This document shows positions 1-41,741 of a stretch of DNA of 41,741 nt, piece after piece. How positions within the stretch are numbered: the first letter of the stretch is position 1; every line of letters begins with the position of its first letter. Where the stretch lies: positions 1 through 41,741 of the IMG/VR virus record IMGVR_UViG_3300047378_000946; one strand, written 5' to 3'. Source of the stretch: a virus. The translations under genes and the position numbers were made by a program. The notes under the pieces are model-generated. The model saw only the letters and a program-made list of their open reading frames with translations. It was not told where the DNA came from and did no database searches.

Positions 1-2452
1 CTCCATCTATAAATGCATGTGTTATTAGATCCCCTGCTTTATATGTTTTATTGTCTATTGTTACTTCGGACGTAGCAAAAGCAGATGGTTCAGTAAAAAG
101 TACAGATAACTCATAGACACTACCACTGTTTAAGGTAGTAGAAGTATCTAAAGGTATCACAGAAGATGTTCTAGAGCCTGTGTTTGAAATTCTTCCGCCT
201 AAACGAACAGCGAATCTATTAGGATCTTGAACATTTATAATATCCCCTGGAGCTAGAAAAGCCCCATTTAAGGCGGTAGAAAAAGTAACTACCTCTCTTT
301 GATTAGCCGCAGTCCATAACTTCCAACGACCATATCTCATAGCTTGTCCTTCAGAAGTAGCTCCCATAGCTACTGCAGTTTGAGAAATAATTTTCCCGGT
401 TTCAGCTATATTTAGTCTATCTTCTACTATTAAAGGCTCTGCTTTATAATTAGACTCTGGATTTATCCAAGTAACAATTACTTGATTTATTCTAGTTTTA
501 CTGCCAGTACTTTCATAGGAAAAAGCCCCGTCCAAAACATTAGCACTAGTAAAATTGTACACAGGACCACTAGGGGCATCCGGAATCGGAGTAATCTTTC
601 CGTCAAAAAAGTATATCATAGACCTAAAAACAGTAGATATATCTTTTAATACTTTGTATGCGTCCGCAGCTTTAGTAAGGTATAGGTTAGAGGTAAACCT
701 AGGCTCTTGGCCTCCTTTGCCGTCAGGTACTAACTCATCACAATATCGAGCTATTCTATACAAACTGTATTTATCTACATCACTATGAGATAAAAAATCT
801 CCTAAGCCATATCTATTATTTGTTAAGATATCATAAAAAATCCATGCAGGATTGTTAGTATAAACTTTATCGGCTCCAAAAGATCCGTCCCAATCTTGAT
901 AAGAGGTTTCTATTGCACCATTAGAAGTATTACGATTATAGTTTGCTATACCGTTAGCATCTTGATCCCTAGTTACATAGTTAGAGGGTACTAGAACTTT
1001 TAATCCTTTTAGGTGAAAAGATCTAGTAGGCATACTTTGAAACTGTTTAGTGTCAAAAGTAGTTTTAGCCATCGAAGTAAACGGGTGTGTAAGAATAGTT
1101 TTAAGTACACTAGTAACAGTAGATAAACTAGAGGCTGAAATATTCTGCCAATCGTGATAAGTCTCTCCTGGATATTTATAACCAGGACCCGTATGATTAC
1201 TAATTCTTGAAACTCTTACTTTAAAGTCAGAAAAAGGCCTATACTGATCTAAGTCGATACGAGTTACAAAACTAATAGCATTTTTTTCTAAAGCTGCGTG
1301 TTGAAAAGGATTATGCAAGACAATATAGCTTTCAAAGCTACTCTCTCCAGGCCTTTTTAAAGCTAACTCTATTTTATACTGAGCATAGGTTGTTTTATCA
1401 TTTCCTTTTCCACTAACTGCATATAATCCATTAGGATATGCAATAGTTAGAGTAGTCTCATCGACTTCTTGTAGCTGTGATGCAGTAAGATTAAATCCTG
1501 ATGCAGCACTTCCGGTAAGTACTTTAGGGGCCTGAGACCCTCCATGACCAGTACTTTGCTCTAAAGTACCTCCTGCGCTAGGATTATTTGTGATAGAAGT
1601 GGAGCCTACGCCCCCATAACCTGTAAAAGGAGGTTGATCTAAGGTACCTACCCTGAACTGGGACGTTACACTTTTATACTTTTTAATTTCTGTTTGAGCC
1701 ATTACATCAGCAGTGGAAACAATTGCTCCAGATATATCAAAACTATAAGACTGATAGCTTCCTGTTGTAGGGAAGGGCCATACGGATGCCAAAGTCAATA
1801 CAGGACCTGAAATACTGGCTATTTTAACAATTCTATCTATGTGTAAAAAGTACGTACCTTCCGGTATTATCAAGCCCTGAGGAGAGCCTGCTCCTGGCTG
1901 AAAACTGGCTACAGACTGACTTGCTCTACTTATAATACTACCTTCTACCAAACTTCCGGAAGTGCCTGCTCCTACAATCGTCAATCTTGCAGGTACAAGA
2001 GTCTCTAAATTTTCAGAACCTGAAGAAATCATGTTATTTGTAAAAAACGCAGCATTATTGACGGTTGTGAGTTTCGCAGTAACATTTCCATTACTATCAC
2101 TTCTGGAACCGTTAGTAGCATTTACATATATTGTATGAACGCCTCTTACAATTAAGTATTTATCTCCATTTGTAGATTCAATAACCGGAGTAGAACCTGC
2201 TGAAGCAATGACTGCCTGAGTTGAGTTATTAGTTAATCTTACTGTAGCGGCAGTTGCACTATAGGCATTTCCTGATTGCGAAAGGGGGGCTACTCTATCA
2301 TCATTTAAATATATGGAGGACTGAGAATCTACTAAACCTTGTATAGGACCTTCTGAAAGAAGATCCGTAATAGAAATTACTTGCCTATCTCCGGAGGTAT
2401 ACTGCCCCGTCATATCCAAGCCTGCTAATCGTATATTTATATTATCAAACAT
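1..2452 (-). CDS. Tail tip attachment protein, gpJ-like (3' end outside window)
   Basis: Open reading frame starting at the ATG at 2452 and running without a stop off the left edge, at least 817 residues. A GAGGGG ribosome binding site lies about 11 bases upstream. The N-terminus carries the typical lambda gpJ-type stretch: LSEGPIQGLVDSQSSIYLND at about residues 32-51. It directly follows I, K, L, M and tape measure homologues, which is the standard lambda-like order. By family knowledge gpJ forms the central tail fibre hub at the tail tip and contacts the host receptor. The C-terminal receptor-binding part is not in the window, so host specificity cannot be judged. Confidence 0.85.
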   Translation of the reverse strand, partial: MFDNINIRLAGLDMTGQYTSGDRQVISITDLLSEGPIQGLVDSQSSIYLNDDRVAPLSQSGNAYSATAATVRLTNNSTQAVIASAGSTPVIESTNGDKYLIVRGVHTIYVNATNGSRSDSNGNVTAKLTTVNNAAFFTNNMISSGSENLETLVPARLTIVGAGTSGSLVEGSIISRASQSVASFQPGAGSPQGLIIPEGTYFLHIDRIVKIASISGPVLTLASVWPFPTTGSYQSYSFDISGAIVSTADVMAQTEIKKYKSVTSQFRVGTLDQPPFTGYGGVGSTSITNNPSAGGTLEQSTGHGGSQAPKVLTGSAASGFNLTASQLQEVDETTLTIAYPNGLYAVSGKGNDKTTYAQYKIELALKRPGESSFESYIVLHNPFQHAALEKNAISFVTRIDLDQYRPFSDFKVRVSRISNHTGPGYKYPGETYHDWQNISASSLSTVTSVLKTILTHPFTSMAKTTFDTKQFQSMPTRSFHLKGLKVLVPSNYVTRDQDANGIANYNRNTSNGAIETSYQDWDGSFGADKVYTNNPAWIFYDILTNNRYGLGDFLSHSDVDKYSLYRIARYCDELVPDGKGGQEPRFTSNLYLTKAADAYKVLKDISTVFRSMIYFFDGKITPIPDAPSGPVYNFTSANVLDGAFSYESTGSKTRINQVIVTWINPESNYKAEPLIVEDRLNIAETGKIISQTAVAMGATSEGQAMRYGRWKLWTAANQREVVTFSTALNGAFLAPGDIINVQDPNRFAVRLGGRISNTGSRTSSVIPLDTSTTLNSGSVYELSVLFTEPSAFATSEVTIDNKTYKAGDLITHAFIDG

Positions 2453-2470
2453 TTTTTTGTTTTTCCCCTC

Positions 2471-3193
2471 TTAATTTAAGCTTGTTGATACTTCTGCAGT
2501 CGTAGTCTGATGAGTAATAACATTACCATTTGCATCTACATATGTATTATCTGTTAAATACCCTGAATTAGAACCTCTTCCTTGAATTACCTCAATTGCA
2601 ATAGGTCTTCCTGGTACTCTTAGTTCTCCATAAAGAAGAGGCACAGGATCGCCTTCTTTAGCGTTACTTGCCCCTCCCGAAAATAGATAATTAGTAGGAG
2701 AGTCTTGGTCTACGGCGGGATCAGGTGCCATGATTTGTTGTATACCTGCTAAAGCGAGATTAGCTGCAAACAGAACAGTCATACTGCCTGTAATAGTTAA
2801 GCCTCCTCCAGCCGCGACCATAAAACCGTATCCGCCGGCAGGCGCTGTAGCTGCCCCTAAACCTGCGAATCCTCCTGAAAAATAAATTACAGCAATGATA
2901 GCAATTGCAGCAAGTATTTTAGTAATTCCTTTTTTTGATCCTGCAGGTACAAGAGCTATAGTTATGTCTCCTTTGACTGCTGGAACTAATAAATCTTCGT
3001 GCTCTAATTCACCCTCTTCTGTGTCTAGGATAAAACCTATGTCTTCTTCATGACACTTTCTAAGATAAGGTAAAAAATCTGGTCTATTAGCATTTATACA
3101 CCTAAATATATCTGCATAGTCATCTGTGTTTACCACAAATTTTGTACCAAACTTTTCGCCTAGTTCTCCTTGTAAATACACATTACGCTGCAT
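2471..3193 (-). CDS. Tail assembly protein, lambda gpI-like
   Basis: A 240-residue protein. It has a ubiquitin-like N-terminal half (VYLQGELGEKFGTKF start), a central glycine/alanine-rich hydrophobic stretch (about residues 89-155), and the PLLYGELRVPGRPIA segment near residues 184-198 that is typical of the tail assembly protein I family. The gene overlaps the end of the gpK-like gene by 11 bases and precedes gpJ by 18 bases, as in lambda. In lambda, gpI is needed to form the tail tip initiator complex but is not found in the mature virion. The hydrophobic middle is characteristic of the family and need not mean host membrane insertion. The C-terminus (TTTAEVSTSLN) is short and unremarkable. 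Confidence 0.82.
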   Translation of the reverse strand: MQRNVYLQGELGEKFGTKFVVNTDDYADIFRCINANRPDFLPYLRKCHEEDIGFILDTEEGELEHEDLLVPAVKGDITIALVPAGSKKGITKILAAIAIIAVIYFSGGFAGLGAATAPAGGYGFMVAAGGGLTITGSMTVLFAANLALAGIQQIMAPDPAVDQDSPTNYLFSGGASNAKEGDPVPLLYGELRVPGRPIAIEVIQGRGSNSGYLTDNTYVDANGNVITHQTTTAEVSTSLN

Positions 3194-3878
3194 GACGATA
3201 AACTCCAGTTATATACTTTTTCCAAAAAGGGTATAGATTCTCTCTACAGGAGATTCTATTTTCTGCATGATGAAAGAATAAATCTTCCCCTAAATAAACC
3301 CCACAATGATTACCTACAGTAGCTTGAATTGTAAAAATAATCACATCATTTTTTCTCATTGGACCTTCTTCTACTTTAATGTATCCATAATCTTTAATTA
3401 TTTCGTCTGTAAAATAATCCAAACTCTTTTCCCACCAGTCATCTTCAAAAGCCGCTCTAGCAGGTATGTCTATATCTTGAGAACTTAGATAGTCTCTCAT
3501 AGCTTCAAAACAGTCATTAACTCCAAACTCATACTCTCTACCATAAAGAACCTTATTAGCTCTTTCAGGCTGTACGACAGTCATATCCATAGTAGGGTAA
3601 CTAAATATATAATAAGGTATTCCTAAAGTATTACAATATTTTTTATCATTTTCGCTAGGCTCAGAGGAAGCATCTGGATGACTATGTACAATTCCTACTA
3701 TATCTCCTCTCCTACTAGCTGCTATATACTGTTTCGAGTCTATAACAAAGGAGTCTTCATCTTCAGAAACATTATCACAAGGTATCCACTTTTTTTTGCC
3801 TTGTACGGCTATAAAAACTCCACAACCTTCTTTTGGGTAACACTTTTCAAAATGTTCTTTTATTAACTCTATATTCAT
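3183..3878 (-). CDS. Tail tip assembly peptidase, lambda gpK-like (JAMM + NlpC/P60)
   Basis: A two-domain 231-residue protein. The N-terminal JAB/MPN domain has a complete JAMM zinc motif: H65-x-H67, seven residues, S75, two residues, D78, with a likely catalytic glutamate at E17. The C-terminal NlpC/P60 domain shows a candidate catalytic cysteine in NDC (C123) and a histidine in GNHCGVYLG (H191). This domain pair defines lambda gpK homologues, which act in tail tip assembly. The NlpC/P60 half may also cut cell-wall peptides during DNA entry (inference). The gene sits between gpL- and gpI-like genes with an 11-base overlap downstream. All key residues appear present, so both activities may be intact. 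Confidence 0.88.
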   Translation of the reverse strand: MNIELIKEHFEKCYPKEGCGVFIAVQGKKKWIPCDNVSEDEDSFVIDSKQYIAASRRGDIVGIVHSHPDASSEPSENDKKYCNTLGIPYYIFSYPTMDMTVVQPERANKVLYGREYEFGVNDCFEAMRDYLSSQDIDIPARAAFEDDWWEKSLDYFTDEIIKDYGYIKVEEGPMRKNDVIIFTIQATVGNHCGVYLGEDLFFHHAENRISCRENLYPFWKKYITGVYRHAA

Positions 3879-3880
3879 AT

Positions 3881-5140
3881 TTAATACTTGACTGTTCCAG
3901 GGAAAGATCCGAAAGGTAAACGAGCTGCAGTACTTTTTCTGCCAGAAGGGGATTGATTTGCCGATGTTTTAACAACAGGTATAACTCCATATCTAGCTTT
4001 ACATGATTGCAAAGTTTTTCCACATATTTCTTCTCTCACCCAATGACCGTCTTTGTTCTCTGGAGCGTTATCTTGATTACCGCTGTGTGCGGACTTCCAT
4101 ATCGTGCCTCCATAACGAACATAGGTTCCAGCACTGTAAGAAGTTGAAGAAGAGTAGTCTGTCCATGTAAATACTTGTTTCCAGAAAGCCGAAGTTTCTG
4201 TAGGAGTATTTCCTGTTCCAGCAATTATACACAACCACTTTTTACCGGAATGAGTTACATAATTATCAGTAGTATAAGCGGTATTGGAAGCGTAAGTACT
4301 AAAAGAAGTTGTTGAAGCTACTAAAGGTCTATCTTCAAAATCAAAGTATGCATTGTGTGAAAAAACATTATCACTACCATCTCTGAATTTATAACTATTA
4401 TCGGCGTTCCAAGTACATCCACCTGTATTTGATTTGTCATGCCCTTGATATTGCCAACTACAATATTTCCCGACGACCACTCTTCTAGGAAGTTTTATAC
4501 CTTCTAAGTCAAACGGAGTTGCTACTTCAAAAGTAACGCTTATAGCAGTTTCAGATGCTATTCTATCTATAATATATTCTTGAGTACGAAGCTCTATCGG
4601 AGGGCTTGCGTCCCCGCTTTGTCCATACAAATATTTTTCGAAAGTTTGTCTTCTTATAATTCTTTGTCCGACTAAATCATCATGTTTAAAGTTTCCTAGC
4701 TGAGAGGTAAACAATGCACCAATATTAGCAATTGTAAGAGTGGGTCGAGAAGGTGCTCCATCCGCAGAAACTTCTAACCCATCTATCAGCATAGGCATAG
4801 GAAGATACTCTCTAACTGTATGGTCTGTCTGATTTGCAGTACCTGTGCCTGTGCCTACTCCTGTAGCTACAAAAGAAGTGCCTGCAGTATTGTTTAGAGC
4901 TCCAATTGAAGTAAACCCTGTTCCGGAAACAATAGTATAAGTTTGTCCTACTATAAAATTGCCGGCGCTTATAGGATTAGTTGGGGCTTTTTTATCTCTA
5001 AATTTTATCTCATCTAGAGACTCAGTAAGACCTGGATGTAGGTATAAAGTGGTTCCGTTAGGTAGACTTACTTGAAATAACTCTATTAAACCAGAATTAA
5101 TTTCTTGAGACTGCACATCAGTTGCTATTATGTTACTCAT
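3881..5140 (-). CDS. Minor tail protein, lambda gpL-like, with carbohydrate-binding-like insertion
   Basis: A 419-residue protein in the gpL position. Two cysteine pairs (C227/C242 and C373/C380) match the four-cysteine cluster of gpL, which binds an iron-sulfur cluster in lambda. About 130 residues separate the pairs, whereas in gpL the cysteines are close. The insert holds two repeats of the pattern W/Y-x-Y-x-G-x-Y-V-x-x-x-G-K-x-W (about residues 280-320 and 325-370), like carbohydrate-binding module 5/12 (chitin-binding type) domains. A second low-complexity Gly/Thr insertion sits at residues 58-104. The start overlaps the end of the gpM-like gene by 4 bases (ATGA). Tail role is well supported; glycan binding is inference. 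Confidence 0.8.
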   Translation of the reverse strand: MSNIIATDVQSQEINSGLIELFQVSLPNGTTLYLHPGLTESLDEIKFRDKKAPTNPISAGNFIVGQTYTIVSGTGFTSIGALNNTAGTSFVATGVGTGTGTANQTDHTVREYLPMPMLIDGLEVSADGAPSRPTLTIANIGALFTSQLGNFKHDDLVGQRIIRRQTFEKYLYGQSGDASPPIELRTQEYIIDRIASETAISVTFEVATPFDLEGIKLPRRVVVGKYCSWQYQGHDKSNTGGCTWNADNSYKFRDGSDNVFSHNAYFDFEDRPLVASTTSFSTYASNTAYTTDNYVTHSGKKWLCIIAGTGNTPTETSAFWKQVFTWTDYSSSTSYSAGTYVRYGGTIWKSAHSGNQDNAPENKDGHWVREEICGKTLQSCKARYGVIPVVKTSANQSPSGRKSTAARLPFGSFPGTVKY

Positions 5141-5520
5141 GCTTCAAAAACTCTTTTTAATGATAATGTGAGACTATAAAAATCTTCATAGTCATAGGTT
5201 ACGCTGTAATTAGTTGCCACTACTTTAACATCTCTTTCTCCGGAGCGTGTAGTGTTATTTGTGTCTGGCATTGTAAATAAAAACTTAGCTACGTTTTTTT
5301 GTGCATCTAAAAAGGAAACTATATCATCTATGTCTTCTTTTGTACGCGTTTTGAAACTTAAAGAATAAGTTTCTTGTAAACTATTAATTCCGTCCTTTAT
5401 TCTTTGCTCATAACCGTCACCAAATTTTGCGGTAAGTACTCTAGGTGCAATTGATTTAGTCATAGACTTATCAGGAGTTGCAATTAAAGTACCATTATTT
5501 TGTTTAATTCCTATTGTCAT
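5137..5520 (-). CDS. Minor tail protein, lambda gpM-like
   Basis: A 127-residue protein with features of the phage minor tail protein M family: an early APRVLTAKFGDGYEQRIKDG segment (residues 26-45) followed by YSLSFKTRT and a C-terminal beta-rich YSVTYDYEDFYSLTLSLKRVF stretch. The length fits lambda gpM (about 109 residues). It lies immediately after the tape measure gene, whose stop codon shares a base with this start (5520), and before the gpL-like gene. In lambda, gpM acts at the tail tip between the tape measure base and the central hub. Confidence 0.85.
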   Translation of the reverse strand: MTIGIKQNNGTLIATPDKSMTKSIAPRVLTAKFGDGYEQRIKDGINSLQETYSLSFKTRTKEDIDDIVSFLDAQKNVAKFLFTMPDTNNTTRSGERDVKVVATNYSVTYDYEDFYSLTLSLKRVFEA

Positions 5521-8500
5521 TATGCTACTCCGTAGGGGTTCAGAATTCCACCTGAACGTTTTTGGTTTTGTAGCTCTGATTGGACAGCTTGTGCAATTGC
5601 TCCCCCTAGCTTATCCATATCCGGACCCGTGCTACCTTCTTTCTTTTGGGAAGCCCCATCTGCAGAAACATTAACAACAATATTATTGTTAGTAGCTCCG
5701 CTATCTTTCATCTCTACTGGAATAGACTTTCCGTTCGGTAAAGGCACTACTGCTTCTGTTCCATGAAGAACTGCAGGATAGCCGGACGTAGAACCTTTAG
5801 CTACTCCACCTGTTGCATATCCAGATACTTTTGCACCATTTGAAAAAATTCCTCCGTTTCTACCGGTGGGCGCCTTTATACCTAAGAAGTTACCGAATCC
5901 GGTTCCTCCCAGAGTACTTTCCAACATCTTCATAACCATTAACTTAATAATCATTTTTGCTATATCTGCTATTATTGCTTTTGCCATATCCGCAAAGGCT
6001 TGTTTAGCAGATTTTGTACCGTCTACTAGTGATTGAAAAGCTGACTGCATATTAGACTGTAAAGAATCTCCAATTTGTAAACCCATTTGAGCCATTTCAT
6101 TTGCTGCTTTAGTTGCTGCCCGGCTTTTTTCTTCTGCTAGATCTATTTCTCGTTGACCTTGTTCCATTAACTTAGTATGGGCTGCTAGACCAATTTCGTC
6201 AATAATAAGTATTCTATCTGAGTGCATTCTTTGCAGATCGTTTTTCTTTTGAAGCAATTCTATTTTTGCTTGCTCTGCAGCTAAGTCTGCTTGCTCCCTC
6301 TGTCCGAATGCAGAATTTAAGTCTGCTTTAGCTCCTACTTGGGCTACAGAGGTAGTATTTCTTTTGTCTGCTAACTTTTTATCTTCTGCTTCGATTGCTC
6401 TTAAATTCTCTATAAAAGCATCTATGCCTCCTGCATCTTTAAATCGAGCGTCTAGTTTTTCTTTTATATCTGTAGTCAGTCCTAGAGTCTTTCCTGCTTC
6501 GGTAGCTGCATCTCCCATACTGCTTATTTTTGAGGTATAGCTTAAAACTGCTTCTGCACTGCCGCCCTTTAAAGCACTAGACATATTTTCTAGCTTATCT
6601 TTTGCTCCATCAATATTTGCGGTAAATCGTCCAGCATTTGCAGTCAGCTCCCTTATTGCTTTAGTATTACCTTCTCCTACTGCCTTTGCAAATGCAGGAG
6701 ATACTTTATCCAAACCTTTCATTTGTTCTTGAATTGCGGCTAAACCTTCTGCATATTTATCTGTACCCTCTAAACCTTCTAATTGTTCAAACATGTCTAA
6801 GACTGGAAGACTCTTTATGCTTTCTGCTCTTGCTCTGTCTGCTTTCAGGGGGTCATAGTTTTTATCTTTTGTATTAAATACTTTTCCAGATAAAATAAGA
6901 TTTAACTCTTTTCCTACACTTTTTGCAGAATCTTTTATATCTGCTAAAGTCTGTTTGTAGTCTTCGGCTGCTTCTCTGCCCTTCTGCCAACTGTCTGCCA
7001 TCTTATATATAGAAGTAGACTGTACTGCGTTTTCTATAGAATTACCTAAATCGGTTCCGAAAGTAGTTTCTTTAGTCATTTCAAGATTTACTCCTGGTAT
7101 TCTATTAGCTTGTTCTTTTACATAATTTATGGCTTTAATAGCTCCATTTACTATAACTTCTATAAATTTTAAAGAACCCTTTACTACAGAAATTATACCA
7201 TCCATTATACTTCTAGGCGCATTTACGATCGCCATGATTAAATCATAAATCATTTGTATTATGCCGAGTATGACTGTAGCTTTCATAGCCATATTCATTG
7301 CTTTTCCAAAACCTTTTGCAGCTTTACCCGCAAGGATTAAACCACCTGCAAGCTTTTTCTTTATAGTAGCACCCGTAGCTTTTGCTTTAAGACTTAATTT
7401 TTTAAACATAGTACCTATCTTGCCTGTGGTTGATCTTGCTTTAGTTTCGGTTTTAGCAAGACCTCCTCCTATGCTTCGTGCAATGTCTATACCTACATCT
7501 TTGAAAATGCCTTTTGTAATTTTTCCTGTTTTTTGATACTCTCTTTCTGCCGCAGCTAACGCTTTTTTTAGATTTGCTTTATCAGGTCCTTTCATTTCGC
7601 CTGCTGCGGCTCTTGCAAGTATTGGAGATTTAGCTCCTGCTTTTACAGCTTTACCCGCCCCTGATTTTAACTCTGTAGCGCCTTCCGATCTTAAATCAGA
7701 AGCAGATTTTTTAGCTTCTTCCAGTTCTTGTGTATATTGCTCTACTGCTGTTTTTGCATCTGCTGCTTTTGTAACTTGACTATCAAAAAACTCTGTAATA
7801 GCATCTTTTGCCTCTCCAACAAATGGCATATTTTTTGCAATACTTAAACCAATAGCACCAAAAAATAAAGCAGCTACGGTTGCATTTTCATTAAGAAAGT
7901 TTGCGAGAGCTCTAAAAGGTGGCAATAAAAATTCGGATAAAGTTTTTGCTAAGTCTGAGAAAGTTGTTCCGAGTTGAACAAACGGGTTGGCCTGACCTTC
8001 TGCATCTCCTACTACATCATTAAGCTGTCTCATTGTTTCTAAATATACTGCTTGAGATTGATCGGCTGTAGTAAGTGCATCTGCTGAAATTCCTAAAGAT
8101 TCTGCATATTTCTTTTTTGCTGTTTCCAGTCTAAGTGTAATTCCGAGTTCATCAAGTAATTCTGGCTCAGCTTTTGAGACACCTTTAGTGAGTCGGTTAA
8201 ATGCATCATTAAAGTCCCTACCTAGTACGTTGGATACTTTTAAAGCTCCATCTGCCATTTTTGCCATTTGTTCGGAAGAAAATCCTTTTGCTAAACCCAT
8301 TGCGGACGCTGAAGCAGCTGTTTGGAAATCGAGCATACCCTTAGATGCTTCTCGCAGTTTACCTGTTAAACTCTGCATAGCGATACCACTATTTTGAGCA
8401 AACTGTATCTGACTTTGTTCTAAAACTTGGATATCTGCGGCATTCTTTAAAAAGTTAAAAGCGGCGCTCAAAGCAAATACACTAGCAGCAAAAGTAGCAT

Positions 8501-8720
8501 AAGCACCTACTAAGCCTCCCATACCTTGTGCCATTTTTGAAAAGTTTTTTGTTCCGTTAGCTGAAGCTTGAGCAGCGCCTTTAGTGTTGCGATCAGCATT
8601 ACGGGCACCTTTAGCCATAGCGTCTAAGCCGTCTCCGGCTTTTTTAGCACCAAGACCAACTTTACCCGTAGTGCCTTTATCGTCTACTAATACGTCAATT
8701 TCAACTTTATTTTTTGCCAT
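5520..8720 (-). CDS. Tail length tape measure protein
   Basis: A 1,066-residue protein, the largest tail-shaft gene, in the expected place after the chaperone genes. It has a basic Lys/Gly/Ala-rich N-terminus, long alanine-rich helical and coiled-coil stretches, and hydrophobic segments near residues 75-93 (ALSAAFNFL region), 280-296 and 475-500 (VILGIIQMIYDLIMAIV). The C-terminal region has a QMGLQIGDSLQSNMQSAFQSLVDG-type helical section and then GATGGVAKGSTSGYPAVLHG-like sequence (ATGGVAKGSTSGYPAVLHG), common at tape measure ends. By the usual rule of about 1.5 angstroms per residue, a tail of roughly 150 nm is expected. Its start shares one base with the upstream stop (TAATG). Confidence 0.93.
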   Translation of the reverse strand: MAKNKVEIDVLVDDKGTTGKVGLGAKKAGDGLDAMAKGARNADRNTKGAAQASANGTKNFSKMAQGMGGLVGAYATFAASVFALSAAFNFLKNAADIQVLEQSQIQFAQNSGIAMQSLTGKLREASKGMLDFQTAASASAMGLAKGFSSEQMAKMADGALKVSNVLGRDFNDAFNRLTKGVSKAEPELLDELGITLRLETAKKKYAESLGISADALTTADQSQAVYLETMRQLNDVVGDAEGQANPFVQLGTTFSDLAKTLSEFLLPPFRALANFLNENATVAALFFGAIGLSIAKNMPFVGEAKDAITEFFDSQVTKAADAKTAVEQYTQELEEAKKSASDLRSEGATELKSGAGKAVKAGAKSPILARAAAGEMKGPDKANLKKALAAAEREYQKTGKITKGIFKDVGIDIARSIGGGLAKTETKARSTTGKIGTMFKKLSLKAKATGATIKKKLAGGLILAGKAAKGFGKAMNMAMKATVILGIIQMIYDLIMAIVNAPRSIMDGIISVVKGSLKFIEVIVNGAIKAINYVKEQANRIPGVNLEMTKETTFGTDLGNSIENAVQSTSIYKMADSWQKGREAAEDYKQTLADIKDSAKSVGKELNLILSGKVFNTKDKNYDPLKADRARAESIKSLPVLDMFEQLEGLEGTDKYAEGLAAIQEQMKGLDKVSPAFAKAVGEGNTKAIRELTANAGRFTANIDGAKDKLENMSSALKGGSAEAVLSYTSKISSMGDAATEAGKTLGLTTDIKEKLDARFKDAGGIDAFIENLRAIEAEDKKLADKRNTTSVAQVGAKADLNSAFGQREQADLAAEQAKIELLQKKNDLQRMHSDRILIIDEIGLAAHTKLMEQGQREIDLAEEKSRAATKAANEMAQMGLQIGDSLQSNMQSAFQSLVDGTKSAKQAFADMAKAIIADIAKMIIKLMVMKMLESTLGGTGFGNFLGIKAPTGRNGGIFSNGAKVSGYATGGVAKGSTSGYPAVLHGTEAVVPLPNGKSIPVEMKDSGATNNNIVVNVSADGASQKKEGSTGPDMDKLGGAIAQAVQSELQNQKRSGGILNPYGVA

Positions 8721-9145
8721 TAGCCTTTTACACTATGGGTGTACTGTTTTCCACCGCCCGCAGACCTTCTTTCTTCTGCTTTTCTTTTTCTGTCAGCCTT
8801 TTCATGGTTGTGCGCAACTACTATTCCTTCCCATAACTTCATAAAGTACAAAATAATACGAGGCTCATCCACTGAATATACTTCAAATAAGTAGTCTATG
8901 TTTGACCATACTTTGCCCATATAAGTACCTGACATACCTTCAATTCGATCTTCTAAGAAGCTGAATACGAAAAATGCCACTTGGACTTCATAAGGAAATT
9001 CTGAAGTCTCGAGTGGCATCTTATCGGGGTCTGGCTCTTCACCTACCTGTTCGCAGATGGATAAATACTTATCTACATCTATTTCGTCTGCTTGTTTTAC
9101 ATATCTCTCAAGTAACCTTTTTATTTCGGCTACTTGTTCCCAGTA
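8720..9145 (-). CDS. Tail assembly chaperone, downstream (gpT-like) frame, made by -1 frameshift
   Basis: This frame is entered by -1 slippage from the upstream chaperone gene. Reading from the slip site gives YWEQVAEIKRLLERYVKQA and on into MPLETSEF..., 141 residues to the stop at 8720, with no stop in between. Translated as a fusion, the product is 136 + 141 = 277 residues. A separate start at 9019 (99 residues) is possible but has no good ribosome binding site. In lambda the gpG-gpT fusion loads the tape measure protein for tube assembly; position, order and the slip site fit that model. Its stop overlaps the tape measure start by one base. Confidence 0.85.
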   Translation of the reverse strand, partial: YWEQVAEIKRLLERYVKQADEIDVDKYLSICEQVGEEPDPDKMPLETSEFPYEVQVAFFVFSFLEDRIEGMSGTYMGKVWSNIDYLFEVYSVDEPRIILYFMKLWEGIVVAHNHEKADRKRKAEERRSAGGGKQYTHSVKG

Positions 9146-9552
9146 AAATTTTCAAGATCACTTACTGTTTCGGTAACCCAAGTATCGAAATCTCCTGAGT
9201 TTCTCATAAGCAATTCTGAGTTCTCTTGAGTATGTATTAATTCATCATCTGCGTCAAGGGCCGAGACATCTACCAATAGAAGCTCTTCTAGGTAACGATA
9301 TTTTAGGCCTGACCATCCTTTGATTACTGCCTTACAATACTCTACTAAAAATCTCTCCTCGTCCAACTCCTCTTCGGGTTGACGGGTTTTTTTATTAAAC
9401 TTTGTAGTAACACATTTTTTACGTAGTTTTACTAGCTCTTCTCGGGCTAAATAACACAAATCTACTGTCATTCCCTTATAACCAGGAAAGTCAATTGTTA
9501 CTGTTTTGCTAGGAGTCATAAGACTCGCTAGTGAAATTGGGGTCTCGCTCAT
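9130..9552 (-). CDS. Tail assembly chaperone, upstream (gpG-like) frame
   Basis: A 140-residue protein between the tail tube gene and the tape measure gene, the position of lambda gpG. It starts MSETPISLASLMTPSKTV, has a CYLAREELVKLRKKC helix (about residues 33-47) and an acidic C-terminal part. These features resemble siphovirus tail assembly chaperones, though sequence similarity in this class is low. Just before its stop it contains the heptamer A AAT TTT in the zero frame, allowing -1 frameshifting into the next frame. AAGGATAAAAA provides a Shine-Dalgarno site. It has its own promoter (9629-9657) and a hairpin in the leader. Confidence 0.85.
   Translation of the reverse strand: MSETPISLASLMTPSKTVTIDFPGYKGMTVDLCYLAREELVKLRKKCVTTKFNKKTRQPEEELDEERFLVEYCKAVIKGWSGLKYRYLEELLLVDVSALDADDELIHTQENSELLMRNSGDFDTWVTETVSDLENFTGNK
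9145..9151 (-). promoter_or_regulatory. -1 programmed ribosomal frameshift slippery site
   Basis: On the minus strand the zero-frame codons are GAA AAT TTT ACT, so A AAT TTT forms a perfect X XXY YYZ heptamer. Slipping back one base pairs both tRNAs with AAA TTT and continues as TAC TGG GAA CAA into the downstream chaperone frame, four codons before the zero-frame stop of the upstream gene. Confidence 0.88.
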
Positions 9553-9583
9553 TTTTTATCCTTTAAAGTAAAGTTAGTTGATA

Positions 9584-9612
9584 AAATAAGGGGTGAAAAT
9601 CACCCCTTATTT
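9584..9612 (-). terminator. Perfect 13-bp hairpin between tail tube gene and chaperone gene
   Basis: Inverted repeat AAATAAGGGGTGA / TCACCCCTTATTT with a 3-base loop. In the minus direction it lies 67 bases past the tail tube stop and is followed by a moderately T-rich run (TATC after TTATTT), so it may end or stabilise the tail tube mRNA. It is also about 10 bases into the transcript expected from the promoter at 9629-9657, where it would form a 5' leader hairpin. Confidence 0.65.
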
Positions 9613-9628
9613 CGATTTTCTATTCCAT

Positions 9629-9657
9629 AGTATAGTCCAAAAGACCTTCCATGTCAA
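9629..9657 (-). promoter_or_regulatory. Sigma-70-type promoter for chaperone/tape measure/tail tip genes
   Basis: Minus strand: -35 TTGACA (9652-9657), 17 bp, -10 TATACT (9629-9634), preceded by a run of eight A residues and GTTC. Predicted start near 9622, directly before the 13-bp hairpin. Confidence 0.8.
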
Positions 9658-9678
9658 GAACTTTTTTTTAATACCTTA

Positions 9679-10815
9679 CTACAGTGGATTATATATAATC
9701 GTTGCTTCATCAGTGGCATCAATAGTACTAGGCAAAGCGTGGAAAGTAGTCTCCAAAGAGATAATATCTTCTATAGAATGTGTCGGAACTTCTAAGTGAC
9801 ACGTTGGTAAAGTGACTTGTATATTAGGAGCACTTGTGCCGCCTATATTAAATACTAAATTAAAGTCATTTGTAATTGCACTAGTAGATTCAATTAAGTC
9901 TTCAAACAAATCTGCACTTCCTCCGCTATGGTTACCTAAGTAACAAGTAAAAGATCCTCCAATATTAAGTGTCCCTGTTACGGCTGCAAAAGGCTGATTA
10001 ATTACTCCTAATGTTTCTGGTGTAATGTAGGTGAGGTTGTTTTCAAAATTAAGACTGCCGCCAGTAAGAGTCAGATTATAGGTAGCTACAAAATTACCGG
10101 TTGCGGCATGTGTTACTGCAAGAGTAGTAAGACGGTTGCGTATAAAGTTACTTGTACTTGAAACGCCTTCAGTAACATTAGCAGTTGGGCTGCTTCCTTG
10201 TTCTGTAATTAACTTCCCAAAACCTGACCAGTTAATAGTTGTAATACCCTCAATATCAAAGTCCATACCCGCAGAATTAACTACACAACCTTCAATTTTG
10301 TAAACAGTATGGGTAGCAGCATTATAAGGACCTTGTCCCATAATAAAGTAAATATCCAACTCTTTTAAGCTTGCCACGTCTGCATCTGCAAAGTCAATAG
10401 TTAGTTGGCTTGCGGTGTTTGCCATGCCTTGATCAGCAGACCAGGCACTGTTCGCACCTGCGCCACCTAAAGTAAATGCCCCATTACCTACAAGAGCTGC
10501 CCAAAGGACTTCTTCTACGGCATGAGCCTGTGCACTGTTTTTGTCCCAACCTCCGGTAGCATCCACTACGGATTTGAAGGGGCGAGCATAGGTGGAAAAG
10601 CTCCACTCTGCTGGTGCGTAAGAATCGTTGAACATTCTTCGTCCTCTTCGGCTTTTATTACCTGAAACCGCTGAAGACATTTCCGCCAGACTAATCTCTG
10701 ACGTATTTGTTGCTTGCGAGAAAGAAAACCCGTCTAAAACAGGAATTTCCCAGTAAACTGTACCGTCTGATACAACTACTCTGGTATCTCTACTAAAAAA
10801 TAAATCGTTTGCCAT
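9679..10815 (-). CDS. Major tail (tail tube) protein
   Basis: A 378-residue beta-rich protein beginning MANDLFFSRDTRVVVSDGTVYWEIPVL, with FSQATNTSEISLAEM (about residues 31-45) and SYAPAEWSFSTYARPF (about 65-80), typical of phage tail tube subunits. The length beyond the usual 200-250 residues suggests an added C-terminal domain (from about residue 225), perhaps a surface-displayed one. It has a strong Shine-Dalgarno site (AGGAGAATAACT before ATG). It lies between the putative tail terminator and the chaperone genes, as expected. A hairpin and a fresh promoter follow, consistent with a separately controlled, highly expressed gene. Confidence 0.8.
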   Translation of the reverse strand: MANDLFFSRDTRVVVSDGTVYWEIPVLDGFSFSQATNTSEISLAEMSSAVSGNKSRRGRRMFNDSYAPAEWSFSTYARPFKSVVDATGGWDKNSAQAHAVEEVLWAALVGNGAFTLGGAGANSAWSADQGMANTASQLTIDFADADVASLKELDIYFIMGQGPYNAATHTVYKIEGCVVNSAGMDFDIEGITTINWSGFGKLITEQGSSPTANVTEGVSSTSNFIRNRLTTLAVTHAATGNFVATYNLTLTGGSLNFENNLTYITPETLGVINQPFAAVTGTLNIGGSFTCYLGNHSGGSADLFEDLIESTSAITNDFNLVFNIGGTSAPNIQVTLPTCHLEVPTHSIEDIISLETTFHALPSTIDATDEATIIYNPL

Positions 10816-10878
10816 AGTTATTCTCCTATGTTATCTTGAAAAGGCTAGGACGTGAACGTTTGCTCGTGCCTGCATTTT

Positions 10879-11328
10879 CTAGTATCGAACCTCTATAAGC
10901 ATTTCACCAACACCTAAAGGCTCAAGTACACCTTCATCAGTATCTAAACTAACGACTGTGATTTGTTGAGTATACTGATCTACATTATTACGATCTTTAT
11001 ACCTCAGTCTAGAATTATCTTCTAGAGTTGTTTCTACATCTTCCATTAACTCATCAAGAGCTTCCACAGCATCCTCTGCCTGAACGTAACATCTTATCGT
11101 AACTGATAGGAATCTATCTTTATATCCCCCAGTTTGATACTCTCTTGTTTCCGAACCCGCATTCAAATGAACAGCTGGAAACTCTTCGACTTCATCCCAA
11201 AACTTTAAACGAGGAGAAACGTTCTCGTTTAAGTTTGTTAAAAATTCGCCCGTACCGTCAATATCTTTCAACTTATTCACTAAAGCAGCTACAATACCTA
11301 GGCGTCTCGATGTATATGCTCTGCTCAT
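10879..11328 (-). CDS. Putative tail terminator protein
   Basis: A 149-residue protein beginning MSRAYTSRRLGIVAALVNKLKDIDG, with an alpha helix followed by alternating beta strands and a DAVEALDELMEDVETTLEDN helix (residues 86-105), ending in a LIEVRY strand. This alpha/beta pattern and the place just before the tail tube gene match siphovirus tail terminators (lambda gpU or SPP1 gp17 type), which cap the tail tube and bind the head connector. No diagnostic motif is visible, so the call rests mainly on position and size. Its start shares one base with the stop of the previous gene (TAATG). The 63-base gap to the tail tube gene contains only a possible 14-codon ORF of doubtful meaning. Confidence 0.6.
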   Translation of the reverse strand: MSRAYTSRRLGIVAALVNKLKDIDGTGEFLTNLNENVSPRLKFWDEVEEFPAVHLNAGSETREYQTGGYKDRFLSVTIRCYVQAEDAVEALDELMEDVETTLEDNSRLRYKDRNNVDQYTQQITVVSLDTDEGVLEPLGVGEMLIEVRY

Positions 11329-12650
11329 TATTGTCTCCTAGTGTAGAATCTTCCGATTGCCATATTTGCTGCAATTTCTCTAATAGAGCTATCAATTAAC
11401 TCTCTCGGATCTCTTTCTCCATTTGCCCAAGGTGCGGAACCTCCGCCGTCTTCAAAAACTCCATAAGGATTTCTTTGATAAGTATATCCTATACTAGGGT
11501 ACCCTTTGGGTGTTTTGACTACATCTGTAATTTTTACGCTATCTGCAAAACGTCCTGTTCTATTTACAAGTTTAGGACTTTGCATATTTTTTCTTACAGT
11601 ATTTGGCAGTTCTTTGTTGATTATAGCTATGGAACGTAATATGTCACTCGTTCCGCTCTTTTTTACTCTTGCTACTTTTGCTACTTTTGCTGTTGCTCTT
11701 TTTGCAGGAGCGGGCTTTTTACCTTTTCGCTTAGAGTCTCCCTTTTTAGGAGTACTTTTTGCTTTTGGTATACTAGTTATAGCCTTAACAGCAGCAGCTT
11801 TAGTTAAGTTTTTCATAGCTACAGCTGTTGATTTTTCTATAGCCTCTTCTTTTATACTTTTACTTCCGGGTATTTCTGCTATTTCTTGTGTGTTTAACCA
11901 TTTAGTTAATTCTTTTTCTAAAAATTTTGATACTTTTGCCCAATCACCGTGTTCTGAGCCAGGAAAGTTTTTGCCTTTTCTCTGAACTAGAACCGCTACT
12001 TGTCCAGTATATCGAATTGTTTCTTTTCCTTTACTATCCTGAACTAACTCGAAGTCTGCTAGTACGTCTCCAAACTTTTCTTGAATTGTAGACATAAGTT
12101 TAGACTCTTTAAATTTAGAGCCTACTAGATCATCACCTTCTAAAACATCCAGTACTTTTGTTAGTCTTGCTAGACCAACAGTAACATTTTGGTGTAAGCG
12201 TTGCATACCCATGTTTACTGTCTGCTTTTGTGCATCGGACATTTCTGGGCGTCCATGCTTTTTTAACTGTTTATTTATATACTTAATTCCTGCCTGTTTC
12301 ATTCTTGTAAAAGGCGTTCTATAAGTTTTATCTGAAGTAAAAACTACTTTATTTCCGTCTTTATGATGTAAGCTGCTTCTACTTCTAGAATTTTCTAAAT
12401 GGCTTAGTAGAGCCGTTCTTGCCGCTTTTGCTGCTTCTTTATATACATCTTCTGGATTTTCAAAAGGAACATGCATGCCTGGAAATTCCTTTTGATGAGA
12501 CTTAGAGAAAGCTTCTTTAAAAGCTTGTTTTAAATTATGGTTTGTTACAGTAACAATTTGCTTAGATTTATCTACCCCTGAACGAGCCCAATTATCGTTA
12601 GCCACCTTTAAAGCCTCTTTCATGAGACTATCAATTCTAGCTTTGGCCAT
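11328..12650 (-). CDS. Head-tail joining/neck protein, HK97 gp10-like C-terminus
   Basis: A 440-residue basic protein. Its last part (about residues 335-440) reads like an HK97 gp10/neck-type domain: ILRSIAIINKELPNTVRKNM, then VNRTGRFADSVKITDV and GYTYQRNPYGVFEDGGG. The N-terminal 300 residues are Lys-rich with no recognised domain, and residues 290-335 form a Lys/Ala/Pro low-complexity linker. Position between the gp6-like connector and the tail terminator supports a head-completion or tail-completion role. The length is far above the roughly 110-150 residues usual for gp10, so the N-terminal extension is unusual. Function of the extension is unknown. Confidence 0.55.
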   Translation of the reverse strand: MAKARIDSLMKEALKVANDNWARSGVDKSKQIVTVTNHNLKQAFKEAFSKSHQKEFPGMHVPFENPEDVYKEAAKAARTALLSHLENSRSRSSLHHKDGNKVVFTSDKTYRTPFTRMKQAGIKYINKQLKKHGRPEMSDAQKQTVNMGMQRLHQNVTVGLARLTKVLDVLEGDDLVGSKFKESKLMSTIQEKFGDVLADFELVQDSKGKETIRYTGQVAVLVQRKGKNFPGSEHGDWAKVSKFLEKELTKWLNTQEIAEIPGSKSIKEEAIEKSTAVAMKNLTKAAAVKAITSIPKAKSTPKKGDSKRKGKKPAPAKRATAKVAKVARVKKSGTSDILRSIAIINKELPNTVRKNMQSPKLVNRTGRFADSVKITDVVKTPKGYPSIGYTYQRNPYGVFEDGGGSAPWANGERDPRELIDSSIREIAANMAIGRFYTRRQ

Positions 12651-12652
12651 AT

Positions 12653-13237
12653 CTAAAAGTTCTTATACAGATCCAAGACACGTTTAATATGGTCTGGGAA
12701 CGCTACGTTATTACGTTGGCTAGAAGAGCTATTATTTTGTATACTAGCTCCGGCTATAGTTTGACGCGCTTTATGCTCGTCTTTCATATAGTAAGTTATT
12801 AAGTCAATTACTGCTAATTGTAAATCTGCTGGACAATCTGCATAACCTGCTTTATAAGTAACCTTTACTGCAGCAGGCCCGCCTGGCCAGTTCTTTTTTC
12901 CGCCTTGTGTGCTTACTCTATAAACCACATCTAAGGTTGTATCTGCAAAGTACTCGGTAGCTGGTACAGTAGTATAACTAGAACTGTAATCATCCCTTTC
13001 CTCTACAGACACGATTGAAACTAAAGGAGTTTCTGTCAGTTGTACTAAATTTGTAGCCCAGTTGATGTTAAACGTTTCTACTTTATTTGACGAGTAGTGA
13101 TCAACAATACTGCTGCCACAATAAGTTTTTACTAATGCACTTACAGACGTAATTAAAGAAGTAATCCGAGAGTCTTCTTTTGTACTCTGGATATTCTCCG
13201 AAACTTTGTAAGTATCTAAATCTATTAAGTTTGCCAT
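12653..13237 (-). CDS. Head-tail connector protein, gp6-like
   Basis: A 194-residue protein with the signature of phage gp6-like head-tail connectors (HK97 gp6, SPP1 gp15 family). An N-terminal helix includes DSRITSLITSVSALVKTYCGSSIVD (residues 22-46), then come beta strands with TETPLVSIVSVEERDD, VKVTYKAGY and a LQLAVIDLITYYMKDEHK helix near the C-terminus. These proteins form a ring under the portal and prepare it for tail joining. The gene lies just downstream of the capsid gene and two bases before the next gene. A terminator hairpin lies between it and the capsid gene. Confidence 0.78.
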   Translation of the reverse strand: MANLIDLDTYKVSENIQSTKEDSRITSLITSVSALVKTYCGSSIVDHYSSNKVETFNINWATNLVQLTETPLVSIVSVEERDDYSSSYTTVPATEYFADTTLDVVYRVSTQGGKKNWPGGPAAVKVTYKAGYADCPADLQLAVIDLITYYMKDEHKARQTIAGASIQNNSSSSQRNNVAFPDHIKRVLDLYKNF

Positions 13238-13261
13238 TTATAAGTCCATTAGTAAAAACTT

Positions 13262-13280
13262 GGGGGAGATGAACTCCCCC
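13262..13280 (-). terminator. Terminator after the capsid gene
   Basis: Minus strand GGGGGAG, 5-base loop, CTCCCCC, followed by AAGTTTTTACT. It sits 22 bases past the capsid stop and would attenuate transcription between the capsid gene and the connector genes. Confidence 0.7.
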
Positions 13281-13302
13281 TCGTTTCTATACTTTTTCAG
13301 TA

Positions 13303-15285
13303 TTAAGCTACAAGATCAATCTTAACACAAGGCTGGTCTGCACCGGCACCTGCAACGATTTCTTCGAAACCGAGAGACTGACTAGCAACGATAACGCGAC
13401 GCTGGTTCATTACTTCGTAATCCTGCTCAACGGTTACACCGCGAAGACGAGGCATTACGTAGTTACGAGTGTAACATGCGAATGCTGCTGGGATACCTGC
13501 TGCTTCTGCAGGGAACTGATCAGATACTACTACTGGAGTACCGTAAACGGCTCCGATAGTACCCGTTACACGAGCTGCAAGATCAGATCCTACCTCGTCC
13601 AGAGTCTGGAAGCTAGCATCTTCGAGCAAGTCGTAGTACATGTTCTGGCTTACGATGTAGGCCAAATCAGTTGGGTTCAAGCCGTACTTGCCCATTTGCT
13701 GACGTGCTGCAAGCAGTCTTGCTGAAGTCATCTTAACACCATCAGAGATGTCCATAGTTGCTGCTGCTGCTGCTGCAACACCGTCAAGACCGACGATAGT
13801 GCCGTTACCATTAAGAACAACAGATTCAACAGCTTTTGCGTGAGCGCGAGCTACTGATTCAACAATCATAGGCATCAAGTTAATAAGAACTTGCTCGTCT
13901 ACATCGTTGTCCATGAACGAGCTTGAAATCAAGCGATAAGCGTTCAGGATTACTTGCTTAGGCTGGAACTTATTAGCGTTGCCGCCAGTGTTGCCTTGAT
14001 TCTGCAAGTTACCAGAAGTAGCATTGATTGCCCATGCAGCCGCGTCAACGTCAGGCTGGATAGGAAGTACAGTTGCTGCACCATTTACAGGGATTTCACG
14101 GAACAAACGAGCTACTTTCAACTCATTCATGATTTCTTTCTCGATGAGACTAGAAACTTCCTGATCAATATCAGCGGCTGCTGTAGTATAGTCGATACCT
14201 GCTTTTTCTTGTAAGTCACGAGCGAACTCAGTGTTCATACCCTTACGAGTCATAACACCCAATAGGTGAGCTTTCAAGAACTCTTGGCCCCACTTAGATA
14301 CATCACCCTTAGAAGAACGGTCAGTGAAAGACTTCTTGCTATTTTGCATAGCATCGATCTCTGCTGATTTCTCTTCCAACTCAGACTTATACTGCTTGAG
14401 TACTTCGTCCATTTTTGCGTCTTTTTCAGCTAGCTTAGCTTCAACGTCAGCCATAAGAGCTTCAACGCCGGTTTGTACGCCAGTTTTAACGCGGATTTCT
14501 TCGGCTTCAACAGCCTGTGCCTTTTCAACTTCTGCTTCGGCTGCTGCCTTTGCTTCTGCTTCATCAGCTGCTTTTTGCTCGGCTTGCTTCATAGCAATCT
14601 TAGCAGCTGTGTCTTCAGCTACCTTCTTTGCAAAAGCTTCCAAGTCGATGTTTTGATTATCCATCTTGATCTCCTGATCTGCGGAATTAATATCCGCGCT
14701 TTGAGGTGTGTCACTAGCTATTCCCGAAGTAATAACTTCATCCTTAGCCAGAGACTGACCTGCTAGATCTACACGATTTGTGAAAGTTTTTTTGAATTCT
14801 TCGTACTCTTCAGAAGAGTCAAAAGACTTCGCGAGCGAAAAAGTAGCCGATTGATTGCACGGTACCGATACTACAGATACCTCAAACAACTCAGCGTCCT
14901 TAATCATAAGTCCGTCGGTTTCCTTAATATAATCAGCATCCTTGACTCGGAAACCTACGGAAAAGGCCCCAAGAACACCGTCTTTAACTAGTTCTGCAAC
15001 ATTAGCGGGTGCAGACTTGCTAATCTTACACTCTAACTCCAAACCGTTAGGTCCAGATTTCAGACCAGTGGCTCGGCCAATTGGCTTGTCATAATCATGA
15101 TTAAACAAGATAATTGGATTTTTTTCAAAGTTCTTTAGTCCACCTTTCTGCCAAGCTTCTGCTGAGATGGAGTCACCCGCGCGATCAAAATCAGCTGTAC
15201 TTGCCATTCCGCGAATCATGACAGAGCCATCGTCCTGTTCATGAGTCTTGAAAGTAGACGTCAGATTAAAGATTTTATTCATCAT
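13303..15285 (-). CDS. Fused prohead protease and major capsid protein (HK97-type)
   Basis: One 660-residue frame. Residues 1-155 form an S78-type prohead protease with H63 (FNHDYDKPIG), S109 (GAFSVGF) and an acidic residue near 132-135 (AELFEVSVVSVP). After a linker, residues 208-330 are a charged coiled coil like the HK97 delta scaffold, including an alanine/glutamate-rich stretch. The rest is an HK97-fold capsid (KWGQEFLKAHLLGVM, then LFREIPVNG, VSDQFPAEA). An in-frame start exists at 15330, but ATGATG at 15285 follows AAAAGGATTAAG at normal spacing and avoids overlapping the upstream gene. Protease and capsid are normally separate genes; fusions occur in some phages. An internal start at 14664 probably yields free capsid. 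Confidence 0.9.
   Translation of the reverse strand: MMNKIFNLTSTFKTHEQDDGSVMIRGMASTADFDRAGDSISAEAWQKGGLKNFEKNPIILFNHDYDKPIGRATGLKSGPNGLELECKISKSAPANVAELVKDGVLGAFSVGFRVKDADYIKETDGLMIKDAELFEVSVVSVPCNQSATFSLAKSFDSSEEYEEFKKTFTNRVDLAGQSLAKDEVITSGIASDTPQSADINSADQEIKMDNQNIDLEAFAKKVAEDTAAKIAMKQAEQKAADEAEAKAAAEAEVEKAQAVEAEEIRVKTGVQTGVEALMADVEAKLAEKDAKMDEVLKQYKSELEEKSAEIDAMQNSKKSFTDRSSKGDVSKWGQEFLKAHLLGVMTRKGMNTEFARDLQEKAGIDYTTAAADIDQEVSSLIEKEIMNELKVARLFREIPVNGAATVLPIQPDVDAAAWAINATSGNLQNQGNTGGNANKFQPKQVILNAYRLISSSFMDNDVDEQVLINLMPMIVESVARAHAKAVESVVLNGNGTIVGLDGVAAAAAATMDISDGVKMTSARLLAARQQMGKYGLNPTDLAYIVSQNMYYDLLEDASFQTLDEVGSDLAARVTGTIGAVYGTPVVVSDQFPAEAAGIPAAFACYTRNYVMPRLRGVTVEQDYEVMNQRRVIVASQSLGFEEIVAGAGADQPCVKIDLVA
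14662..14675 (-). promoter_or_regulatory. Internal ribosome binding site and start for stand-alone capsid protein
   Basis: Inside the protease-capsid gene, minus strand AGGAGATCAAGATGG: AGGAG at 14671-14675, 6-base gap, in-frame ATG at 14664. Translation from here gives a 453-residue scaffold-capsid product starting MDNQNIDLEAF, without the protease. Confidence 0.75.
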
Positions 15286-15286
15286 C

Positions 15287-15607
15287 TTAATCCTTTTTAA
15301 CTGCTGGTTTAACAGCAGGCTTGACCGCAACCTTAGGTTCTGGCTTTGGTGCTTTAGGTGGAGCAGGTTTTGGTTTAGGAGGAGGATTTTCCTTCTTCTT
15401 AATTTCTGCCCACACTTCTGGAAGAGAGCTCTGCATAATACCTAACATGCGACTCCAGCTCCCAAAAAAATTCAGTACAAGTCCTGCTCGAATAGGTGTT
15501 CGTGCTTCAATATGTTCATACTCACGCTTACTAAGTATTTTTCCTTCTTCTAGCATTACCATTGATACTGCTTCGAGGACCTTGCCTCTTTGTCTTAAAC
15601 TTCCCAT
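15287..15607 (-). CDS. Unknown protein with Pro/Lys-rich tail, between portal and protease-capsid genes
   Basis: A 106-residue protein of unknown family. Residues 1-72 are probably helical (KVLEAVSMVMLEEGKILSKREYEH, then AGLVLNFFGSWSRMLGIM). Residues 73-106 are a low-complexity tail of Pro, Lys and Ala with imperfect PKP/KPAV repeats, likely extended and positively charged. It shares a base with the portal stop and ends 2 bases before the protease-capsid start, so translation is probably coupled. A role in prohead assembly is possible from position alone. No catalytic or binding motif was recognised. Confidence 0.7.
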   Translation of the reverse strand: MGSLRQRGKVLEAVSMVMLEEGKILSKREYEHIEARTPIRAGLVLNFFGSWSRMLGIMQSSLPEVWAEIKKKENPPPKPKPAPPKAPKPEPKVAVKPAVKPAVKKD

Positions 15608-16806
15608 TATTCCTCCGCTTCCTCTGTTTCCTCGACGGGTCTTCCGCCTTCATCTGGGTTAGTTGCTGAACCTGCAATGTTTGCAGGAACGCGTATTTCT
15701 TCTGTACCTTCAATAGGCTCAAAGCCTAATCGGTCTCTTGCTTCTGCTGGAGTAATAATACCTCCATTTACTAGAGATGTGTAGTATGCTGAAGCATCTC
15801 GCAGTTCCGGCTGTAAAGCGGGAATATCAGAAATGTCCTCACGCAATTCAAAACCAAAAAATCTTTCGAGTCCATAATTAATTTTTCGAACAATAGGAAG
15901 TATAGTCTCAAGATAATACATGCGCATATTTGGGCGAATGTTAGCGTTATTACCAGAATCCAACATAATTGGAGGGATTCCGAGCGCCTTTAAAATAATC
16001 TTTTCATTCTCATCTATCGAAGTTTGAAAATCTAATTCTTTAAAATTCACATTAGATATAGAATCTACTTCAATTCCACCGTCTAAGATAAGAGGTCGTC
16101 TTCCTCCTGCATCTGGACGGTATCGAGCTTGCCAAGAAACCATCATTCGTTCTTTAATTTTCTCAGAAAGTGTATTAGGAGATTTAAGTACTAAACCTGG
16201 CACGGCTCCATTCTTAAAAAAGTTATCTTGGAAAGCTCTCATGCTTTTCATGAGAATCATAGTACGTAATGCAGGCTTTAGTCGAGGGACTCCACGATAT
16301 ATGGAGTGGAAAGAGTTTTCTTTAATATGAATAATCTCATCGGGACTAAATGTAATATCGTGCATTGTGAACTTTTCAATATACGTCTCTTTACTAGAAT
16401 GAATACGTACATCTGTGGCCGGTAAATGATAGAGATGAGCTCCATCAAAGTACATAAAGATATTACCATCAATTAAAAAATCAGTAATAAGATTACGCTT
16501 AAAGCTGTTAATGTCTTGGTAAGGATTAGGAGATTTGTTTAAAAGAATCTCTACCTTAGATCTCTTGATACCAGGAACTACGCCTCGAAAAGCATTATCT
16601 CTAGAAACAGTAGTAGGAATCTCAGCTACATCATCTACGATCATATTTACGCCGCGATTAACGATTTCTAAGTCTTCATACGCTTTTTCATAACTAAAGC
16701 TGGGCTCTCGAGAAGAGTTAATATCATTGCCCATATGAAGCTGTGCAGGATTTAACTTCTCCTCAACTTCTACGGGGGTTTTCTCAAAAATATTATACCA
16801 TGCCAT
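15607..16806 (-). CDS. Portal protein (HK97 family)
   Basis: A 399-residue protein with HK97-type portal features: an N-terminal EIVNRGVNMIVDDVAEIP helix (about residues 47-64), KRSKVEILLNKSPNPYQDINSFK (about 80-102), an LIDGNIFMYFDG strand (about 111-122), the PDEIIHIKENS motif (about 154-164), and LGIPPIMLDSG in the C-terminal half. The dodecameric portal is the DNA entry and exit channel and the seat of the packaging motor. It lies next to HNH nuclease, large terminase and capsid genes in the usual order. The start overlaps the HNH gene end by 14 bases. Length is normal for the family. Confidence 0.92.
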   Translation of the reverse strand: MAWYNIFEKTPVEVEEKLNPAQLHMGNDINSSREPSFSYEKAYEDLEIVNRGVNMIVDDVAEIPTTVSRDNAFRGVVPGIKRSKVEILLNKSPNPYQDINSFKRNLITDFLIDGNIFMYFDGAHLYHLPATDVRIHSSKETYIEKFTMHDITFSPDEIIHIKENSFHSIYRGVPRLKPALRTMILMKSMRAFQDNFFKNGAVPGLVLKSPNTLSEKIKERMMVSWQARYRPDAGGRRPLILDGGIEVDSISNVNFKELDFQTSIDENEKIILKALGIPPIMLDSGNNANIRPNMRMYYLETILPIVRKINYGLERFFGFELREDISDIPALQPELRDASAYYTSLVNGGIITPAEARDRLGFEPIEGTEEIRVPANIAGSATNPDEGGRPVEETEEAEE

Positions 16807-17161
16807 TATGTTTTTCTCTTTGAATCTCTACCCAACGCATTTGCTTTTTTGCAGTGCCTAATCCGGGGTCTTTGCCATAAATTGAGTGAAGCTTTATATG
16901 ATGAGTATGACATAATGTAACTGTGTAATCATATAGCTCAGCATGGTGTTCTTCTATAAAGTCATCCCGAAGTGCTTGTATGTATTCAGGATTGTGTTTG
17001 TTCTTTGTCAACCATTGATTTAGCAATGGTGTTAAACTGTAAAAATGGTGAAAGTCAAGCTGCTCTGTCTCATTGCAAATCTCGCAAGCGTTCCCTTTTT
17101 CATACTTGGACTTAGCCTTATCTCGTACATACTTTACAACATCACGTTTTAACTTGGGCAT
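16793..17161 (-). CDS. HNH endonuclease beside the terminase
   Basis: A 122-residue protein with two zinc-binding pairs (C26-x2-C29 and a second Cys/His group in LCHTHHIKLH) and the HNH core histidines H38-H39 in DFHHFYS. Small HNH nucleases next to terminase are common in HK97-type phages, where they assist the large terminase in cutting genome ends. A GAGG sequence lies 12 bases before this start. The gene has its own promoter (17194-17222). Location, size and motifs agree, so an accessory packaging role is more likely than a homing nuclease. Confidence 0.85.
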   Translation of the reverse strand: MPKLKRDVVKYVRDKAKSKYEKGNACEICNETEQLDFHHFYSLTPLLNQWLTKNKHNPEYIQALRDDFIEEHHAELYDYTVTLCHTHHIKLHSIYGKDPGLGTAKKQMRWVEIQREKHNGMV

Positions 17162-17163
17162 TT

Positions 17164-17186
17164 TCCATTAGATCCTCAATTTTCAT
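17164..17186 (-). other. Possible leaderless leader-peptide start upstream of HNH gene
   Basis: An ATG at 17186 lies 8 bases from the end of the -10 box, at the expected transcription start. It opens a 14-codon frame (MKIEDLMENAQVKT) that runs past the HNH start in another frame (stop near 17142). It could be a coupled leader peptide or chance. Coordinates mark the part before the HNH gene. Confidence 0.3.
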
Positions 17187-17193
17187 CTAAAGA

Positions 17194-17222
17194 ATTATAT
17201 CGACTTTAGGGTGACTTGTCAA
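17194..17222 (-). promoter_or_regulatory. Consensus sigma-70 promoter for HNH/portal/capsid genes
   Basis: Minus strand: TTGACA (17217-17222), 17 bp, TATAAT (17194-17199). It lies between the large terminase stop and the HNH gene, so head genes can be transcribed apart from terminase. Confidence 0.85.
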
Positions 17223-17245
17223 TAACTATTTTTCATCAGGTGTCG

Positions 17246-18550
17246 CTAGAAGGACACGTTTGCGGTTTGAAATGAATATAATCCGTAGCGAAGACCGTCT
17301 GCCATGTGCGAAGCCATGTTGTGCTTCGGCTTTTCCTTTAATAGATTAGGATTAGGATCCCATTGATAAGCATCTAAACACTTAAGGGACTCTTTACACT
17401 CTTGGTCAACATAAAGTTTGTCGTTGTCGATAATGCCCGATACATGTCCAATTCCATCCAATACAGACTTCTTAGCGTTAATGGTGGAGATGTCATAGTT
17501 CTGCGCGAGATCGAACCTTGTTTGCTGAGCAGCACTGTCAATATAGATATAATCAATATCCCAACGATCAATAAGTTTTTGTATTTCAATAGCATGTTGC
17601 TCTGTGGTTCTCTCCGAATTAAAGTACTCATCAACTAAGTAAAATTTGTCCTCATCCCAGTCGTATGCGATTACACACAACGCTGTAGGATCCTTGTATC
17701 CTACGTCCAAGCCCGCAAAGACATCCATCTTTGAGGTATCTAATTGAGACAAGTCTTTTACCTGTGTCTCAAAATCAAACTTCCAAATCTGACCTTCATA
17801 AGTATTAAAGTCAGCTTCGTATTCTTGCCGAAACTCGGCTTCTGACATAGACTTACGTGCTTCTGCTATGTCAGTTTCTGACATTCGAGGATTGTCTCGA
17901 TATGTCGCTCGTATACTACACCATTCTGGGAAATCTTCTGAAAATCCTCTATAGAAGAACTCAGAGAACCAGTTGTTGCGACCCCGTGGCGTGGAAATAA
18001 AAATTGCTTTGGAGTTCTCTTTATCTAGCGTGGGTCTGAGTGCCACATTGAACGCATCTTTTCCATCAGCGAGAGCAGCTTCGTCAAAAATGATAAGGTC
18101 ATACGAACGACCAACACAAGAGTCAACTTGATTAACTGATCCCATACGTACAGTAGACCCGTTCGAGATTTCAATAACTTTATCTTTTGCATTATCTTTT
18201 GTAACCTCTAAGTCAAAATGTTTAATTAGGTTCCTTTGTAGATCGAAAGAGATCTGAGACAAAGAATAGTTTGGGGACATGATAAGGATGTTAGAGCCAG
18301 GCACTAAAGACACGAGCTGTCCAATAATGTTGGCAATATAAGTTTTGCCTTGCCGACGAGAGACGGCGGCAGAGACAAAACGGTATTTAGGGTTGTTAAT
18401 CGCATTTATAATTGCTATTTGCGATGGCAACGGTGTGACGTTCAATAGGTTTAAGTACGGTCCTATTGGAAGTTTTAAGAACTTTGCCTCAGATCCTAAT
18501 TCAACTATTTCGTCGCAGAGTATATCTCTACGACTTACTTCAACTGTCAT
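17246..18550 (-). CDS. Terminase large subunit
   Basis: A 434-residue protein with both terminase domains. The ATPase has a Walker A variant SRRQGKT at residues 64-70 and Walker B LIIFDEA at 152-158, followed by an FISTPRG coupling segment near 194. The nuclease domain has the first acidic residue in FAGLDVGYKDPTAL (from about residue 273), later DYIYIDSAAQ, and a terminal HMADGLRYGLYSF. It drives ATP-dependent DNA packaging into the prohead and cuts the concatemer. It is preceded by a 53-residue membrane protein with one base between stop and start. Length is normal for this class. Confidence 0.95.
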   Translation of the reverse strand: MTVEVSRRDILCDEIVELGSEAKFLKLPIGPYLNLLNVTPLPSQIAIINAINNPKYRFVSAAVSRRQGKTYIANIIGQLVSLVPGSNILIMSPNYSLSQISFDLQRNLIKHFDLEVTKDNAKDKVIEISNGSTVRMGSVNQVDSCVGRSYDLIIFDEAALADGKDAFNVALRPTLDKENSKAIFISTPRGRNNWFSEFFYRGFSEDFPEWCSIRATYRDNPRMSETDIAEARKSMSEAEFRQEYEADFNTYEGQIWKFDFETQVKDLSQLDTSKMDVFAGLDVGYKDPTALCVIAYDWDEDKFYLVDEYFNSERTTEQHAIEIQKLIDRWDIDYIYIDSAAQQTRFDLAQNYDISTINAKKSVLDGIGHVSGIIDNDKLYVDQECKESLKCLDAYQWDPNPNLLKEKPKHNMASHMADGLRYGLYSFQTANVSF

Positions 18551-18551
18551 A

Positions 18552-18713
18552 TTAATCTTCTTTTTTAACTAGTGTCCAAATACCATAGGCTAAACCAACC
18601 CATGCCATCATTTTTGCTAAACCGCCGAAAAGTATTACTGATCCGCAGATTCCAATAAGCATTGCACCATCCCAAGATGTGCGCTCTCCAATAAGTCTTT
18701 TAACTAAGTTCAT
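18552..18713 (-). CDS. Small membrane protein (53 residues)
   Basis: A short frame starting MNLVKRLIGERTSWDGAMLI. Residues 16-32 (GAMLIGICGSVILFGGL) and 34-49 (KMMAWVGLAYGIWTLV) look like two membrane segments, with a charged C-terminal KKED. Its ATG overlaps the stop of the upstream DUF1353 gene (ATGA), and its own stop is one base before the large terminase start, so it is tightly embedded in the operon. A holin or lysis accessory role is possible from size and topology, but no family was recognised. Confidence 0.75.
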   Translation of the reverse strand: MNLVKRLIGERTSWDGAMLIGICGSVILFGGLAKMMAWVGLAYGIWTLVKKED

Positions 18714-19285
18714 ATGTGAGTACCTCTCTTTTTATGGCCGTTCCAAGCCATAAAGCCTGCCGCTGCTAATGCCCAGTAAGCAAGATAATTTAAAAACTTA
18801 AATCCGTTTACTTCAATGCAGATGTCTCGAAAAAGCTTATCTGCCTGACTTTGATCCATTCGAGTTGTGTTTGTTCCATCTTTCTTTTTCAAGCAAGCAA
18901 ACTTATAAACATAATCGTGAACAAGACCGCCCATAAGCAGTACTCCAGTAGGAGATAGCCACATAGCTAGAAACTTTGGTACCGATGCGCCATCAAACTC
19001 AAAACCTTTAGGAACTACGTACTCTTCACCACCGATCTTAAAATGAAAGTCATCGCAGATTTCCCACTGTCGTACTCCCATTAACCACATAAGAATACCT
19101 TTAAAAAAGCCTTTATCTTTAGTCTGAATTGGAAGAGGCTTCATGTGAGGCATTTCAGAATACTCAAATCCTACACGGTAGTCTCCTTGTCCATCAAACT
19201 TAGTAAAGATAAAACCAACTACTACTAGTGCTCCGAATACTGTCCACTGCCAAAAAGTCATTGCTAAATCAAGTAACATTTCCAT
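18710..19285 (-). CDS. Membrane-anchored DUF1353 protein
   Basis: A 191-residue protein. Residues 5-28 form a membrane anchor (LDLAMTFWQWTVFGALVVVGFIF region). The rest contains the DUF1353 signature VPKGFEFDGASVPKFL (about 91-106), GGLVHDYVY (about 117-125) and QADKLFRDIC (about 144-153). A hydrophobic AYWALAAAGFMAWNG segment lies near the C-terminus. DUF1353 proteins are frequent in tailed phages near lysis or structural genes; their biochemical activity is not known to me. The histidine-aspartate pair in LVHDY is conserved in the family and could be a metal site (inference). It is coupled to neighbours on both sides by overlaps. Confidence 0.8.
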   Translation of the reverse strand: MEMLLDLAMTFWQWTVFGALVVVGFIFTKFDGQGDYRVGFEYSEMPHMKPLPIQTKDKGFFKGILMWLMGVRQWEICDDFHFKIGGEEYVVPKGFEFDGASVPKFLAMWLSPTGVLLMGGLVHDYVYKFACLKKKDGTNTTRMDQSQADKLFRDICIEVNGFKFLNYLAYWALAAAGFMAWNGHKKRGTHI

Positions 19286-19605
19286 TATTTTTTCCCTGCA
19301 TATGCATTGGCCCCAAAGAATGCGGAAACCAAAGCCGCGATAGCTACAAAGTAAGTGGGAGCAATATCACCAATTATTTTTGCGGCGCTATCCAGACCAA
19401 ATAATGATGTGCAAAAAATGCCGAAAGGATAAAACAACATTCCCCATAAGGAAAACCATGTCATCTTTCTCATTGCATCACGCTGTGCATCTTGATCTTC
19501 TAATTCTTTTCTTCGAAACTCAAGGTACATTTCTGTTTCAATGTCGGATACTTTTCCGTCACCATTTGTGTCTGCGGGATGAAACCCAGTTTTTTCGTCT
19601 ACCAT
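19285..19605 (-). CDS. EF-hand membrane protein, holin candidate
   Basis: A 106-residue protein. Residues 12-23 are a perfect EF-hand loop, DTNGDGKVSDIE, with ligands at positions 1, 3, 5 and 12. A charged helix follows (about 24-46), then two hydrophobic segments: WFSLWGMLFYPFGIFCTSLFG (about 50-70) and PTYFVAIAALVSAFFGANAY (about 83-102). Two membrane helices in about 100 residues suit a holin, and the calcium-binding N-terminus would be an unusual regulatory head. Function is inferred from topology only. The gene overlaps both neighbours. Confidence 0.75.
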   Translation of the reverse strand: MVDEKTGFHPADTNGDGKVSDIETEMYLEFRRKELEDQDAQRDAMRKMTWFSLWGMLFYPFGIFCTSLFGLDSAAKIIGDIAPTYFVAIAALVSAFFGANAYAGKK

Positions 19606-19904
19606 TTTACTTTATCCGCCCAATATGCTGCTGACATTTTGCCTTTAGCAATATTCTTGGCGTGTCTTGCTTTAAATGACGCCCTTTTCTTTTTCATTGC
19701 CGTAGACTCACCGGCCTTCGGCTTCCCTGCCGTTGAAGCTCCCTGCTGACCGAAACGAATTGTTTTAATCTTAGTACCTACTTTGGCTACTACAATATGG
19801 GACTTTTTTGCATGACCAGGCGTGCGTTTAGGCTTATTAAACCCCGCAACGCCTGCTCTTTTTAGTCTTGAATCTTTTTTCTTTGCTTTTCTTTTTGCTG
19901 GCAT
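19599..19904 (-). CDS. Small basic protein, unknown (101 residues)
   Basis: A very Lys/Arg-rich protein starting MPAKRKAKKKDSRLKRAGVAG, with FNKPKRTPGHAKKSHIVVAK in the first half and FKARHAKNIAKGKMSAAYWADKVKW at the end. From memory, proteins of this pattern recur in marine phages, but I know of no assigned function. The charge suggests nucleic-acid binding or packaging with DNA (inference). It overlaps the EF-hand gene by 7 bases and lies 3 bases after the next upstream basic gene. There are no transmembrane or catalytic features. Confidence 0.75.
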   Translation of the reverse strand: MPAKRKAKKKDSRLKRAGVAGFNKPKRTPGHAKKSHIVVAKVGTKIKTIRFGQQGASTAGKPKAGESTAMKKKRASFKARHAKNIAKGKMSAAYWADKVKW

Positions 19905-19907
19905 AGT

Positions 19908-20180
19908 TTACCTCTTCTTCCGCTTCATAGTAGCTTTACGCTTTCTTTTTACGAAAGTCTTAACCATAGTAGGTTTGCCTCCTGGATTACCTGCTTTTCT
20001 TTTTCTACTTATTGCAGACTTCTTTTGAGCTGCGGACATGCGAGCCGCTTTAGCTTTTGGAACGCACTTAGGGTACTTACTACTTTTTGCTTTACTTCTC
20101 CCGCACTTGGCGTAACCACCTCCTTTCTTAGGACGAGAGATATCTACCCAATCTTCTTTAAACCACTTTGTGAGACTCAT
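19908..20180 (-). CDS. Small basic protein with Cys pair, unknown (90 residues)
   Basis: Starts MSLTKWFKEDWVDISRPKKGGG; contains CGRSKAKSSKYPKCVPKAKA (two cysteines, about residues 26 and 39), then RMSAAQKKSAISRKRKAGNPGG, and ends in a run of Lys/Arg. I recall this pattern as a widespread marine phage protein of unknown function. The two cysteines and the basic tail could form a small nucleic-acid-binding knuckle (inference). It overlaps the upstream peptidase-like gene by 4 bases. Confidence 0.75.
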   Translation of the reverse strand: MSLTKWFKEDWVDISRPKKGGGYAKCGRSKAKSSKYPKCVPKAKAARMSAAQKKSAISRKRKAGNPGGKPTMVKTFVKRKRKATMKRKKR

Positions 20181-20623
20181 TTAAAAATTCTCACTATTTT
20201 ACTAATAATCATTTTGATAGCTGTCATATATGCCCAACCATATCCAAACCACCAATGAAACTGATGATTCTTTTCAATGGCAGACTTAGAGCCAAACTTA
20301 CGAGTCCAGTTATCTACATACTCACCTTTATACCGAAGCACTGCGTGAGAAACTTTTCTTTTACTTGGACCAACTAGGCAGATGCCTGCTTGATGAGTAA
20401 GAAGCATCCACCACATTTTTAATTGGCTTCTTCCACATAGTCTGTAAAGAATTGACAAAGAGTAGTCTTCACAGTCTCCTACAAATTTACCGTTACCATC
20501 TTCTGAGTAAATTATCTTCCATGCATCAGCCATTCCATACTGAGTACTATCGAGTCTGTAATCCCACTTTGCTGTAAAGTCTGCAACAATTTTGTCTCGT
20601 CTAGCTACTTCTTCTTTTGTCAC
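20177..20623 (-). CDS. Transglutaminase-like cysteine peptidase (BTLCP-type)
   Basis: A 148-residue protein with a Cys-His-Asp arrangement of the bacterial transglutaminase-like cysteine peptidase type: C51 in GDCEDYSLSILYRL, H93 in SHAVLRYKGEY and D104 in VDNWTRKF. The C-terminal 30 residues (HWWFGYGWAYMTAIKMIISKIVRIF) form a hydrophobic, possibly membrane-binding helix. The family makes or cuts peptide bonds around Lys/Gln residues; substrates in phages are unknown. It sits among small basic proteins, overlapping each neighbour by 4 bases. Periplasmic or inner-membrane action during lysis is one possibility, but there is no signal peptide. Confidence 0.75.
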   Translation of the reverse strand: MTKEEVARRDKIVADFTAKWDYRLDSTQYGMADAWKIIYSEDGNGKFVGDCEDYSLSILYRLCGRSQLKMWWMLLTHQAGICLVGPSKRKVSHAVLRYKGEYVDNWTRKFGSKSAIEKNHQFHWWFGYGWAYMTAIKMIISKIVRIFK

Positions 20624-20808
20624 TTCTTGACTCCCATGCGGTATTTTCCGCCTCGGCGTTTATACTCTTTTACTAAAAACGCATTTGCATATGCTGAAGG
20701 GTAGACTTTAAATTTTCTTTTTACCTGTGCCTTAACTGCAGAATAAAGTCTTTTATTCGTAGGTACTGGCTTCTTCTTCGTGGCTTTCCTCTTCCTCTTC
20801 ACTGCCAT
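20620..20808 (-). CDS. Small basic protein, unknown (62 residues)
   Basis: A Lys/Arg-rich protein starting MAVKRKRKATKKKPVPTNKRLY, with a conserved-looking core VYPSAYANAFLVKEYKRRGGKY (residues 36-57). Similar short proteins occur, as far as I recall, beside terminase genes of marine phages. The core may be a small helical domain and the N-terminus a nucleic-acid-binding tail (inference). Its start lies inside the end of the acidic Cys-rich gene (56-base overlap), and its stop overlaps the peptidase-like start by 4 bases. Confidence 0.7.
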   Translation of the reverse strand: MAVKRKRKATKKKPVPTNKRLYSAVKAQVKRKFKVYPSAYANAFLVKEYKRRGGKYRMGVKK

Positions 20809-20962
20809 CTAATTCCTCCGTAGCACACTCACAAGGATCACATTCGCAATCTTCGCATTCAATGCCTATGGCTATTTCAGCCTCTTCTTTTGTAGCAAAT
20901 TTAAAAAGGGTTCCTTTAGAGTCTCGAAAACACCATCTTCCTCGCTTTTCAAAAATTTCCAT
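20753..20962 (-). CDS. Small acidic Cys-rich protein, unknown (69 residues)
   Basis: N-terminal half: MEIFEKRGRWCFRDSKGTLFKFATKEEAEIAIG, a small beta-beta-alpha-like unit. This is followed by CEDCECDPCEC (five cysteines in 11 residues, about 36-46, a possible metal site) and an acidic Glu-rich tail. The start at 20962 follows the 27-residue basic gene by one base (TAGTATG). The last 56 bases overlap the next gene in another frame. The acidic product beside four basic ones is notable; pairing between them is possible but untested. Confidence 0.65.
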   Translation of the reverse strand: MEIFEKRGRWCFRDSKGTLFKFATKEEAEIAIGIECEDCECDPCECATEELDGSEEEEESHEEEASTYE

Positions 20963-20963
20963 A

Positions 20964-21047
20964 CTATCTGCCTCGCTTTTTCTTGCCCTTGCCTTTCTTG
21001 GCCGGACGACCGCGCTTTTTACCGTAAGTTCCTTTTCCTGCTGGCAT
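20964..21047 (-). CDS. Tiny basic protein (27 residues)
   Basis: MPAGKGTYGKKRGRPAKK followed by a Lys/Gly/Arg tail and TAG. A strong Shine-Dalgarno site (AGGAG, 7-8 bases before ATG) and its place between two genes support real translation. Short MPAGKGTYG-type peptides are, from memory, common in marine phage genomes. The GRPAKK element resembles an AT-hook core (GRP), so minor-groove DNA binding is plausible (inference). Confidence 0.72.
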   Translation of the reverse strand: MPAGKGTYGKKRGRPAKKGKGKKKRGR

Positions 21048-21056
21048 AATGCTCTC

Positions 21057-21293
21057 CTACATCTTAGTGGCTAGAGTTACTAGCACACCGGCTAGGAACA
21101 AAATAACTGTTCCACCAATTCCCATCATACGGGATTCAATTCGTGTAAGTCCTTTTTCAACATCTTCTAAACGTTGAAAGCACGTTTTCCAACGCTCTTC
21201 GCACTGTACTTCGTGCATCGCTTGTTTCTTTTCAAGTTCATCAACTTGATCCGAAGTTCTTAAAAATCTTTGAATAGTGTCAGTCTGTTCCAT
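21057..21293 (-). CDS. Coiled-coil protein with C-terminal membrane anchor, XhlA-like
   Basis: A 78-residue protein. Residues 10-57 form a charged helix with heptad-like spacing (DELEKKQAMHEVQCEERWKT, then RLEDVEKGLTRIESRM), and residues 58-76 a membrane segment (IGGTVILFLAGVLVTLA). This layout matches XhlA-type hemolysin/holin accessory proteins. A lysis or membrane-remodelling role is inferred. The start overlaps the terminase small subunit end by 14 bases. Confidence 0.72.
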   Translation of the reverse strand: MEQTDTIQRFLRTSDQVDELEKKQAMHEVQCEERWKTCFQRLEDVEKGLTRIESRMMGIGGTVILFLAGVLVTLATKM

Positions 21294-21741
21294 TGAGTAA
21301 TTTATCCATCAGCTTACCGTAATTACCTTGACCGAAAGGCACTGATTCATTAATCTGCACATTAGTCTGGTTTTTGATATTGCTGCTTTCGGCTTTAGCG
21401 AGATCGGTTTGAGCTTTAATCTCGTCAATGCGCATTTTGTGAGCCATCTGTAGTAAATCTGCTAAGTCTTTACTAGAGTAGACACCAGACTCCTGGGCTT
21501 CTTCTAGTTTGGACGCTATCATTTCATCCAACAAGGAACCGATGTTATTCTTATTTCGGTAGCCCATATCCAAATACACTGTGTCAATGTACTTCTTTAC
21601 TTCACGCTTATTTAGGACTTCAACTACCTGTTGTTCAGGTACCTGTAGGTATTCACATACACCGCGAATATTGCCGTATTGCAGATAACTATTCGCTATC
21701 TCCAGTCCCTCAGGAGAAATTGTGGTTAATTCTTTTGCCAT
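21280..21741 (-). CDS. Terminase small subunit
   Basis: A 153-residue protein with an N-terminal helix-turn-helix-like region (GNIRGVCEYLQVPEQQVVEVLNKREVKKYID, residues 23-53), central oligomerisation helices (LLDEMIASKLEEAQES, then LLQMAHKMRIDEIKAQTDLAKAE) and a flexible C-terminus. These match HK97/phage small terminases, which recognise the genome start and deliver DNA to the large subunit. It is about 2.7 kb from the large subunit with ten genes between, an unusual separation. Its promoter at 21749-21777 places transcription start within one or two bases of this ATG, and no Shine-Dalgarno can fit, so the mRNA is probably leaderless. Confidence 0.8.
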   Translation of the reverse strand: MAKELTTISPEGLEIANSYLQYGNIRGVCEYLQVPEQQVVEVLNKREVKKYIDTVYLDMGYRNKNNIGSLLDEMIASKLEEAQESGVYSSKDLADLLQMAHKMRIDEIKAQTDLAKAESSNIKNQTNVQINESVPFGQGNYGKLMDKLLNGTD

Positions 21742-21748
21742 GGTTCAA

Positions 21749-21777
21749 ATTATACTCAGTTAGGGTTGTTTTGTCAA
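21749..21777 (-). promoter_or_regulatory. Consensus promoter giving a leaderless terminase small subunit mRNA
   Basis: Minus strand: TTGACA (21772-21777), 17 bp, TATAAT (21749-21754), behind an A-rich run ending CTTC. The ATG at 21741 is 8 bases from the -10 end. Confidence 0.87.
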
Positions 21778-21802
21778 GAAGTTTTTTTCTTAGGTGCTCG
21801 TA

Positions 21803-21904
21803 TTACAGGAGTAGAACAAGTCCTACTATAAAACCTACATTTAAACCTAGGGAACATACAAAGATAAAGTCTCGTGAGAAGCTTCTCCTTTCATAAGTAT
21901 CCAT
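21803..21904 (-). CDS. Small membrane peptide (33 residues)
   Basis: MDTYERRSFSRDFIFVC followed by SLGLNVGFIVGLVLLL and TAA. One predicted membrane helix (about residues 13-33) after a charged N-terminus. Its ATG shares the last base of the upstream stop (TAATG), so it is probably translated by coupling as the last gene of the exported-cassette operon. No family recognised. Confidence 0.65.
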   Translation of the reverse strand: MDTYERRSFSRDFIFVCSLGLNVGFIVGLVLLL

Positions 21905-22362
21905 TATTCTGCTAATGGATTATCGAGCGCTCTTTGTAGTTTTTTAGTTAGTCTATCTTCTAGCTCTTTCATCTCTCGAGAAGTGTCGGAACTAAGTGCA
22001 TCTCTTTTATTTTCAAAGCGTTCGCTTGCACTATCTATCATTTCACGCACTTTTTCTTCTGATGCGCGTACCTTGTCTTCTGCTCTATCTGCTTGCTTTT
22101 CTATTCGGAGTATGTCGTCTCTCAAACCTGACTTAATGTCTCGAGTATACTCGATTGCGTCATCGAGTTTTGTTTCCATTACGGCGTTTCGTGCTGCAAT
22201 AGCATCTACATCGATATTTTGAACAATCTCTTTCATGTCCATATAGTCTTTGTAAAACTCAAAGGTTGCCCAAGAAGCTCCTCCCAGTGTGGAAAGCGCT
22301 GTAAGTACTACGGCCATTTTGCCGCCTTTAAATGTCATTCCTCCAAATTCAAACTCTGCCAT
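21904..22362 (-). CDS. Membrane-anchored coiled-coil protein
   Basis: A 152-residue protein. Residues 14-34 form a membrane segment (KMAVVLTALSTLGGASWATFEFY). Residues 40-150 are a long charged helix with coiled-coil character (DDILRIEKQADRAEDKVRASEEKVREM and so on). The arrangement, a membrane anchor with a long periplasm-spanning helix, is like i-spanins or other envelope-spanning phage proteins, but no outer-membrane partner is identified with certainty. It follows the secreted 158-residue protein directly (adjacent stop and start). Orientation cannot be told from the sequence. Similar MAEFEFGG-type proteins occur in marine phages as I recall. Confidence 0.72.
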   Translation of the reverse strand: MAEFEFGGMTFKGGKMAVVLTALSTLGGASWATFEFYKDYMDMKEIVQNIDVDAIAARNAVMETKLDDAIEYTRDIKSGLRDDILRIEKQADRAEDKVRASEEKVREMIDSASERFENKRDALSSDTSREMKELEDRLTKKLQRALDNPLAE

Positions 22363-22839
22363 TTAGTCATTTCCTTCCCCCGTTGCTAAAATACTTTCAG
22401 CCATAGGGACTTGTACTGCAGGTATATCGTCAACAAACTGCAAGTTTCTTAAGTTTGCAATCTCCTGCTTTAACCTGAATACCTCCATTCTTTTCTTTTC
22501 GAGCTCTAACTGATACAAAGTATTGCAGTTAAGTCTTTCTTTCGGAGCTCCTATTGGTATATTAATACGAGCATAAACACCTACGTCGTTTGTTCGTACT
22601 TGAGGCATTGTCTGATCTACTATGTAAGGACTGTCATATCCATTATCTATGAACCCTACAACTCCGAATTCCACATTCGTGGAAGAGCCGATAGCATTCT
22701 GGCACTCTAGCTGGCCTGATCTTATCCTATCGGATGCATAACTTTGTGGAGAAGCTGGCAAGTTCAGATTAAGAGAACTTGAATCGCCCCAAGCTGTTGA
22801 ACATAAGAACAACAGTACTATAATTATTAAAAACTTCAC
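22363..22839 (-). CDS. Exported protein of the pilin-like cassette
   Basis: A 158-residue protein with a clear signal peptide (MKFLIIIVLLFLCSTAWGDS, probable cut after WG near residue 18). The mature part starts with a polar region, has two cysteines (about 50 and 105), a possible beta domain (SSTNVEFGVVGFIDNGYDSP, VGVYARINIPIG) and a helical LYQLELEKKRMEVFRLKQEIANL segment. The cysteine in the signal region has no obvious lipobox. No known family was recognised. It lies 6 bases after the PapD-like gene and directly before the coiled-coil membrane gene. Confidence 0.72.
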   Translation of the reverse strand: MKFLIIIVLLFLCSTAWGDSSSLNLNLPASPQSYASDRIRSGQLECQNAIGSSTNVEFGVVGFIDNGYDSPYIVDQTMPQVRTNDVGVYARINIPIGAPKERLNCNTLYQLELEKKRMEVFRLKQEIANLRNLQFVDDIPAVQVPMAESILATGEGND

Positions 22840-22845
22840 AATGTC

Positions 22846-23217
22846 TCACTTTAATTTTGAACATATTCGGGAAGATACTATAGAAGGTTCCTTCACAGTT
22901 AATAGTATCTTCGATTTAGAACAAATATACTTAGCTTTATCACTTTCCTTTTTACTAATGTATACTGTTATATTCTTTGTTTCTCGGTACTCCATAGGGA
23001 CTACCTTGCTTTCAATTGCAAACCGTACAGGCTCCCAGTCTTCGTCAAATACGTTGACTTCGTAGTACCTTATATCTTCTCTAGTATTGAAAAGAACCAT
23101 TTCTGCTTTGTATACTCCTGCTATATGCGACATTTCTAGCTCTGGATAAGTAGGAGTAAACTGGTGGGCATTTGCATACCCACCCGTTAAAAGTAAAAAC
23201 AGTATGATAAATCTCAT
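22846..23217 (-). CDS. Exported PapD-like (pilus-chaperone-like) protein
   Basis: A 123-residue protein with signal peptide MRFIILFLLLTGGYANA. The mature part resembles the N-terminal immunoglobulin-like domain of periplasmic pilus chaperones: GVYKAEMVLFNTRED strand pair, YYEVNVFDEDWEPVRFA, then VVPMEYRETKNITVYI and a YICSKSKI strand with Cys pairs (C98, C118 by approximate count). It has only one domain; classical PapD/CsuC chaperones have two. It directly follows the pilin-like gene (shared base TAATG), as chaperones follow subunits in chaperone-usher operons. The fold assignment is by eye. A structural role instead of chaperoning is possible. Confidence 0.65.
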   Translation of the reverse strand: MRFIILFLLLTGGYANAHQFTPTYPELEMSHIAGVYKAEMVLFNTREDIRYYEVNVFDEDWEPVRFAIESKVVPMEYRETKNITVYISKKESDKAKYICSKSKILLTVKEPSIVSSRICSKLK

Positions 23218-23723
23218 TACTTAGCAATACACTCCGCTACAATAAGTGCAGTATAGTTTCCTGAAGGAAATGACTTTCCAACACCATAATCTGCTTCAGA
23301 AGTTACATTAAACCAGACACTACCTGCTTTCACTAGGTCAAATTCTGTGGTGTGTCCGTTATTGTAGATAGCTTTGTCTGTATTAAATATAGACATTGCT
23401 GCATCAGACATTTGACCCGCAATAGTTGTGCTCGTCCAGTCTACGGTATCCGATAAATTTGGAGAAGCTGAGAAGTTAGTGGGCGTTGTAATTACCGCTT
23501 TATATTTTGAAGCAGTAATAATGTCGTAACGGATAATTGGCATTACTCCTCCGTCCGCAGCTTTAGTACTTAGCTTATCTACTGTTGGGTTACCAAACCT
23601 ACCTGGAGTGTCCGATTGAATTACACACTTAGATTCAATAAATCCGGTAATTGGAATATCAGCGCCTGCAGTACTAGCCGCAACTGCTAATGCAGGAATT
23701 AATAATAGTTTTTTCATTTTCAT
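23217..23723 (-). CDS. Exported pilin-like (fimbrial/spore coat U-like) subunit
   Basis: A 168-residue protein with a signal peptide (MKMKKLLLIPALAVAASTAGA). The mature chain is beta-rich with one early and one late cysteine (C33 and C165) that could form a disulfide. It ends in FPSGNYTALIVAECIAK, like the G-strand region of pilin subunits (x-G-x-Y-x-A/T-x-x-V). A helix-poor, Thr/Ser-rich composition also fits. Together with the following PapD-like gene it suggests a chaperone-assisted surface or periplasmic fibre. No usher gene is in the window. Fold assignment is inference from pattern. Confidence 0.62.
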   Translation of the reverse strand: MKMKKLLLIPALAVAASTAGADIPITGFIESKCVIQSDTPGRFGNPTVDKLSTKAADGGVMPIIRYDIITASKYKAVITTPTNFSASPNLSDTVDWTSTTIAGQMSDAAMSIFNTDKAIYNNGHTTEFDLVKAGSVWFNVTSEADYGVGKSFPSGNYTALIVAECIAK

Positions 23724-23762
23724 AGGTTTTTGAGTTCCTAGTGCAGATGCACCCTTCGATAA

Positions 23763-24629
23763 TTATTTATCGTACTGTTTTGTTACCATCTCTTCGTGTA
23801 ACTTTTGTTGAGCTAATCCTAGCCTCTTTCCTTTCTTATTTTTAGGTATCTGACTATCAGGGATCATAGGCATATCTGTATAAGTGCCTCCGTTTAATGA
23901 ACTAGTATAAGATACCGGTATATAGTTCATTGCAAATAGAGCTGCTTCTTGAGCTGCAGCCTGTCCATCCATTGCTCCACGATTAAGACCTCCAAGCATT
24001 TTTTCGAGATCTACTTTAACTTTTTTAATACGCATCTTGCGCTCGTACTCTTCCTCTTCGTCAAGTTCTGCTTGGCGTTCCATTTCTGCTAGTACAAGCT
24101 CATCTTGTAAAGGATCATTAAATTCTACTACGGGAATAAGGTCTGGGTCATAGGGAATTCTGTAACCAGGACAGGTTGGATCACTTTGAGGGTCAAAGCA
24201 GGGCTCATACTGATAAGTATAAATTACAGAAGGATCTGACACACTTCCTGTACCTTCTACTTCAATTGAACCGTCGCCCCATCTTTCCAAAGGTATTGCA
24301 CCAACTGGAATTATTTTGTAGATTTTATTGCCTTCGAGACCTGACCAATCATCAGTTTCCCGAAAGATATAACCATCACCTAAAGCATCTTCGTTCTGTA
24401 CATGCACGAGCATGTCATCTTCAATATTTTTTACTGCCGTATAACGATAAATAACATTCCCCACAGTAAGACCAGCTTGCTGCGGAAGAATGTTCTGCAT
24501 TACCCAGTTGTAGGCTCTAGTCCCACTTTCTCCGTAAACTACGTCAGAGTAAGAGTAGGAGGAGTAGGCTAGCAACGCCGCCAAGAGCCCAGCCTGTAGC
24601 CTTCGTTGTTTCGTCCATTTTACCTTCAT
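23763..24629 (-). CDS. Exported protein of the pilin-like cassette (288 residues)
   Basis: N-terminal signal peptide or anchor (KWTKQRRLQAGLLAALLAYSSYSYSDVVY). The mature N-domain has a WSGLEGNKIYKIIP / IPLERWGDGSIEVEGTGSVSDP pattern and a short Cys-containing CFDPQSDPTCPGYRIPYDP segment (about residues 163-181). Next come an acidic helical stretch (about 190-215) and a Lys-rich C-terminus. From memory, similar proteins recur in marine phages beside the next gene. The start overlaps the upstream gene's last 86 bases in a different frame, so its signal peptide and that gene's membrane tail are encoded by the same DNA. GAGGAAGAAG gives a good ribosome binding site. Confidence 0.68.
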   Translation of the reverse strand: MKVKWTKQRRLQAGLLAALLAYSSYSYSDVVYGESGTRAYNWVMQNILPQQAGLTVGNVIYRYTAVKNIEDDMLVHVQNEDALGDGYIFRETDDWSGLEGNKIYKIIPVGAIPLERWGDGSIEVEGTGSVSDPSVIYTYQYEPCFDPQSDPTCPGYRIPYDPDLIPVVEFNDPLQDELVLAEMERQAELDEEEEYERKMRIKKVKVDLEKMLGGLNRGAMDGQAAAQEAALFAMNYIPVSYTSSLNGGTYTDMPMIPDSQIPKNKKGKRLGLAQQKLHEEMVTKQYDK

Positions 24630-25101
24630 CTTCTTCCTCTATTGGTTGAACTTCGGTATGGCTTTCCCATCCTGCTTTTGCCTCCGGACCTATCAGTCCG
24701 TCGTAAGGGCAAGGAGTACCTGCCATCATCATGGCATCGAATACTCGTTTATCTTGACACATTACTGAAACTGCTGCTACCTTCATTCCCATATCATAGA
24801 GAGTTTTGGCATTCTTCAGCTTCTCACAATTCATGTCTCTTTGGGTAGTACCCATTGAAATACCAAGAATCTGAGTTTGCACTGCACCCGCAACTCCTAC
24901 TGTACAAAGATCCGAATTAGAAATATTCATTGTCGGAGTAATTGCTGAAGGCGGTGGAGACTTCAGTGTTGTTTCAGTTTTTGACGTTATGTCACTAGTT
25001 GTTGTTGAGTCTGTTACTATTACGTCTTCTGCAGGTACTTCATCCTGAGCATATAAGGATGAGCTCCAAAGAAGCGTGAAGATAATAAAAAATCTTTTCA
25101 T
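24544..25101 (-). CDS. Exported, C-terminally anchored protein, first gene of the cassette
   Basis: A 185-residue protein with a signal peptide (MKRFFIIFTLLWSSSLYAQ), a Thr/Ser-rich linker (about 20-60), and a compact domain SDLCTVGVAGAVQTQILGIS ... MNCEKLKNAKTLYDMGMKVAAVSVMC ... TPCPYDGLIGPEA with four cysteines (about residues 66, 95, 119, 136). A C-terminal hydrophobic tail (about 168-185) follows. From memory this Cys domain is common in marine phages with no known function. It is the first gene after the 25,147 promoter. The tail overlaps the next gene's start. Export followed by membrane anchoring is predicted. Confidence 0.7.
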   Translation of the reverse strand: MKRFFIIFTLLWSSSLYAQDEVPAEDVIVTDSTTTSDITSKTETTLKSPPPSAITPTMNISNSDLCTVGVAGAVQTQILGISMGTTQRDMNCEKLKNAKTLYDMGMKVAAVSVMCQDKRVFDAMMMAGTPCPYDGLIGPEAKAGWESHTEVQPIEEEDEGKMDETTKATGWALGGVASLLLLLLL

Positions 25102-25146
25102 GTAAAGCCTATTGATATAAGTTGTATAGTTCCGATTTATTTTTAC

Positions 25147-25175
25147 ATTATACCTGAGGTAGCAAATTTTGTCAA
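25147..25175 (-). promoter_or_regulatory. Consensus promoter for the exported cassette
   Basis: Minus strand: TTGACA (25170-25175), 17 bp, TATAAT (25147-25152), preceded by AAAAAATAGTTC. The first gene's ATG is at 25101, leaving a leader of about 40 bases. Confidence 0.87.
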
Positions 25176-25192
25176 GAACTATTTTTTGAGTG

Positions 25193-26104
25193 TTAGGTAT
25201 AATTCAAGTATCTCAATACTATGTAAGAGCCTTTTAAGCTGGCATAGCTTCCGCTGTCTATAGTGCCTAGACTTCCTGTGGTAGTTCCCACATGGTGCCT
25301 TATTGTAGTATGTGCTATGGTGGTTGCATTTGTTTGCATAATAGCAGGTCTGTAGTCTCCTCCTCCATTGAGATTTATAGGAGGATTAGCAACTTCTCCG
25401 CCAGTAATATCATGATTAACTTCCTCGAACTCTATAAAGCCTGAAAAAGTAGGTGCAATAAAAGCAGCGGGGGTATCAGCAATTGTTTGAGTACTAGCGG
25501 TATTTTGAGCAATGGTAGGTGGGAGAAGTAATCCTCCTGACGTAGTAAAAGTAAACAAACCACTGCTAGCACTCATAGTAGGGTAATCATACACTCCAGT
25601 AGCTGCAACTAGACTAGCCCATCTAGAATCAAATATTGTATTTTGAGGGCTGCTGCCATCTTTGAGCTGTATGCCATAGGTCTCACTTCCAACACTTTTT
25701 GCAGAGGTAGGAGCCGAAGCGGCATCAGAACAAACTATAAATTGAACACTTGTAGGATTTTCATGCCTAAAACGTATCTTATTATAATATCCTGCGTTTG
25801 TAGGATTATGCGAGTAAACTTCACAAGTAGGAAGCTTTACGTTATAACCACAGCGCATAGCTACAATAGGAGGATTTTCGTATTCTTGAGATAGAATATA
25901 ATTAGTGGTCCAATTTCTTCGTGTAGTTCCTCCTCGAACGACCACACCACCGTACCATTTACCTTGAAAATCCTGATACGTGCTAGTTATAGAGGAAAGA
26001 ATAGCACCCCCTAAAGAGCCCTGTTCATGAACAATTACCACAGAGTTTTCGTTGTCTAAAACTATTTCATTGCTCGTATTTCTGATTAATATTCCGTATG
26101 ACAT
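25193..26104 (-). CDS. Tail fibre/tip-associated protein (DUF6453-like N-terminus)
   Basis: A 303-residue protein starting MSYGILIRNTSNEIVLDNEN, the pattern of tail-associated proteins in which a conserved N-terminal segment attaches to the virion. The rest is beta-rich and Ser/Thr/Asn-rich, without a catalytic motif. It directly follows the giant fibre gene (6-base gap) and precedes the cassette promoter. The tip of the giant fibre ends with a similar SAGGYGFEIYNAAGATVIRSDE pattern, so the two proteins may share an attachment or assembly domain (inference). Likely a short fibre or receptor-binding accessory. Confidence 0.7.
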   Translation of the reverse strand: MSYGILIRNTSNEIVLDNENSVVIVHEQGSLGGAILSSITSTYQDFQGKWYGGVVVRGGTTRRNWTTNYILSQEYENPPIVAMRCGYNVKLPTCEVYSHNPTNAGYYNKIRFRHENPTSVQFIVCSDAASAPTSAKSVGSETYGIQLKDGSSPQNTIFDSRWASLVAATGVYDYPTMSASSGLFTFTTSGGLLLPPTIAQNTASTQTIADTPAAFIAPTFSGFIEFEEVNHDITGGEVANPPINLNGGGDYRPAIMQTNATTIAHTTIRHHVGTTTGSLGTIDSGSYASLKGSYIVLRYLNYT

Positions 26105-26110
26105 AATGAG

Positions 26111-29100
26111 TTACCTTAATAAATATAAATATATTTTTTGATTAGCAAGAGCATTTGTTATGCTTACGCTTTTTGTGGTAGTTCCAGTTACTGTAACGTC
26201 AGCACCGGCATTATCTTCGCCAACTGTAGTACCTAGTATTTTTGTACCTGCTTCCGTTCCGGTTATGGTAGTACTTGCGGCACCACTAGAATTTGCTGAT
26301 ACTATTTTTGCTTTTCGTATAATTAACTCATCACTTCTTATTACAGTAGCGCCTGCTGCATTATAAATTTCGAACCCATAACCTCCTGCACTCGACGTAG
26401 TTGCATTAGCATTAGTAAGAGCCAGCAAGCTTTTGGTGGTAGTAGTACTAGCAGTACCATCTGACACTGTTAAAGATATTGTGTACTGTCCTGAGCTGGT
26501 AGGTGTGAAACTATAAGTCTCTGTTGACGAGGCACTTTGGGTGTCAATAGTAGACCCAGCAATTGAAGCTGAGAATGCAAATGTTAGGCTGGTCGTTCCA
26601 TCTGGATCATAAGAAGTAGATCCATCAAAGTTAGCTGCAGTATTTACTAATACACTGCTTGATCCCGTAATAGACGCAATAGGCGCTTGGTTTACAAATT
26701 GAACAGTATAAGCTTGACTAGCTGTAGCAGTTGCTCCAGTACTATCTGTAACAGTAACTCCTATTGTTGCTGTTTGATTAGAAGTTACATTTTTAAAGGT
26801 AAGAGTAGGTGATTGAACTGTGCTACTGCTAAGACTTATTATATCGATATCTGTAGTGGTCCACGCATAGCTAGAAATAGTTACGCCAGAGGCTGTTACT
26901 GGTGAGGCCGTAACTACATCGGTACTATTCTCAACAGGTGTAACATCGTCTACACTTGTAATAGAGACGCTTGTTTGAGATACTGGACATATAGTTACAG
27001 TAATATTTACAGTAGTTAGTGCTCCCTGATTTAAGTTAGGCCACTGGTAGCTTCCAGAATCTCCACTATAAATCGCAGTTTGTTTTCTATGTTGTACTTG
27101 TATTACTGCTGTGGATTCTGTAGTAATAGCAGGAGGAGTATATGTAATAGTGTGCGCGGTGCTGTTATTTGTTCTATTAAGTGAAACATTTCCTCCTCCG
27201 CTTGTTACAGATACAGATACAATATTAGATCGAGTAGCAGCACTTCCTGGATTAAAGCTCGAGTACCAAAAATAAGGCGTTGTCAAACTACAAACTAAAG
27301 AATGATTTGATGAAACTATACTAGTCTGTGATAAGGTACCTGAACTAGTAGTAGTAATACCTGTGATGGTATGTGTAGTATTTGTAGTGGGGCAGTAACT
27401 GCTTGTAGTTGTAGATGTGAAAGTATCACTTACTCCTCCTATAGTTAACGTAGTATTTACTGCGGTACTAACTACACTGGAAGAAGTATGTCGTAGAGTA
27501 AACGTATCTCCATTTACTGCTGTAGTATTTGAACTTGTATAGGCTGCTCCGTTTTTACTATAAGTACCTCCACTTACAGATACGGAAGTTGAATAGCCAG
27601 AACTAAGTCCTGCAACTGTTATAGTATTAGAAGTTTGTTGTGCACTTCGATCCACAGAAGAAACATCTGTAAAAGTAAAGCTATTGGGCGCTAAAGTAGG
27701 AGCTGTTGTTGTGCTTACAAAAGAGCCTGATACACCGCCTACCGTAAGAGTAGTTGTGACAGAAGTAGAGTAGCTGCCTGAAGAAGTATGTCGTAGAGTA
27801 AACGTATCTCCATTTACTGCTGTAGTATTTGAACTTGAGTAGGCTGCTCCGTTTTTACTATAAGTACCTCCACTTATACTAACAGCAGTGCTAGTTCCCG
27901 CCGTCAGACCTGCAATAGTTACTGTGTTTGCAGAAGTTCTTGTACTACTTAGAGGAACATTTGTTTGGTTCGTAAAGTCAAAAGCTGTAGGAATTGTATC
28001 TGCAGGCAGTGTTGTGCTTACAAAAGAGCCTGTTCCTGTTCCTACTGTAAGAGTGGTAGTAGTAGCAGTAGAGTAGCTGCCTGAAGAAGTATGCCGGAGC
28101 TTAAAAGTGTCGCCATTTACTGCTGTAGTGTTTGCACTTGAGTAGCCTGCTCCGTTTTTACTATAGGTACCACCGCTTACAGATACATTGAGACTAGTAC
28201 CAGAACTTAGCCCTGCAATAGTTACTGTGTTTGCAGAGGTTCTTGTATTACTTAAAGGAACAGTTGTTTGATTAGTAAAGTCAAAAGCTGTAGGAGCGGA
28301 ATTTGCAGCGGCTCTTGTTACAGTAAAGGTGTCGTTAGTTGCAACAAAAGCAGCACTACCTCCTGCCGTGGTAGGACGAGAAGTAAATAGCTCATATGTT
28401 GTACTATTTCCATAGGTAGGCAAATTGCTTGTAAAACTTAGGGCACCATTTCCGACTCGTGTAGCTAAGTTAGTTGTCCCATTATTTAGACGTATCGCTA
28501 CAGTTTGGCCTGCTGTCATACCTCCTATAGTTGTACTTGCCGAAGTGGCAGTATTAGTGATACTGACGTTAGAAGCTGTTACGCTTAGATCTGGATCTAG
28601 ATAAGTAGCGGGTGTAGAGATTGCCGCCTGCGCTGTTAGACCATTAGCTCCAGTACTTCTAGCATATATAATATCTCCTGCTCTAGCCACATTTGCTATA
28701 GCACTTCCATTTGCAACCGCATTAGTAGTATAGTTACTGCTTAGAGTAAGCGTAGTAGACGAAGCTCCGTCTAAAGCGCCTGCTGCTATAGTAAAGGTGC
28801 CAGATGCAGCGGCAGTTCCTCCATCCGTGAATGTAGTTAAACCACTAGGTGTTTGGGGATATCTTTTTACATTTAAGTTTGTTGCTACAGTGACAAGGGC
28901 TCCGGAGCCTCCCGAAGTAGTTCCTCTTGTTACTGAAACTGCATAATTGTTTTCTCCTCCAGCAGTTGGTAGTACAGAGTTAGACGAAATAGTTATCGTA
29001 GAGGAACCTGAGTAGGCCGCATTTCCTTTTCCTACAACACCAATACCCCATCCGTAAGTGTGATCAGAGTCTGCACCAGTAATAGTTAGAGTATGAGATG

Positions 29101-31882
29101 TAGCGCCATAAGAGATAGTAGCAGGAGTAGCATAATTGAAAGCTTTAGGTGCTAAGTATCTTTGTAGAAGTTGTTGAGCGTTAATAACGGCAGATTCAGA
29201 GACTAAGCCATTTGCTCCTACTATTCTTCCCTGATAGTCATAAGCTTGGTTTGCTGCTCGAGTTTGATCAGTATAAGTTACTACATTGTTACCGTCTTGA
29301 ACATAGCTTCCGAAACTGGTTCCATCGTTGACTCTTCTAAACCAATAGGTAGATGCTCCGTCAGTGTTTGATAGTGTAAGAGTGGCAGTAGTCGTAGCAC
29401 TTTCTACGCTTGCACTGTTATCAGTATAGCTGAGTGTAGGAGTTTGAGGAAATCTCTTTATCTCTATTGTGCCAGCATCTGTGGCTACATAAGACGCTGA
29501 AGGGTTTCCACCTGCAGCAGAATTTCTTAATGTTCTTAAGTTATAGGTATTACTTCCACCTGCAGGAGGTGTCTCATTTGTAGCTATATTATTATGATCT
29601 GTTGTTCCTGTTACACCCGAGCTTCGAATAGTACTTCCTTCGAAAATAGCAACTGTATGATTGGCTTGGGCAGCAGTAAAGCTGATAGCAGGGGCACCAT
29701 CCCCATATCCTATATTACCACTCGCAGTATCAAAAGAGTAACCAGTAGTTACTGCTCCAAGGTAGTTTACGGTTACTGTTAGGGGCCCTGTAAAAGAACC
29801 GCTGTTTCTGTTCCTAGAGGCATAGTAATATCTTGTAGTGTTTCGTGGTTGACTGAACTGATTACTTGTTTGCCAACCTGTAGAAGCCATAGAGGTTACA
29901 GTTCTTTGTAAATACTCTAAAGTTCCGTTGCTACCACTCGTGGATAAACTTAAACTAACAGTTTCGGTCTGGCTTTCGTTTCCGCTAAGACTTGAGCTTA
30001 GTCCGGAGGGTGGATTAATACCGCCAACTCTTTCAATATAGTAGGTATCAGAGGCTGAGCCGTTTCCTCCTCCATCAACCGTTACAGTCATTGCATCGGT
30101 ATTATTTGTACCGTTAGCTAAAGTTCTGGTTACTCCTCCTATAGTAGCAGTTATCTCGGAGTTACTTGTAAAGTTGTTAAGAGCACCAATTGTTACAGTA
30201 TTTTGGACAAGATTCTTCTTCCAAATTACATCATCACCTACACTGACCTCTAGCGGATTACTACTGCTTGTTACTGAACCCGTTATAGAACCCGCGTCTA
30301 CAGTTACTGTAGGACCAAAGAGTGTGGGAGGCGTTCCAGTTTCGGCAGGAACATAGTTTATCTTAATTGTAAACGTTTGCTTGGAAACAGCTGAAACTGT
30401 ATAAGTTGCTAAGTTTGTTCTTCCTGAGGTACCTGAACCTCCAGTACCGGTTGTCTTATAACGAGTTACATAGTAAGTGCCTGCTCCACCACTGCACGTT
30501 GCGGATCCGTTTCCATTTACGGTAGCTAGTATAGTACCGGTGTACCCTCCTGAGCGAAATTCATATACTGTTCCGGCAGTACCGCCAGATATACTTCCAG
30601 TATGGCTTGATGCACCACTAAGTATAGTAGCGTTGCCCGGAGTACCTCCAGCGGGGGAAAGATAAGGAGGCGTATGTGCTTCAGTGTAGTTACTGCTGTT
30701 TAAAGTGCTTTCGACTCGAGCATACCAAGTATGAGCAGTTCCTCGAGCCCTACTTCCGAACGAGGTGCCGTTGGCGGACCAAGTAGATCCATCAGGACTG
30801 ACTTTTAAAGTACCTGTTCCACCTCCTGAGGCAGTAACTGTTACGCTTGTAGAAGATGAAGCTGTTGTTGCGGTGGAAAAAGTCAGATTTGTAGGAGCTG
30901 CTGGTGCAACAGGTGCGGCAGTACGAGTGACGGTAAAAGTCATACCGGTGGAGTGAAAAGTAGATCCGTCTCCTCCCGTACTTGTAGGCCTTTTTACAAA
31001 GAATCTATATGTTTCAGAGCTGCCCGCTGAAGGCAGGGAACTAGAAAAAGAGATGTTTTGAGTTGACGAACTACTAGCTACTACTGCTGTTACTAAGTTA
31101 GTAGATCCACCATCTACTCGGATTGCGAGAGTTTCTCCTGCGGTGGCATATTGTATGGTTGTTGTCGCACTCGAAGCACTGGAAGTAATAGTAGGGCTAG
31201 TACGCGAGAAAGAGCTGTCGCCTATTAAAAAAGCTGCCTGAGAAGTATTTACAACATTCGAGTTAGTTGAGCTACTTCTCCGTGCTCGAGCATATACTGT
31301 ACCACTTCCTCGAGAAATTGTAAACGTATTGCTGCTCTGCCAATTATCGGGCGTAGTATCGCCTACTTCACAAGCATACTGTAAAGTACCTCCGCTTCCT
31401 GTGTTAGATAAGTTAACGGTTGCAGTTGTATTTTGTTGAGCAGAGCTACCGCCAGTAATAATTACACTTGAAGCTGTGGGCGCGGTTACGCTTGTCCCGC
31501 CATCATCCCAAATTATTTCTTTATCTGTACCGTTAGACGAACCGAAAGGCGTTGAGGATAAGGACCAGTTCCAATAACTATTGCCGTTGCTAGTAGAATA
31601 GGTTGCGGAAGATCGGGAGAAAGAAGTTCCTCCTATTGATATAGTAGCCCACCCGGAATTTGCTCTGATACCTGTTAAACTAAAAGTTAGGGTGTTAGTA
31701 CCACTATTATGCGTTAAGCTAATAATATCAGCACCTGAATATAAACTATCTATATTCAGATCTCTGCTACCGTTTTGACTATTAGAAATCGTGCCAAAAG
31801 CAGTACTAGCAGAGCCTGATATGACAGTGCCATAAAAACTTATGGAACCTCTATCTACCCATTTTGTTACAATTGTTGTCAT
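26111..31882 (-). CDS. Giant tail fibre/adhesin with Ig-like and PKD-like repeats (1,923 residues)
   Basis: A Ser/Thr/Gly-rich protein with many Ig-like domains of about 90-105 residues. Three nearly identical units (patterned on NQTNVPLSSTRTSANTVTIAG through GGTYSKNGAAYSSSNTT to TLRHTSSGSYST) lie at about residues 1,175-1,470. A PKD-like domain lies near residues 1,700-1,800 (ASITGSSSVLVNTAANFDGS, YDPDG, YTISLTVSDG). The C-terminus is SAGGYGFEIYNAAG and further beta strands. Cysteines are rare. No enzyme domain was seen. Its position and composition fit a long host-contact fibre, possibly shaped by repeat expansion and contraction. The start overlaps the preceding 59-residue gene by 4 bases (ATGA). 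Confidence 0.85.
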   Translation of the reverse strand: MTTIVTKWVDRGSISFYGTVISGSASTAFGTISNSQNGSRDLNIDSLYSGADIISLTHNSGTNTLTFSLTGIRANSGWATISIGGTSFSRSSATYSTSNGNSYWNWSLSSTPFGSSNGTDKEIIWDDGGTSVTAPTASSVIITGGSSAQQNTTATVNLSNTGSGGTLQYACEVGDTTPDNWQSSNTFTISRGSGTVYARARRSSSTNSNVVNTSQAAFLIGDSSFSRTSPTITSSASSATTTIQYATAGETLAIRVDGGSTNLVTAVVASSSSTQNISFSSSLPSAGSSETYRFFVKRPTSTGGDGSTFHSTGMTFTVTRTAAPVAPAAPTNLTFSTATTASSSTSVTVTASGGGTGTLKVSPDGSTWSANGTSFGSRARGTAHTWYARVESTLNSSNYTEAHTPPYLSPAGGTPGNATILSGASSHTGSISGGTAGTVYEFRSGGYTGTILATVNGNGSATCSGGAGTYYVTRYKTTGTGGSGTSGRTNLATYTVSAVSKQTFTIKINYVPAETGTPPTLFGPTVTVDAGSITGSVTSSSNPLEVSVGDDVIWKKNLVQNTVTIGALNNFTSNSEITATIGGVTRTLANGTNNTDAMTVTVDGGGNGSASDTYYIERVGGINPPSGLSSSLSGNESQTETVSLSLSTSGSNGTLEYLQRTVTSMASTGWQTSNQFSQPRNTTRYYYASRNRNSGSFTGPLTVTVNYLGAVTTGYSFDTASGNIGYGDGAPAISFTAAQANHTVAIFEGSTIRSSGVTGTTDHNNIATNETPPAGGSNTYNLRTLRNSAAGGNPSASYVATDAGTIEIKRFPQTPTLSYTDNSASVESATTTATLTLSNTDGASTYWFRRVNDGTSFGSYVQDGNNVVTYTDQTRAANQAYDYQGRIVGANGLVSESAVINAQQLLQRYLAPKAFNYATPATISYGATSHTLTITGADSDHTYGWGIGVVGKGNAAYSGSSTITISSNSVLPTAGGENNYAVSVTRGTTSGGSGALVTVATNLNVKRYPQTPSGLTTFTDGGTAAASGTFTIAAGALDGASSTTLTLSSNYTTNAVANGSAIANVARAGDIIYARSTGANGLTAQAAISTPATYLDPDLSVTASNVSITNTATSASTTIGGMTAGQTVAIRLNNGTTNLATRVGNGALSFTSNLPTYGNSTTYELFTSRPTTAGGSAAFVATNDTFTVTRAAANSAPTAFDFTNQTTVPLSNTRTSANTVTIAGLSSGTSLNVSVSGGTYSKNGAGYSSANTTAVNGDTFKLRHTSSGSYSTATTTTLTVGTGTGSFVSTTLPADTIPTAFDFTNQTNVPLSSTRTSANTVTIAGLTAGTSTAVSISGGTYSKNGAAYSSSNTTAVNGDTFTLRHTSSGSYSTSVTTTLTVGGVSGSFVSTTTAPTLAPNSFTFTDVSSVDRSAQQTSNTITVAGLSSGYSTSVSVSGGTYSKNGAAYTSSNTTAVNGDTFTLRHTSSSVVSTAVNTTLTIGGVSDTFTSTTTSSYCPTTNTTHTITGITTTSSGTLSQTSIVSSNHSLVCSLTTPYFWYSSFNPGSAATRSNIVSVSVTSGGGNVSLNRTNNSTAHTITYTPPAITTESTAVIQVQHRKQTAIYSGDSGSYQWPNLNQGALTTVNITVTICPVSQTSVSITSVDDVTPVENSTDVVTASPVTASGVTISSYAWTTTDIDIISLSSSTVQSPTLTFKNVTSNQTATIGVTVTDSTGATATASQAYTVQFVNQAPIASITGSSSVLVNTAANFDGSTSYDPDGTTSLTFAFSASIAGSTIDTQSASSTETYSFTPTSSGQYTISLTVSDGTASTTTTKSLLALTNANATTSSAGGYGFEIYNAAGATVIRSDELIIRKAKIVSANSSGAASTTITGTEAGTKILGTTVGEDNAGADVTVTGTTTKSVSITNALANQKIYLYLLR
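27481..28190. repeat. Three tandem ~300-bp repeats inside the giant fibre gene
   Basis: A block of about 96 bases at 27481-27576 recurs at 27781-27876 with 2 mismatches, exactly 300 bases apart. A more diverged copy starts at 28084 (303 bases further). In protein these are consecutive copies of one Ig-like domain of about 100 residues. Confidence 0.92.
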
Positions 31883-32058
31883 TCGTACTCTACCGGTTCT
31901 AGCATAACTATGAGTTGTTCATCAGGGATAAGTTGATTAAACTCTGGGTCTGTGGGAGTTTGAATATCTCCAGATAGGACGCCATCAGTGTACCACTGTC
32001 CTACTTTATAGTGGTTATCTGTGACGAGAGTGCCTGTCCAAGTAATAGTAATAGCCAT
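31879..32058 (-). CDS. Small virion-region protein (59 residues), unknown
   Basis: MAITITWTGTLVTDNHYKVG, a QWYTDGVLSG turn and an acidic C-terminus ending MLEPVEYE. It probably forms a small beta domain. Its stop overlaps the giant fibre start by 4 bases (ATGA), so translation is coupled. Small proteins directly before a fibre gene can be fibre chaperones or virion decorations, but nothing specific was recognised. Confidence 0.72.
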   Translation of the reverse strand: MAITITWTGTLVTDNHYKVGQWYTDGVLSGDIQTPTDPEFNQLIPDEQLIVMLEPVEYE

Positions 32059-32061
32059 AAT

Positions 32062-32157
32062 TTATATCCAGATGTCAAAAATCATGCCTTTCCGAAGAGG
32101 GGCAATAATTGAGTATTTCTTTCGCATGTAGTACCTCCGATTAGGTTTTATGAACAT
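32062..32157 (-). CDS. Short peptide at the head of the fibre operon (31 or 21 residues)
   Basis: Two in-frame starts. The ATG at 32157 lies 8 bases from the -10 end, so it would be leaderless (31 residues, MFIKPNRRYYMRKKYSII...). The ATG at 32127 has an ideal GGAGG ribosome binding site at 32134-32138 and gives 21 residues (MRKKYSIIAPLRKGMIFDIW). It ends 3 bases before the next gene. The product is basic with a hydrophobic end; it may be a leader peptide that helps ribosome loading. Function unknown. Confidence 0.55.
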   Translation of the reverse strand: MFIKPNRRYYMRKKYSIIAPLRKGMIFDIWI

Positions 32158-32164
32158 ACTGGCA

Positions 32165-32193
32165 ATTATACAACAAGGGAAGAAAATTGTCAA
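32165..32193 (-). promoter_or_regulatory. Consensus promoter for the tail fibre operon
   Basis: Minus strand: TTGACA (32188-32193), 17 bp, TATAAT (32165-32170), preceded by AAAAAAATTC. Predicted start coincides with the ATG at 32157. Confidence 0.87.
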
Positions 32194-32217
32194 GAATTTT
32201 TTTCGAGCTGGTCTAGA

Positions 32218-32811
32218 TTAAGACCATTGAAGGGCCATAGCTTCAGCAATTCCGAAGTATGTGATGGATCTTTCATGTCCAGAGCCTCCCCCGAGCATAG
32301 ACTGTCCACTATCACTTTGATTTGCCCAGCGGTTCTTACCATTGACCACTCGAGGTTCTACAAATGAAGTTTTTTCGAGAGGCGTAAGTCCGCGAAGCCA
32401 TAGACCAGTCTTTTTTGAAGCATCTTCTCCAAAGTCGTAAGGCTGGACATACTGAGGTTTGGGCATAAAAGGAAGACGAGTGTTAATACACCCTACAGGA
32501 TTCTCTATACAGAGCTTCTCTACGGGTGCATTCCAAAGATCAGTTATAAATTGGAGGGATTCTTCCGTTTTCTCTGCTCTTCCTTCAATTTTTTTATTCC
32601 AATGTAATCCGGAAGACGCCAGATAAGTGCACGGAGGATGAAGTATCGCCATATCCCAGGTTTCTCCATACAATACTTTCAGTACATCGTCCACAATATG
32701 AGGCCCTCGAGCTTCGGTTGGGAGTAAGTCACACGAAATTGCATCATGTCCCATTGCAAGAAAACAATCTCTTACAGTTCCACTAAATTCACATCCAATT
32801 AATATTTTCAT
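32218..32811 (-). CDS. C5-cytosine methyltransferase-like protein (197 residues)
   Basis: N-terminal MKILIGCEFSGTVRDCF resembles methyltransferase motif I (SAM binding), with D28 in ISCDLLP after the second strand. HPPCTYLASSGLHW at about 58-71 is a PPC motif IV with a candidate catalytic C61. IENPVG near residue 103 resembles motif VI (ENV in C5 enzymes). The usual target recognition domain and motifs IX-X of full Dcm-type enzymes (about 350 residues) are not evident, so activity on DNA is uncertain. It may methylate the phage genome to evade restriction, or it may be a family relative with another role. Its promoter gives a leaderless message; no Shine-Dalgarno fits. Confidence 0.72.
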   Translation of the reverse strand: MKILIGCEFSGTVRDCFLAMGHDAISCDLLPTEARGPHIVDDVLKVLYGETWDMAILHPPCTYLASSGLHWNKKIEGRAEKTEESLQFITDLWNAPVEKLCIENPVGCINTRLPFMPKPQYVQPYDFGEDASKKTGLWLRGLTPLEKTSFVEPRVVNGKNRWANQSDSGQSMLGGGSGHERSITYFGIAEAMALQWS

Positions 32812-32817
32812 GTGTAA

Positions 32818-32846
32818 ATTATACCGTAGTTTGGGTAAATTGTCAA
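32818..32846 (-). promoter_or_regulatory. Consensus promoter giving a leaderless methyltransferase-like mRNA
   Basis: Minus strand: TTGACA (32841-32846), 17 bp, TATAAT (32818-32823). The ATG at 32811 is 7 bases from the -10 end, exactly where +1 is expected. Confidence 0.88.
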
Positions 32847-32929
32847 CAATTATTTACACCTTTTTGGTTTTTGAATTTTTCTTAAAGTTATACGTGTGGG
32901 GGAGCGCGGGCGAGCTGCTTATAACCAAG

Positions 32930-32973
32930 TTGTCTAACCGCCTATGTCCTTATTCCAAAACGGTATTAGACAA
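32930..32973. repeat. Inverted repeat between divergent promoters
   Basis: TTGTCTAACCG (32930-32940) pairs with CGGTATTAGACAA (32961-32973): 11 bp with a 2-base bulge and a 20-base loop. The right arm overlaps the -35 of the plus promoter at 32967-32995. It could be an operator or an RNA hairpin. Nothing else is seen in the roughly 190-base divergent region apart from promoters. Confidence 0.55.
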
Positions 32974-32995
32974 AAGGATCTCGACCTGTTAGAAT
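32967..32995 (+). promoter_or_regulatory. Probable promoter for the plus-strand early operon
   Basis: TAGACA (32967-32972), 17 bp, TAGAAT (32990-32995): one mismatch in each box, ideal spacing. It is the only promoter-like sequence just before the 33021 gene. Confidence 0.55.
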
Positions 32996-33020
32996 GCTTG
33001 CATCAACTAGAGGAATGCAC

Positions 33021-33185
33021 ATGGCAACTTTAATTTTTATTGGACTTTATATTTTATTTATGGTAGCGGGCCTGGGCGCGACACTCTCTGCAATGGGTGG
33101 CTTCTATCTTGGCACGATTTTTGCTTTGTTTTGCATGGCTATCCTGGCATATGCCATGCAAAAAATATTTGATTTAATTTGCTAA
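33021..33185 (+). CDS. Small membrane protein (54 residues)
   Basis: MATLIFIGLYILFMVAGLGA, then LSAMGGFYLGTIFALFCMAI and a short polar end. Two membrane helices with little loop (about residues 3-24 and 28-46). The ATG at 33021 is chosen because AGAGG at 33008-33012 lies 8 bases upstream; in-frame starts at 32994 and 33015 lack this spacing. First gene of the plus-strand module. No family recognised; a superinfection or membrane-modifying early protein is possible. Confidence 0.65.
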   Translation: MATLIFIGLYILFMVAGLGATLSAMGGFYLGTIFALFCMAILAYAMQKIFDLIC

Positions 33186-33191
33186 TAGGTG

Positions 33192-33220
33192 TTGACAATG
33201 CCCACTTTATTTGCGATAAT
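33192..33220 (+). promoter_or_regulatory. Promoter before the first GcrA-like gene
   Basis: TTGACA (33192-33197), 17 bp, GATAAT (33215-33220). An ATG at 33227, 7 bases downstream, opens an 11-codon frame (MDWGIGSQPNN) that ends before the real gene at 33276; it could be a leaderless leader peptide or chance. Confidence 0.8.
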
Positions 33221-33275
33221 TCATTCATGGATTGGGGGATTGGCTCCCAACCGAATAACTAAAAAGGTACTTAAT

Positions 33276-33578
33276 ATGACTGATGTAAACTACACCCCTG
33301 AAATGGTTGCCACTATCGAAGCGGCACAGCCTCTGGATCTGGCTAAAGCTAAAGCACTTGGTGCTCAACTGGATCGCGGCTACCGCTCGATCATTGCTAA
33401 GGCAAAGCGAGAAGGCTTTGAATATATAAGCAAGCCCGCTCCAGCTCGTAAAAAAGCCGCACCATCTAAAGCTGAATTGGTGGGCGCTATTGCAAAGGCT
33501 GTCGATTGTGATACACTTGACGGACTAGAAAAAGCAACCGGCCAATCACTGGCCAAACTATTGGAGCATATAGCGTGA
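33276..33578 (+). CDS. GcrA-like small DNA-binding protein, paralogue 1 (100 residues)
   Basis: MTDVNYTPEMVATIEAAQPL, then a helical RSIIAKAKREGFEYIS recognition-like segment (about residues 37-52), a short basic linker, and a second domain (KAELVGAIAKAVDC ... LEKATGQSLAKLLEHIA). The first domain matches the GcrA/Myb-like pattern of a helix, a LA..L segment and a (K/R)SI(I/V)AK..REG(V/F)Y helix; two paralogues are at 36002 and 37522. A start at 33189 in the same frame was rejected because it would cross the promoter; AAAAGG precedes the chosen ATG. Probably a transcription regulator; target unknown. Confidence 0.72.
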   Translation: MTDVNYTPEMVATIEAAQPLDLAKAKALGAQLDRGYRSIIAKAKREGFEYISKPAPARKKAAPSKAELVGAIAKAVDCDTLDGLEKATGQSLAKLLEHIA

Positions 33579-33775
33579 TCGAAATAATTGGATGGATAGG
33601 AGCGGCCACAATGGTGGCCGCCTCATTCAAGATGGGGCAACCCTTGGGATTGAAAATGGCTATCGTTGGGCTTTCACTGCTAACGATTCAGGCATACTCA
33701 AACGAGACCTATAACTTGCTTACGCTTAACCTTTGCAGTATAATAGGCTTCACACTTTCACTGATTAGGAAATAA
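33575..33775 (+). CDS. Small membrane protein (66 residues), GTG start
   Basis: MIEIIGWIGAATMVAASFKM, then GLKMAIVGLSLLTIQAYSNE and NLLTLNLCSIIGFTLSLIRK: three hydrophobic helices (about 4-18, 25-42, 48-63). The GTG start overlaps the previous stop (GTGA), which indicates coupled translation. The pattern resembles short membrane proteins found in phages and bacteria, with no assigned function known to me. Confidence 0.68.
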   Translation: MIEIIGWIGAATMVAASFKMGQPLGLKMAIVGLSLLTIQAYSNETYNLLTLNLCSIIGFTLSLIRK

Positions 33776-33778
33776 AAA

Positions 33779-34255
33779 ATGATACATTATATCTTTGACC
33801 TCGACCACACTGTTATCGATTCAAGCCACCGCCAACACACTAAACCAGACGGATCGCTTGACCTTGACAACTGGCGCGAGAACTGCACACGGCAGAAAAT
33901 CATGGCCGATAAAATTCTGCCTCTGGCTGATCTTATGCGCTCGGCATGGGATCGCAAGCATAACGTGATTATCTGCACGGCTCGCGTTCTCTCAATCTGG
34001 GATCATGTTTTTCTGGCTGATAATAATCTGCGCGCTCATGCGATACTATCACGCGCTGAGGGCGATAATCGTGGCGATGCTGAAATGAAGCGCGACCTTT
34101 TATTGAAGCACTTTTCATCACTCAAAATTCCGGTCGCACGTTGGACTCGAAGCGCGGTATTTTATGACGATAATCAAGCGGTGCTTGACATGGCCGACCG
34201 ACTCGGTATAATTACCCGTAACGCAATCAAACTCAATAAGCAATTAGGAGCGTAA
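33779..34255 (+). CDS. HAD-family phosphatase
   Basis: A 158-residue HAD protein. Motif I is FDLDHT (D7 nucleophile, D9, T11), motif II is in IICTAR (T67), and motif III/IV is VFYDDN (D130, D131) near the C-terminus. The size and the CTAR and FYDDN patterns are close to the phosphatase half of polynucleotide kinase/phosphatase enzymes, but no kinase domain is present. It lies 3 bases before a DEDDh exonuclease, suggesting a role in nucleotide or nucleic-acid end metabolism (inference). Codon use is richer in GCG/CGC than in the tail genes. Confidence 0.82.
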   Translation: MIHYIFDLDHTVIDSSHRQHTKPDGSLDLDNWRENCTRQKIMADKILPLADLMRSAWDRKHNVIICTARVLSIWDHVFLADNNLRAHAILSRAEGDNRGDAEMKRDLLLKHFSSLKIPVARWTRSAVFYDDNQAVLDMADRLGIITRNAIKLNKQLGA

Positions 34256-34258
34256 AAA

Positions 34259-34909
34259 ATGAGACACTATTATCTGATCGTAGACACTGAAACAACGCAA
34301 CGCGGAACCGTTGCCGATTTTGGTGCGGTGTTAATCACTAAACAAGGCGAGGTCGTCGAGCGATTTGGCGCAATGGTCTTGAATCACTTCGGCTCGCTTC
34401 CTTTGTTCTCTGATCCTACCGCTCCCGATTCTGCGCTATGGTCTGAGCAATCCGCAAAGCGTCGAGAGAAGGATTATTATTCAATGCTCGACTCTGGCGA
34501 GCGTTCGATTTCAAGCGTCGGTCTAATCAATCAATGGCTTGCGGGTATCAATTCTCGCTATGCTCCTGTATTGACTGCCTATAATCTGACGTTTGATCTC
34601 GGCAAATGCCGAAACACTCGGATTGATCTGGGCATTTTCAAGCAATCATTTTGCTTGATGAAAGCGGCAAAGCGTCAGATCGGTACGCTTGCGGAATATC
34701 ACGAATTCTGCCACACTCACGGCTTTTTGACTGCGAAACTTCGCAAGCCGTCAATGACTGCCGACACTATGGCTAAATTTATTCTAGGCGTATCGCTAGA
34801 AGATGAACCTCACACGGCTTTAGAGGATGCACAATTTTATGAAGCCCCAATTTTGACCAAAATTCTCGAGTCGGTCACTCGCAAGCAACTCATGGAGCTA
34901 GGACGATGA
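34259..34909 (+). CDS. DEDDh 3'-5' exonuclease (DnaQ-like)
   Basis: A 216-residue protein with all DEDDh residues: D9 and E11 in VDTETT, D113 in AYNLTFDLGK, H185 and D190 in HTALEDAQ. Such exonucleases proofread, degrade host DNA or RNA, or recycle nucleotides; a phage polymerase is not in the window, so the role here is open. It directly follows the HAD phosphatase and overlaps the next small membrane gene by 4 bases (ATGA). The sequence has no extra domain. Confidence 0.87.
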   Translation: MRHYYLIVDTETTQRGTVADFGAVLITKQGEVVERFGAMVLNHFGSLPLFSDPTAPDSALWSEQSAKRREKDYYSMLDSGERSISSVGLINQWLAGINSRYAPVLTAYNLTFDLGKCRNTRIDLGIFKQSFCLMKAAKRQIGTLAEYHEFCHTHGFLTAKLRKPSMTADTMAKFILGVSLEDEPHTALEDAQFYEAPILTKILESVTRKQLMELGR

Positions 34910-35031
34910 GCTTATTACCTAAAGACGAGGCGGAGTTACTCCGCCTCAAAATGCAAATGGAAATTATCAGAACCGTTTGCCCTATGATGATGATTTTAAT
35001 TCAACTTTTTATTATCATACATATTTACTAG
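34906..35031 (+). CDS. Small membrane protein (41 residues)
   Basis: MSLLPKDEAELLRLKMQMEI, then IRTVCPMMMILIQLFIIIHIY. A charged amphipathic N-terminus is followed by one membrane helix. The ATG overlaps the exonuclease stop (ATGA), so it is coupled to that gene and is the last gene before the non-coding region. No family recognised. Confidence 0.6.
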   Translation: MSLLPKDEAELLRLKMQMEIIRTVCPMMMILIQLFIIIHIY

Positions 35032-35082
35032 GCAAGAATCATGCCAACTATAAATGCGGATGAGAACCATTCGCATTTGGCA

Positions 35083-35098
35083 TGTTCCACGTGGAACA
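35083..35098. promoter_or_regulatory. parS-like ParB binding palindrome
   Basis: TGTTCCACGTGGAACA, a perfect 16-bp palindrome that fits the conserved bacterial chromosomal parS pattern TGTTNCACGTGNAACA. Only this copy was noticed; no ParA or ParB gene is in the window. Confidence 0.75.
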
Positions 35099-35104
35099 CT
35101 CCAG

Positions 35105-35152
35105 GCCAAAAATTTCTTGAAAAAAAAAGCTTGACTTCTTGAAATTTTTGGC
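35105..35152. repeat. Inverted repeat, 12 bp
   Basis: GCCAAAAATTTC (35105-35116) and GAAATTTTTGGC (35141-35152), 24-base spacer with a run of nine A residues. Directly next to the parS-like site and the first direct repeat. Confidence 0.7.
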
Positions 35153-35307
35153 GCGGGGGCGCCAGTAGTAAGTCAACGATTATATTCAGGTGGGCTCCAT
35201 TTAGATTTGCGTGAATTTACACCAAAAGGGGTAGTCTTTTATGAGAAATCGGCGCGGGCGCGCCAGTAGTAAGTCAACGACTATTTTCCAGTTGGTGCCT
35301 CGCGCCG

Positions 35308-35336
35308 ATTATAGTGCAGTACCGATGCGATGTCAA
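35308..35336 (-). promoter_or_regulatory. Consensus minus-strand promoter without a downstream gene
   Basis: TTGACA (35331-35336), 17 bp, TATAAT (35308-35313). It points leftward toward the plus-strand genes 33,021-35,031, so it would make antisense or non-coding RNA. Confidence 0.8.
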
Positions 35337-35442
35337 GTCTTTTTTTCAGCTTTGGTGCATTTAGTTTAATTCGTGCAGGTCTCTGCGCCGAAGCAAGTAG
35401 TAAATAAACTATTTAAATTTACTCAGTGCCCTGGCGGCGCCG

Positions 35443-35471
35443 ATTATACAGTACGCAAGCGAGCTTGTCAA
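35443..35471 (-). promoter_or_regulatory. Second consensus minus-strand promoter without a downstream gene
   Basis: TTGACA (35466-35471), 17 bp, TATAAT (35443-35448). Its start region (CGGCGCC) resembles that of the 35308 promoter, so the two look like duplicates. Confidence 0.8.
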
Positions 35472-35517
35472 GTACTATTTGCAAATTGCCGCAGATTTGG
35501 GCAAATTAAGTCAAGTC

Positions 35518-35546
35518 TTGACAAACCTGGGCGGGTGCGATATAAT
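35518..35546 (+). promoter_or_regulatory. Consensus plus-strand promoter
   Basis: TTGACA (35518-35523), 17 bp, TATAAT (35541-35546). Back to back with the 35443 promoter; transcribes toward the 35724 gene. Confidence 0.83.
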
Positions 35547-35654
35547 TCGATTTAATTTGGGACAATTTGTGCAAATAGTTCTTGACACGCTGAGGTCGTG
35601 TGCGGCCCCCCGGAATTAAATTGCGTTTGGTGGACGAAAATTCCCAAAAAGTTG

Positions 35655-35683
35655 TTGACAACATGGTGAAGTGGGCGTATAAT
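35655..35683 (+). promoter_or_regulatory. Consensus plus-strand promoter for the 35724 gene
   Basis: TTGACA (35655-35660), 17 bp, TATAAT (35678-35683); preceded by AAAAAGTTG. Confidence 0.87.
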
Positions 35684-35723
35684 ACTTTCATAAATTAAGA
35701 AAACAACCAATTAGGAGATTGAC

Positions 35724-35924
35724 ATGATTGTAACATTTGACATAGCAGACGGTGCATTCGAGTTTTTCACCGAACGACAGTGGAAGATGCGTATAGAGCA
35801 GTGGCGTGAAATGTTGCTCAATGACGGCTATGAATTTGCTGAAGATATGGACGCGGAAGAGATAGTTGAGTGCCAGTGTGGTGAAGAACTTTTCTTTGAT
35901 GAAGTCCCAGACTTTTCCAAATAG
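35724..35924 (+). CDS. Small acidic protein with Cys pair (66 residues), unknown
   Basis: MIVTFDIADGAFEFFTERQW, KMRIEQWREMLLNDGYEFAE, then EIVECQCGEELFFDEVPDF. One helix with Trp/Arg, an acidic body and a Cys-x-Cys near residues 50-52. Two promoters lie upstream and TTAGGAG gives a strong ribosome binding site. It is the first gene after the promoter hub, and a promoter follows its stop at once, so it is effectively a single-gene unit. The size and acidity suit an early host-takeover or inhibitor protein, but that is speculation. Confidence 0.72.
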   Translation: MIVTFDIADGAFEFFTERQWKMRIEQWREMLLNDGYEFAEDMDAEEIVECQCGEELFFDEVPDFSK

Positions 35925-35927
35925 TTG

Positions 35928-35956
35928 TTGACAAGATGCTGATAACCACGTATAAT
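35928..35956 (+). promoter_or_regulatory. Consensus promoter for GcrA-like paralogue 2
   Basis: TTGACA (35928-35933), 17 bp, TATAAT (35951-35956), starting 4 bases after the previous stop. The leader is about 40 bases and GGGAG precedes the 36002 ATG. Confidence 0.87.
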
Positions 35957-36001
35957 AACTTTATTAAATCGCAATTAAACAAATTTTTCGGGAGAAAAAA
36001 T

Positions 36002-36319
36002 ATGACTGAAGTAACCAGAACCCCTAACTACACAGACGAGATGGTCAACGCTATGGTAGCAGACTATCAAGATAATCCAACAAAAGACACAGTTGCAAAA
36101 CTAGCGTCTGAGTTCAACAAAAGCACACGATCAATCGTTGCAAAACTAGTACGCGAAGGCGTCTACGTTGCAGCTCCTCGAGTAACCAAGACTGGTGCTC
36201 CTGTGATCCGTAAGAGCGAGATTGTCACTCAGATTCAGGACGCACTCGGTGTAGAGTTGCTTACTCTTGAGAAGGCTTCTAAAGCTGACCTAGAACGACT
36301 CCTAGTAGCAGTACTATGA
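36002..36319 (+). CDS. GcrA-like small DNA-binding protein, paralogue 2 (105 residues)
   Basis: The conserved pattern is YTDEMVNAMVADYQDNPTKD, LASEFNKSTRSIVAKLVREG (about residues 38-57) and a C-terminal domain (IRKSEIVTQIQDALGVEL, LEKASKADLERLL). Same two-domain plan as the genes at 33276 and 37522. The helix-turn-helix with (K/R)SI(I/V).KL.REG resembles GcrA-type and Myb/SANT-type DNA binding. A longer in-frame start at 35936 was rejected because it lies in the promoter. It overlaps the next small membrane gene by 4 bases. Confidence 0.75.
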   Translation: MTEVTRTPNYTDEMVNAMVADYQDNPTKDTVAKLASEFNKSTRSIVAKLVREGVYVAAPRVTKTGAPVIRKSEIVTQIQDALGVELLTLEKASKADLERLLVAVL

Positions 36320-36402
36320 GTAGGTATGAGAAGTACAGTGGTTTAGTATGGTTTGTAGCCGTACTATTCCTCTGGCCAGCACTAATTGTAGTGTTTGGTT
36401 AA
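36316..36402 (+). CDS. Small membrane peptide (28 residues)
   Basis: MSRYEKYSGLVWFVAVLFLW followed by PALIVVFG. One membrane helix after a short charged start. The ATG overlaps the previous stop (ATGA) and the gene ends 18 bases before the next promoter -35. Too short for family recognition. Confidence 0.5.
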   Translation: MSRYEKYSGLVWFVAVLFLWPALIVVFG

Positions 36403-36420
36403 CCAATCAAAAAATAGTTC

Positions 36421-36449
36421 TTGACGATTTGGTTAAATGTTAGTATAAT
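36421..36449 (+). promoter_or_regulatory. Promoter for the non-coding RNA
   Basis: TTGACG (36421-36426), 17 bp, TATAAT (36444-36449), preceded by AAAAAATAGTTC. Predicted start about 36456. Confidence 0.85.
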
Positions 36450-36455
36450 AATGTT

Positions 36456-36821
36456 TCTTTCAAAGGCACTACGATCAGCTTGGTACTCTCTGCAGCGAGA
36501 ACGCCTCCACTGGTGCCTTTACAGTAAGTCCAGTAACGATGCTTGAGTGATCTGATTAACCTTTGGTGTTCTTTGATCTCGCGGATGTACTGGCACAGCC
36601 TACTTCACAGGGCTGTCTAAAGCGTATGGTGTGTTGGGTTTTTGGATCTTTGTACCGAACAAAGGGAGGTTTGTGTGTTGTAGACTCTGTTGTATCCTGT
36701 CACAAAAATCATGAGTCGAGGTGCTTCTAACGGTGAGCCGAAGCAACGATTGTAGAGCGAGGCGGTCTCTCTTTCATCCATATTAAGTATCTATTTGCCC
36801 TCCTTGTGAGGGCATTTTTTT
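36456..36821 (+). ncRNA. Structured non-coding RNA of about 366 nt
   Basis: Bounded by its own consensus promoter and a strong intrinsic terminator, with no open reading frame of note inside. Helices visible by eye: AAAGGCAC (36462-36469) with GTGCCTTT (36513-36520), enclosing TCTC/GAGA (36487-36500); CCAGTA (36530-36535) with TACTGG (36588-36593); ACAGCC (36595-36600) with GGCTGT (36611-36616); CTTTGT (36648-36653) with ACAAAG (36659-36664); TGCTTC (36722-36727) with GAAGCA (36740-36745); terminator at the end. I do not recognise it as tmRNA, RNase P, 6S RNA or an intron. A large structured phage RNA class, possibly new, is a fair reading. Confidence 0.75.
36796..36821 (+). terminator. Intrinsic terminator of the ncRNA
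   Basis: TGCCCTC (36796-36802), loop of 5, GAGGGCA (36808-36814), then seven T residues (36815-36821). Confidence 0.9.
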
Positions 36822-36840
36822 GCCCCTTCTAAAATATTTC

Positions 36841-36869
36841 TTGACAAAATTCCTCAGAACCTGTATAAT
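36841..36869 (+). promoter_or_regulatory. Consensus promoter for the 36895-37842 operon
   Basis: TTGACA (36841-36846), 17 bp, TATAAT (36864-36869), preceded by AAAATATTTC. AGGAG precedes the 36895 ATG. Confidence 0.87.
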
Positions 36870-36894
36870 AATTACATTAAATAGGAGAACCTTT

Positions 36895-37059
36895 ATGGAA
36901 TATTTTTTACAGCAAGACCATAACACTGGTAACTGGTGGATTGTGGCGCAGGAAGAAGATGGTTATAGGCAGGTAGTACGCACTCTAAGTTGGAAACTTA
37001 ACTATTTAGAAGCTCGGCAGCACTTGAACAAATATATTGAGGAGAACGATGATGAGTAA
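36895..37059 (+). CDS. Small protein (54 residues), unknown
   Basis: MEYFLQQDHNTGNWWIVAQE, EDGYRQVVRTLSWKLNYLEA, then an acidic end. One beta-hairpin-like segment with a Trp pair and one amphipathic helix. AGGAGAACCTTT precedes the start; the longer in-frame start at 36820 would begin in the ncRNA terminator and was rejected. It overlaps the following coiled-coil gene by 8 bases. First gene of a four-gene operon that ends with a GcrA-like protein. Confidence 0.68.
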   Translation: MEYFLQQDHNTGNWWIVAQEEDGYRQVVRTLSWKLNYLEARQHLNKYIEENDDE

Positions 37060-37417
37060 TGTATTAGCATTTCCAGCAGTAGAAAAAACAGCACAAACTT
37101 TATTAGCAAGATTAGAGTCTCAAGCTGAAAACCTGGAAGAAAAGTATGTATTACTAGAAGAACTTCACGGCAAGCTCCATGATGCTGAAAAGCAAGCAGA
37201 ATGCATGGAAAGCCGTTACAATGAAGTAATGGAAGAATATGCAAAACTAGTAGGTACTGAAAATGTTCCTAGAGTTTTATTAGAGTACGCAAGTAATTGT
37301 CGTATTGATGTGAATGCAGATACGTTAGAGTACATATTTACTTTTGCAGATGATGTATCTAAAGCTCCTACGCAGTACTCTTTAGGGCTGTTTCCGGAGG
37401 ATGACAATGAAGATTAA
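37052..37417 (+). CDS. Coiled-coil protein (121 residues), unknown
   Basis: MSNVLAFPAVEKTAQTLLAR, then a long charged helix with heptad spacing (about 18-65: LESQAENLEEKYVLLEELHG, KLHDAEKQAECMESRYNEVM), and a C-terminal part with no clear fold. The start at 37052 gives 7 bases to the GAGGAG site; the in-frame ATG at 37049 is also possible. It may be an oligomerisation or regulatory partner of nearby DNA-binding genes (position only). Confidence 0.68.
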   Translation: MSNVLAFPAVEKTAQTLLARLESQAENLEEKYVLLEELHGKLHDAEKQAECMESRYNEVMEEYAKLVGTENVPRVLLEYASNCRIDVNADTLEYIFTFADDVSKAPTQYSLGLFPEDDNED

Positions 37418-37535
37418 AGACGATATTATCGAGAAGTGGGAAAGCGGTTGGACAGTGTATGAGATTGCAGAGCACTACTCCACACCCGTAGAGAATATAA
37501 TTAACATACTGGGGTTGGGAAATGAATTACACTGA
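37407..37535 (+). CDS. Tiny helix-turn-helix protein (42 residues)
   Basis: MKIKDDIIEKWESGWTVYEI, then AEHYSTPVENIINILGLGNE. Residues 14-38 read as a helix-turn-helix (GWTVYEIAEHYSTPVENIINILGL). A strong GGAGG lies 6 bases upstream (37396-37400). It overlaps the preceding gene by 11 bases and the following GcrA-like gene by 14. Likely a small DNA-binding regulator or half of a pair with the next gene. Confidence 0.65.
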   Translation: MKIKDDIIEKWESGWTVYEIAEHYSTPVENIINILGLGNELH

Positions 37536-37842
37536 TGAACAAACGCGTTATATAGTAGAGTATTACCAAATGCATCCTACTATGCAAACAGTAGAAACCC
37601 TAGCAGAAAATCTAGGAAAGAGTACAAAATCAATAATCGGAAAGCTATCACGGGAGGGCGTGTATGAAAGAGCTGTCTACAAGAACAAAAGCGGGGACTT
37701 ACCTGTCACGAAAGCTGAGATCGTTAGTAACATTGCTGAGAATCTGGGACTTGAGATTGAGAATCTCCTTGGCCTCGAAAAGGCTCCAAAAGCAACGCTC
37801 AAAACTTTGGAACTCGCAACGGGTGCGCAGAAAGTCGTATAA
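37522..37842 (+). CDS. GcrA-like small DNA-binding protein, paralogue 3 (106 residues)
   Basis: MNYTDEQTRYIVEYYQMHPT, LAENLGKSTKSIIGKLSREG (about 33-52), then VTKAEIVSNIAENLGLEIEN and LLGLEKAPKATLKTLELATG. The KSIIGKLSREG helix is the closest of the three to the GcrA-type recognition helix (NAVIGK.HRLG). The second domain matches the other two paralogues. The ribosome binding site is weak (GGGA), so translation may depend on coupling to the overlapping helix-turn-helix gene. A terminator follows 83 bases downstream. Confidence 0.75.
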   Translation: MNYTDEQTRYIVEYYQMHPTMQTVETLAENLGKSTKSIIGKLSREGVYERAVYKNKSGDLPVTKAEIVSNIAENLGLEIENLLGLEKAPKATLKTLELATGAQKVV

Positions 37843-37924
37843 AACTGATGGCAAGACGTTCGATAAGAACGATGTAAAGTACAATAGCAAAGACAATACT
37901 TGACCCCGCTACGGGGTATGAGAG

Positions 37925-37949
37925 AGCCTCCTTTACTGGGGGCTTTTTT
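37925..37949 (+). terminator. Intrinsic terminator of the plus-strand module
   Basis: AGCCTCC, loop TTTACT, GGGGGCT (one G-U pair), followed by six T residues. A smaller hairpin (ACCCCG/CGGGGT, 37913-37917 region) lies just before. It ends the plus-strand transcription unit. Confidence 0.85.
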
Positions 37950-38444
37950 ATGTCTAGAAAAAGTACGACGGCAAAGGGGAATCTAGGACAAATTGTGGAA
38001 AAGGAATACGACTTTGAATGATCGCGAATCGGACAAAATTATGGCATAGTATGTGAAAAGTAAAAGGAATTTTTAGTCAAGATGTTTCAGGTCATTGCGA
38101 CCCGTTTGACGTTAGTAAATTATCATGGTCATTAGCAATTGATCAGATAATCGTTGATATTGATGTGAAATCAATGTGGGGTTATTGCTAGTTTGAGACA
38201 ACAACGTAATGATCTTATGGGATAAGAGATAGAGATCAAAGATCTCCCTCATAGCGCATAAATCACTATGTCCCTCACTAGCATCTAGTTGTGAAGAATT
38301 GTAATTGATCTTAGTATCTATCAATTTAGGATATATTTTATCACACTTTTTCAAATCTGTAAAGGGTAAATTTTTGCTTAGGTTAGTTGATTTAAGCTGG
38401 TTGAAAAAGTAGAAGAATGAAGCTGACATACAAAAATTATTTTT
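37950..38444. other. AT-rich intergenic region between convergent modules
   Basis: About 495 bases without a convincing gene. A 105-codon minus-strand frame (38112-38429) has no ribosome binding site and unconvincing composition. Short hairpins: ATTGAT/ATCAAT (near 38160-38177) and GAGATC/GATCTC (near 38229-38243). GATC occurs often. No promoter of the family described was found here. Confidence 0.5.
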
Positions 38445-38645
38445 CTATCCCTCACGATAGTCGAGAATCTTCTCATCCCAAACCCAGTTTGCCGCAAAGT
38501 CAGCATAAAATTTCTCCTCCAGGAAAGTATGGTTATCTCGCGCATACTGTTCGTAGGAAAGTTGTGGTTCTTTGTAGCTCTCTCTTTCAATACAATTATC
38601 TTGCCACATAAACCTTACAAAGTTGTTATAGCCTTCAGTTATCAT
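38445..38645 (-). CDS. Small acidic protein (66 residues), unknown
   Basis: MITEGYNNFVRFMWQDNCIE, RESYKEPQLSYEQYARDNHT, then FLEEKFYADFAANWVWDEKI. Aromatic and acidic, with no membrane segment. AGGAG lies 7 bases before the start. It follows the cell wall hydrolase and is the last minus-strand gene before the intergenic region. No family recognised. Confidence 0.68.
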   Translation of the reverse strand: MITEGYNNFVRFMWQDNCIERESYKEPQLSYEQYARDNHTFLEEKFYADFAANWVWDEKILDYREG

Positions 38646-38655
38646 TTCTCAGCTC

Positions 38656-39135
38656 CTAGTTGTAAAATAAATGATTGTCAATTGTTGTAACTAATTCTAA
38701 ATGTTTTGACCAGTAAGGCTGAACAGTATCAGAGTGATACCATAGAGAGCCTTCTGTTATATCTTTGTACTCTTCAAACAGTACTTGATCTGCTATGTAA
38801 AGCGATTCCATCCATGTTGTGGAATCAGTAGGAAGATCACTCTTACCGTCACAGAACCAACTAAACTGACATCGGTTCTTGACAGGAAGCATGTTGCCTT
38901 TCCAGTTCTCTTCCCACTCTGCTTGGTATACAACTTCACAAACAGAGTTAGGAAACTGTGGATCAGCTACCCTGTTCATTACTACGTTTGCGACTGCCAA
39001 CCGACCTGCAAAAGATTGGTTGGCAGACTCAAAGTATATGTTCTGTGCTAAACAGAACCTCTCACCGTTTTCATCATAGCTCGCACCTGGAATAGGCATA
39101 GCGAGTGCTGCAACTACAGCGAGAGTTCGGATCAC
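38656..39135 (-). CDS. Endolysin, SleB-type cell wall hydrolase with signal peptide
   Basis: A 159-residue protein. Residues 1-18 (MIRTLAVVAALAMPIPGA) are a signal peptide or signal-anchor segment. The rest matches the cell wall hydrolase SleB family: CLAQNIYFESANQSFAGRLAVANVVMNRV with the likely catalytic E36, then CQFSWFCDGKSD, SLWYHSDTVQPYW and a final IDNHLFYN. Such enzymes cut peptidoglycan glycan strands. Sec export by its own signal would allow holin-independent or pinholin-controlled release (inference). It overlaps the MazG-like gene by 4 bases. Confidence 0.87.
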   Translation of the reverse strand: MIRTLAVVAALAMPIPGASYDENGERFCLAQNIYFESANQSFAGRLAVANVVMNRVADPQFPNSVCEVVYQAEWEENWKGNMLPVKNRCQFSWFCDGKSDLPTDSTTWMESLYIADQVLFEEYKDITEGSLWYHSDTVQPYWSKHLELVTTIDNHLFYN

Positions 39136-39518
39136 TGTACGAACTTAGTAAGATCTGGCTCACGATAGTTCGGGCCTTTCATTACCTTGCCATCTTCTCG
39201 ATAGAGAGGACGACCGTCCGAACCTAGCTTAGTCATATTACTGCTATGAACTTCGTGAAAGCAATCATCGAGATCAAGACCGAAAGCATGACCTGCTCCG
39301 TAGACAACATAGAGAATATCTGTAAGTGCATCTGCAATTTCAAGCATACTTTTGTTAGCCAATCCATCTCTTAACTCCTGTACTTCTTCTTCAATTAGGT
39401 CAAGGCGTAATGCCGAGAGGTTAAAGTCGGGCATAGTGGGGATATGAAGAACTTCTTGACCGAAAGCCTCCATAAAGTCACCTACCTTTTCAAAATTTGT
39501 AATCTGTGTACTGCTCAT
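39132..39518 (-). CDS. MazG-like nucleotide pyrophosphohydrolase
   Basis: A 128-residue all-alpha NTP pyrophosphatase-like protein. The metal-binding pattern is EEEVQEL (about residues 43-49) and E60-x2-D63-x3-D67 in EIADALTDILYVVYGAGHAFG. The C-terminal GRPLYREDGKVMKGPNYREP is typical of phage MazG-like/phosphoribosyl-ATP pyrophosphatase-like proteins. They hydrolyse (d)NTPs or alarmones; in phages they may remove toxic nucleotides or alter host stress signalling. The gene has its own consensus promoter (39553-39581) and AGGAAA as ribosome binding site. Confidence 0.85.
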   Translation of the reverse strand: MSSTQITNFEKVGDFMEAFGQEVLHIPTMPDFNLSALRLDLIEEEVQELRDGLANKSMLEIADALTDILYVVYGAGHAFGLDLDDCFHEVHSSNMTKLGSDGRPLYREDGKVMKGPNYREPDLTKFVQ

Positions 39519-39552
39519 TTTTTATTTCCTGTTTTAATCAATTTATGCGTTT

Positions 39553-39581
39553 ATTATACGCAATAATCAGTTCTTTGTCAA
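39553..39581 (-). promoter_or_regulatory. Consensus promoter for the MazG-endolysin unit
   Basis: Minus strand: TTGACA (39576-39581), 17 bp, TATAAT (39553-39558). The -35 box overlaps the last codons of the upstream gene. Confidence 0.87.
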
Positions 39582-39883
39582 GACTTATCTTTCAGTGCCT
39601 TCAGGGTACTAGGATACTTCTTGTTCAGCTTTTTTAGTAATCGAGAGATCATGTGTTGTTTCGGAAGAGTGACCACCTCGATATTCTTGTAGTAGTCCTC
39701 GGGGTTACGAGTATCTCCTTCAAGCCCGTGGTAGCATTCCTCCGCCTCTTCATCCTCCAAATCACCGTCCCAATTCAGATCTGTAACCTGGAGTTGAGCG
39801 GTTTTCGCATTACGAAAGATACGATCATAGTTCTCGTCATACGCCTTTTTGTTCATAGTTCTATCCTTGTCGCCTTTGCTCAT
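39578..39883 (-). CDS. Charged protein (101 residues), unknown
   Basis: MSKGDKDRTMNKKAYDENYD, an acidic centre (DLNWDGDLEDEEAEECYHGLEG in part, about residues 35-56) and a basic C-terminal half (ISRLLKKLNKKYPSTLKALK). GGAGAG lies 5 bases before the start. It overlaps the DUF1289 gene by 23 bases. The charge split suggests a binding protein, but no motif was recognised. Confidence 0.68.
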   Translation of the reverse strand: MSKGDKDRTMNKKAYDENYDRIFRNAKTAQLQVTDLNWDGDLEDEEAEECYHGLEGDTRNPEDYYKNIEVVTLPKQHMISRLLKKLNKKYPSTLKALKDKS

Positions 39884-40046
39884 GTATTCTCTCCAATACT
39901 TCTAGCTTTTGTTCGTCGGTCATTATAAACCAGTCTGTAATCTCTGCGGGTGTGCGTTTACATCCAAGACAGGCAGTCTCTGCGGGGTCGTAGAGACAAG
40001 TGCCTATACATGGAGATTTAACAGTTGATCTAGCTTGTCTTGCCAT
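39861..40046 (-). CDS. DUF1289 protein (61 residues)
   Basis: The signature is SPCIGTCLYDPAETACLGCK (residues 11-30) with four cysteines C13, C17, C26 and C29, followed by RTPAEITDWFIMTDEQKLEVLERI. This matches the DUF1289 family, small bacterial proteins predicted to bind a metal or Fe-S centre through the four cysteines. The role in a phage is unknown. It overlaps a 39-residue gene in another frame and the next gene downstream. The ribosome binding site is weak. Confidence 0.82.
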   Translation of the reverse strand: MARQARSTVKSPCIGTCLYDPAETACLGCKRTPAEITDWFIMTDEQKLEVLERIHEQRRQG

Positions 40047-40123
40047 AATTGTTTAAACTCTGGGTTATGCGCTCTATCACGAGCGCGTCGGAGGGCTCTT
40101 GCTCTCTCCATTACACGGTTCAT
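40004..40123 (-). CDS. Small basic protein (39 residues), overlapping DUF1289 gene
   Basis: MNRVMERARALRRARDRAHN, then PEFKQLWQDKLDQLLNLHV. An Arg-rich helix followed by an amphipathic helix. Its ATG overlaps the peroxiredoxin stop (ATGA), and its last 43 bases overlap the DUF1289 gene in another frame. The coupling geometry supports it; the short length leaves doubt. Confidence 0.5.
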   Translation of the reverse strand: MNRVMERARALRRARDRAHNPEFKQLWQDKLDQLLNLHV

Positions 40124-40701
40124 AAACTCGCAAGTATAAATTCAGGAGATGTGTAGTGATATGGATCTTCTTCACAGTTATCTTCCTTACCTTCTTCAAT
40201 GAACCAATCGGTAATCTCACCGTTGTCGATGACACAAGCATATCTCCAAGACCGAGGACCAAAGCCCAAGTTGTCTTTGTCTACAAGCATATTCATACCG
40301 TCTGTAAATTTATGAGAACCATCAGGAATTACTTCAATGTTCTCTAATTTGTTTTCTCGTGCCCACTTATTCATTACGAAAGAGTCGTTCACAGATACAC
40401 AATAAATTGCATCAAACCCATGTTCGTTTAAAAACTCTGGAGCAAGACGCTCAAAGTCTGGAAGCTGATAAGTAGAGCAAGTAGGAGTGAAAGCTCCTGG
40501 CAGTGAGAATACTAAGACTCTGCTGTGAGCAAAGAGATCCCAGGTGCTTACGGTTTTCCACACAAATTCCTGAGTCCCATCAGAGAGATCTACAGGCACA
40601 CGCGTATGAAACACCACTGAGGGTGCGTGAGTTGGAAGACTACGATAAAATCGTTGATCTTCATAATCATCTCGCTCATGGCGAGCACAATAAACTGTCA
40701 T
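40120..40701 (-). CDS. Peroxiredoxin (Prx5/AhpC-TSA-like)
   Basis: A 193-residue protein with the peroxidatic motif PGAFTPTCS (residues 68-76, C75), then PDFERLAPEFLNEHGFDAIYCVSVNDSFVMNKWA and GFGPRSWRYACVIDNGEI, typical of Prx5-type peroxiredoxins. It has a 55-residue N-terminal part (MTVYCARHERDDYEDQRFYR) before the core. It reduces peroxides with a host thiol partner. A longer in-frame start at 40800 was rejected: AAGGATGGTAAA gives a good site for the ATG at 40701, and the extension is inside another gene. This is a rare phage gene that could protect against oxidative stress during infection (inference). Confidence 0.85.
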   Translation of the reverse strand: MTVYCARHERDDYEDQRFYRSLPTHAPSVVFHTRVPVDLSDGTQEFVWKTVSTWDLFAHSRVLVFSLPGAFTPTCSTYQLPDFERLAPEFLNEHGFDAIYCVSVNDSFVMNKWARENKLENIEVIPDGSHKFTDGMNMLVDKDNLGFGPRSWRYACVIDNGEITDWFIEEGKEDNCEEDPYHYTSPEFILASL

Positions 40702-40702
40702 T

Positions 40703-40870
40703 TTACCATCCTTTTTTAATTCTTGTATCAAAATAATACTGTTTACATTCTTTAACGGTCTCAGAAATGCCTTCCTCAACCTCCTTTTTGCATAATGCAT
40801 TTACTTTCTTTGTATTTTCTATTGCTCCAATAGTGCCAGCAATTAACATGGCCCAAAATACTATGTTCAT
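40703..40870 (-). CDS. Small protein with N-terminal membrane segment (55 residues)
   Basis: MNIVFWAMLIAGTIGAIENT followed by KKVNALCKKEVEEGISETVK and ECKQYYFDTRIKKGW. A membrane or signal segment at residues 3-17, then a charged domain with two cysteines (C27, C42). AAGGAAGA precedes the start. It ends one base before the peroxiredoxin start, suggesting co-expression; a membrane-tethered partner is possible but unproven. Confidence 0.68.
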   Translation of the reverse strand: MNIVFWAMLIAGTIGAIENTKKVNALCKKEVEEGISETVKECKQYYFDTRIKKGW

Positions 40871-40882
40871 TCTTCTTCCTTG

Positions 40883-41107
40883 TTACTCTCTTTCTATATG
40901 TACTAATCTAATATAGAAGTTTTTCGTTATGAGTGATTCAGGATAGCCTTTGCTAACCAACCACTCGTTTTGATATTTCCAGTCCCACATTGCCCAGTTT
41001 GTCGGGCAGGGGATAGGAAAACCATACTTTTTGCCTTCGGGAGGCATAATCATTAATATTGTGTTAGACATCTTTAAGGGTGATCGCTTCCAAGCTCTTC
41101 CTACCAT
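40883..41107 (-). CDS. Unknown protein (74 residues)
   Basis: MVGRAWKRSPLKMSNTILMI, MPPEGKKYGFPIPCPTNWAM, then WDWKYQNEWLVSKGYPESLI. Rich in Trp and Pro; no recognised motif. The ATG at 41107 overlaps the previous stop within ATGGTAG; an internal start at M13 (41071) is also possible but has a poor ribosome binding site. No family recognised. Confidence 0.6.
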   Translation of the reverse strand: MVGRAWKRSPLKMSNTILMIMPPEGKKYGFPIPCPTNWAMWDWKYQNEWLVSKGYPESLITKNFYIRLVHIERE

Positions 41108-41280
41108 GATTTACTCTGCCAAGCTACGCTAAACTTATACTCTGCTTCTGTAGATGCAAAATGAATCTGGTTAGACTCTTCTTCGTATTCGTACTCATCA
41201 TCTTCAAGTATATCTTCGCAAAGATCAAGTGCAGTATTAAGAGTTTCTAAATCTAAAAATTGTGTAGTTGGTCCTACCAT
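41101..41280 (-). CDS. Small acidic protein (59 residues), unknown
   Basis: MVGPTTQFLDLETLNTALDL, CEDILEDDEYEYEEESNQIH, then FASTEAEYKFSVAWQSKSW. Acidic, one helix then beta strands. The start at 41280 overlaps the upstream stop within ATGGTAG, the same geometry as the next gene, and GGGGG lies 8 bases upstream. A start at 41295 is in frame but less likely. No family recognised. Confidence 0.62.
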   Translation of the reverse strand: MVGPTTQFLDLETLNTALDLCEDILEDDEYEYEEESNQIHFASTEAEYKFSVAWQSKSW

Positions 41281-41477
41281 CCGAACAGCCCCCATCCGTG
41301 ATTAGCTACTGCATTAAGTATAATTGCAATACAAGTAGCCATATGAGTTAACCACCAAGTGGTTCTAATTAAAGCAATTGTATCTGCCTGTGCATCGGTC
41401 TCTCCGACCTTTTCTCCAAGGCTTTTAGCCCATAATCTCCATAGTCCTCTCATTCTAGCCCAAGTCCTTAGTTTCAT
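41274..41477 (-). CDS. Small membrane protein (67 residues)
   Basis: MKLRTWARMRGLWRLWAKSL, GEKVGETDAQADTIALIRTT, then WWLTHMATCIAIILNAVANH. A basic Trp-rich N-terminus and one membrane helix (about residues 38-58). AGAGG lies 6 bases before the ATG at 41477; an in-frame start at 41510 is less likely. It overlaps the 59-residue gene before it by 23 bases. No family recognised. Confidence 0.65.
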   Translation of the reverse strand: MKLRTWARMRGLWRLWAKSLGEKVGETDAQADTIALIRTTWWLTHMATCIAIILNAVANHGWGLFGW

Positions 41478-41634
41478 TGTTGACCTCTTTTTTATTATTC
41501 CGCCGAACACGTTTATTATAACGACGCTTGATTATTTTCAATGCTTTTCTACCAAAGTTATAATATTTTCGAGCTTTGGTGAGGGCATCATATTCATCAC
41601 CGCCTTTCAGGGGTGTATCTCTACCGTTTTTCAT
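41455..41634 (-). CDS. Small basic protein (59 residues), unknown
   Basis: MKNGRDTPLKGGDEYDALTK, ARKYYNFGRKALKIIKRRYN, then a Lys/Arg/Asn-rich end. AGAAGG precedes the start and the ATG overlaps the upstream partial gene stop (ATGA). Strongly basic helical protein, maybe nucleic-acid binding (inference). No family recognised. Confidence 0.62.
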   Translation of the reverse strand: MKNGRDTPLKGGDEYDALTKARKYYNFGRKALKIIKRRYNKRVRRNNKKEVNNETKDLG

Positions 41635-41741
41635 AGCCTTCTCTCAAAATCCTTAGGGTCGCTGTTTATGATTTCTTTTGCCTTATGTTCCCATACAAAA
41701 GGAAACAGTCCGTGTACTATACACACAAATGCAAGAGTCCA
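41631..41741 (-). CDS. C-terminal end of a small membrane protein (5' end outside window)
   Basis: The last 36 codons: WTLAFVCIVHGLFPFVWEHK, then AKEIINSDPKDFERRL and TGA. A hydrophobic start and a charged end. The frame is open to the window edge, so the true start lies outside. Its stop overlaps the next start (ATGA). No family can be assigned from this fragment. Confidence 0.6.
   Translation of the reverse strand, partial: WTLAFVCIVHGLFPFVWEHKAKEIINSDPKDFERRL

Follow-up and report, generated by a model that had tools for sequence, protein, structure and literature searches.

A single minus-strand gene in the IMG/VR virus record IMGVR_UViG_3300047378_000946 (41,741 bases analysed, hereafter the window) encodes a prohead protease, a scaffolding domain and a T5-like capsid protein in one continuous frame, and a second, strongly conserved start lies inside that frame. 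We consider it very probable that this is a nested gene giving a minor fusion protein and a major capsid precursor, with an RNA fold within the coding sequence that probably keeps the internal start usable.

The fused protease-capsid gene (13303..15285, minus) runs from an ATG at 15285 to 13303 and comprises 660 amino acids and a stop codon. An upstream TTG would extend the frame to 15330; the ATG at 15285 is preferred because a good site precedes it (AAGGA, 5 nt; ribosome-binding region at 15286..15296, minus, overlapping the upstream gene at its end) and because the same start is kept in relatives. The gene belongs to a minus-strand head module with the order terminase, HNH-like gene, portal, small ORF, protease-capsid, head completion protein and tail completion protein, and a terminator-like hairpin with a U-run (13262..13280, minus) follows the capsid part. 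The small ORF (15287-15607) has a Pro/Lys-rich tail and stands where T5 has gene 151 (decoration protein pb10 according to the DT57C table); nothing in the databases matched it, and a comparison with T5.151 (pb10) was negative. A CUGCUG/CAGCAG hairpin is also seen at about 15298-15320, 5 nt before the Shine-Dalgarno sequence of the protease start.

The S78 (HK97-family) prohead protease domain covers residues 16-153 (14827..15240, minus). It is matched by Pfam PF04586 (E = 6e-15, 56.3 bits against a cut-off of 21) and by TIGR01543 (71.8 bits against a curated cut-off of 59), which places it in the HK97 family. Residues H63, S109 and E135 are unchanged across an alignment of 14 diverse relatives and, by analogy with the family, are the likely catalytic residues. 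Synonymous variability is also very low over codons 111-118 of the fusion (~14932-14955), a second short stretch of this kind, which lies inside the protease.

Residues 214-644 match the T5-family structures PDB 5tjt, 8ho3 and 8zvi with E values of ~1e-41. For 8ho3 against the capsid part the values are 2e-41 (single sequence) and 5e-51 (profile), and the homology spans both the delta domain and the HK97 fold. The scaffolding (delta) domain of the capsid precursor, residues 208-361 (14203..14664, minus), is helical and aligns with T5-like precursors; an AlphaFold2 model built on a 14-row alignment, of low confidence (mean pLDDT 46) and used for the helical delta region only, has a helix at residues 215-316. 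All precursors compared share, in the alignment, the Lys-Ala column found ahead of the mature T5-type chain. By this alignment the delta domain is probably removed between K361 and A362, leaving a predicted mature capsid protein of 299 amino acids (13306..14202, minus), the same length as the mature chain in PDB 5tjt. The statement of the earlier note that protease, scaffold and capsid form one 660-residue frame is thus borne out by the ATG frame and by the Pfam/TIGR and PDB matches.

The internal start consists of a Shine-Dalgarno sequence AGGAG (14671..14675, minus) located 6 nt before an in-frame ATG (14662..14664, minus), which is codon 208 and would begin a capsid precursor of 453 amino acids. 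This ATG aligns with the start of the T5-family major head protein (pb8), whose precursor in T5-type phages has 458 amino acids. The motif and spacing are as the earlier note had given them. Its placing of the ATG exactly between protease and scaffold holds for the scaffold side, where the ATG is indeed the first codon, but not for the protease side, from which it is separated by a variable linker (residues ~171-207; 14665..14775, minus) that holds the RNA elements described below and ends at the internal ATG.

Relatives, which make up a family of marine phages, were collected by scans of IMG/VR and of genome contigs, which yielded ~150 distinct sequences of 44-100% identity, some of them in marine gammaproteobacterial MAGs. 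The scan pattern DQEIKMDN overlaps the Shine-Dalgarno codons and is biased in that respect; capsid-only and alignment queries, and the genome contigs, gave the same result. The aligned internal ATG is present in all 67 non-redundant relatives, preceded by AGGAG in 66 and by AAGGA in one, and M208 is the only one of eight conserved in-frame ATGs to carry a Shine-Dalgarno sequence (mean dG of -8.2 vs -0.9 to +0.6). The internal site is therefore not a chance occurrence. AGGAG is kept through differing codons and residues (DQEIKM, QKETKM, KEEINM): codon 204 is AAG, CAG or GAG, with G as third base in all 67 genes, and at E205 GAG is used by 66 of the 67, even though these genes show GAA twice as often. 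Synonymous variability reaches its minimum for the gene mainly at codons 166-192 and 208-218; the linker, and within it the upstream RNA element described below, belongs to this lowest part. An internal ATG in the same frame, served by a conserved Shine-Dalgarno sequence of its own, is the arrangement of nested two-start genes of the lambda C/Nu3 kind.

The internal Shine-Dalgarno sequence is stronger than that of the protease in 64 of 66 relatives (mean of -8.2 vs -4.7 kcal/mol), which fits what a model of minor fusion and major capsid needs. Predicted accessibility is 0.59 at the internal start, compared with 0.40 at other internal ATGs (p = 2e-10) and 0.33 at the protease start. Judged from strength and accessibility, both products are predicted to be made, with the shorter one in excess, and these features support the interpretation put forward earlier, that is, a minor fusion and an abundant capsid. 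Frameshifting at an A7 run near residue 163 was also weighed and rejected, since many relatives have an interrupted run and the position of the stop in the -1 frame varies.

The earlier note missed the RNA structure at this junction. A hairpin, P3 (GCGGA-UAUUAAU-UCCGC; 14681..14697, minus), has its foot 5 nt before the Shine-Dalgarno sequence, and upstream of it lies a further RNA element (14708..14774, minus) with outer pairs GUGU/ACAC and CUAGC/GCUAG around two small hairpins. All 67 relatives have a P3-type hairpin 2-5 nt upstream of the Shine-Dalgarno sequence, and ~24 different stem sequences occur among them. At least 4 Watson-Crick pairs are formed beside the Shine-Dalgarno sequence in 61 of 67, vs 12% elsewhere in the same genes; with G-U pairs counted, the figures are 67 of 67 vs 40%. 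RNAalifold recovered P3 unprompted, along with the upstream element. The proportion of cells paired is 93.6%, compared with 87.2% in shuffles and 30-39% in slid controls, and 66 cells are changed on both sides, where shuffles give 19.4 and slid controls no more than 23. P3 and the inner hairpin account for most of this covariation; a single two-sided change (CUAAC/GUUAG in L079) is seen in the long-range CUAGC/GCUAG stem. The upstream element is present in most relatives, and short-linker relatives without it (L072, L095, L205, L206) nevertheless retain the hairpin. In L099 the hairpin is a further stem, GAGGA-GAAA-UCCUC. The folding energy of P3 is modestly lower than in synonymous shuffles (median rank of 0.18); the shuffle tests being only mildly positive, covariation and position are used as support for the hairpin. 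A covariance model places the upstream element at this site only and gave no match in T5-like phages or in other fusions (L277, L278, L281, L310, L313), and a search of Rfam 15 gave no match above the gathering score within the window. Most T5-like phages examined have no comparable hairpin abutting the capsid Shine-Dalgarno sequence.

Insulation of the start is one possible role of the hairpin, and protection of an mRNA end is another. There is a real, if lesser, chance that both products are made but that the hairpin and the upstream element serve mainly in mRNA processing or stability, in which case a stable capsid mRNA would begin with them and run to the terminator-like hairpin; this would compete only with the RNA part of our reading. 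Hairpins do flank the capsid coding region on both sides, and a variable stem at a conserved position would be typical of protective hairpins, but the fixed distance of P3 from the Shine-Dalgarno sequence would not be needed for stability alone.

The fusion itself is one open frame in 137 of the 141 distinct loci that cover the junction; of the four others, two are contigs cut off at the 5' end, one contains masked bases and one has an in-frame stop. Across the relatives the linker varies from 10 to 38 codons and is always in frame. Relatives lacking the internal site, which had been named beforehand as evidence that would speak against it, were looked for as well, and 141 loci have AGGAG with 6-nt or AAGGA with 7-nt spacing before the aligned ATG; L099 has CGGAG at the same spacing. 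One locus in a Bacteroidetes-labelled MAG contig (L207) has a masked stretch inside the capsid, with fusion and internal start present. The in-frame stop is a TAG in the linker of L090 (L090:118-120; contig IMGVR_UViG_3300007276_002107, the same contig as L212), downstream of which hairpin, Shine-Dalgarno sequence and ATG are intact. It is either a natural protease/capsid split or an error and, unless it is an error, it suggests that the fusion may not always be needed.

This locus, with its retained capsid start, and T5, which works with separate genes, are what could be said for the view that two products are made but that the fusion is merely a tolerated by-product of stop loss, an untethered protease being sufficient as in T5. 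We regard this as improbable. The 137 open loci, the single true stop and the many linker indels, none of which breaks the frame across an identity range of 44-100%, indicate that the open frame is under selection, and protease-capsid fusions exist with unrelated partners too. It is very unlikely that the conserved region is instead a DNA-level signal, for example an internal promoter or a recombination site: low synonymous variability does reach 125 nt upstream of the internal start, but changes at the pairs compensate each other, G-U pairs included. An internal promoter was rejected as a candidate, with no sigma-70-like match in the conserved region. That the fusion is the sole product, with free capsid arising by self-cleavage and the internal Shine-Dalgarno sequence incidental, is likewise very unlikely: a protease tethered to its own substrate has a precedent in P2 gpO, but the Shine-Dalgarno sequence, its spacing, the ATG and the hairpin are conserved independently of the protein sequence, and hundreds of protease domains in one shell would be bulky.

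According to the nested-gene reading that we prefer, initiation at 15285, a moderate site overlapping the end of the upstream gene, would give little of the 660-residue protease-delta-capsid fusion, and initiation at 14664, a strong and accessible site, would give abundant 453-residue delta-capsid precursor. The two would co-assemble via their common capsid part and so bring a few tethered proteases into each prohead, where these would cut the delta domains, probably at the Lys-Ala position given above, to leave the 299-residue capsid subunits. In T5, pb11 cleaves the scaffolding domain of pb8, with proheads of 775 pb8 copies (PMC5292684), and the mature capsid of DT57C is without its first 160 residues (PMC10713586); from these we infer that the minor fusion co-assembles and supplies the protease. 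The gene probably originated from a T5-like protease-capsid gene pair in which the protease stop was lost and the capsid ribosome-binding site kept. The hairpin upstream of the Shine-Dalgarno sequence, together with the further RNA element in most relatives, would keep the buried start open and perhaps strengthen it. More doubtful is a wider proposal, that the linker RNA sets the ratio of fusion to capsid, perhaps as a binding site for a head protein or for the ribosome, and that nested protease-capsid genes are a general solution to protease dosing that has evolved repeatedly.

To our knowledge, how HK97-fold phages put a small and right number of proteases into each prohead is poorly understood. 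If our reading holds, the strength of a start site would set the protease dose within one gene, and because unrelated fusion types share this layout, cultured phages could be used to test it. Many 'major capsid protein' entries of 600-700 residues are probably ~200 residues too long for the main product. The covarying RNA within a coding sequence would also be a new and specific handle on how a start inside a translated gene is kept usable.

Comparison with T5 shows both the likeness and the difference. The pb11 protease gene (T5.150) and the pb8 capsid gene (D20-21, T5.149) belong to the same protease and capsid families as the window's gene and stand in the same protease-then-capsid order, with a Shine-Dalgarno sequence before the capsid start, similar precursor and mature lengths, and a terminator annotated after the capsid gene at the place of the window's terminator-like hairpin. 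The head-module gene order of T5-like phages is likewise the same as in the window. However, protease and capsid are separate genes in these phages, with a stop between them and the capsid Shine-Dalgarno sequence at or beside that stop, whereas the window has one frame, so that its capsid, in frame with the protease, does not have its own gene as T5 pb8-type capsids do.

Other protease-capsid fusions were reached via NCBIfam NF045541, of which the window's protein is not a member (46.5 bits against a cut-off of 525, over the protease and delta part only). The fusions of NF045541 and PHROG 617 and 4523 (VP882, phiHAP-1, ECO1230-10 and roseophages; JBD68 of the ClpP type) have a protease joined to an HK97-fold capsid, as in the window, but their capsid families differ from the window's and some have a ClpP-like protease. 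An in-frame ATG with a Shine-Dalgarno sequence is found at the junction in VP882, phiHAP-1, ECO1230-10, Arya, Persinger, PPpW-3, KA2-1, RcCronus, three CRP roseophages and several ClpP-type fusions. A junction Shine-Dalgarno sequence is present in 18 of 22 fusions; among the remaining in-frame ATGs of these genes the share is 9%. In this set the junction ATGs were in part chosen by eye, the Shine-Dalgarno sequence being visible to the chooser, and many sequences are related. Such a design in independent fusions counts in favour of the nested-gene reading. In the ClpP-type genes of JBD68 and Ostro, which are GC-rich and have several in-frame ATGs with Shine-Dalgarno-like sequence, the start assignment is weak. 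Three of five further S78-type fusions have a junction Shine-Dalgarno sequence, and the two without it are cyanophages. The Synechococcus phages S-CBS1 (L325), S-CBS3 (L324) and S-LBS1 (L316) have a junction ATG without a Shine-Dalgarno sequence, in contrast to most fusions from proteobacterial phages, and its absence in cyanophages possibly reflects the initiation habits of the host.

The gpO protein of P2 is a self-cleaving protease-scaffold fusion. A P2-like protease/scaffold fusion has been described as well (PMC10612066). A literature search for internal starts in protease-capsid fusions, with most subscription papers outside its coverage, found nothing. In phage lambda, an in-frame internal start in the 3' part of the protease gene C gives Nu3, the shorter and abundant scaffold. 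The genes of lambda and of the window are both nested, but the nested product of lambda is the scaffold only, with the capsid protein gpE encoded by a separate gene.

Follow-up and report, generated by a model that had tools for sequence, protein, structure and literature searches.

Organization of the Locus

The window, by which we mean the whole stretch of DNA that was analyzed, is a 41,741-base virus record of a siphophage, in which genes for TerL, the portal protein, a protease/capsid fusion, the major tail protein, the tape measure protein, and minor tail proteins were recognized. A cassette of six genes (P1–P6) lies on its minus strand, flanked on one side by a long gene for a fiber-like protein of 1923 aa and a gene for a 303-aa protein, both of which precede P1, and on the other side by the gene for the terminase small subunit. 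The features are listed below, from the promoter to P6.

25147..25175, minus strand: promoter, TTGACA-17-TATAAT, 12/12 match, 45 nt before P1
24544..25101, minus strand: P1, predicted exported protein of 185 aa in which four Cys are conserved and the C-terminal tail is hydrophobic; homologues in pelagiphages and roseophages; PHROG 20531, function unknown
23763..24629, minus strand: P2, predicted exported protein of 288 aa with an N-terminal domain (...GDGSIEVEG..CFDPQSDP..CPGY) and a conserved C-terminal motif (QQ..H....QY); no Pfam match
23217..23723, minus strand: P3, pilin-like subunit of 168 aa (AlphaFold2 pLDDT 88.7; Foldseek against the PDB)
23625..23660, minus strand: P3 residues 22–33, DIPITGFIESKC, candidate N-terminal donor strand up to the first Cys (from motif conservation)
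22846..23217, minus strand: P4, single PapD-type Ig domain, candidate mini-chaperone of 123 aa (AlphaFold2 pLDDT 89.1; Foldseek against the PDB)
22363..22839, minus strand: P5, predicted exported protein of 158 aa with a GTG start; two Cys are conserved, the C-terminus forms an amphipathic helix, and in cultured Vibrio phages homologues follow P4
21904..22362, minus strand: P6, 152 aa, with an N-terminal membrane helix, a long coiled coil, and a conserved C-terminal NPL; homologues in HTVC115P and CRP-207

The original prediction described five consecutive genes with signal peptides followed by a membrane coiled-coil gene, and this arrangement was recovered. In P1–P5, a basic n-region and a hydrophobic stretch open the chain and lead to a plausible signal-peptidase site as judged by rule, with putative cleavage at SLYA↓QD, SYS↓DV, AGA↓DI, ANA↓HQ, and AWG↓DS, respectively, and the hydrophobic stretch is retained across the homologues of these proteins. 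The numbers of Cys residues in the mature proteins are mostly even and conserved in P1, P3, P4, and P5, as expected of periplasmic proteins in an oxidizing envelope. A comparison of homologues revealed no conserved lipobox in P1–P5, and C13 of P5 is not conserved. None of the five proteins scored above a Pfam curated cut-off, and at significant E-values they matched only PHROG families of unknown function; a spanin reading of P5, suggested by a weak PHROG match (E 0.15), was set aside. A P1–P5 homology, suspected from a common hairpin-Cys pattern, was rejected (hhalign 5%, hhalign values being those of single pairs). P6, directly downstream at 22362–21904, has an N-terminal hydrophobic helix followed by the coiled coil.

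The common consensus promoter that had been proposed for these genes was confirmed as a perfect match (12/12) at 25175–25147, and a second perfect promoter at 21777 opens the terminase block. Upstream of the cassette in 47 distinct related loci, the match was 12/12 in 23 loci and 11/12 in 7, and the conserved promoter was mostly situated about 45 nt 5′ of P1. It is kept in most loci with a window-like arrangement and is missing in several in which another gene block lies directly upstream. The 5′ end of P2 overlaps P1 by 86 nt in the window and by 65–89 nt in 43 of 44 loci, and the P3/P4 and P5/P6 junctions mostly touch or overlap in related loci. All six cassette genes are under purifying selection, with dN/dS values of 0.01–0.35 in comparisons with relatives.

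Conservation of the Six Genes as a Unit

A search with P2 retrieved 59 viral loci, and all of those that were sufficiently long carried P1–P6 in the same order and on the same strand, even where the surroundings were wholly different. So that the loci were not selected via P2, P4 alone was also used as bait. Relatives of P4 are encoded in at least 535 stretches of the viral database, on contigs of up to 220 kb, and a search starting from distant P4 members yielded 80 further loci. The complete set P1–P6 was present in order and on one strand in 64 of these, the other 16 were cut off by contig ends, and no internal gene loss was seen in any of the 80. Among 144 distinct loci, several records of which may be fragments, each of the six genes occurred in 107–144 loci (P4 in 144/144 by construction), and the commonest other neighbor family occurred in 65. 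The proposal that the five genes with signal peptides travel together was thus borne out by the genome survey, with the amendment that the unit really comprises six genes, P6 being as conserved as the others. We conclude that the cassette is an almost invariant six-gene operon of many marine bacterial viruses.

In a collection of species genomes, P4 was found only once, on a 44.6-kb contig in a Rhodobacteraceae bin that carries all six genes and phage-like neighbors, and the family therefore looks phage-specific. A host pilus operon captured by phages was rejected as an explanation on the same ground.

Structural Models of P3 and P4

AlphaFold2 was run on alignments of 38 sequences for P4 and 31 for P3, and both models were confident (pLDDT ∼89). 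Sequence profiles of P3 and P4 gave nothing meaningful against the PDB and reached no solved chaperone or pilin; fold comparison alone worked.

The P4 model (pLDDT 89.1) is one Ig domain, and its best PDB matches in Foldseek belong to the PapD superfamily (DraB, SfaE, SafB, FimC, and Caf1M) and also include eukaryotic MSP domains, in agreement with the earlier assignment of P4 as a single-domain PapD-like protein. The chain stops right after G1, its final strand, and P4 therefore lacks the second half of a classical chaperone. Exactly two mature Cys are present in 132 of 134 P4 sequences; in the model, C99 is located in strand 97–105 (F1) and C119 in strand 113–121 (G1). An F1–G1 disulfide is the mark of FGL chaperones (PMC4133393), and the model suggests that P4 has a disulfide of this type. 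A conserved P-T-Y-P near the mature N-terminus of P4 resembles the A-strand region of the archaic chaperone CsuC, the residues of which are W-P-I-Y-P (PMC4654587). In the G1 region of P4, PSIVSSRICSKLK, small or polar residues occupy several of the donor positions and there is no bulky alternating hydrophobic row, so that canonical donor-strand complementation is no more than a possibility.

Among the nine best PDB matches of P3, chaperone-usher pilins are the majority, led by the PapGII pilin domain, CfaB, FimF, CsuA/B, and FimG. These matches are distant (Foldseek E of 2e-3 at best, TM-score of 0.5 or less), but pilins lead the list, and the earlier description of P3 as pilin-like stands at that strength. 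Against viral structures, Foldseek gave no informative match to P3. Of 126 distinct P3 sequences, 122 carry the pattern phi-x-phi-x-G-x-phi-x(2,3)-C at the mature N-terminus; in pilins, the N-terminal extension spans 10–20 residues, in which hydrophobics alternate and a Gly occupies the position called P4 (PMC3960871). The AlphaFold2 model assigns no strand at residues 22–32 of P3. The order in which P3 is followed by P4 is the subunit-then-chaperone order originally pointed out, and the distances of P3 and P4 remain correlated when the other cassette genes are accounted for (partial r 0.44; neither protein reaches a higher value with another member), to which their adjacency may contribute.

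Relatives in Cultured Phages

Profiles of the window family of P3 and P4 gave one match each in the Vibrio phages River4, VPG01, and Rocket24 (120–128 kb), at adjacent genes. Profile comparisons agree with the homology of the Vibrio P3 and P4, and controls with swapped P3/P4 profiles fail. The Vibrio phage proteins (PHROG 25895 / 25455, without an assigned function; River4, VPG01, K450, and K248) correspond by homology to P3 and P4, keep their order, and are mostly accompanied by P5; in Thalassavirus River4 the P3–P4 pair is gp146–gp147. A search with the P4 of K450 retrieved 179 records of Vibrio phages. In River4 and VPG01 (both T5-like), the 84-kb K450, and the 60-kb K248, the order is fiber A, fiber B, P3, P4, and P5 follows P4 in River4, VPG01, and K450. 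In three Vibrio phage groups, P3–P4 come directly after the same two tail-fiber genes, and because these fibers are homologous among the groups, the block is common to otherwise different phages. The Vibrio phage sets differ from the cassette in following tail fibers and in having no detected P1, P2, or P6. The P1 profile gave no match and P6 no credible match in the Vibrio phages searched, and no homologue of P2 was detected in pelagiphages or Vibrio phages by a search without a positive control.

Relatives of P1 occur in pelagiphages and roseophages, often with P6, the homologues of which were found in HTVC115P (4e-44) and CRP-207 (4e-38). In HTVC115P (gp54, gp53, and gp49) and CRP-207 (gp75–gp73), the P1 and P6 homologues flank another large protein, which occupies the place of P2 and is not detectably P2. 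This set differs from the cassette in having no P3, P4, or P5, and profile searches found neither P3 nor P4 in HTVC115P and CRP-207. Since P3–P4(–P5) stand apart in Vibrio phages and P1/P6 stand apart in pelagiphages and roseophages, the cassette of the window joins two modules.

Comparison With Known Systems

Chaperone-usher systems offer the closest folds. In common with their pilins, P3 has a signal peptide, the fold, a donor-like N-terminal motif with a central Gly, two Cys, and a C-terminal beta strand; it differs in lacking a Pfam or PDB profile match, in having its Cys at the first and last strands, and in being phage-encoded. P4 shares the PapD-type Ig fold and the Cys pair at F1 and G1 with the FGL chaperones Caf1M, SafB, and DraB, but unlike these and CsuC it has one Ig domain rather than two, and its G1 lacks the bulky alternating hydrophobics. 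The cassette also differs from pilin systems in having neither an usher nor an adhesin subunit. As the original prediction had indicated, no usher (PF00577) was found in the window, nor was any found in 16 records of related phages, among them four full-length records of named Vibrio phages; the E. coli control was matched. The features of the pathway that were found are a PapD-type N-domain fold (P4, which MSP domains match too), the F1–G1 placement of Cys (P4, with the disulfide predicted), a pilin-type fold (P3, at a TM-score of 0.5 or less), and an extended N-terminus that combines alternating hydrophobics with a Gly (P3). Neither an usher nor a periplasmic chaperone with two Ig domains is present, P4 having one domain in 123 aa, and the cassette is therefore not a member of the chaperone-usher pathway. 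We consider it to be an undescribed phage envelope module of six proteins, two of which have folds of the chaperone-usher type. The literature yielded nothing relevant on phage-encoded chaperone-usher proteins.

A second comparison concerns T5 Llp (PMC9586334) and Rtp45 (PMC12685063), phage periplasmic proteins that jam the receptor. The cassette is similar to these superinfection-exclusion lipoproteins in being phage-encoded, predicted to be periplasmic, and possibly linked to a receptor. It differs in that its proteins are not lipoproteins, in its six genes, and in its folds.

Possible Functions of the Cassette

On evidence that is computational throughout, we give a probability of roughly one half to the reading that this phage-specific operon builds a protein assembly in the host envelope, with P4 escorting P3, and that its late role, the weaker part of the reading, is most likely receptor blocking. 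P4 would meet P3 as it leaves the Sec channel and keep it soluble, and P3 would then be handed to another donor strand, supplied either by a second P3 through its N-terminus or by a partner protein (P5 or P2, for example). The product would be a short assembly, periplasmic or associated with the outer membrane, rather than an usher-extruded surface pilus, and P1, through its C-terminal hydrophobic tail, and P6, through its N-terminal membrane helix and probably periplasmic coiled coil, would tether it to the inner membrane. Late in infection, by analogy with T5 Llp, the altered envelope might block the phage receptor from inside, so that sister phages or debris are not re-bound; an aid to outer-membrane breakage at lysis is the less likely role.

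Several observations bear on this reading. The adjacency of P3–P4 to tail fibers in Vibrio phages, together with the fiber-like gene ahead of P1 in the window, favors receptor blocking, whereas the absence of a conserved lipobox from P1–P5, unlike T5 Llp, counts against an Llp-like model, and the strong conservation of P3 among phages with unrelated fibers is odd for a receptor-specific blocker. The matches of the P4 fold to non-chaperone MSP domains and the distance of the P3 fold matches both count against a P4–P3 chaperone pair. The outline of P6 and, in some backgrounds, neighboring genes for holin-like, lysozyme, and lipase proteins leave room for a role in release, and receptor blocking or superinfection exclusion is only slightly favored over help with lysis.

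The leading alternative, which we regard as rather unlikely, is a release module, a role that the original prediction did not name, in which P1–P6 would form an envelope-spanning complex that disrupts the outer membrane at lysis, replacing or acting beside Rz/Rz1 spanins. Here P6 would provide the coiled coil at the inner membrane, and P3 together with P4 would provide a periplasmic part that assembles once the peptidoglycan is cut. P6 has the outline of an i-spanin, and in some other backgrounds genes for a holin-like protein, a phage lysozyme, and a class 3 lipase lie downstream of the cassette. In T5-like Vibrio phages, P3–P5 are located between the spanin region and holin/endolysin; however, a Vibrio phage that carries P3–P5 also has an annotated spanin, and P3–P4 accompany tail fibers in these phages. 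The cassette has its own strong promoter beside the packaging genes, and no candidate o-spanin (Rz1-type) lipobox ORF was found in the window, the latter by a crude scan run without a positive control. Spanins are one or two small proteins, which fits poorly with the six found here.

It is improbable, in our estimation, that P3 and P4 are generic Ig folds with no chaperone–subunit relation and that the cassette encodes unrelated periplasmic inhibitors of host envelope functions. The MSP matches of P4, its G1 strand without bulky donor residues, and the failure of sequence profiles to reach a solved chaperone or pilin are all consistent with such a reading. Against it, P3 and P4 are adjacent in two distant phage worlds, P4 has the F1–G1 Cys pair, the pilin-type N-terminus recurs in nearly all distinct P3 sequences (122/126), and chaperone-usher pilins dominate the best matches of P3.

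The exported proteins might instead act as a virion-linked adhesin, coating the cell surface or debris, binding released virions or fibers, and changing adsorption, but this is quite doubtful. Tail-fiber-like genes adjoin the cassette in the window and P3–P4 in the three Vibrio phage groups, and in VF16 the fiber pair, P3, P4, and the signal peptide of P5 are missing together. However, tailed virions assemble in the cytoplasm, whereas P1–P5 have signal peptides, and P1 and P6 look membrane-anchored. No usable paper on the virion proteomics of Vibrio phages was found.

A true chaperone-usher pilus that borrows a host usher would account for a subunit and a chaperone without an usher, but is hardly credible because P4 lacks a second chaperone domain, its single phage-like contig in the species-genome collection gives no sign of a host partner system, and the cassette is found in many phage backgrounds.

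Within the reading of an envelope assembly in which P4 escorts P3, a more specific and tentative possibility is that marine tailed phages have an usher-independent donor-strand system of their own, in which P4 would load polymerization-competent P3 into an envelope-spanning machine of P1, P2, P5, and P6 that controls adsorption or release late in infection. If this is true, such an usher-independent envelope device would be of a kind not known from bacteria or phages, and P3 and P4 would be, to our knowledge, the first phage-specific, usher-less chaperone–subunit pair of the pilus type. Because P3, P4, and P5 also occur in cultured Vibrio phages, their function is directly testable. The six genes have stayed together in marine phages that differ widely in size and gene content, and their function is therefore probably important and general; the cassette would also offer a natural way to learn what a lone PapD domain is capable of.

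Overlapping Frames and P5 in Vibrio Phages

Within the minus-strand cassette P1-P6, the exported proteins P1 and P2 share coding sequence: one frame encodes the hydrophobic tail of P1, the other the signal peptide of P2, an arrangement conserved in 43 of 44 loci. The exported protein P5, which follows the PapD-like P4, was examined in two Vibrio phages.

Window 24544-24629 (-), P1/P2 overlap in two frames, P1 hydrophobic tail and P2 signal peptide
River4 (L085) 7324-7701, P5, annotated as 7498-7701
VF16 (L084) 4764-5324, fusion gene, gp143-like tail protein start and mature P5

In River4, P5 is read in a different frame from P4 and overlaps its end; the P5 annotation is too short and thereby hides the signal peptide. 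Compared with River4, VF16 lacks the two tail-fibre genes, the pilin-like P3, P4 and the P5 signal peptide, all together.

Neighbouring Genes and Promoters

Window 19285-19605 (-), small protein in which hydrophobic segments accompany an EF-hand-like motif, DTNGDGKVSDIE
Window 38656-39135 (-), cell-wall hydrolase (PF07486), hydrophobic stretch at N-terminus
Window 40120-40800 (-), phage-carried peroxiredoxin-like gene (Redoxin, PF08534)
Window 32846, 32193, 25175 and 21777 (-), four perfect TTGACA-17-TATAAT sites

The EF-hand-like protein, possibly a calcium-binding holin-like protein, has homologues in roseophage CRP-207 and L156, and was the commonest neighbour outside the cassette (65/144 P4-encoding loci). 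The hydrolase, distant from the cassette, is probably an endolysin. Each promoter-like site precedes a gene block, suggesting that host RNA polymerase drives these blocks.

Follow-up and report, generated by a model that had tools for sequence, protein, structure and literature searches.

A candidate structured RNA gene in a phage lineage and a palindromic hairpin module that it shares with tmRNA and tRNA loci

A candidate RNA gene between two small DNA-binding protein genes

Does a stretch of phage DNA with a promoter, a terminator and no evident protein between them encode a structured RNA, and if so, what kind of RNA is it? The window that we analysed is a whole virus record of 41,741 bases (IMG/VR IMGVR_UViG_3300047378_000946), which carries tailed-phage genes for terminase, portal, a fused protease/capsid, tape measure and tail assembly, and which comes from an environmental bacterial virus, probably of marine origin. 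A sigma-70-type promoter on the plus strand (36421-36449) consists of TTGACG (36421-36426) and TATAAT (36444-36449), with a 17-nt spacer between the boxes and agreement with the consensus at 11 of 12 positions. It is followed by an intrinsic terminator (36796-36821, +) with a stem at 36796-36814 and seven T residues at 36815-36821. With the start set 7 nt past TATAAT, the predicted non-coding transcript extends from 36456 to 36821 (+) and is 366 nt long, reproducing the length that the original prediction had given for a stand-alone structured RNA. The longest sense frame in this stretch has about 56 codons. No reading frame is conserved across the homologues in 17 contigs described below, where stops and 1-nt indels break the frame and translated similarity is found in all frames. 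A conserved short frame, which would have counted against the original prediction, is absent.

The gene upstream (36002-36319, +) encodes a small DNA-binding protein of 105 amino acids that matches PHROG 1725/323 weakly, and its relatives precede the same slot in other phages, making it a syntenic anchor. A second small DNA-binding protein, with weak matches to PHROG 323/1725, is encoded downstream (37522-37842, +). The PHROG annotation of both flanking proteins is "D5-like transcriptional regulator / DNA-binding protein", and neither matches the Pfam GcrA domain at E ≤ 0.1, so we do not retain their earlier description as GcrA-like regulators. An overlapping 28-aa frame at 36316-36402 (+) has one hydrophobic segment (MSRYEKYSGLVWFVAVLFLWPALIVVFG), and a similar frame follows the anchor gene in L003, L004, L005 and L007. 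Farther upstream, the product of 33779-34255 (+) contains a polynucleotide kinase 3'-phosphatase (HAD) domain. The intergenic region 35150-35440 holds GGCGCGGGGGCGCCAGTAGTAAGTCAACGA-YTAT repeats that are conserved in L002, L004, L007 and L013, and perfect minus-strand sigma-70 promoters at 35336-35308 and 35471-35443 run into these repeats, an arrangement that suggests short minus-strand RNAs or operators.

Minimum-energy folding was dropped as proof of structure, as the predicted stability of the 366-nt RNA (-98.8 kcal/mol) was no better than that of shuffled sequences (-104.3 ± 6.3 kcal/mol; z = +0.87). The "at least six helices" of the original prediction thus carry no weight by themselves; that the RNA is structured was borne out through covariation. 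Because the fold energy was uninformative, the question became whether homologues exist and whether they covary.

Rfam 15, where the original prediction had proposed to look, yielded no match at the gathering threshold across the whole window and, at E up to 10, weak chance-level matches on the terminator only. ARAGORN found no tRNA or tmRNA in the window and cmscan was likewise negative for tmRNA models, in agreement with the earlier view that this RNA is not a tmRNA; it has no tRNA-like domain, no tag frame and no match to RF00023, RF01849-RF01851 or RF04321. The models of GOLLD (RF02032) and ROOL matched neither the window nor the relatives carrying the slot, while the same search detected GOLLD in L276 at 213.8 bits. 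When the region was compared with isolate phages by BLAST, the terminator alone was matched, in N4-like and other enterobacterial phages, and the segment 36794-36822 is almost identical to the terminators of those phages. The RNA family had no match in 50,697 isolate phage records, and outside subscription papers and preprints we found no paper describing it.

A covarying core and exchangeable domains

Relatives were reached in IMG/VR through the 105-aa upstream protein, and further members through pattern scans. Besides the window, 17 phage contigs carry homologues, which we designate class 1: a related RNA lies directly 3' of the anchor gene in L002-L009, L013, L015, L016, L092 and L166, and the scans contributed four more (L073, the cut-off L147, L244 and L259). 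A downstream 54-aa protein was also used as an anchor and gave no homologues, and among bacterial genome contigs, four MAG contigs have a related anchor protein and none has a class-1 RNA. Every scanned homologue that retains its 5' end is preceded by an extended promoter context, AATARTTCTTGAC-N17/18-TATAAT, and a terminator follows wherever the contig extends that far. The RNA in the window likewise occupies the slot behind a small DNA-binding protein gene and comes with a sigma-70-type promoter and an intrinsic terminator of its own.

The class-1 RNAs share a conserved core, which corresponds to 36595-36721 (+) and is described by a 127-nt covariance model, R1. The window scores 124.9 bits (E 5e-26) as one of the ten sequences from which R1 was built. 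The model recovers the held-out L003, L004, L007/L092/L163, L008 and L147 at E values from 5e-13 to 2e-4, and it later recovered L244 and L259 as well. Both sides change in 16 of 17 pairs of the R1 alignment, and its covariation score is 0.523, compared with 0.166 ± 0.023 in shuffled alignments (0 of 500 as high) and at most 0.08 when the partners are slid, all for a structure-fitted alignment in which four members are weak matches (E 0.27-0.5). An unfitted MAFFT alignment gave 0.434 against 0.186 ± 0.025, again with none of 500 shuffles reaching the observed score and at most 0.15 with partners slid.

The core begins with an H-type pseudoknot (36595-36638, +), in which the helix ACAGCCT/GGGCTGT is accompanied by a conserved linker, CTAAAGCGTATGG, and the loop 36602-36609 pairs with 36630-36638. 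Helix 1 is paired in 100% of the cells of the MAFFT alignment, and a count made by hand found 12 different arm pairs among 13 sequences. For the pairing between loop and downstream strand, matched partners average 16.4 and mismatched partners 11.8, and none of 20,000 permutations reached the observed mean; the window's own pairing is the weakest in the family (10.6). Hairpin P3, CTTTGT-ACCGA-ACAAAG (36648-36664, +), is 98.6% paired with both-side changes in 5/5 modelled pairs, and in helix P4, GACTC/GAGTC (36683-36717, +), the outer 3 pairs covary strongly and the inner 2 weakly. Covariation in homologues, on which the original prediction had staked the structure, is thus present in the pseudoknot and in two hairpins. 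A core with compensatory changes in 17 other contigs and without an Rfam family also sustains the idea of a separate class of stand-alone RNA, and we conclude from these comparisons that the region is almost certainly a stand-alone gene for an RNA of a new structured family.

The gain and loss of whole domains between relatives accounts for the length range of class-1 RNAs, about 280 to 700 nt. Module A, a three-way junction, occurs in L002, L006, L007, L009 and L166, and module C in L002 and L005. Module B, as detected by its model R2, is limited within class 1 to the window and L002, module D is present in ten members, and the RNAs of L002 and L166 enclose a tRNA-Met upstream of the terminator. 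In the window, module D (36530-36593, +) is a helix, CCAGTA/TACTGG, that closes a conserved internal loop (CTTGAGTGAT...GATCTCGCGGA); in a hand alignment of 10 sequences the helix is 95% paired with 6 different arm pairs. Two additional pattern matches to module D outside class 1 were rejected as chance, being GC-rich coding-like DNA without the core. Near the 3' end, a small hairpin read from the sequence, AGAG-CGAGGCGGT-CTCT (36754-36770, +), has a conserved G-rich loop that stays constant while the stem becomes ATAG/CTAT in L003, L013, L015 and L016. A tRNA-like insert in the RNA of L015 (L015:3750-3820) has AGAGGTTCAAACCCTCT as its T-arm and six bases in its anticodon loop; the insert is missing from the close relative L013.

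The slot itself is more widespread than class 1. Promoter pairs follow the anchor gene in 65 relatives, and with one exception the two promoters are separated by about 280-1450 nt. These stretches mostly have no long sense frames, and about 60 related phages have an RNA-like slot, a count from which stretches containing long frames (e.g. L038 and L187) are excluded. As slot stretches are usually much larger, the RNA in the window is among the smallest occupants. One blastn component of 45 stretches (class 2) is distinct from class 1; its members are about 660-1450 nt long and have swapped domains (e.g. L012:1603-2550, L017:5637-6498, L168:4596-5597 and about 42 others). Of 67 pairs predicted for an alignment of 14 of them, 28 show compensatory changes, and small H-type pseudoknots can be recognized in the sequences. 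The two classes are kept apart because R1 gave no credible match on class-2 RNAs. At the gathering threshold, Rfam recognized nothing but tRNAs and one abiF RNA in twenty slot loci, and the class-2 RNAs of L012 and L017 had no match at E up to 1. There is no tRNA in the window; a tRNA-Met lies inside or beside the slot in L002, L166, L176 and L187. Those of L176 (5084-5159) and L187 (3012-3171, with a tRNA-Thr) are 3' of the anchor gene, and L187 also has an abiF RNA (RF03085).

A hairpin module shared with tmRNA, tRNA and GOLLD loci

Module B (36462-36520, +) is an exchangeable hairpin with an outer stem of 10 bp, a palindromic tip and two internal loops that are conserved. The window, which is in the training set of R2, scores 83.8 bits (E 1e-18). 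The module recurs with an identical core, AGCTTGGTAC-N12-GAACGCCTCC, in 18 IMG/VR contigs. The original prediction mentioned neither this sharing nor the larger RNAs that relatives carry in the slot. Ten of these contigs (L268, L269, L271, L273, L274, L275, L277, L280, L282 and L283) have it in the excised loop of a permuted tmRNA, bounded exactly by the CCA end on one side and the 5' GGGG on the other, a context that for L271 and L282 was read from the flanking CCA only. It is found inside or just behind a tmRNA in L270, L272 and L073, between tRNAs in L267, L278 and L279, between GOLLD (213.8 bits) and tRNA-Met in L276, and in a class-1 RNA in L281, which is the same contig as L002. The GOLLD RNA of L276 (107-640) encloses a tRNA-Arg and is followed by module B and the tRNA-Met in a phage tRNA array. 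In L073, a permuted tmRNA with the tag ANDDVYSLAA (1846-2158, -) lies beside the class-1 RNA and a tRNA-Trp, and between module B and the tRNA-Trp there is a tRNA-like sequence, GGAAGAG...CTCTTCC, with a T-arm and an enlarged anticodon loop. No module B was found in isolate phages or plasmids, and the additional matches to a relaxed pattern had no palindrome and looked like chance.

In all readable contexts, the sense strand of module B is the strand of its RNA neighbours. This agreement favours a role as RNA and disfavours a mobile DNA element. In an alignment of 15 sequences, 99.6% of cells are paired and both sides change in 9 pairs (0/500 shuffles), including compensatory changes in the outer stem. 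The tip in the window is the six-base palindrome CTGCAG (36490-36495, +), which we propose as a self-kissing loop. It is palindromic in 8/8 distinct variants, which use six sequences (CTGCAG, TTGCAA, ATGCAT, GTGCAC, GGCGCC and GGGCCC). Column shuffles give a frequency of 1e-5 for six-mers that are all palindromic and 0.004 for palindromic central tetramers; because most variants share the TGCA tip, the number of different central tetramers behind the test is three. In half of the variants the bases flanking the palindrome are unpairable, which places it within an eight-base loop. In the retroviral dimer-initiation-site hairpin (DIS) of HIV-1, which works on the principle proposed here, a loop of 8 or 9 nt likewise presents a 6-nt palindrome, a parallel that we treat as a lead only. 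There is no homology, and the internal loops flanking the tip are peculiar to module B.

Possible roles of the RNA and its relatives

We consider a family of phage structural RNAs that dimerise or oligomerise through kissing loops, acting like GOLLD and ROOL while standing outside both, to be the best explanation, holding it with about even confidence. The RNA in the window would be a compact form of a modular family kept in a fixed slot of the phage lineage, and the host sigma-70 RNA polymerase would transcribe it. The palindromic tip of module B would then make two copies kiss, giving a homodimer or a larger RNA assembly; from the sequence comparisons, we regard such dimerisation of the window RNA as an evenly balanced proposition. 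By analogy with proposals for the cages of GOLLD and ROOL, the assembly might scaffold or sequester ribosomes or other RNAs, a tentative suggestion that is clearly less probable than the pairing. For OLE and GOLLD, symmetric kissing loops have been argued from a loop tetranucleotide that switches between palindromes (PMC12286853), and the always-palindromic tip of module B is evidence of the same kind. Most class-1 relatives are without module B, which therefore cannot be a universal assembly element, and if assembly is general, other contacts would be needed there. Also counting against this explanation are the weak pseudoknot of the window (10.6) and an RNA far smaller than GOLLD or ROOL.

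Comparison with known systems places the family near these RNAs and apart from them. GOLLD forms a 14-mer cage held by self-kissing loops and ROOL an octameric cage held by kissing loops (PMC12286853). Like GOLLD, the class-1 RNAs are phage-encoded, structured and modular. GOLLD is found near or around tRNAs, tRNA-Met in particular, and in some relatives of the window a tRNA-Met lies inside or beside the slot; module B itself adjoins GOLLD in L276. However, there is no match by sequence or covariance model, GOLLD has at least 800 nt compared with 280-700 nt in class 1, the core pseudoknot differs, and class-1 assembly is something that we infer. ROOL is similarly a large ornate RNA of phages and prophages, often near tRNA islands, but it has another length and anatomy, and there is no Rfam match. 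Permuted tmRNAs (RF04321) occur in marine phages such as phage Melnitz (PMC9004378), and a number of those in IMG/VR contigs have module B in the excised loop (ten contigs) or within or behind the tmRNA (three). The RNA in the window has none of the tmRNA hallmarks. That it is an overly divergent member of a described family (GOLLD, ROOL, OLE, 6S or tmRNA) is thus extremely improbable: the setting is alike, with a phage, tRNAs nearby in relatives and an ornate structure, but neither the window nor the slot relatives have a gathering match although GOLLD was detected in L276, and even the larger class-2 RNAs of L012 and L017 went unmatched.

The strongest competitor, though still unlikely, is a trans-acting regulatory RNA with a single-stranded G-rich loop, which reads CGAGGCGGU in the window, resembles AGGAGGUGG in some relatives and would bind a C-rich target, such as the 16S rRNA 3' end or a host mRNA, or a protein. 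The constancy of this loop while its own stem varies, the consensus host-type promoter and the ribosome pull-down by GOLLD mentioned in PMC12286853 would all suit such a role, but an elaborate conserved pseudoknot exceeds what a presenting scaffold needs. The L006 loop AGGAGGTGG is complementary to the usual 16S rRNA 3' end; this complementarity is not family-wide, the window having GAGGCGGU only, and we rejected anti-Shine-Dalgarno pairing as a general mechanism because it is not conserved through the family. Less probable again is a transcript that serves chiefly as a precursor, like those of phage tRNA/tmRNA operons, with module B and its neighbours acting as signals for processing or protein binding; in the window it would be a remnant of such an operon. 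Its exact position between CCA and GGGG in ten permuted tmRNAs, its occurrence between tRNAs, the tRNA-Met within the RNAs of L002 and L166 and the tRNA-like piece in L015 are as expected of a processing signal. In L270 and L272, however, the helix capped by module B is located in the tmRNA or immediately behind it, where excision is unnecessary, the pseudoknot core covaries although the window and most relatives have no tRNA, and palindromic tips are unnecessary for processing. The strong turnover of domains between relatives, together with tRNA-like pieces that as read from the sequence have a 6-nt anticodon loop in L015 and an enlarged loop in L073, and a polynucleotide kinase 3'-phosphatase-like gene nearby (33779-34255), could also point to a decoy that is directed at RNA nucleases or host defence and whose rapidly evolving domains and defective tRNA-like pieces would absorb a host anticodon nuclease or RNA sensor. 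We think this quite improbable, as the RNA in the window has no tRNA-like part.

Returning to self-assembly through kissing loops, we speculate, with little confidence, that one place in the genomes of this phage lineage is reserved for modular RNAs that self-assemble and whose domains can be exchanged. Self-kissing module B would have been grafted onto tmRNA, tRNA arrays, the neighbourhood of GOLLD and a class-1 RNA, letting them dimerise and perhaps gathering phage tRNAs and tmRNAs in common RNA bodies during infection.

Together, the two classes are RNA families absent from Rfam and of a known kind, large or medium-sized ornate phage RNAs, to which an undescribed shared module is added. To our knowledge, few natural RNAs multimerise on their own, and their functions are poorly understood. 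Class 1, at 280-700 nt, is small enough for routine biochemistry, and the 59-nt module B is a sequence link between tmRNA, tRNA arrays and GOLLD. Module B would thereby offer a direct test of kissing-loop assembly in phage RNAs, with six natural palindromes as ready specificity controls.
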